DNA from: a virus
DNA length: 23,386 nucleotides
Reading direction: 5' to 3' (one strand)
IMG/VR virus record: IMGVR_UViG_3300045999_000689
Location: 1 to 23,386 of that record
Shown here: positions 1 to 23,386 of the stretch, piece after piece
How the letters are laid out: each line of letters starts with the position of its first letter
Numbering within the stretch: the stretch's first letter is position 1
The notes under the pieces: model-generated
Told to the model about the DNA's origin: nothing
The model's input: only the letters and a program-made list of their open reading frames with translations
The model's database searches: none
Translations under genes and position numbers: made by a program

Positions 1-211
1 GTGGTGGCTAACCCCAGCCTCCCGTGGTAGCGGCGCTGGCGGTCAGATGTTTAAGCAGATTGAACAATGGGCAAAAGATAAAGATGCGTCTGCATTATTT
101 ATGATTGCGTTAGAAGACAATCGGGCAAAAAAGATGGAAAATCTATACATCCGCGCTGGGTTTAGACCAATGGAGCGCACATTTATCAAAGAGGTCACAT
201 CATGGCAATAG
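1..211 (+). CDS. GNAT-family N-acetyltransferase, C-terminal part (cut by window edge)
   Basis: This reading frame is open from the left edge and ends in TAG at 209-211. It encodes about 69 residues. RGSGAGG near its beginning matches the acetyl-CoA pyrophosphate-binding motif (R/Q-x-x-G-x-G/A) of GNAT motif A. It is followed by a helix (MFKQIEQWAK) and the typical closing section ENLYIRAGFRPMERTF. GNAT enzymes move an acetyl group from acetyl-CoA to an amine; the substrate here is unknown. The gene ends 10 bases inside the next gene, so the two are probably translationally coupled. GNAT genes are found next to ejection-protein genes in other short-tailed phages, and the role there is not established. 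The N-terminal half lies outside the window. Confidence 0.75.
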   Translation, partial: WWLTPASRGSGAGGQMFKQIEQWAKDKDASALFMIALEDNRAKKMENLYIRAGFRPMERTFIKEVTSWQ

Positions 212-936
212 GAACAGCAGCCGCAATTCTTGGAAGCGCAGTGTTGGGTGCAGCAGCGTCAAGAAGCGCGTCTAAAACACAAGCTGGCGCAGCGCAACAA
301 GCCGCCGATGTGCAAAGAAGTCAATTTGAACAAACACGCGAAGACCAAGCGCCTTACCGTCAAGCTGGTTATAACGCACTAGCCAATTTACAAAGCACTG
401 CTGGCAATGTGCCTGCGGCTTTTAAGTTTGGCGCAGGCGATTATCAAGCTGACCCAGGCTACGCGTTCCGTTTGGCTGAAGGCCAGAAAGCGCTTGATCG
501 TCAAGCGGCAGCTCGTGGTGGCTTAATCTCTGGTGGTGCTTTAAAGGCGGCTACTCGATTTGGCCAAGAGATGGGATCGCAAGAGTTTGGCAACGCATAC
601 AACCGCGCTTTAACTGGCTACAACACTGAAGTGGCGCGTGAGAACCAGTTGTACAACCGCCAAGCAGCGTTGGCTGGTATTGGTCAAACTGCTACTAATT
701 TAGTTGGCCAAGCTGGTCAAAATTACGCTACCAATGTAGGCAACTTAATGACTGGCGCTGGCGCTGCTCAAGCAGCTGGTCAAGTTGGTATGGCCAATGC
801 ACTTACTGGCGGTTTAGGTACTTACCTGAACTATACCCAAAATAATGCCCTATTAGAAGCGTTAAGAAATCGTCGCTCTACTTATGGCGGCCCATCAAAT
901 GCTGAACTTGAAGCACAAATGTACGGAGGTGGTTAA
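202..936 (+). CDS. DNA ejection/transfer protein, 'p32'-like internal virion protein
   Basis: A 244-residue protein rich in Ala, Gly and Gln. The N-terminus (about 1-22) is a small-residue hydrophobic stretch. Residues about 28-75 form a Gln-rich helix containing QTREDQAPYRQAGYNAL. A central block with DPGYAFRLAEGQKALDR and AARGGLISGGALKA follows, and then Asn/Tyr/Gln-rich repeats. I recognise these blocks from phage proteins usually annotated 'DNA transfer protein p32', which are thought to be packaged in the virion and ejected with the DNA. An AGAGGT Shine-Dalgarno sequence precedes the ATG, supporting this start. Its position ahead of two large coiled virion-type proteins fits an ejection module. 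The family match is from memory, not a search. Confidence 0.8.
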   Translation: MAIGTAAAILGSAVLGAAASRSASKTQAGAAQQAADVQRSQFEQTREDQAPYRQAGYNALANLQSTAGNVPAAFKFGAGDYQADPGYAFRLAEGQKALDRQAAARGGLISGGALKAATRFGQEMGSQEFGNAYNRALTGYNTEVARENQLYNRQAALAGIGQTATNLVGQAGQNYATNVGNLMTGAGAAQAAGQVGMANALTGGLGTYLNYTQNNALLEALRNRRSTYGGPSNAELEAQMYGGG

Positions 937-938
937 TA

Positions 939-2255
939 ATGGCACTTGACCCAAACATCGCTCTTAGCGTTAGGCCACTTGAAGTTCCTAACCAGTTGGC
1001 GCAATACGCGCAGTTATCTCAAATTCAAAACGTTCAAAACCAAAACCGCATGGCTGACATGCAATTGCAGGAATACGAACGCGCGCGTGCAGAAGAAGAA
1101 GGCTTGCGTAACTATTTAACTAGAACTGATCTTACAAACCCAGAAAACCGCGCGGGTTTGTTAAAGTTTGGTAAAACTGGTCGGGAATATGTTAAAACTT
1201 TAACTGAGCAAGATACTGCCGCACTTACCGCAAAAAACGTACAGTCGCAAATAAACGAGCGTGATTTCGGACTTCAAAAAAAGAAACTTGATTTTGCGTG
1301 GGGTTCTGTTGGTTCTGCGCCAACACCTCAAGATGCCATTCAAAAAATTACCGAAGGTATGAGAAACGGCATTTTTGATATGAAAACTGCGACAGCAGAT
1401 ATTCAGAAACTTCAAAATATGACGCCTGAACAGTATCAACAATACAGAGTTCAAACAGTCATGGGCATTTTGGACGCCAAAGACAAACTTGGGTTTATGT
1501 TGCCAAAGACACGCGATCGAGACACTGGCGGTGTGATTCAAGTTATTCAAGACAATCCTGCATTGCCAGGTTACGGTTTGCCGATTGCTGGTGGGGCTAT
1601 ACCCAAAACAGCAACACCAGGCGAAAAACTGACCGATGCGCGCGCCAGAGAAAACATTGCGATCAGCCAAGAAAGATTAAGACGCGACAGCGATCCAGTG
1701 GTTCAACAAGCGTTGGCAAGCGCTAGAGCAACGGGTGAAGCGATCGCCAAAGGTGACGTGGCGGCTAGACAAGCATTGCCTAAGATCATTAGCGACGCGC
1801 AATTGGCGCTTGACGTTGTTGATCAGATGGTCGGCAAACAAGAAGTGCGCGACAAGAACGGCAAACTTATTCAAGCGGCTACAAAACCCCACCCAGGCTT
1901 TCAAGATGCTGTGGGCGCCACGTATTTACCCGGCGCTCGCTTTGTGCCTGGTACAAATGCGGCCAGCTTCCAAGCATTGCAAAACCAAGTTGAAGGCACT
2001 GCATTCTTGTCAGCGTTTGAAGCACTTAAAGGTGGCGGCGCTATCTCTGAGAAAGAGGGCGAGAAAGCTACCGCTGCTCGTTTGCGTATGACGTTGGCTC
2101 AAAACGAGCAAGAGTACGTCAAGGCCGCGCGCGAGTTCCAAGACATCGTTCGTACCGGCGTGCAAAATGCACAACGTAAAGCTGGCGGCGGCGCGTCAAG
2201 CCCCGCGCCAACTAACGCTGCTAACATTGACGCGCTTCTCAAGAAATACGAGTAA
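939..2255 (+). CDS. Probable internal virion / ejection protein (438 aa, orphan)
   Basis: I do not recognise a named domain. The 438-residue protein is hydrophilic and largely helical. It opens with a Gln/Asn-rich segment (about 18-60, LAQYAQLSQIQNVQNQNR) and continues with long amphipathic stretches. There is no obvious signal peptide or membrane segment. The last 15 or so residues are helical and charged, after a Gly/Ser/Pro/Ala linker (about 413-425). A strong GGAGGT Shine-Dalgarno sequence sits before the ATG, and the gene follows the p32-like gene by 2 bases. Size, composition and position between two other ejection-type genes suggest a protein ejected into the host envelope or cytoplasm. 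This assignment rests mainly on context. Confidence 0.72.
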   Translation: MALDPNIALSVRPLEVPNQLAQYAQLSQIQNVQNQNRMADMQLQEYERARAEEEGLRNYLTRTDLTNPENRAGLLKFGKTGREYVKTLTEQDTAALTAKNVQSQINERDFGLQKKKLDFAWGSVGSAPTPQDAIQKITEGMRNGIFDMKTATADIQKLQNMTPEQYQQYRVQTVMGILDAKDKLGFMLPKTRDRDTGGVIQVIQDNPALPGYGLPIAGGAIPKTATPGEKLTDARARENIAISQERLRRDSDPVVQQALASARATGEAIAKGDVAARQALPKIISDAQLALDVVDQMVGKQEVRDKNGKLIQAATKPHPGFQDAVGATYLPGARFVPGTNAASFQALQNQVEGTAFLSAFEALKGGGAISEKEGEKATAARLRMTLAQNEQEYVKAAREFQDIVRTGVQNAQRKAGGGASSPAPTNAANIDALLKKYE

Positions 2256-2257
2256 TC

Positions 2258-4399
2258 ATGGCCACACTTGAACAACTCACGGCAGCGTTGGTCAAAGCCG
2301 ATGCCGCAGGAAACACCGCAGACGCTAAAGCCTTTGCCGACGAGATTCGACGAGTGCAAGCCGCGCCTGCGTTACCTACCTCTTTGCAACCCTCAATGCG
2401 CGCTGACACAGGCATACCCGTTGAGCGCAAACCGCCTACAACATACGAGCGCGTTCGTGAGTTCATCACACCTACAGTTGAGATGCTGGGTGCGGCAGGC
2501 GGTGGTTTAATTGGCGCTGGCGCGGGTACTATGGTATTGCCCGGCGTTGGTACAGCAACTGGCGCAGTAGGCGGCGCAGGACTTGGCTACGGCATGGCCA
2601 AAGAAGCGCTTAACCTAGCCGACATTTATATCGGCGGCAAAGCCCCACGCCAAGGCGCAGCGCAAGTTACTGAGCCAGTTCGTAATGTGCTTGAAGGCGC
2701 GACCTTTGAGGCTGGCGGTCGTGTTCTTGGCCCCGCCATTGGTTATGTGGCGGGTAAAGTCGCTGACTTGCGTCAGATTCCTCAACAGAAAGCCGCTAAG
2801 ATTGTAAAAGACGCGCTTGGCCCTGACTTTGAACAAGTCACCAACGCCCTTCGCGCTGCCCAAGGCAAAGGTGTTAGCGCTGCACAAGCCACGGCTGAAA
2901 TTAACAGCCCAACATGGCAAGCACTAATTGACCGCGCTACTGCACGCGACCCACGATTCCTTCGTGCGTTAGAAGACACCCAAGGCAAAGAGTCTGTAAA
3001 CGCTCTTGCTAGGTTAGCAGGCGGTGCTACTGCGGCTGAAGCGCGCGGTACAGTTGAGCAAGCCAAAGCTAACCTTAACATGATGACCACCCCTCAACGC
3101 GAAGCTGCACTTAACCGTACAAACTTAGGTAAAGATGTAGCAGCCTTTGAAGCGCAGGCAGGCAAGCTCAGCGCTGAAGCGGCGGCTGAAGTTCAAAAAG
3201 TGCGTGATCTTATTAGCGCAGGAAACGCTGCTGAAGCGTGGGCACGCCTTGATTTGATCAAACGTAATTTGCCAGTTGGCGCAACTAAATACACCTACGC
3301 TGGTGAGTTGGCTGAAAAGGCGTTTAACGAATGGTCAAACAAAGCCGCACAAGCATCGCTTGATCTTGGTCAAGGCGCTAGATTTGCTCAGAGCGCCGCA
3401 GACGCGCTTCGCTCAGTTGGTATCAAACCCCTTGAAGGTCAAAAACTGGCGCAAAGCATTTCCACAATTGCCAACAAGCCCGAGTTTGCGGGCAACGATG
3501 TATTGGCTGGCGCAGTTAAAACCGTGGCTGATGACATTGCCAAATGGACTAGCAGCGGCGGCGTTATTGACGCTCGCGCTTTGGACGCAATTCGTAAGAA
3601 TTCTGTCAACGCCGCCATTCAAAAATTACGCCCAGGCATGGACGCGACCGCCCAACGCAATCTTGCGGCCAGCGTTTTAACGGATATTCGCCCCGCTTTG
3701 GTTGACGCCATCGAAGCAGCCGGTGGCACTGGCTATCGTCAATACTTGGCTGATTACACCAAAGGCATGAGCGCAATTGCTGAAAAGAAACTGACAGGCG
3801 AAGCCTTACGTTTATGGAAAACCGACAAAGATGCGTTTGTGCGACTGGTGCAAAACGAATCGCCTGAAGCTGTTGAGAAGATTCTTGGCCCAGGTAAATA
3901 CAACATCGCCACTGAGTTGGCTGATGACGCTATGGCAGTTTTGCAAAACCAAGCAAAAAAGCGATTGACTGAAATTTCCGTTAAAGAACAAGTTAGCGCG
4001 GGTCAAGACGCATTGAAACAGTTGTTGCTAGACAACATGTCTAAGCTGCGTGTGCCATCCTACTTGAGCGCTGTGGCCGCAACAACCAACAAGGCTTTGC
4101 AAATTTTGGAAAACAAGATTGGCGCTAAGACAATGAGTACGCTGACCGAAGGTTTAAAAACGCCTGAAGGTGCGGCTAAGTTGCTTGAGACATTGCCTGC
4201 TGCGGAGCGCAACCGCGTGATCAAACTGATTTCTGACCCGTCTATGCTGGGGCAGACAAGCGCTAAAAAAGCTGCTGAAGCAATTCGCACCGGCACGGTC
4301 ACTACTGGCGTCAATATGTTGGCGCCCGAGCGCAACAACGAGAATGCACTAAACAATCAGCCAGTGCGTAGGATTGAATTAACTGGAATGGCTAACTGA
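2258..4399 (+). CDS. Large internal virion protein, probable ejection protein with glycine-zipper segment
   Basis: A 713-residue protein. After an N-terminal helical region, residues about 75-112 form a Gly/Ala-rich hydrophobic segment (AAGGGLIGAGAGTMVLPGVG and onward). This resembles glycine-zipper membrane-inserting stretches. The remainder is a long Ala/Lys/Glu-rich helical body. The architecture fits the largest ejection proteins of short-tailed phages (P22 gp16 or T7 gp15/gp16 class), which cross the envelope during infection, but I see no lytic transglycosylase motif. The start lies 2 bases after the previous stop. The gene ends TGATG, sharing one base with the next start. Function is inferred from architecture and neighbours. 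Confidence 0.72.
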   Translation: MATLEQLTAALVKADAAGNTADAKAFADEIRRVQAAPALPTSLQPSMRADTGIPVERKPPTTYERVREFITPTVEMLGAAGGGLIGAGAGTMVLPGVGTATGAVGGAGLGYGMAKEALNLADIYIGGKAPRQGAAQVTEPVRNVLEGATFEAGGRVLGPAIGYVAGKVADLRQIPQQKAAKIVKDALGPDFEQVTNALRAAQGKGVSAAQATAEINSPTWQALIDRATARDPRFLRALEDTQGKESVNALARLAGGATAAEARGTVEQAKANLNMMTTPQREAALNRTNLGKDVAAFEAQAGKLSAEAAAEVQKVRDLISAGNAAEAWARLDLIKRNLPVGATKYTYAGELAEKAFNEWSNKAAQASLDLGQGARFAQSAADALRSVGIKPLEGQKLAQSISTIANKPEFAGNDVLAGAVKTVADDIAKWTSSGGVIDARALDAIRKNSVNAAIQKLRPGMDATAQRNLAASVLTDIRPALVDAIEAAGGTGYRQYLADYTKGMSAIAEKKLTGEALRLWKTDKDAFVRLVQNESPEAVEKILGPGKYNIATELADDAMAVLQNQAKKRLTEISVKEQVSAGQDALKQLLLDNMSKLRVPSYLSAVAATTNKALQILENKIGAKTMSTLTEGLKTPEGAAKLLETLPAAERNRVIKLISDPSMLGQTSAKKAAEAIRTGTVTTGVNMLAPERNNENALNNQPVRRIELTGMAN

Positions 4400-4620
4400 T
4401 GGACACTCAAGTTTTATTCAACATCGCGGTCAGTCTGGCGGGGTTCTTAGGTGGTTGGGTGCTGAACAACATCTACCGGTCACTGGAACGCCTCGACACA
4501 GACGTGCGGGCCATGCCTTTGAACTACGTCACACGCGATGACTACCGCGCCGACATGCGCGATGTAAAGGACATGCTCGGTAAGATATTTGACAAACTGG
4601 ATTCTAAAGTTGACAAATGA
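4399..4620 (+). CDS. Small membrane protein with C-terminal coiled coil
   Basis: A 73-residue protein. Residues about 5-25 (LFNIAVSLAGFLGGWVLNNI) form one membrane segment. A charged helix follows (DDYRADMRDVKDMLGKIFDK), probably a coiled coil. The start overlaps the upstream stop by one base (TGATG) and the end overlaps the next start (ATGA). I have the impression of similar small proteins at the end of late operons in phages of Gram-negative bacteria, where they are usually hypothetical. It could take part in lysis, for example as an inner-membrane spanin or holin regulator, or be a minor virion protein. The sequence does not decide between these. Confidence 0.7.
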   Translation: MDTQVLFNIAVSLAGFLGGWVLNNIYRSLERLDTDVRAMPLNYVTRDDYRADMRDVKDMLGKIFDKLDSKVDK

Positions 4621-5114
4621 TCATCGACCCCATCACCGCGCTCGAAGGATTACAAAGTGCGATTAGTGTAGTCAAAAAAGCAAGCAAGGTCGCAAGTGAC
4701 CTAGCAGGCTTGGCTCCATCCATCGCCAAGATGTTTGACGCCAAAAGTACCGCTACCAAGGCGATGCTTCAGGCCAAGCGTACAGGCGGTAAGTCTAACC
4801 TTGGCGCTGCGCTACAGATTGAGATGGCGCTCGATGAGGCCAAGCGGTTTGAAGAACAGCTAAAGATGCTGTTCATGCAGGCTGGTCGCATAGACGTGTG
4901 GAACGCCACCAAGGCTCGTCAGGCCGAGATGGACAGAGATGACGCCAAGGAAATGGCGGCGTTGAAAGCGGCAGAAAAGAAACAAAAAGAAGACGAACAA
5001 GAGCAAATGGCGTGGGCAGTTGGTACTGTCGTGATCGTAATGCTTTTGGGCGCAGTTGGCTGGGGCATTGCTGAGATACAGGATTTCTGTGCCAAGACAA
5101 GGTGTGGTCGGTGA
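4617..5114 (+). CDS. Coiled-coil protein with C-terminal membrane anchor (165 aa)
   Basis: An orphan protein. The N-terminal half (about 1-60) is an amphipathic Ala/Lys-rich helix region. Residues about 65-128 are strongly charged and helical (EMDRDDAKEMAALKAAEKKQ), very likely coiled coil. Residues about 131-151 (MAWAVGTVVIVMLLGAVGWG) form a membrane segment, leaving a short tail with two cysteines (FCAKTRCGR). The start overlaps the previous stop by ATGA, and the stop overlaps the next GTG start. A tail-anchored coiled-coil protein between membrane proteins and ahead of the endolysin suggests a lysis or membrane role. It is not a standard Rz spanin, because the membrane segment is at the wrong end. 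Confidence 0.68.
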   Translation: MIIDPITALEGLQSAISVVKKASKVASDLAGLAPSIAKMFDAKSTATKAMLQAKRTGGKSNLGAALQIEMALDEAKRFEEQLKMLFMQAGRIDVWNATKARQAEMDRDDAKEMAALKAAEKKQKEDEQEQMAWAVGTVVIVMLLGAVGWGIAEIQDFCAKTRCGR

Positions 5115-5260
5115 ATGAGTACCAGAAACAGTTTGACCTATTCCTCAAAGTCTTTGTCAGACTGTGCGTTGCGTGGTGGGTGCTTGGCCTGCTCCAGTAT
5201 CTGCCTGACGAGCTTGCAGGCAAAATTGTAAATAAACTTCTTGGAATGATTGGACTTTAA
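5111..5260 (+). CDS. 49-aa membrane protein, GTG start
   Basis: A short gene in the gap between the 165-aa and 171-aa genes. GTG at 5111 overlaps the previous TGA (GTGA), and the gene ends TAA at 5258-5260, directly against the next ATG. The product begins MNEYQKQFDLFLKVFVRLC. It contains a hydrophobic stretch (VFVRLCVAWWVLGLLQYL, about 15-32) and ends IVNKLLGMIGL, an amphipathic tail. The seamless overlaps on both sides leave no non-coding gap, which supports a real gene. It is probably a small membrane protein of the lysis cluster (holin, antiholin or pinholin-like); nothing decides which. Confidence 0.62.
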   Translation: MNEYQKQFDLFLKVFVRLCVAWWVLGLLQYLPDELAGKIVNKLLGMIGL

Positions 5261-5776
5261 ATGCTAACCTTACTTTCTACCCTTGTCAGTTTCTTAATGG
5301 GCGGCTTGCCCAAACTCTTAGACTTCTTTCAAGATCGTTCGGATAAAAAGCACGAGTTGGCGCTAGCGCAAATGCAGATTACCCGCGAACTAGAACTGCG
5401 TAAAGCTGGCTTTGAGGCGCAAGAGCGTATTGAACACATCAAGTCAGAGCAGTTGGAAACAGAAAGCGCGGCCAGCACCAAGCAGGCTTTGATTGGCGCG
5501 CAGCAGGCTGAGATGCAAGCCGTCTACGCTCACGACACCGCGCTTAACGAAGGCACTAGCGAATGGATGAAGAATCTGCGCGCTAGCGTGCGCCCTGTGA
5601 TCACTTACGGTTTCTTCTTTTTGCTAGTCTTCGTTGACGTTGGCCTGTTTGCCTACGGCTGGAACAGCGGCGTGTCGTTTACTGAGTTGGCCGAGATGCT
5701 GTGGGACTCTGACACCCAAGCGTTGTTTGCCAGCATCATTGCGTTTCACTTTGGCGGCAGAGCGTTTGGCAAATGA
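5261..5776 (+). CDS. Putative holin-like membrane protein (3-TM holin type)
   Basis: A 171-residue protein. It has an N-terminal hydrophobic helix (about 1-24, LSTLVSFLMGGLPKLLDFF), a long charged helix (about 26-100) and RASVRPVITYGFFFLLVFVD beginning a membrane segment (about 108-134). A final hydrophobic stretch (about 152-168, TQALFASIIAFHFGGRAFG) closes it. The layout of coiled region, 'RPVITY' membrane segment and C-terminal segment ending FGGRAFGK resembles the three-TM holins seen beside endolysins and in gene-transfer agents. A holin would form the membrane lesion that frees the endolysin. The stop overlaps the endolysin start by ATGA, which strongly supports a lysis role. It could also be a non-holin lysis accessory protein. 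Confidence 0.65.
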   Translation: MLTLLSTLVSFLMGGLPKLLDFFQDRSDKKHELALAQMQITRELELRKAGFEAQERIEHIKSEQLETESAASTKQALIGAQQAEMQAVYAHDTALNEGTSEWMKNLRASVRPVITYGFFFLLVFVDVGLFAYGWNSGVSFTELAEMLWDSDTQALFASIIAFHFGGRAFGK

Positions 5777-6249
5777 AAATTTCAGCCAAGTGTTTACACA
5801 TGATTCGCCATCACGAGGGCGTGAGGCAGAATCCCTACAAATGCCCTGCAAAGCTGTGGACTGTGGGCGTGGGGCACGTCATGTTCCCAGAGCAGGGCAA
5901 ACTCAAAATAGACCAGCGCGACGCCTTTGTGCCCCCGCCAGAGGCCATGCGTAAGCACTCAATGGAGGAAGTCGATGCAATACTTAGGGCCGATCTTGCT
6001 CGGTTTGAGAAAGGCGTGGCTACTTATTGTCCTGTGCCTCTTACTCAAGGACAGTTTGACGCGCTGGTTTCATTTTCTTTCAATGTAGGGCTTGGCACTC
6101 TCCAGAGGTCAACCATGCGGCAAAAGGTGCTGCGTGGTGACATGGAGGGCGCTGCCGAGGAGCTACTGAAGTACTGCATGGCTGGCGGCAAGGTCTTAAG
6201 GGGCCTCCAGACGCGTCGGATTGACGAACGGGCGCTATTCCTTAGTTAA
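5773..6249 (+). CDS. Endolysin: GH24 phage lysozyme (N-acetylmuramidase)
   Basis: A 158-residue protein of T4/P22-lysozyme type that cleaves the glycan strands of peptidoglycan. The catalytic signature E-x8-(D/C)-x5-T is visible as Glu15, Cys24 and Thr30 within HHEGVRQNPYKCPAKLWTVG, followed by the usual VGVGH. The second family block, LTQGQFDALVSFSFNVG, is also present, and the C-terminal RRIDERALF is typical. No signal peptide or signal-anchor is seen, so export should depend on a classical holin, most likely the product of the gene just upstream. The start is ATGA-coupled to that gene. The last 15 bases overlap the end of the convergent minus-strand gene. Length is normal for the family. 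Confidence 0.95.
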   Translation: MKISAKCLHMIRHHEGVRQNPYKCPAKLWTVGVGHVMFPEQGKLKIDQRDAFVPPPEAMRKHSMEEVDAILRADLARFEKGVATYCPVPLTQGQFDALVSFSFNVGLGTLQRSTMRQKVLRGDMEGAAEELLKYCMAGGKVLRGLQTRRIDERALFLS

Positions 6250-6396
6250 GGCGCGATACGCCTCAATAGCGGTCTTTAAATCGCATTGCAACTGCTGTAT
6301 GCGGTCATCTTGCTCACACAGCTTGGCGTAGGCTTCTTCGGCAAACTTGGCCAAGTTAGCCTGGCTCCATGTAGAAAAGTCTGGTCTGTTGGTCAT
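6235..6396 (-). CDS. Small hypothetical protein (53 aa), last gene of the left minus-strand operon
   Basis: The product begins MTNRPDFSTWSQANLAKFAE and continues as one helix (EEAYAKLCEQDDRIQQLQCD), probably coiled coil, so a dimerising helical protein is likely. A longer reading frame extends nine residues upstream. I chose the inner ATG because it has AAGGAGAG at proper spacing and overlaps the upstream gene's stop (ATGA). Its 3' end overlaps the convergent endolysin gene by 15 bases. No known family is recognised. Confidence 0.7.
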   Translation of the reverse strand: MTNRPDFSTWSQANLAKFAEEAYAKLCEQDDRIQQLQCDLKTAIEAYRALTKE

Positions 6397-7022
6397 GCTC
6401 TCTCCTTGATGTCGTAGAACCAATCGTCACCGGCAGACCACTTGCGTGTGCCGTCTACTGTCCACAGGCGCTGCGCCGCTTGGAAGTCAGGGAACTTTGT
6501 CTCACTTGGGATCAAACTCTGGTCATACCACAGGCAGCGGTTGTTTGGTTGGCAAGCAAACTGGCCGTTGTCCAGCGCAATCCAATTGAACGACTTGTGT
6601 TCCTCGGCCTGCTCTGTGAACCCAGTGTCCAAGTCCATGCCCTCGGCGCAGAAGTCCACCGTGAACAAGTAGCGTCCGAAATGCCACTCTTTGTCTTTGC
6701 CAAGAAACTTAACGCCCAGATTACGCAGGCCGATCTTCTCAATGATTGTGAAGCGGTAGCCCATGCAGTCCCAAAGCTGAAGCGTGTCAATCGGCAGATC
6801 GCCTGCGTCTTTATGCCAGACGTAGGCGTGGATCGGCAGCTTGTCGTACAAGGCGCCGTAGTTGGGCAACAGCGACTCGATGCGGAACACTTGGCCACGC
6901 AAGGCTTTGAGGCTGACCCAGATGGCGGGCTCCAGTTCGCCATGGCCTTTGTGGTCGTTGTACAAGAACTCGCGCTTAACAAAGCACTTCATGGGCGGCA
7001 GTGATGCCACGATATAGCTCAT
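6393..7022 (-). CDS. Conserved phage protein of unknown function (209 aa)
   Basis: This mixed alpha/beta protein is rich in Trp, Tyr, Phe and Asp, with no membrane segment. The N-terminus MSYIVASLPPMKCFVKREFL and the blocks LPIHAYVWHKDAGDLPID and GFTEQAEEHKSFNWIALDNG look like a conserved soluble phage family that I remember from other tailed phages as hypothetical. AAGGA lies 6 bases before the ATG, supporting this start. It follows the next upstream gene by 9 bases and is ATGA-coupled to the 53-aa gene. No catalytic motif is evident. Position at the distal end of an early operon suggests an accessory host-takeover or regulatory role, which is only inference. Confidence 0.8.
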   Translation of the reverse strand: MSYIVASLPPMKCFVKREFLYNDHKGHGELEPAIWVSLKALRGQVFRIESLLPNYGALYDKLPIHAYVWHKDAGDLPIDTLQLWDCMGYRFTIIEKIGLRNLGVKFLGKDKEWHFGRYLFTVDFCAEGMDLDTGFTEQAEEHKSFNWIALDNGQFACQPNNRCLWYDQSLIPSETKFPDFQAAQRLWTVDGTRKWSAGDDWFYDIKERA

Positions 7023-7031
7023 GTGTTTTCC

Positions 7032-7223
7032 TTAATCATTGATTTCTTTCTTTGAGGGTGCGTCTAATTCAAGACGGTAATACTTGGCGGGCATCTTGGC
7101 GCTCTTGTCCAAGTGCTTACGCAGCCAGTCAATGCCGCCAAGTTCTTGGAAGATCATCATGTGACGATCCGTGAGCCTGATCTGGCGGCCTTTAAGGGGT
7201 TCGGGTGGTTTTGGGCGTGGCAC
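7032..7223 (-). CDS. Small conserved hypothetical protein (63 aa; start uncertain)
   Basis: The core PEPLKGRQIRLTDRHMMIFQ followed by ELGGIDWLRKHLDKSAKMPA looks like a small helical phage protein, with a helix-turn-helix-like spacing that could bind DNA; the family is unknown to me. The frame is open up to a TTG at 7298. That start would overlap the preceding Cys-rich gene by 107 bases, so I place the start at GTG 7223, giving a 32-base overlap like others in this operon. No good Shine-Dalgarno sequence supports GTG 7223, while TTG 7298 has a GAAGG 5-6 bases upstream, so the longer 88-aa form remains possible. Confidence 0.6.
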   Translation of the reverse strand: MPRPKPPEPLKGRQIRLTDRHMMIFQELGGIDWLRKHLDKSAKMPAKYYRLELDAPSKKEIND

Positions 7224-7356
7224 GATGTTGAAGTAAGTTTTTGGTTGTAATGCGGCGATTCCAGCAAAGCTGGCAATGCCATTTGGATCCCATGTCAACG
7301 CCGCCTTCGGGCGGCTTGTCTGTCTGGCACTTGGCGCAGAGTTTAAATTTGTGCAT
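7192..7356 (-). CDS. Small zinc-ribbon-like protein (54 aa, two CxxC pairs)
   Basis: The product begins MHKFKLCAKCQTDKPPEGGV and continues with KWHCQLCWNRR. Cys7/Cys10 and Cys28/Cys31 make two CxxC knuckles about 17 residues apart, the layout of a treble-clef or zinc-ribbon metal site. The tail is basic and Thr-rich. The ATG at 7354-7356 overlaps the upstream stop by one base (TAATG), so translation is probably coupled; no separate Shine-Dalgarno sequence is seen. Metal binding is inferred from cysteine spacing. Such mini zinc ribbons often bind nucleic acid or a host protein, but no partner can be named. Confidence 0.65.
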   Translation of the reverse strand: MHKFKLCAKCQTDKPPEGGVDMGSKWHCQLCWNRRITTKNLLQHRATPKTTRTP

Positions 7357-7502
7357 TATTTTTGAAGTGATATGGGCATGTAGATACACGCCTTGGACTT
7401 GCTGTTCTGCACAACAAGAGGGGCGGTTGGCGCGCACCGTTTGCAGTTCATGCACTTGGCGCATGGCTGGACGGGCGCACACTTAAGGTAGTTAAAAAAC
7501 AC
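7356..7502 (-). CDS. Cysteine-rich mini-protein (48 aa, C-x2-C-x2-C-x2-C)
   Basis: Read from GTG at 7500-7502 to TAA at 7356-7358. The core is VQPCAKCMNCKRCAPTAP, with Cys14, 17, 20 and 23 spaced two residues apart and a further Cys8 and Cys39. The spacing resembles a ferredoxin-like [4Fe-4S] or dense zinc-binding motif. The stop overlaps the ATG of the next Cys-rich gene by one base, and the GTG lies inside the upstream gene's last codons. The frame fills what would otherwise be a gap in a fully packed operon. The start is uncertain: there is no Shine-Dalgarno sequence, and an inner ATG (Met18) would remove the first cysteines. Confidence 0.52.
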   Translation of the reverse strand: MFFNYLKCAPVQPCAKCMNCKRCAPTAPLVVQNSKSKACIYMPISLQK

Positions 7503-7656
7503 GGGCTTTTTCTGGGGGCGGTGAGGGTAGCAACTCAGACGGCGGTGTCCAGCCGTACTTGCGCCAGATGGCTTGCACGTCAGAGCCTGTTGTCCACTTG
7601 AAGTCTTTCAAGGGGACAGAAGGGTAACTGATTTTAGAGTGGGGTGGCAGTGTCAT
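7492..7656 (-). CDS. Small conserved hypothetical protein (54 aa)
   Basis: The product includes VPLKDFKWTTGSDVQAIWRK and YGWTPPSELLPSPPPEKARV. The block 'DVQAIWRKYGWTPPSE' is reminiscent of short phage proteins I have seen between replication genes, always of unknown function. The ATG overlaps the preceding stop (ATGA), and AAAGGAG lies 10 bases upstream. It is short and Pro/Trp-rich with one probable helix (DVQAIWRKYG). No domain is recognised. The 3' end overlaps the GTG of the Cys-rich gene by 11 bases. Confidence 0.68.
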   Translation of the reverse strand: MTLPPHSKISYPSVPLKDFKWTTGSDVQAIWRKYGWTPPSELLPSPPPEKARVF

Positions 7657-7844
7657 GGTTGTATTGCTCCTTTGAGTAGTTCTAGTCTCTCCCGCGCAAC
7701 GCGCAGGGTGTTGTAGCGCTGGTGAAGGCGCTGAAGCATGGAGACGCGCTTGGCGCCTTCACGTTCTTCGTTTAGCAGTCTGAGGACTTCTTCCTCTGTC
7801 AGGCTGCTTAATTTGTTATTCAGGCTGCGCCAGGTGTCGTTCAA
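7653..7844 (-). CDS. Small helical protein (63 aa, TTG start)
   Basis: The C-terminal section, with LTEEEVLRLLNEEREGAKRV and LQRLHQRYNTLRVARERLEL, is strongly helical and charged, probably coiled coil. The frame is open up to 7970, but that extension is Pro/Thr/Ala-rich and lies over a separate gene in another frame. I chose the TTG at 7842-7844 because GGAGAG precedes it at 5-6 bases and the helical part begins there. It overlaps the upstream 54-aa gene by 29 bases. Function unknown; it could pair with that gene's product, which is also a charged helix. Confidence 0.62.
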   Translation of the reverse strand: MNDTWRSLNNKLSSLTEEEVLRLLNEEREGAKRVSMLQRLHQRYNTLRVARERLELLKGAIQP

Positions 7845-7980
7845 TTTTTCTCTCCAGTTCGTAGATTTCTTTTTTGCAGTTAGCGTAGGCGCGGGTGCTA
7901 GCGTTAAGGTTGCGCTCTCTGATACGCAATTCAGCCTTGGCCGTCTTAAGTTTGGCCTTCCATAAGTCAAGTCTTTTCAT
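7816..7980 (-). CDS. Small coiled-coil protein (54 aa)
   Basis: This short gene lies on the minus strand from ATG 7978-7980 to TAA 7816-7818. The product begins MKRLDLWKAKLKTAKAELRI and ends KKEIYELERKIERHLAQPE. It is almost entirely charged amphipathic helix, suggesting a coiled-coil dimer. It overlaps the end of the upstream gene by 14 bases and the TTG of the next gene by 29. An AAAGAG sequence stands just ahead of the ATG. No family recognised. Dense packing and clean helical composition support a real gene. Confidence 0.62.
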   Translation of the reverse strand: MKRLDLWKAKLKTAKAELRIRERNLNASTRAYANCKKEIYELERKIERHLAQPE

Positions 7981-8191
7981 TTTTCTCTTTCAGTTTGGCT
8001 TCGGTTTCACGAACAACTTGCATGTAATTGCCAAGCCCCATCTGTATAATTTCTAGATGAGTTAGACCGACCCACTCACGCTTTTGAAAGTGATATGGCT
8101 GGCCAATCTCACGCAAGATTTGCTTGCCAAGGTTGCTGTGCTTCTCGACGTCGTTGAAGGCTTCGTCTTCCTCTTGTGTCCAATCAGTCAT
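7967..8191 (-). CDS. Small conserved hypothetical protein (74 aa)
   Basis: The product begins MTDWTQEEDEAFNDVEKHSN and contains LGKQILREIGQPYHFQKREW and a C-terminal helix (MGLGNYMQVVRETEAKLKEK). It is acidic at the N-terminus and basic at the C-terminus, with no membrane segment. ATGA coupling to the 31-aa gene and GAGGA about 9 bases before the ATG support the start. I have the impression of similar proteins downstream of SNF2 helicases in related phages, with no assigned function. A replication accessory role is possible from position only. Confidence 0.75.
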   Translation of the reverse strand: MTDWTQEEDEAFNDVEKHSNLGKQILREIGQPYHFQKREWVGLTHLEIIQMGLGNYMQVVRETEAKLKEKNEKT

Positions 8192-8283
8192 CGCGGTGCG
8201 TCCTCGTAGTTGTCAGGGTTAAACTTGGGCTGTTTAGTGCCCTTGTCCAGTGGGTTTGGAAATGGTGGGAATGGCCAGTTCAT
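8188..8283 (-). CDS. 31-aa proline-rich peptide gene
   Basis: A very short gene bridging the helicase gene and the 74-aa gene. The product begins MNWPFPPFPNPLDKGTKQPK and ends FNPDNYEDAPR. GGAGG stands 7 bases before the ATG. The ATG overlaps the helicase stop (ATGA), and its own TGA overlaps the next ATG (ATGA). Both junctions and the ribosome-binding site are ideal, so I believe it is translated despite its size. It looks unstructured and rich in Pro, Asn and aromatic residues. It may act as a short linear-motif binder or simply as a translational coupler. Confidence 0.68.
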   Translation of the reverse strand: MNWPFPPFPNPLDKGTKQPKFNPDNYEDAPR

Positions 8284-9599
8284 TTAAGTTCCTCCATAGC
8301 AATGTCAGATATGGCGCGCTTGTCATGCAAGGCCGCCCAGATTTTCTCGTCAACCGTTTTATTAGTCAGCATCACATAGCACCACACAGGGTGTTTTTGC
8401 CCGCTGCGGTGCAGACGGCCAATGGTCTGCTCGTATAGTTCCAGACTCCACGGCAGTGACAAAAACACCATGTGACAGCCGCCGTGTTGGAGGTTGAGGC
8501 CGTGGCCTGCTGACTTCGGATGGACGGCCAGTAGCCTGATCTTTCCAGCATTCCATCGTTCGATGGCGTCTGGGCTGTCAAGGGTTTGCAAACGTCCGAA
8601 GCGCCTTGTAAGTTCGGCAAGTTCTTCTTGGTAGTTGTACACAATGATGGTGTTGGCATGCTGGTTCTCGTCTAGTAATTCTTCAAGGCGTTCAAACTTG
8701 TGCAGGCCGTACCAGATCGGGCGCTGGGTAGAGTTAAATTTGCCAGGCACATGCGACGGCGTGGTGATCGTGTCGTACACAAACCCTGACGCCAGTTGTT
8801 GCAACTTGCCCGTGACAACAGCCGCGTTGACTGCCGTGATGCCGTCCAGCACGAAGTCCTTTTTCATCTTGTTGTAAGGCAGCAGATCCATGTCGCACTT
8901 GACCTCGACAGTATGCAAAGGCGGCAACTTGTCCTTATACTCACCTGCCTCCAAGACAAATGTGGCAGGCTTAATCACGTTCATAACCTTCTCAAGCGAG
9001 CCAACGCGAGGCGACCATTCGCCAAACTCTTTATTGATCAGCACAAAGTATTGCTGCATGAACGCGCCCTTGGAACGGCCAAGCAAAGACTGGTCAACAA
9101 TCTTGCACTGACCGAAGACGTCCTCAAGGCCGTTGCTAGTGAACGAGCCGGTCAAGCCCCAGCGCGTTGTCATGGGGTCAACCACTTTCAGGAACGCTTT
9201 GAAACGTGTGCCGGATGGGTTCTTAAGGCGTGTGAGTTCGTCAAACACAACGCCGTCAAAATTTAATTTTTGTTCGGCCAGCCACTGCAAATTGTCGTAG
9301 TTGGTCACAACCACTTGGGCGTTGGTTTTGAGCGCCGCCAAGCGCTGTGCAGGCGTGCCAACGCACAGAGCCATGCTCAGACGGTCGCCCCACTTAGGGC
9401 GCTCGACTGGCCACACGTCGGTACAGACGCGCTTGGGCGCCAGCACTAGCCAGCGCTTGACGTGGCCATCGCGGATCATCTCCCACATGGCGGTCAGCGT
9501 GATGGCCGTCTTACCAGCACCGACGGGCGCCAAGATCATGGCGCGGTCATGCTCGTAGAGAAAGTCAGCGGCTGTCTCTTGATATGGCCTTAACTCCAT
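8280..9599 (-). CDS. SNF2/superfamily 2 DNA helicase-like ATPase
   Basis: A 439-residue helicase of the SNF2-like branch of superfamily 2. Visible motifs: the Q-like N-terminus LRPYQETAADFL; motif I APVGAGKT (Lys30, Thr31); motif Ia VLAPKRV; motif II VVFDELTRLKN (Asp120, Glu121); motif III LTGS (150-152); the C-terminal lobe with GHGLNLQ; and motif VI QTIGRLHRSGQ (Gln391 to Gln401, with arginines 395 and 398). It would use ATP to move along or remodel DNA in phage replication or recombination. The two RecA-like lobes fill the whole protein, with no extra nuclease or DNA-binding domain. It overlaps the methyltransferase-like gene by 10 bases. VRR-NUC plus SNF2 is a pairing I know from other phage replication modules. 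Confidence 0.93.
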   Translation of the reverse strand: MELRPYQETAADFLYEHDRAMILAPVGAGKTAITLTAMWEMIRDGHVKRWLVLAPKRVCTDVWPVERPKWGDRLSMALCVGTPAQRLAALKTNAQVVVTNYDNLQWLAEQKLNFDGVVFDELTRLKNPSGTRFKAFLKVVDPMTTRWGLTGSFTSNGLEDVFGQCKIVDQSLLGRSKGAFMQQYFVLINKEFGEWSPRVGSLEKVMNVIKPATFVLEAGEYKDKLPPLHTVEVKCDMDLLPYNKMKKDFVLDGITAVNAAVVTGKLQQLASGFVYDTITTPSHVPGKFNSTQRPIWYGLHKFERLEELLDENQHANTIIVYNYQEELAELTRRFGRLQTLDSPDAIERWNAGKIRLLAVHPKSAGHGLNLQHGGCHMVFLSLPWSLELYEQTIGRLHRSGQKHPVWCYVMLTNKTVDEKIWAALHDKRAISDIAMEELK

Positions 9600-10207
9600 T
9601 GGTCTGCCATCGCGTCGGCGATGCCTTGGTAAGTGGCGCTACGCAGTTTCCATCTGTCAGCGCTTGGTGGCAGTTTGTCTTGGCCATAGTTGTCGCACTG
9701 GTTGCCCCAGCGTTTAGCCGGCTTGCCGCTTGGTGTTATGACGACGCGCGGCTCGACCATTTGCGTAGGTGTGAGCAAGGGTAAACCCTTTAGCCAAAGG
9801 CAAGTCTTTTTACTGGCGTCGTGGCCAAACTGGTAAGGGCTAATGATCTGGTCAGGCTTGCGGATCCGGCTGCTGATAACGCTAATCGGGTTTTCCACGG
9901 CGATGCGCTCAATTGGCGCATCCATCAGGCGCTGCACAAAGTCAAGCGCGTCTTCGGTTAGCTGTGGGTCGCGCAGGCCGCGTGTCGTCCAGTGCATGCC
10001 AGACACGGACAAATAGGTGCAAGGCGGGTGGGCTATCATCAAGTCCCAGCCGTCGTTGATGATGTCAAACACGTCGCCTTGATAGTGTGGCCCAGCCACG
10101 TCAGTTGGCAGTAAGTCGCAAGACATAGCGGTGTGGCCACGCGCAATGAATGCGTCGCGTACACGCCCGCTGTACTCACACGCTACTAATACTTTTAATC
10201 CACTCAT
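9590..10207 (-). CDS. C5 cytosine-methyltransferase-like protein (short, no target-recognition domain)
   Basis: A 205-residue protein with a Rossmann methyltransferase start, VLVACEYSGRVRDAFIARGH (motif I region), and an acidic strand end (SCDLLPTD). It carries the C5-MTase catalytic motif IV as HPPCTYLS, plus an ENP variant of the motif VI ENV. C5-MTases use AdoMet to methylate cytosine in DNA. Canonical enzymes are 300 or more residues with a target-recognition domain between motifs VIII and IX. This protein is too short for one, so specificity and even activity are uncertain. Start: ATG 10207 with AAGGAACAAGTTG upstream, overlapping the VRR-NUC gene by 32 bases; a TTG at 10210 is less likely. 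It may protect phage DNA from host restriction. Confidence 0.8.
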   Translation of the reverse strand: MSGLKVLVACEYSGRVRDAFIARGHTAMSCDLLPTDVAGPHYQGDVFDIINDGWDLMIAHPPCTYLSVSGMHWTTRGLRDPQLTEDALDFVQRLMDAPIERIAVENPISVISSRIRKPDQIISPYQFGHDASKKTCLWLKGLPLLTPTQMVEPRVVITPSGKPAKRWGNQCDNYGQDKLPPSADRWKLRSATYQGIADAMADQWS

Positions 10208-10457
10208 CAACTTGTTCCTTAGTCCAAAGACATGCGTAGTTTTGACGCAACAGCATCATGTCGGTTTCAAATAATTTCTGGAGCGCAGACAGTCTGCCAC
10301 CCTTGGTTTTGACTTCCACAAACCATGTCTGCCCATCGGGTAAACACGCAATGCGATCTGCTACACCTTTGCGCCCAGGCGAAGTAAACTTCCAAGTCCT
10401 GCCGCCGATGCTTTGCACCGCCCAGTCAAAATAAATTTCAATTTCTTTTTCACGCAT
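10176..10457 (-). CDS. VRR-NUC domain nuclease (93 aa)
   Basis: A stand-alone VRR-NUC protein of the PD-(D/E)XK nuclease superfamily, usual size for phage members. Visible active-site elements: Glu7 in MREKEIEIYFDWAV; GRKGVAD with Asp34; the core FVEVKTKGG with Glu48-x-Lys50; and the following Gln60 (RLSALQ). Members act as structure-specific nucleases, for example Holliday-junction or flap cutting. The frame is open to 10523, but that extension (CSTKIIVVQIFFTCILCG) would run through the promoter. ATG 10457 gives the family's normal N-terminus. It has no Shine-Dalgarno sequence and sits 7 bases after a TATACT box, so the mRNA may be leaderless. First gene of the left minus-strand operon. Confidence 0.9.
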   Translation of the reverse strand: MREKEIEIYFDWAVQSIGGRTWKFTSPGRKGVADRIACLPDGQTWFVEVKTKGGRLSALQKLFETDMMLLRQNYACLWTKEQVDEWIKSISSV

Positions 10458-10464
10458 GCCGCAA

Positions 10465-10492
10465 AGTATACATGTAAAAAAGATTTGCACAA
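10465..10492 (-). promoter_or_regulatory. Candidate sigma70-type promoter for the left minus-strand operon
   Basis: On the minus strand, TTGTGC (10487-10492) lies 16 bases before TATACT (10465-10470), which differs from TATAAT at one position. The VRR-NUC ATG begins 7 bases further on, so a usual start point would leave almost no leader. The -35 match is weak (3 of 6) and overlaps the -35 of the divergent promoter. Support is the -10 quality and the position at the head of a thirteen-gene operon. Confidence 0.5.
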
Positions 10493-10513
10493 CAATTATT
10501 TTTGTGCTACATT
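10485..10513 (+). promoter_or_regulatory. Candidate extended -10 promoter for the replication operon
   Basis: TTGCAC (10485-10490) and TACATT (10508-10513) are separated by 17 bases. TACATT is preceded by TGC, giving an extended -10 (TGnTANNNT). The first gene of the operon starts 29 bases downstream with its own AAAGGACAG. The promoter shares its -35 region with the divergent minus-strand promoter. Confidence 0.52.
10487..10507. promoter_or_regulatory. Inverted repeat GCACAA-N9-TTGTGC, candidate operator
   Basis: GCACAA (10487-10492) and TTGTGC (10502-10507) form a perfect 6-bp inverted repeat around an AT-rich 9-bp centre. The left arm covers the -35 elements of both divergent promoters, and the right arm covers the extended -10 of the plus-strand promoter. 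A dimeric regulator bound here could control both early operons together. No repressor gene is identified in the window, so this remains a candidate site. Confidence 0.4.
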
Positions 10514-10541
10514 CAAAGCTCATTAACTAAAGGACAGTAAA

Positions 10542-10730
10542 GTGAAAAACATTCCAGCATTCCCCGCCATGCACTTTGACTTGGCAGACAACGAACATGG
10601 CTTGACCATGCGCGACTATTTTGCAGCCAAGGCCATGCAAACACTTGCTGAGAAATACAGCCATGAAGGTGACGTTTCTCGTAACGCTTACAAAATTGCC
10701 GACGCCATGATGAAAGCAAGGGATCAATAA
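10542..10730 (+). CDS. Small conserved phage protein (62 aa, GTG start)
   Basis: The product contains MHFDLADNEHGLTMRDYFAA, then KAMQTLAEKY and a C-terminal helix (RNAYKIADAMMKARDQ). The 'GLTMRDYFAAKAMQ ... AYKIADAMMKAR' pattern is one I recognise from many small phage and prophage proteins of unknown function. GTG at 10542 is preceded by AAAGGACAG at suitable spacing and by the promoter above. The TAA overlaps the next ATG (TAATG), so expression is coupled to the DUF2800 gene. Helical and soluble; role unknown. Confidence 0.82.
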   Translation: MKNIPAFPAMHFDLADNEHGLTMRDYFAAKAMQTLAEKYSHEGDVSRNAYKIADAMMKARDQ

Positions 10731-11857
10731 TGCAACACTCAAACATCGTAGGCGGCTCAACAGCCAAGCGCGTCATCAACTGCCCCGGCAGTGTGGCGCT
10801 GGTGCAGAAGATGCCCCCGAAGCCCTCAAGCAAATACGCTGACGAAGGCACGCTCCTTCACAACGTCATGGCCGAACTCATAATGAGCGAGGAGCCGCCA
10901 GAATATTACATTGGCACACGCTATGAAGATCAAATTCTCACGTTTGAACTGGTGGAAGAAAAGATACTGCCAGCCTTGCGCGCCCTCGACGTCATCGACC
11001 CTGAGCATAAGATGGAGATTGAAGCAGAGACTAGAGTTGGTTTTGGTGATCTGCTGCCTGGCGTGTTTGGTTCTACTGATCTTATTGGCCGCCTTGGTAA
11101 TCGCGCCGTCGTTCTTGATTGGAAATTCGGTGATGGTGTCATGGTCGAGGTGGAAGAAAACCCGCAGTTGATGTTCTACGCGGCTGCGGCCATGCGTACA
11201 CCTGAAGCGCAATGGGCGTTTGAAGGCGTGGCTGAGATTGAATGCGTCATCGTGCAACCGCCTGAGATCCGCCGCTGGGTGACAACGCCTGAGCGCATCG
11301 CTAAGTTTGAACTCGAATTGGTGCAAGCAGTTAAGCAAGCAGAAAAGCCTGACGCAAAGCTGACCGTTGGTGACCATTGCCGTTGGTGCGCGGCCAAGCC
11401 AATCTGCCCCAAGATGACTGGCGCTGTTGACCGCGCATTGAAGGTGCAACTTGATAATTTAGACGCGCCCAAGATCAGCGCTTATCTCAAGAACGCTGAC
11501 ATGCTTGAAGATTGGATCAAAGACCTACGCGCCCTTGCCTTGCAGATGCTTGAGTCTGGCGCTAAGTTGCCCGAATACAAACTGGTGGCCAAGCGTGCCA
11601 TCAGGTCATGGTCGGATGAGGAGAAAGCGAAAGTCGCTTTGTTTGCATACGGCCTCACAGAATCTGAAGTGATGGAGACTACTGTCGTCTCCCCTGCGAA
11701 GGCCGAGAAGGCGTTGAAGAAACGCAAGATCGGCCTACCAGAAGACCTCGTGGTCGCCATCTCGTCAGGTAACACTTTGGCAAGCGTGGATGATCCACGA
11801 CCCGAAGTGATGCTCTTGGGCAAACAGTTATCTGCTGCCCTTTCTAAAATCCAGTAA
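10730..11857 (+). CDS. DUF2800 / Cas4-RecB-like nuclease-family protein
   Basis: A 375-residue protein of the PD-(D/E)XK group annotated as DUF2800. Elements in order: an N-terminal cysteine (Cys18 in RVINCPGS); an ADEGTLLHN helix with the conserved His; GSTDLIG with Asp117; VVLDWKFGDG with Asp130-x-Lys132; a QLMFYAAAA helix; and a cysteine trio Cys217, Cys220, Cys226 (DHCRWCAAKPICPKM). One early and three late cysteines is the arrangement that holds a [4Fe-4S] cluster in AddB and Cas4. The likely role is a DNA exonuclease or end-processing factor in replication or recombination. The C-terminal third (about 240-375) is a helical extension. The next gene follows after 9 bases. In other phages DUF2800 genes travel with PolA, VRR-NUC and SNF2 helicases, as here. 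Confidence 0.88.
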   Translation: MQHSNIVGGSTAKRVINCPGSVALVQKMPPKPSSKYADEGTLLHNVMAELIMSEEPPEYYIGTRYEDQILTFELVEEKILPALRALDVIDPEHKMEIEAETRVGFGDLLPGVFGSTDLIGRLGNRAVVLDWKFGDGVMVEVEENPQLMFYAAAAMRTPEAQWAFEGVAEIECVIVQPPEIRRWVTTPERIAKFELELVQAVKQAEKPDAKLTVGDHCRWCAAKPICPKMTGAVDRALKVQLDNLDAPKISAYLKNADMLEDWIKDLRALALQMLESGAKLPEYKLVAKRAIRSWSDEEKAKVALFAYGLTESEVMETTVVSPAKAEKALKKRKIGLPEDLVVAISSGNTLASVDDPRPEVMLLGKQLSAALSKIQ

Positions 11858-11866
11858 AGGAAAATC

Positions 11867-12499
11867 ATGTCTAGTCTAGTAACCTTCTCTCAAGCAAACC
11901 TCCCCGCAGTTTCAACCTTGTCTAGCGCTTTGCGTTCGATCCAAGCCGAAGTCGGCCCAGCCGGTGTTGTCATCCTCAAGATGGACAAAACTGGTCACTG
12001 GGTCTTTGGTGCAGATCAAACCGAAGTTGAAGACGACGCTGTTTGGGCTGTCAATCCTTTCTCATTTGTCCACGGCTTTATTGCTTGGGGCGATGGCGAA
12101 GTGTTGGGCGAGAAAATGACCAGTGTCAGCAATCCCCTGCCTGCTTTGGATGAGGCGCCCCCTCAAGCCAAGAAGGGCTGGGAGAGCCAAGTTGGTATGT
12201 CTCTGAAGTGCATCAGCGGCGAAGACAAGGGTATGGAAGCACGTTTTACCACCACGTCAGTGGGCGGCAAGCGCGCAGTACAAACCTTGGCTGTTGCTCT
12301 GGCTGAGCAGGTCGAGAAAGACCAAACCAAGCCAGTGCCAGTCGTGCGTCTGAAGAAAGACCATTACGCTCACAAGTCCTATGGCAAGATTTACACGCCA
12401 GTGTTTGAACTTGTCGAGTGGGTCAGCATGGATGGCGAGTCGCCTGAAGTTAAACCAGAGCCAGAAGCAGCGCCTACACGCCGTCGCCGTAGCGCTTAA
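11867..12499 (+). CDS. Replication-module protein (210 aa), possible ssDNA-binding protein
   Basis: No domain is certain. The product has a beta-rich middle (GPAGVVILKMDKTGHWVFGA and VWAVNPFSFVHGFIAWGDGE), a second beta block (ARFTTTSVGGKRAVQTLAVA) and a low-complexity tail (PEVKPEPEAAPTRRRRSA) that is basic, not acidic. AAAGGA precedes the ATG. The gene sits between DUF2800 and the polymerase, the slot often filled in related phages by an ssDNA-binding protein (DUF2815 class). An OB-like ssDNA-binding role is therefore plausible, but the sequence does not itself show that family, and the basic tail argues against a T7 gp2.5-like protein. I recognise it only as a conserved phage orphan. Confidence 0.72.
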   Translation: MSSLVTFSQANLPAVSTLSSALRSIQAEVGPAGVVILKMDKTGHWVFGADQTEVEDDAVWAVNPFSFVHGFIAWGDGEVLGEKMTSVSNPLPALDEAPPQAKKGWESQVGMSLKCISGEDKGMEARFTTTSVGGKRAVQTLAVALAEQVEKDQTKPVPVVRLKKDHYAHKSYGKIYTPVFELVEWVSMDGESPEVKPEPEAAPTRRRRSA

Positions 12500-12506
12500 C
12501 TTTCTG

Positions 12507-12527
12507 AAGCCCCGTGACAGGGGGCTT
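12507..12527 (+). promoter_or_regulatory. GC-rich hairpin between the 210-aa gene and the PAPS-reductase gene
   Basis: AAGCCCC (12507-12513) pairs with GGGGCTT (12521-12527) around GTGACAG, a perfect 7-bp stem. Only one further T follows, so it is not a full intrinsic terminator. It fills the longest gap of the operon (44 bases), 7 bases before the AAAGGAG of the next gene. Possible roles are partial termination, mRNA stabilisation or RNase processing. Confidence 0.5.
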
Positions 12528-12543
12528 TGGAAAGGAGACGCTT

Positions 12544-13395
12544 ATGAAGCAAAAATATCAAATCTCGTTCTCGGGCGGGCGCACCAGCGCTTACATGACC
12601 AAGTTGTTGCTCGACAACTGGTCAGTCCGGTACGACTTTATTGTGACGTTCGCCAACACGGGGCTTGAACACCCCAAGACGTTGGAGTTTGTCCATAACT
12701 GCGACGTTAACTTTGGCTTTAACACCGTGTGGCTTGAGGCCGTGGTTCACGAAGGCCGCGTCGCATGCACACACAAGATAGTTGACTACGCTACTGCTTC
12801 GCGCAAGGGTGAGCCGTTTGAGGCGGTCATTCAGAAGTATGGCATCCCCAACACCGCGTTCCCGTTTTGCACACGCGAGTTGAAGATCAACCCCATGAAT
12901 TCCTATTTGCGTAGCCTAGGGCTTGACTACCGCACAATTCCCACGGCCATTGGGATCCGTGACGATGAGAAGCGCCGTGTCAGTAAGACAGCCGACGCCA
13001 CGCAAATTCATTACCCTCTGATTGACGTGTGGCCAACAGACAAGGGTGAGATTCTTGACTGGTGGGCAGAGCAATCGTTTGACCTTGGCATTGACGAGTT
13101 TGAGGGCAACTGCCAAGGTTGTTACAAGAAGTCATCCAAGAAGCATTTCATGCAGATTGAACGCGACGCCAGCGTCTATGACTTTCACCGCCGCATGGAG
13201 CAGCAGTATCGCTCACACGGCCCGCAAGTAGGCGACCGCGTGTTCTTCCGTCAGAACATGGACACCAACGCCTTGTTTGACTTGTACAACGCAAGCAAAG
13301 ATGCCCCGACCCGTAGCGCCCGCGCTGACGAAGATGGCGGTTGCTCTGAGTCCTGCGAAGTTTATGAGACTGTGATCAATGACACTTTGGCTTGA
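12544..13395 (+). CDS. PAPS-reductase family / adenine-nucleotide alpha-hydrolase protein
   Basis: A 283-residue PP-loop protein. SFSGGRTSAYM (about 8-18) is the SGGxxS pyrophosphate loop that binds ATP or PAPS. The following FIVTFANTGLEHPKTLEFV is the usual 'FxNTG.E...T' block of the phosphoadenosine-phosphosulfate reductase family. Cysteines appear as FCTRELK, NCQGCYKK and CSESCEV; the canonical C-terminal ECGLH of assimilatory PAPS reductase is not seen. The phage role is unknown: nucleotide, tRNA or DNA sulfur chemistry are all possible. The inner ATG at 12544 was chosen over an upstream start at 12514, because AAAGGAG lies just before it and the PP-loop then sits at the normal distance. 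Its end overlaps the polymerase start by 17 bases. Confidence 0.85.
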   Translation: MKQKYQISFSGGRTSAYMTKLLLDNWSVRYDFIVTFANTGLEHPKTLEFVHNCDVNFGFNTVWLEAVVHEGRVACTHKIVDYATASRKGEPFEAVIQKYGIPNTAFPFCTRELKINPMNSYLRSLGLDYRTIPTAIGIRDDEKRRVSKTADATQIHYPLIDVWPTDKGEILDWWAEQSFDLGIDEFEGNCQGCYKKSSKKHFMQIERDASVYDFHRRMEQQYRSHGPQVGDRVFFRQNMDTNALFDLYNASKDAPTRSARADEDGGCSESCEVYETVINDTLA

Positions 13396-15283
13396 CTTCG
13401 AGACTCGCAGTACATGCGACCTACGCTCTAAGGGCGTATACAACTACGCGCAGGATAGCACGACTGACGTCTTAATGATGTCCTACGCTTTCGACGATGA
13501 GGACGTGGTGACGTGGATGCCGTCCCAGCCCTTCCCCGAGCGCGTTCGCAACTACACTGGCCAGATCAGGGCGCACAACGCCGCGTTTGAGCGCTTGATT
13601 TTTTGGTATGTGTTGCAGATCAATTTTGACCTCACTCAATTTTATTGCACGGCCACACAAGCCCGCGCCAACTGCGCGCCTGGCTCACTTGAGGACGTTG
13701 GCCGCTTTGCTGGCGCGTCTATGAAAAAAGATCACAGGGGCGCGCAATTAATTCGCTTGATGTGCGTGCCGCCGTTCAAAGACTCGCCTGAACTCATGGC
13801 CGAGATGATCCAGTACTGTGAGCAGGACGTGCGCGCCATGCGTGCAATCAGCAAGGCCATGCGTGACTTGTCAGCCGAAGAATTAGAAGACTACCACGTC
13901 AACGAGCGCATCAATGATCGCGGCGTGTTGGTCGATGTGCCGCTTTGCCAAGCGGCGGTTAAGTTTGCCTCCGATGAACTCATTGAGATCGAGCAGATCG
14001 TCAAGGAAGTCACCGGCGGCGCAATCACTAGCGTCAGGTCGCCACGCATGCGTGAGTGGGTGCTTGAGCGTGTGGGCGATGAAGCCAAGAAGTTAATGGA
14101 GAAGGATGGCAAATACTCCATTGATAAGACTGTACGAGCCAATCTTTTACTCATGGAGAACCCCGATGAAGTCCCTGCCGATGTCCAAGAAGTTATCCAA
14201 TGCGCCGACGACCTCTGGGCGTCGTCTGTGGCAAAGTTCAACCGACTTAGCTGTCTGGCGGATGAGGAGGATCAGAGGGTACGCGGAGCGTTCGTATTTG
14301 CTGGCGGTTCAGCAACAGGCAGAGCATCATCCTACGGCGCCCAAGTTCACAACTTCACGCGCAAGTGCGCTGACGAACCAGAAGACGTCAGGCAAGCAAT
14401 GGTCAGAGGACACGCAATCGTCCCTCGGTATGGAAAGCGCGTTACCGATGTACTTAAGGGAATGCTTAGACCAGCGCTCATCCCTGCAACAGGCAAGCAC
14501 TTCGTCGTGGCAGACTGGGCGGCCATCGAAGCCCGTGTCAACCCATGGCTCTCAGGGCGAGGCGCTGATAAACTGGAACTATTCCGAACTGGGGAAGACG
14601 TCTATAAAGTCAATGCCGCCGCAACATTCAATGTTCGCGTGGCAGACGTCACCAAAGACCAACGCCAGATCGGAAAGGTTCAAGAGCTTGCCTGCGGATT
14701 TGCTGGCGGCGTGGGCGCTTTTGCTGCTATGGGTCGGGCTTATGGGATCAGTCTTCCTGAGCCAGTTGCCAAACGCATGGTGGATGGCTGGCGGCGTGCT
14801 AATCCTTGGAGCGTACCTTATTGGGCGGCGCTTGAGGAGTCCTATACCCGTGCAATGAGAAACAAGGGGCGTGAATTTAAGGCTGGCCGTATAACATATT
14901 TGTTTGACGGTCAACACTTATGGTATGCCCTACCATCTGGCCGCATCTTGTGCTACCCCTATGCCAAATTGGAATCAGAGGGCGTCAGTTATGCCAAGGC
15001 GGCATGGAAGCCCGCGCAAGATGCAAAAGAATGGCCACGCGCCCGCCTTTGGAAAGGCTTGGCATGTGAAAATGTGACGCAGGCGGTCGCCAATGACTTA
15101 CTCCGACATTCCCTCAGACAACTCGATGACGTTGTGCTTCATGTGCATGACGAAATTGTTGTCGAGACAGCCGACCCAGAAGCGGCAGAGAATTTAAAAC
15201 GTGTGATGTGTACAGCGCCAGCATGGGCAGATGGCTTGCCCTTGGCCGCTGAAGTTGAAACTATGAAAAGGTATGGCAAATGA
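13379..15283 (+). CDS. polA: DNA polymerase I (family A) with 3'-5' exonuclease domain
   Basis: A 634-residue replicative polymerase. The N-terminal exonuclease begins at once with WLDFETRS (Asp6, Glu8; Exo I) and has YCEQDVRAM as Exo III. Polymerase motifs: A, VVADWAAIEARVNPW (Asp379); B, RQIGKVQELACGF (Arg429, Lys433); C, VLHVHDEIVVE (His590, Asp591, Glu592). It copies phage DNA in the host cytoplasm. There is no 5'-3' exonuclease domain, as usual in phages. Two motif B positions are unusual: Leu437 falls at E. coli residue 762 and Phe441 at Tyr766. The start overlaps the PAPS-reductase-like gene by 17 bases. The stop overlaps the primase-helicase start (ATGA), so polymerase and primase-helicase are co-translated. 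Confidence 0.96.
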   Translation: MTLWLDFETRSTCDLRSKGVYNYAQDSTTDVLMMSYAFDDEDVVTWMPSQPFPERVRNYTGQIRAHNAAFERLIFWYVLQINFDLTQFYCTATQARANCAPGSLEDVGRFAGASMKKDHRGAQLIRLMCVPPFKDSPELMAEMIQYCEQDVRAMRAISKAMRDLSAEELEDYHVNERINDRGVLVDVPLCQAAVKFASDELIEIEQIVKEVTGGAITSVRSPRMREWVLERVGDEAKKLMEKDGKYSIDKTVRANLLLMENPDEVPADVQEVIQCADDLWASSVAKFNRLSCLADEEDQRVRGAFVFAGGSATGRASSYGAQVHNFTRKCADEPEDVRQAMVRGHAIVPRYGKRVTDVLKGMLRPALIPATGKHFVVADWAAIEARVNPWLSGRGADKLELFRTGEDVYKVNAAATFNVRVADVTKDQRQIGKVQELACGFAGGVGAFAAMGRAYGISLPEPVAKRMVDGWRRANPWSVPYWAALEESYTRAMRNKGREFKAGRITYLFDGQHLWYALPSGRILCYPYAKLESEGVSYAKAAWKPAQDAKEWPRARLWKGLACENVTQAVANDLLRHSLRQLDDVVLHVHDEIVVETADPEAAENLKRVMCTAPAWADGLPLAAEVETMKRYGK

Positions 15284-17574
15284 ACTTTCTTGATTTTTTA
15301 ATTTCTTTAGCCCCCGAGGGCGAAACAGCATTGATCGTGCGTCAGAAACCCATGCTCAAGGATGGTGAGTTGCAGTTTCATGCAGACGGCGCGATCAAAT
15401 GCACATGGCCTGCCATGTTGCCTGACGCCAAGATTAAAAAGGACTGGGCAATCTACGGCAACACCGCGTCGTTTATCGTTGACCGCTTCAAGGATGGTCA
15501 TGTGTCAGCAGGCGCGGCTTACTGTGAATATGTGCTTGTCATGGTGCTTGACGATGTAGGCACAAAGGCCAAGATCCCGCCTCTTGAGCCAACTTGGAAG
15601 ATGGAGACGTCTGAAGGTTCGTTCCAATGGGGCTACGCCTTCTCAGAGCAACCTACAAAGATGGACTTTAGCGCGGCCATTAAAGCGATTGCCGATGCAG
15701 GCTACACCGACTCTGGCGCGATCAATGCCGTGCGTAACTTCCGCTTGCCTGGCTCGATCAACTTGAAGCCAGACCGCAACAACTTTGCGTCGAAGTTGGT
15801 GGAGTTCCATCCAGAGCGCGAATTTACGCTTGAGCAGATCTGTGCAGCGCTTGACGTAACGCCCGCGCCTGCTGACTCAGTAGGTGTGCGCCCGATCCGA
15901 TTGACAGACGATGGCGCAGACGATGTGATGGCTTGGCTGTCTGGCCAAGGCCTGCTCTTGTCTAAACCTAATCAAGAGGGCTGGGCAGGCGTGATCTGCC
16001 CCAACTCAGCCGAGCATACTGACGGCAACCCAGAAGGCCGTTACATGCCGGCCAATCGTGCGTATTGCTGTCTGCATAGCCATTGCCTTGAAGTCGACTC
16101 CAGCGCGTTCCTTAAATGGGTGTCAGACAATGGCGGCCCCAAGCATGCGCCTGGTTTGCGTGAAGAACTGCTAACCATGGCCATGGATCAGGCGTTGTCT
16201 AAGTTGACGCCCTCTGACATGTTCACAGATGACGCCGCCGCCGTGATCGCTGAGGTTGAGCGCAAGGAGCTTGGCCGTGTTGAGAAGTCGCAATGGTATG
16301 AGCGCTTTGCGTACATCCAAGACGACGAGTCTTACTTTGACATGCAAGACCGCCGTGAGATTTCCCGCCAGACTTTTAACGCCTTGTTCCGCCACATCCC
16401 TTGCAAGTCTATACATGGTAAAAACCCTAAAGTCGAGGCGTCTGTGTCGTTTGACGAGAACCGCCAGACCATGGGCGCAAAGGCGCTTGTCGGCATTACT
16501 TATGCCGCAGGCGAGTCGGTCATTGTGGCCCGTGATGGTGATCTATATGGCAACCGTTGGCGCGATGCACGCCCTGCGGTCGGGTCTGGTGATGTGACCC
16601 CTTGGCTTGAGCATTGCAGGGCGCTAGTGCCTAACGCTGACGAACTAGAACATATCTTTGATGTGATGGCCTTCAAGGTGCAGCACCCTGAGACCAAGAT
16701 CAATCACGCCGTGTTGCATGGCGGTGACCAAGGGTCAGGCAAAGACACCATGTGGGCGCCGTTCATTTGGGCAGTCTGTGGCCCGCACCTTAAGAATCGT
16801 GGCCTGCTGGACAACGACACCATGTCGTCGCAGTTCGGATATGCCCTTGAGTCTGAGATCCTGATCTTGAACGAGTTGAAAGAACCAGACGCCAAAGAGC
16901 GCAGGGCCTTGGCCAACAAATTGAAACCAATCATCGCCGCGCCTCCCGAAATGCTGACAGTCAACCGCAAGGGCCTACACCCCTACCAGATGGCCAACCG
17001 CGTGTTCGTGTTGGCGTTCTCCAATGACCCCGTGCCGATTAGTCTGGACTCGCAGGACCGCCGTTGGTTTTGCGTGTGGTCGCATGCGCCGCGCATGAGC
17101 GCGCAGGCCGCAGAAAAGATGTGGAAGTGGTACAAGGCGGGAGGCTTTGCGGCCATTAGCGGCTGGCTTGCTTCGCGTGATGTGGCCGCATTTAATCCTG
17201 GTGCAGCGCCCATGTTGACCGAGTTCAAGATGAACTTGGTCGAGCATGGCATGAGCATGGCCGAAAGTTATCTTGTCGAGTTGATGCGTACCCGCATGGG
17301 TGAGTTTTCTAAGGGTGTGGTCGCGTCGCCTTTCCATGCGCTGTGTGACCGCTTGGCAGGTGCAGCGCCGTCTGGCGTAAAAGTTCCGCAGCCTGCCTTG
17401 TTGCATGCCCTGAAAGAGGCCGGATGGGTTGACATGGGCAGATTAAAATCGCGGGAGTTTGACTCTAAAAAACACATTTTCTGCGCGCCAGATATGGTCG
17501 ATGTGTCCAAGTCTGAATTGCGCCGCCTTGTCGAAGATGTGCCGTCGCCAATGTCTGTCAGGCTTGTGAAGTAA
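15280..17574 (+). CDS. Primase-helicase (RepB-like primase domain + SF3-type/DUF5906 helicase)
   Basis: A 764-residue protein. Residues about 80-190 look like a RepB/AEP-type primase: VLDDVG with Asp91-Asp92, FQWGYAF, and AVRNFRLPGSINLKPD. A Cys/His cluster follows (Cys240 and His in AEHTD; Cys263, Cys264, His266, His268, Cys269 in CCLHSHC), probably a zinc knuckle. The helicase part has Walker A LHGGDQGSGKDT (Lys488), a Walker B-like ILILNELKEPD, and NRVFVLAFSNDPVPISLDSQ with the SF3/DUF5906-like 'FSND.P' sensor, then DRRWF as a likely arginine-finger region. It should prime and unwind DNA for the polymerase encoded just upstream, to which it is ATGA-coupled. Last gene of the plus-strand replication operon. 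Confidence 0.88.
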   Translation: MNFLDFLISLAPEGETALIVRQKPMLKDGELQFHADGAIKCTWPAMLPDAKIKKDWAIYGNTASFIVDRFKDGHVSAGAAYCEYVLVMVLDDVGTKAKIPPLEPTWKMETSEGSFQWGYAFSEQPTKMDFSAAIKAIADAGYTDSGAINAVRNFRLPGSINLKPDRNNFASKLVEFHPEREFTLEQICAALDVTPAPADSVGVRPIRLTDDGADDVMAWLSGQGLLLSKPNQEGWAGVICPNSAEHTDGNPEGRYMPANRAYCCLHSHCLEVDSSAFLKWVSDNGGPKHAPGLREELLTMAMDQALSKLTPSDMFTDDAAAVIAEVERKELGRVEKSQWYERFAYIQDDESYFDMQDRREISRQTFNALFRHIPCKSIHGKNPKVEASVSFDENRQTMGAKALVGITYAAGESVIVARDGDLYGNRWRDARPAVGSGDVTPWLEHCRALVPNADELEHIFDVMAFKVQHPETKINHAVLHGGDQGSGKDTMWAPFIWAVCGPHLKNRGLLDNDTMSSQFGYALESEILILNELKEPDAKERRALANKLKPIIAAPPEMLTVNRKGLHPYQMANRVFVLAFSNDPVPISLDSQDRRWFCVWSHAPRMSAQAAEKMWKWYKAGGFAAISGWLASRDVAAFNPGAAPMLTEFKMNLVEHGMSMAESYLVELMRTRMGEFSKGVVASPFHALCDRLAGAAPSGVKVPQPALLHALKEAGWVDMGRLKSREFDSKKHIFCAPDMVDVSKSELRRLVEDVPSPMSVRLVK

Positions 17575-17603
17575 GGCAATGCCGCCGCCTACGGCGTCGA
17601 CAT

Positions 17604-17630
17604 AAAAAAAGCCCCTATTGCTAGGGGCTT
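17604..17630 (-). terminator. Intrinsic terminator for the minus-strand small-gene cassette
   Basis: The inverted repeat AAGCCCCTA-TTGC-TAGGGGCTT (17609-17630) is flanked by seven A residues on the plus strand (17604-17610). Read on the minus strand this is a GC-rich 9-bp stem, TTGC-complement loop and a T-run: a classical Rho-independent terminator, just after the last minus-strand mini-gene. On the plus strand the stem has only a two-base T tail, so it would terminate the converging replication operon poorly. Confidence 0.82.
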
Positions 17631-17646
17631 GTGAGGTGTGGCAACG

Positions 17647-17706
17647 CTACAGATCAAGGAGAATGGCCAGTAGCGCGGCCAGTATAACCGCGATTAATAA
17701 AATCAT
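17647..17706 (-). CDS. 19-aa hydrophobic micropeptide (single membrane helix)
   Basis: ATG 17704-17706 to TAG 17647-17649 encodes MILLIAVILAALLAILLDL, a pure membrane-helix peptide with one terminal Asp. AAAGGG lies about 10 bases upstream, within the last codons of the preceding gene, and the terminator follows about 17 bases downstream. Being the last reading frame before the terminator supports translation. It resembles small phage membrane peptides that bind host membrane proteins, but no function can be assigned and translation is unproven. Confidence 0.45.
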   Translation of the reverse strand: MILLIAVILAALLAILLDL

Positions 17707-17707
17707 G

Positions 17708-17905
17708 CTAGTAAGCCCTTTGCATGGCCTCTAACGCGCCTCTGTTAAGCAATCGGCGCGCCTCTGGGCCTTCGGCCATGGCCGCCTTGTATTCGTATTC
17801 TTCGGCCTTGCCTTGTTCGTGCCTGTAACCAAGGTCGATGTAGTAATGCTCGGTATAGGTTAGGGGTCTAAAAGGCGCGAGCGCCTCTGCTATGGTCTGG
17901 TTCAT
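17708..17905 (-). CDS. Small hypothetical protein (65 aa)
   Basis: The product begins MNQTIAEALAPFRPLTYTEH and continues YYIDLGYRHEQGKAEEYEYK, then a helical Ala/Glu/Arg-rich end (ARRLLNRGALEAMQRAY). It is soluble and mostly helical. AGGGAG stands 8 bases before the ATG, and the ATG overlaps the previous stop (ATGA). Unknown family. Part of a strictly co-directional cassette of mini-genes, so probably an early accessory protein. Confidence 0.68.
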   Translation of the reverse strand: MNQTIAEALAPFRPLTYTEHYYIDLGYRHEQGKAEEYEYKAAMAEGPEARRLLNRGALEAMQRAY

Positions 17906-18108
17906 GGCAATAACTCCCTAGCGTCTGCGGTAACCTTGGCCAACTTCTCTGTGTCGCCGTCTTCGATGGCGTCTAAGAGGGCATAAACGGCGTGTTGCAG
18001 ATCCGCAATCTGTGCGAACATGGCAGCCACACCTGTAAAGCCCTCAGCGTGTGCGATGGCCTCGGCTTCGTCTGGCGTCAATTTTGTTAAGTCAATCATG
18101 TTATACAT
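17902..18108 (-). CDS. Small hypothetical protein (68 aa)
   Basis: The product contains LTKLTPDEAEAIAHAEGFTG, then VAAMFAQIADLQHAVYALLD and an acidic helical end. 'TPDEAEAIAHAEGFTGVAAM' looks like a short helix-turn-helix-like or SAP-like segment, but this is not diagnostic. The start is either ATG 18108, which overlaps the upstream stop by 8 bases, or ATG 18099 three codons later; neither has a strong Shine-Dalgarno sequence. The end is ATGA-coupled to the next gene. Function unknown. Confidence 0.66.
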   Translation of the reverse strand: MYNMIDLTKLTPDEAEAIAHAEGFTGVAAMFAQIADLQHAVYALLDAIEDGDTEKLAKVTADARELLP

Positions 18109-18325
18109 CCCAGTCTTCGGTTGTTAATTTAATGTTGCAAAAGTCGGCGTGTGCCTTGTTTGTATGTTCACGCACCAAGGCACAGATGGCGTCGATTAAG
18201 TCGCGGTCCACTAAGTCGTTCATGGTGAATGTGGCAAAGGGCGCGGCCTCTACGCCTTCCGGCGTGAAGGCGTTGCCACGGTGAAAAGTGACCGTCGTGC
18301 GGTCGTAGTGCTTGGGGTCTGTCAT
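18101..18325 (-). CDS. Small hypothetical protein (74 aa)
   Basis: The product begins MTDPKHYDRTTVTFHRGNAF, followed by PEGVEAAPFATFTMNDLVDR and ICALVREHTNKAHADFCN. It is probably a small alpha/beta fold. AGGAG stands 7 bases before the ATG, and the ATG overlaps the upstream TGA. No domain recognised, and no membrane segment. Typical size and packing for an early phage accessory gene. Confidence 0.68.
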   Translation of the reverse strand: MTDPKHYDRTTVTFHRGNAFTPEGVEAAPFATFTMNDLVDRDLIDAICALVREHTNKAHADFCNIKLTTEDWDV

Positions 18326-18471
18326 TGTTCTGCTCCTAAGTTAATATGTACCCATTCGTCCATACTGCCGTCGACATAAGCAATGGCGTGGATGTCGTGG
18401 TCATTGAATGTGTAAACCTGGAGGGTTGGGTCACATTGTTGAAGTTGTTGGATTAGTTCTGCGACTGTCAT
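18322..18471 (-). CDS. Small hypothetical protein (49 aa)
   Basis: Read from ATG 18469-18471 to TGA 18322-18324. The product begins MTVAELIQQLQQCDPTLQVY and ends AYVDGSMDEWVHINLGAEQ. 'TVAELIQQLQQCDPTLQVY' is typical of small alpha-beta proteins found in many phages and prophages ('L...L...dpd..V'), function unknown. GAGGAGG stands 7 bases before the ATG, and both ends are ATGA-coupled. Strong translation signals make this a confident call despite its length. Confidence 0.72.
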   Translation of the reverse strand: MTVAELIQQLQQCDPTLQVYTFNDHDIHAIAYVDGSMDEWVHINLGAEQ

Positions 18472-18749
18472 GGTGTGGCCTCCTCTGGTAAGTGCATGGC
18501 GATAAGGTTAAGAATGTCATAGTGATTGCAGTCGTTAGGCGCAATCATTTCGTAGTAGCGCTCGCCTATGCGCGCGCACCATGTGTAAAGGTTGGCAGTC
18601 TCGCATTCAATGACCATGAACGACTCGCTACCTTCGCGCCGTGTCCACTTAGCAGGCGGCAGCACTTCTAGCAAATACCAAAACCTGTCGCGGTCAATCT
18701 CTTTAGGCGCTTCGCCATTGTTGCGGCGCATTTCTTCATAGCGGTCCAT
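18468..18749 (-). CDS. Small hypothetical protein (93 aa)
   Basis: The product has a charged N-terminal helix (MDRYEEMRRNNGEAPKEIDR), then RFWYLLEVLPPAKWTRREGS and a beta-rich section (ESFMVIECETANLYTWCARI). The pattern 'FWYLLEVLPPAKW...ESFMV.E' recurs in phage hypothetical proteins, to my memory. A longer frame exists upstream to a TTG, but the ATG at 18749 has GGAGGG 7 bases upstream and follows the previous stop by 2 bases. Soluble; function unknown. Confidence 0.7.
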   Translation of the reverse strand: MDRYEEMRRNNGEAPKEIDRDRFWYLLEVLPPAKWTRREGSESFMVIECETANLYTWCARIGERYYEMIAPNDCNHYDILNLIAMHLPEEATP

Positions 18750-18751
18750 GT

Positions 18752-18988
18752 TCAAGCCCTCCATCCGGTCATGTCGGCGTAAGTCTTCCAAGACTCCAAG
18801 ACGTGCGCGCCGTAGCGCGGGCGGCGTGTGCAGATGTTGACATACTTCATTTCGGCGCGTTGGCGGGCGGCGCGCTCAATCTGCGCGGCCTCGTCGATGG
18901 TGTTGCACTCAACGATCAGTTTGTTGGTACGGCCTTTGGCGTAGCCCCAACCACTCATGAATTTGTCGGTCATAGTTACATAGAACAT
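18752..18988 (-). CDS. Small conserved hypothetical protein (78 aa)
   Basis: The product begins MFYVTMTDKFMSGWGYAKGR, then NKLIVECNTIDEAAQIERAA and KYVNICTRRPRYGA. 'YVTMTDKFMSGWG...NKLI.EC' is a conserved short phage family, as far as I remember, with no assigned function. The frame has a GTG three codons earlier. I chose the ATG at 18988 because GGAG precedes it at 8 bases. It is probably a compact alpha/beta protein: strand, helix of Glu/Ala/Arg, strand. Confidence 0.72.
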   Translation of the reverse strand: MFYVTMTDKFMSGWGYAKGRTNKLIVECNTIDEAAQIERAARQRAEMKYVNICTRRPRYGAHVLESWKTYADMTGWRA

Positions 18989-18990
18989 TT

Positions 18991-19125
18991 TTAGCACTCC
19001 AGTTGATCAATCAATGCTTGCGCTTGCGCGTAAGTGTCAAATAGGTTGTCGCCGTTTGTATCGTGGACATAATCGCCGTTGGCGTTTTCAACCATGTAGC
19101 CGTCGTTTGTTTTGATAATTTTCAT
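18991..19125 (-). CDS. Small hypothetical protein (44 aa)
   Basis: The product begins MKIIKTNDGYMVENANGDYV and ends FDTYAQAQALIDQLEC. It is predicted as two short strands followed by a helix. The open frame runs on to 19317, but that extension is Thr/Pro/Arg-rich and overlies another gene. ATG 19125 has AAGGAG 9 bases upstream. Similar in design (strands then 'A.A...L' helix) to the neighbouring 81-aa protein, so the two may share a mini-fold. Function unknown. Confidence 0.68.
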   Translation of the reverse strand: MKIIKTNDGYMVENANGDYVHDTNGDNLFDTYAQAQALIDQLEC

Positions 19126-19138
19126 TTTTAGTTTCTCC

Positions 19139-19384
19139 TTAAATTGACGCCAGTCTGATGTGGCGCAGGCTTGCAAGAATGGCCGTGTGAAGCATGGCCG
19201 CATTTTTGGGGTTGTCGATTGACATGTGGTCGGGCGCTGTGCCAAGGTCGCTGGCATAGTCGCGGGCAGATTCGTATGAGTCGAAGGCCATGGCCGTCTG
19301 GCCATGTTCAACGACAAAGGCAGACCGACCGACGCGGTCGGCTAAGTCTGAGCAGGGATAAGCAAAGCAGATGGAATATGTCAT
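19139..19384 (-). CDS. Small hypothetical protein (81 aa)
   Basis: The product begins MTYSICFAYPCSDLADRVGR and continues with SAFVVEHGQTAMAFDSYESA and RDYASDLGTAPDHMSIDNPK. It looks like a small alpha/beta protein. The frame begins at a TTG (19396), but the ATG at 19384 has GGAG 6 bases upstream and starts just after the previous stop. No domain is recognised. There is a 13-base gap to the next gene. Confidence 0.66.
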   Translation of the reverse strand: MTYSICFAYPCSDLADRVGRSAFVVEHGQTAMAFDSYESARDYASDLGTAPDHMSIDNPKNAAMLHTAILASLRHIRLASI

Positions 19385-19386
19385 GA

Positions 19387-19482
19387 TTAACTCCAAAGAA
19401 TGTCAAAGTAAGCCAATGCGCCTACGGTTAAGAGAAGGCCAATGGCCACGGCAGTCAGAATGTCATAGATGGTGTGTTTCAT
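19387..19482 (-). CDS. 31-aa single-pass membrane peptide
   Basis: ATG 19480-19482 to TAA 19387-19389. The product is MKHTIYDILTAVAIGLLLTV followed by GALAYFDILWS. A short charged start, a membrane helix (about 8-25) and a polar-aromatic end suggest an inner-membrane peptide. The stop lies 2 bases before the next ATG, and the GGAG of the next gene lies in its final codons. The upstream ribosome-binding site is weak. One of three membrane mini-genes in this cassette. Confidence 0.55.
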   Translation of the reverse strand: MKHTIYDILTAVAIGLLLTVGALAYFDILWS

Positions 19483-19492
19483 GTTTTGGCTT

Positions 19493-19579
19493 TCAAGAAA
19501 ATAAAATTACAGAGTAAGAGAGAAACAACGCGCAGAGGCAGAACAAACCAAAGGCGACAAGGGCAAAGGTATCTTTCAT
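19493..19579 (-). CDS. 28-aa single-pass membrane peptide
   Basis: ATG 19577-19579 to TGA 19493-19495. The product is MKDTFALVAFGLFCLCALFL followed by SYSVILFS, nearly all membrane helix with two cysteines. GAGGAG stands 8 bases before the ATG, and the ATG overlaps the previous TGA (ATGA), so translation signals are strong. Likely an inner-membrane micropeptide acting on host membrane functions; the target is unknown. Confidence 0.58.
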   Translation of the reverse strand: MKDTFALVAFGLFCLCALFLSYSVILFS

Positions 19580-19836
19580 GCTAAGTACTCCTCAAAAATG
19601 CCGTTGTAATGTGTCTTCACATAGCGCGTCGCCTGCACCATGGCCGCGTCGATGTCAGACTTGAGGCGGCGAATGTATCGGCCTTGATCGTACAAACGGA
19701 TGAAACCGTCAGCGCCGACAATCACAGCCACAATGCCGTCGCCGTCGCAACAAAACTCACCAATAGCTTTATCGGATCTGGGATAAAAATCCCACTCGCC
19801 GAAGTCTTTGCTTTTCAATTGATCTAGTGTGTACAT
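19576..19836 (-). CDS. Small hypothetical protein (86 aa)
   Basis: The product begins MYTLDQLKSKDFGEWDFYPR, then beta-rich FCCDGDGIVAVIVGADGFIR, then a helical end (DIDAAMVQATRYVKTHYNGI). It is an alpha/beta protein without membrane segments. The frame opens at a TTG (19842), but ATG 19836 has GGAGG 7 bases upstream and follows the preceding stop by 2 bases. No family recognised. Confidence 0.68.
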   Translation of the reverse strand: MYTLDQLKSKDFGEWDFYPRSDKAIGEFCCDGDGIVAVIVGADGFIRLYDQGRYIRRLKSDIDAAMVQATRYVKTHYNGIFEEYLA

Positions 19837-19838
19837 GA

Positions 19839-19976
19839 TCAAACCTCCAAGTATTTGTTAAGGCGAGCTTTAGCGATGGCCAAAGTTTTAGCGCGGAAAC
19901 GTTCGACGATTGCGCCGTTGTTCCAAATTACGTATTGATTCTGAGCAGACCAAAACGTCAATGTGTACCAATTCAT
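19839..19976 (-). CDS. First gene of the minus-strand cassette, hypothetical (45 aa)
   Basis: The product begins MNWYTLTFWSAQNQYVIWNN and ends FRAKTLAIAKARLNKYLEV. It shows three short strands with many aromatics, then a basic helix, and is possibly a small nucleic-acid or protein binder. The frame continues to 20048, but ATG 19976 has AGGGAG 7 bases upstream. Everything upstream of it is the promoter/origin region, so this is the promoter-proximal gene of the cassette. Confidence 0.68.
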   Translation of the reverse strand: MNWYTLTFWSAQNQYVIWNNGAIVERFRAKTLAIAKARLNKYLEV

Positions 19977-20004
19977 AAGAAATCTCCCTTTTGTGTTGCT
20001 GATG

Positions 20005-20048
20005 TGGAGATTGTAAAGCATTTCTTTGCACGCTACACAATTTGTCAA
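20005..20048 (-). promoter_or_regulatory. Candidate promoter of the minus-strand cassette
   Basis: On the minus strand a perfect -35 hexamer TTGACA lies at about 20043-20048, and a good -10 hexamer TACAAT (5 of 6 matches) lies about 30 bases further on, near 20009-20014. The two are too far apart to form one standard promoter, so either element works with a poor partner (TTGTGT, 19 bases before TACAAT) or a non-standard promoter is used. Position fits: the first cassette ATG is about 33 bases downstream. Confidence 0.35.
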
Positions 20049-20169
20049 TAAATATTTTACATAGGACTTTCCCTAGGTTTGTGGACCATGCGTGGATAAG
20101 AATGTGGACTTAGTGAGGGTTGACGATTGTCCACACGCAAAGCCAACAACGGCGCGGTCTGCGAAGTGT

Positions 20170-20187
20170 TGTGGACAATGTGGATAA
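20170..20187 (-). repeat. Two abutting 9-mers TGTGGACAA-TGTGGATAA (exact DnaA box)
   Basis: Two 9-bp units touch without a spacer, and the second is the exact reverse complement of the consensus DnaA box TTATCCACA. They are followed directly by an AT-rich stretch of over 40 bases (A-run at 20188-20196 and onward), a possible unwinding element. Related single units lie at 20080-20088, 20091-20099, 20103-20111 and, in plus orientation, 20127-20135. Confidence 0.75.
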
Positions 20188-20277
20188 TAAAAAAAAGATA
20201 AAAGTTTGAAGTAGAGATATATTTATAGCATGGTGTCACGCTAGGTTGACGTCTCATCCGGCGCCGATTTAAAACGG

Positions 20278-20313
20278 TGGTCCAAATGGTCCACATTGTC
20301 CACAAATCCACGC
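20278..20313 (+). repeat. Tandem array of four 9-mers (TGGTCCACA type)
   Basis: Units TGGTCCAAA, TGGTCCACA, TTGTCCACA and AATCCACGC abut exactly, with the last one degenerate. The period is 9 bp and the units share the core TCCA(C/A). The same pair TGGTCCACA-TTGTCCACA recurs at 20436-20453. Confidence 0.8.
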
Positions 20314-20388
20314 GCAGGGAATTCCCACGCAAAAAGAAAGAACTGGCGCGAAAGAAAAATGTGGATCATGTGGGCTATTGCAAAATGA

Positions 20389-20406
20389 TTGTCCACATTG
20401 TCCACA
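20389..20406 (+). repeat. Two identical abutting 9-mers TTGTCCACA
   Basis: TTGTCCACA occurs twice without spacer. An inverted relative (TGTGGATCA, 20360-20368) lies 20 bases to the left. Each unit differs from the DnaA box only at the third position (G for A). Confidence 0.8.
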
Positions 20407-20435
20407 CATTGCGTGGCCGTGCGACTTGTAACTGA

Positions 20436-20471
20436 TGGTCCACATTGTCCACATGACCCACACGACCCACG
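20436..20471 (+). repeat. Tandem array of four 9-mers ending the repeat region
   Basis: Units TGGTCCACA, TTGTCCACA, TGACCCACA and CGACCCACG abut exactly. The decay from left to right suggests an array that grew by duplication and then diverged. It marks the right end of the origin-like region. Confidence 0.8.
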
Positions 20472-20516
20472 GCTACCAGGTAAAACCCTACTGGCAACAA
20501 GGGCATTTCAGGCCAA

Positions 20517-20546
20517 GGGGGAGGGGGTAGGGCCGAGCGCAAAGGG
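20517..20546 (+). other. G-run cluster, candidate G-quadruplex
   Basis: Four runs of three or more G lie on the plus strand: GGGGG (20517-20521), GGGGG (20523-20527), GGG (20530-20532) and GGG (20544-20546), with loops of 1, 2 and 11 bases. This can form an intramolecular quadruplex in single-stranded DNA or RNA. It lies between the repeat arrays and the terminase promoter in non-coding DNA. Confidence 0.4.
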
Positions 20547-20582
20547 CCAGCAAAAACGTAGCGTTCACGAACAATTTTTTTT

Positions 20583-20619
20583 CTTACAGAATTTTTATTT
20601 TTTGTTGTAAACTCACAAC
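20583..20619 (+). promoter_or_regulatory. Candidate late promoter for the terminase operon, with small inverted repeat
   Basis: CTTACA (20583-20588, 4 of 6 to the -35 consensus) and TAAACT (20608-20613, 4 of 6) are 19 bases apart within a T-rich tract. GTTGT (20604-20608) and ACAAC (20615-20619) form a 5-bp inverted repeat around AAACTC, overlapping the -10. The terminase gene begins 26 bases further with AGGAG before its ATG. Both hexamers are only moderate, so a phage activator may be needed. Confidence 0.35.
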
Positions 20620-20644
20620 CACTCGCAAACGCGCAGGAGAACAC

Positions 20645-21082
20645 ATGTTCCATTCGATTCCATTTACACCGCGCAAGGTCGAAGCGACAGAATCGCGCTT
20701 GAAAGCGGTATATGACGCGGCCAAGCTGGGCCTCAAGGGGGATGCCTTAGCCTTAGCGGCGGGCATGCTGCCTATTGAATACAGACAACTCACGCAACTT
20801 GACCCCGTGGTGGAACTCGCCGCGCAAAAGGGCAAAGCTGATGGTGAGATAGAACTTTCGCAAGTACTCCACGCGGCAGCCAAACAAGGCGACGCCAAGG
20901 CAGCGTTAGAAATCCTCAAGCATCAACACGGCTGGGTGGCCAAGCAGGCCATATCTGTCGAAGTGGATCAGCGCATTTCCATCACTGGCGCGCTGGCCGA
21001 AGCAACCAAGCGAGCGTTGACAGTCGAAGACGCCAACATCATAGAACCACAAATCCATGCAATCGACCATATACAGCGCTGA
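20645..21082 (+). CDS. terS: Probable terminase small subunit
   Basis: A 145-residue, mostly helical protein directly upstream of the large terminase. The N-terminal part has a helix-turn-helix-like stretch (GLKGDALALAAGMLPIEYRQ), the usual DNA-recognition element of small terminases. The middle (LSQVLHAAAKQGDAKAALEI) is helical and may form the oligomer core. The C-terminal part (ISVEVDQRISITGALAEATK) matches the tail style of small subunits that contact TerL. It would bind the packaging site and hand DNA to the large subunit. AGGAG stands before the ATG. It overlaps the large subunit gene by 26 bases. The call rests on the HTH-like segment and position. Confidence 0.8.
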   Translation: MFHSIPFTPRKVEATESRLKAVYDAAKLGLKGDALALAAGMLPIEYRQLTQLDPVVELAAQKGKADGEIELSQVLHAAAKQGDAKAALEILKHQHGWVAKQAISVEVDQRISITGALAEATKRALTVEDANIIEPQIHAIDHIQR

Positions 21083-22583
21083 AGACGAACAGGAGTTGAT
21101 GGCCAGATTATGGGCGCCAGCGATCAAAGACAACCCCTTGGCGTTTGTGATGTTTGCGTTTCCTTGGGGTCAGCCTGGCACGCCGCTTGAGCATTTCAAA
21201 GGCCCACGCAAATGGCAGCGTGAAGTCCTCCAAACCATCGCCGACCACATCACACAGAACAAAGGCCAACTAGACTTCAACACCCTACGCCACGCTGTCT
21301 CATCTGGCCGTGGTATTGGTAAGTCGGCGTTAGTCTCGTGGATCACGATCTGGATGCTCACGACCCGCATCGGCTCGACGACCATTATCTCAGCCAACAG
21401 TGAGTCTCAGCTACGCTCTGTCACATGGGCCGAGATTACCAAGTGGCTGGCGATGGCGCTCAACAGCCACTGGTTTGAAGTGTCGGCCACCAGACTGATG
21501 CCAGCCAAGTGGCTCACGGAATTAGTCGAGCGTGATCTTAAGAAAGGCACACGCTACTGGGGCGTTGAGGGACGGCTGTGGTCAGCCGAGAATCCTGACG
21601 CTTACGCGGGTGTCCACAACTTCGACGGTGTGCTGGTGGTGTTCGACGAGGCGTCTGGTATTGACGACAGCATCTGGGCGGTCACAAGCGGATTCTTTAC
21701 AGAGAACACGCCTAACCGCTTCTGGATGGCCTTCAGCAATCCACGGCGCAACACTGGGTACTTCTACGAAGCGTTTAACAGCAAACGGGAGTTTTGGACG
21801 ACCAAAGTAGTAGACGCTCGCACGGTCGAGGGAACGGACAAGCAGGTCTACCAGCAGATCATCGACGAATATGGCGCTGACTCATCACAGGCGCACGTCG
21901 AGGTGTACGGTCAATTCCCCTCGGAAGGCGACGATCAGTTCATATCGGCAAGTTTAGTGGACGAGGCGATGAAACGTAGTCCTTACCGCGATGCCAGTGC
22001 CCCGATAGTGATCGGCGTAGACCCCGCCCGCTTTGGCGCGGATGCAACAGTCATCGCTATCAGGCAAGGGCGGGACATTATTGCTATTCAGCGCCACAGA
22101 GGCGACGATACCATGACCGTAGTTGGTCATGTGATCGAGGCGATTGAGGAATACAAGCCCGCGCTGGTCGTGATCGACGAGGGTGGCCTTGGGGCTGGTA
22201 TTGTGGATCGCTTGAAAGAGCAGCGCTACAAAATCAAAGGTGTCAACTTTGGCAATAAATCGGCAAATCCGGTCATGTATGGCAACAAAAGGGCCGAAAT
22301 GTGGGGCAAAATGAAGGATTGGCTGAAAACTGCTTCAATCCCGCTTGACAGATTCCTCAAAACTGATCTAATTTCGCCTATGATGAAGCCCGACTCCAAA
22401 GGGACTATTTTTTTGGAGTCGAAAAAGGACATGAAGGCACGCGGATTGGCCTCGCCTGACGCGGCTGACGCTATTTGCGTCACTTTTGCCTTCCCAGTAG
22501 CCCACCGTGAGGCGCGTGAATCCACGCAGCGCCGAGCGTACAATGGCAGAGGCGTGGTTGCAACTTCTTGGATGGGATCGTAA
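21057..22583 (+). CDS. terL: Terminase large subunit (packaging ATPase and nuclease)
   Basis: A 508-residue, two-domain packaging motor. In the ATPase, Walker A is SSGRGIGKSA (Lys89, Ser90) and Walker B is VLVVFDEASG (Asp197, Glu198), with a downstream FSNPRR coupling block. In the RNase H-like nuclease, VIGVDPARFG gives Asp322, LVVIDEGG gives Asp374, and SPDAADAICVTFAFP gives Asp468/Asp471. It pumps DNA into the procapsid and cuts the concatemer. The overlap with the small-subunit gene and the TAATG junction with the next gene show one late operon. Which packaging type (headful or site-specific ends) cannot be told from the motifs alone. Confidence 0.96.
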   Translation: MQSTIYSAEDEQELMARLWAPAIKDNPLAFVMFAFPWGQPGTPLEHFKGPRKWQREVLQTIADHITQNKGQLDFNTLRHAVSSGRGIGKSALVSWITIWMLTTRIGSTTIISANSESQLRSVTWAEITKWLAMALNSHWFEVSATRLMPAKWLTELVERDLKKGTRYWGVEGRLWSAENPDAYAGVHNFDGVLVVFDEASGIDDSIWAVTSGFFTENTPNRFWMAFSNPRRNTGYFYEAFNSKREFWTTKVVDARTVEGTDKQVYQQIIDEYGADSSQAHVEVYGQFPSEGDDQFISASLVDEAMKRSPYRDASAPIVIGVDPARFGADATVIAIRQGRDIIAIQRHRGDDTMTVVGHVIEAIEEYKPALVVIDEGGLGAGIVDRLKEQRYKIKGVNFGNKSANPVMYGNKRAEMWGKMKDWLKTASIPLDRFLKTDLISPMMKPDSKGTIFLESKKDMKARGLASPDAADAICVTFAFPVAHREARESTQRRAYNGRGVVATSWMGS

Positions 22584-22840
22584 TGGCTAAGAAAAGTGTG
22601 TCTCTAAGCGTTGGTCGCGGTGAGAAGTTGCCGGTCAGCAAAGGTGCTGGCTTGACCGAGAAGGGCCGCGCTAAGTACAATGCCGCAACGGGTTCTAACT
22701 TAAAGGCGCCAGCGCCTAACCCCAAGACTAAGGCAGATCAGGGGCGCAAGGATTCATTTTGTGCAAGAATGGGCGCCGTAGCGGCCAACGCCAAGGATGG
22801 CGAACGCGCTAAAGCAGCTCTTAAACGATGGAAGTGTTGA
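22583..22840 (+). CDS. Small basic protein (85 aa, DUF6321-like)
   Basis: The product begins MAKKSVSLSVGRGEKLPVSK and has GLTEKGRAKYNAATGSNLKA, QGRKDSFCARMGAVAANAKD and ends KAALKRWKC. The blocks 'GLT.KGRAKYN..TGSNLK' and 'SFCARM' are, to my memory, those of a small phage domain of unknown function (DUF6321-like), often between terminase and portal. Highly basic. The ATG overlaps the TerL stop (TAATG), chosen over an in-frame upstream start at 22568. It may bind DNA or act in head assembly; unproven. Confidence 0.78.
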   Translation: MAKKSVSLSVGRGEKLPVSKGAGLTEKGRAKYNAATGSNLKAPAPNPKTKADQGRKDSFCARMGAVAANAKDGERAKAALKRWKC

Positions 22841-22841
22841 T

Positions 22842-22994
22842 ATGGCTACCAAACCCGGCTTATATGCCAATATCCATGCAAAACGTGAGCGCATAGCCGC
22901 TGGCAGCAAAGAAAAGATGCGCCAGCCAGGCGACAAAGGTGCGCCAACTGCCAAAGCGTTTAAAGAATCTGCCAAAACAGCGAAGAAGAAATAA
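22842..22994 (+). CDS. Small basic protein (50 aa)
   Basis: The product begins [20 protein letters not shown] and ends [19 protein letters not shown]. '[34 protein letters not shown]' is a short conserved family between terminase and portal in many phages, from memory, with no known function. It is Lys-rich and likely disordered at the C-terminus. The ATG follows the previous stop by one base. The upstream extension to 22797 is in another gene and is not used. Confidence 0.78.
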
Positions 22995-22996
22995 TC

Positions 22997-23134
22997 ATGG
23001 CACTGGTTAAATCAAAATCACCCGAAGCCTTTCGCAAGAACGTCAAAGCTGAAGTTAAAGCTGGCAAGCCCGTCAAGCAGGCCGTGGCCATCGCGTATTC
23101 AGTCAAACGTGAAGCAGAAAAGAAGAAAAAATAA
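22997..23134 (+). CDS. Small basic protein (45 aa)
   Basis: Read from ATG 22997 to TAA 23132-23134. The product begins [20 protein letters not shown] and ends [15 protein letters not shown]. The block '[33 protein letters not shown]' is a recurring phage motif of small Lys-rich proteins, also called hypothetical elsewhere. It follows the previous stop by 2 bases and overlaps the portal start (TAATG). Likely helical and DNA- or head-associated. Confidence 0.75.
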
Positions 23135-23386
23135 TGGCTGATCCAACCGGAATGGTCGCAGTAGCCAATGTGGCTGCTGGCGGCAAACCACCAAAGTCTG
23201 ACTCAGACATTCTGACAACCGCCCGCGCTCGGTTGGACATGGCAGTCGCCGCGCTGGCCGAGAGTCGTGAGGATGAAATTGACGATCTGCGCTTTTATGC
23301 TGGTTCACCCGACAATCACTGGCAGTGGCCTGCTGACGTATTGGCCACTCGCGGTGCGGTGCAGGGTCAGACGATCAACGCACGTC
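23134..23386 (+). CDS. Portal protein, P22 gp1-like (N-terminal part, cut by window edge)
   Basis: The frame is open to the right edge, 84 residues. After a variable start, EDEIDDLRFYAGSPDNHWQW and PADVLATRGAVQGQTINAR match the start of P22-type portals, where 'D..FY.GS...QWP.......QG....N' is a family hallmark. The portal is the dodecameric ring at the packaging vertex through which DNA enters and leaves the capsid. The ATG overlaps the preceding stop. The family assignment supports a short-tailed phage and agrees with the ejection proteins at the left edge. Confidence 0.85.
   Translation, partial: MADPTGMVAVANVAAGGKPPKSDSDILTTARARLDMAVAALAESREDEIDDLRFYAGSPDNHWQWPADVLATRGAVQGQTINAR

Follow-up and report, generated by a model that had tools for sequence, protein, structure and literature searches.

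The locus considered here raises the question of which protein reads a dense array of 9-mers lying between two blocks of phage genes, and what the array is for. It is found in an IMG/VR virus fragment of 23,386 bases (the window: the whole stretch of DNA analysed). An earlier note, made from the sequence of the window, had described the array as a putative phage origin of DnaA-box type, and had offered two possible readers: a variant host DnaA or an initiator of the phage that recognises a 9-mer of its own.

The array and its neighbourhood

The window and its relatives carry the gene set of a podovirus-like phage, with a family-A polymerase, a primase-helicase, a terminase and a P22-type portal. 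The DNA polymerase gene (13379..15283, + strand; PF00476, E 2e-17; phrog_17) overlaps the start of the gene for a primase-helicase of 764 amino acids with a DUF5906 domain (15280..17574, + strand; PF19263, E 2e-12), which we propose as the initiator. A block of small leftward genes (17708..20048, - strand), for which no Pfam match above the cut-off was obtained, separates this gene from the array (20080..20471). On the other side of the array are the gene for the small terminase subunit (TerS; 20645..21082, + strand), assigned from its position and starting about 170 bp to the right of the array, and that for the large terminase subunit (TerL; 21057..22583, + strand). The array itself is intergenic. 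It lies about 2.5 kb downstream of the primase-helicase gene and outside it. The polymerase/primase operon of the window also includes a PAPS-reductase-like gene (phrog_424; 12514-13395), which is mostly absent from this position in the relatives compared.

We listed 16 units of the T(T/G)GTCCACA type and a degenerate seventeenth, in good agreement with the approximately sixteen reported in the earlier note; six of them are exact copies of TTGTCCACA. In what follows, coordinates give the start of a unit on the + strand and the sign gives the orientation of TTGTCCACA. The left arm (20080..20187, - strand) contains units 20080-, 20091-, 20103-, 20127+, 20170- and 20179-, and the right arm (20278..20471, + strand) contains units 20278+, 20287+, 20296+, 20360-, 20369-, 20389+, 20398+, 20436+, 20445+, 20454+ and the degenerate 20463+. 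Between the arms is an AT-rich core (20185..20229, 82% AT), the proposed unwinding element; the tract 20183-20229, across which the earlier note had placed a switch in orientation, is 81% AT compared with 48% for the whole window. The flip is indeed present, and the units nearest the core face away from it on either side. The unit said to be an exact complement of the DnaA consensus was also recovered (20179-, an exact TTATCCACA), and about half of the units are within one mismatch of this sequence. The tandem runs are gapless, as described, but their sizes are not the 2, 4, 2 and 4 units given previously: we find runs of 2 (20170), 3 (20278), 2 (20360, minus), 2 (20389) and 3-4 (20436), together with four single units in the left arm.

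This clustering is far above chance. If one mismatch to TTGTCCACA is allowed, there are 10 matches in positions 20050-20500 (451 bp) compared with 0.13 expected under a first-order Markov model, for which the maximum in 300 simulations was 2. There is no second 9-mer cluster comparable to the array elsewhere in the window.

The array word changes with the predicted wing of the primase-helicase

Relatives retrieved by their terminase, with TerL 94-99% identical to that of the window, are often without any TTGTCCACA box. Other words are repeated at the same site, namely TGACCCAAA and TGACTCACA, joined by TNGCCAACA, TAGCCCACA and others when the identity is lower. At least seven different words occupy the array position across the relatives. 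Even phages with TerL 97-99% identical may have arrays of TTGTCCACA, TGACCCAAA or TGACTCACA. The architecture is kept whatever the word. Among the arrays of 120 relatives, the unit nearest the core diverges from it in 113 cases on the left and in 110 on the right, and neighbours on the same strand are spaced by 9 bp in most word classes and by 10 bp in the TGAC(T/C)CACA class. Looking for the same arrays beside the terminase of related phages, as the earlier note had suggested, recovers the layout but not the word.

One relative (L114) carries a natural chimera (at about 5550-6110) with TGACCCAAA units around the core and to its left, and TTGTCCACA units making up the tail at the far right. 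The junction between the two word types falls within ATGACCCAAATGGTCCACA, and the wing of the L114 primase-helicase (see below) is of the TGACCCAAA type. Two contigs (L298 and L299) assigned by binning to one Rhodoferax genome have different array words, subject to a possible binning error; with the same proviso, this assignment provides a lead to Rhodoferax as a host. Repeats of ACTAAC were considered as another array word and rejected: the phages that carry them have TTGTCCACA boxes with the corresponding wing as well, and the repeats are palindromic and constitute an element of their own.

As judged from the alignments, the array word follows a single gene, that of the primase-helicase. When phages with TTGTCCACA arrays are compared with those with TGACCCAAA arrays, seven of the 764 columns of this protein (719, 722, 723, 725, 728, 733 and 741) separate the classes at 0.96-1.0, and all seven lie in residues 719-741 (17434..17502, + strand). 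In a lineage that is independent of these (79-84% identity), the same stretch is again the only one to separate words. For the three control proteins, the polymerase, TerS and TerL, no column follows the word (the highest value is about 0.5), and they were discarded as readers of the array. The small leftward genes were also rejected in this role because their presence follows the word poorly: for the gene families between primase and terminase, the best case was only 15% versus 72%.

In the discovery set, the residues at positions 721, 723, 725 and 728 give the dominant word without exception: RKRD or RKRE is found with the TTGTCCACA-type word, RA(G/S/A)(Q/P) with TGACCCAAA, LKRT with TGAC(T/C)CACA, RARQ or RGRA with TNGCCAACA, and RARI with TNGCCCACA. 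Since the discovery loci include overlapping records, more weight should be given to a tree of 87 unique primases built on residues 1-700. There are 10 word switches on this tree. For D/E728, all ten independent pairs differ in word in the same direction (sign test, p=0.002), as do all six informative independent pairs for R725 (p=0.03). A pair of primases with 96.2% identity (L146 and L151) illustrates the pattern: 8 of their 29 differences are within residues 719-741, and their words differ.

We also examined a held-out set of 113 new arrays, obtained from three further scans with other primases and including a few from a genome-contig scan. The word was correctly predicted at 22 of 26 loci with a TTGTCCACA-type wing, the other four having few TTGTCCACA boxes, and TGAC(T/C)CACA was correctly predicted at 19 of 21 loci with an LKRT-type wing. 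Prediction was right in only 18 of 37 cases for the TNGCCAACA class, a clade with the wing RLASREYQ; those of its arrays that were examined are degenerate and mix TGACCCACA, TGACCTACA and TNGCCNACA. The exact RA(G/S/A)(Q/P) wing occurs at no held-out locus. New wings were accompanied by new words (A-R-S with TTGCCTACA in 5/5, S-R-Q with TGCCGACA in 4/4 and A-H-P with GTCAAATTG in 3/3), pairings that were read off post hoc and are consistent with the correspondence rather than predicted by it.

A hypothetical residue-base code can be written for three word-linked codons of the window, K723 (17446-17448), R725 (17452-17454) and D728 (17461-17463), all on the + strand. R725 would go with C at position 8 of the word and other residues with A; D or E at 728 would go with T at position 4 and other residues with C; K723 would go with C at position 6, and A723 would relax this position. 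The code is drawn from the very alignments that gave the co-variation.

The helicase part of the primase-helicase is homologous to the C-terminal region of the phage NrS-1 primase-polymerase (PDB 6K9C/6K9E; E 5e-10 by sequence). Using Foldseek, the full model matches 6K9C (E 2e-13) and the SaPI5 structures 7PDS/7OLA (E about 2-3e-6). Together with PF19263, these matches place the protein among the SF3-like helicases of the primase-helicase class. Residues 660-735 (17257..17484, + strand) are predicted to form a C-terminal winged-helix domain: AlphaFold gives the topology helix-strand-helix-helix-strand-wing-strand both for the C-terminal 190 residues and for the full-length protein, with a mean pLDDT of about 90 in the former and about 62-89, depending on the block, in the latter. 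Structural matches of this domain in the PDB are largely winged-helix proteins, at a middling level (best Z 6.7); the P4 origin-binding domain is absent from the matches listed, and a sequence search of the PDB with the domain gave nothing significant. In the AlphaFold models, most of the co-varying residues are located in strand 2, the wing and strand 3, the elements that make up residues 719-741. The third helix (ALLHALKEAGW) hardly varies across the relatives.

That residues 719-741 vary together with the word points, indirectly, to the C-terminal domain as the part of the protein that sets iteron specificity. About 2.5 kb separates the primase gene from the array, and the two could be transferred together. 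The narrowness of the residue stretch, the unaffected neighbouring genes and the independent switches favour function over mere linkage.

A proposed phage origin and competing explanations

Our reading, which we hold with considerable confidence, is that the array serves the phage as a replication origin of its own, at which the primase-helicase would bind the 9-mers by its C-terminal winged helix, open the AT core and prime. The winged helix would contact the iterons directly, with the wing reading the variable bases. Oligomers, arranged as tandem pairs, would form to the left and right of the core, on the units that diverge from it; their helicase domains would then load onto the core, which would be opened and on which priming would start, and the family-A polymerase of the phage would extend the primers. 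Of the two readers originally offered, the phage initiator with its own 9-mer is strongly supported, because the word varies at a constant layout and co-varies with the primase-helicase wing. A phage origin likewise stands as the best functional reading, given putative initiator sites on either side of an AT core. The minimum in GC skew looked for at the array was not seen there: in eight long relatives the minimum is elsewhere, with none consistently at the array.

The other reader, host DnaA, would bind the boxes and open the AT core of a DnaA-dependent phage origin. In Streptomyces and Mycobacterium, TTGTCCACA is a true DnaA box of high affinity (PMC4285127), which accounts for the first impression of DnaA boxes, and the exact TTATCCACA unit points in the same direction. 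It would be surprising if a host DnaA used different words in sister phages, and these have, in the same layout, words unlike DnaA boxes; the box word is not kept in close relatives, and it goes with a phage protein. The differing arrays of the two contigs from one Rhodoferax bin, with the binning caveat above, also argue against this reader. In addition, the boxes face away from the AT core, the opposite of the orientation of E. coli R1 toward its unwinding element. No protein with DnaA domain IV is encoded in the window or in the 50 relatives searched with it (51 IMG/VR records in all). A more distant relative (MW202483.1, L007) does encode one of 98 amino acids (PF08299, E 1e-17; 31423-31719), and its own array word is ATGTAAAC. 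We therefore regard a DnaA-dependent origin as unlikely and do not retain the proposed link between phage replication and host DnaA control; the likeness of the 9-mers to DnaA boxes is best explained as coincidental or convergent. A datA-like decoy, which would titrate host DnaA and so halt host replication or free its machinery, would agree with the local density of DnaA-like boxes. It requires DnaA-like words, wholly missing in many relatives, and leaves the co-variation with the primase-helicase unexplained, so that we consider it very improbable.

If the primase-helicase is the reader, the 9-mers could still be mainly operators, in an intergenic region controlling divergent leftward and rightward genes. 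The array does sit between divergent gene blocks, and replication initiators frequently double as transcription regulators. Against this, the 16 paired sites around an AT core resemble an origin, with which a dual role would be compatible, and a scan of positions 19800-20800 revealed neither a sigma-70-type promoter nor a terminator (weak evidence); a mainly regulatory array seems quite unlikely to us. Scarcely any weight can be given to a packaging (pac) site read by the adjacent small terminase. The start of TerS is close enough (about 170 bp) to suggest it, but the word is associated with no TerS column, and TerS can be 94-99% identical to that of the window despite a different word (for example, in L110).

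Relation to known systems and re-coding of the array word

Our preferred reading, an origin recognised by the primase-helicase, can be compared with several known systems. The array and this protein most likely form an origin of the P4-alpha/SaPI-Rep type: iterons and an AT-rich tract are found near the gene of the putative initiator, on which binding, unwinding and priming would all depend. SaPI Rep and SCCmec Cch2, both self-loading initiator helicases, bind origin iterons with their C-terminal domains (PMC7581432). They resemble the present case in having an SF3/D5-type helicase (fused to a primase in SaPI5), a C-terminal domain that acts on short iterons and the element's own origin downstream of the initiator gene (PMC7581432), as well as in the match of the SaPI5 structures to our full model. 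Unlike these elements, the present one is a tailed phage with a putative origin about 2.5 kb past the gene and 16 or so 9-mers, mostly abutting; across the primase lineages sampled, the word of these 9-mers has switched about 10 times, with changes restricted to the wing region.

P4 has a second site, crr, whereas no second cluster was seen here. The P4 alpha protein is also a primase-helicase, which binds origin repeats with a winged helix and then unwinds and primes (PMC4234260), as we suppose for the phage protein; its primase is of the Toprim type (PMC4234260), whereas homology here is to a phage primase-polymerase. The C-terminal region of the NrS-1 primase-polymerase (6K9C, 6K9E, 6LRB) is the closest solved relative of the helicase part by both sequence and fold. 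In the NrS-1 genome an 8-nucleotide recognition sequence occurs twice rather than as an array, and the Tail domain of its primase-polymerase has been called a novel fold (PMC7102993). Lambda O is similarly a phage initiator acting on several iterons beside an AT-rich tract (PMC7466680), but ori-lambda is inside the O gene, whereas the array here is intergenic and the proposed initiator has its own helicase. Bacterial oriC shares 9-mers resembling TTATCCACA/TTGTCCACA beside an AT-rich tract; it differs from the gapless 9-bp period seen here (10-bp in one class), from boxes that diverge from the core and from a word that changes between sister phages along with a phage protein.

What is unusual here is that the proposed initiator and its iterons have been re-coded in nature, and repeatedly, by way of the wing. 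It may be that the wing, not the third helix, is a natural specificity cassette: changes at a few of its residues would have re-coded a 9-bp origin word time and again, and convergently, so that the phage group is split into origin types. We see equal weight for and against this proposal. If it is correct, phages of one origin type may escape the initiators, satellites or origin-directed defences of another, and a residue-to-base code could be read from the wing residues. One idea for what drives the switches is the avoidance of origin-directed parasites or defences; the nuclease Odn, for example, acts on the iterons of PLE (PMC8263062). Hundreds of environmental phage contigs provide a natural data set in which initiator and iterons have switched specificity together many times. 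With the change traced to so few residues of the wing, two questions become testable: how the specificity of an origin can evolve while its function is kept, and which pressure lies behind the re-coding in these phages. Some caution is also advisable in annotation: phage TTGTCCACA arrays can pass for DnaA boxes, and hence for host control, when their reader is probably a phage protein.

Two further elements were noted between the array and TerS. A G-rich element, GGGGGAGGGGGTAGGGCC (20515-20540 in the window), is present in most relatives inspected and is possibly a packaging or control site. The other is a second repeat family, the inverted AAGTTAGTG...CACTAACTT, which about 17 relatives carry in this interval, for example L186 (9261-9474, in the terS-forward orientation) and also L204, L058 and L300.
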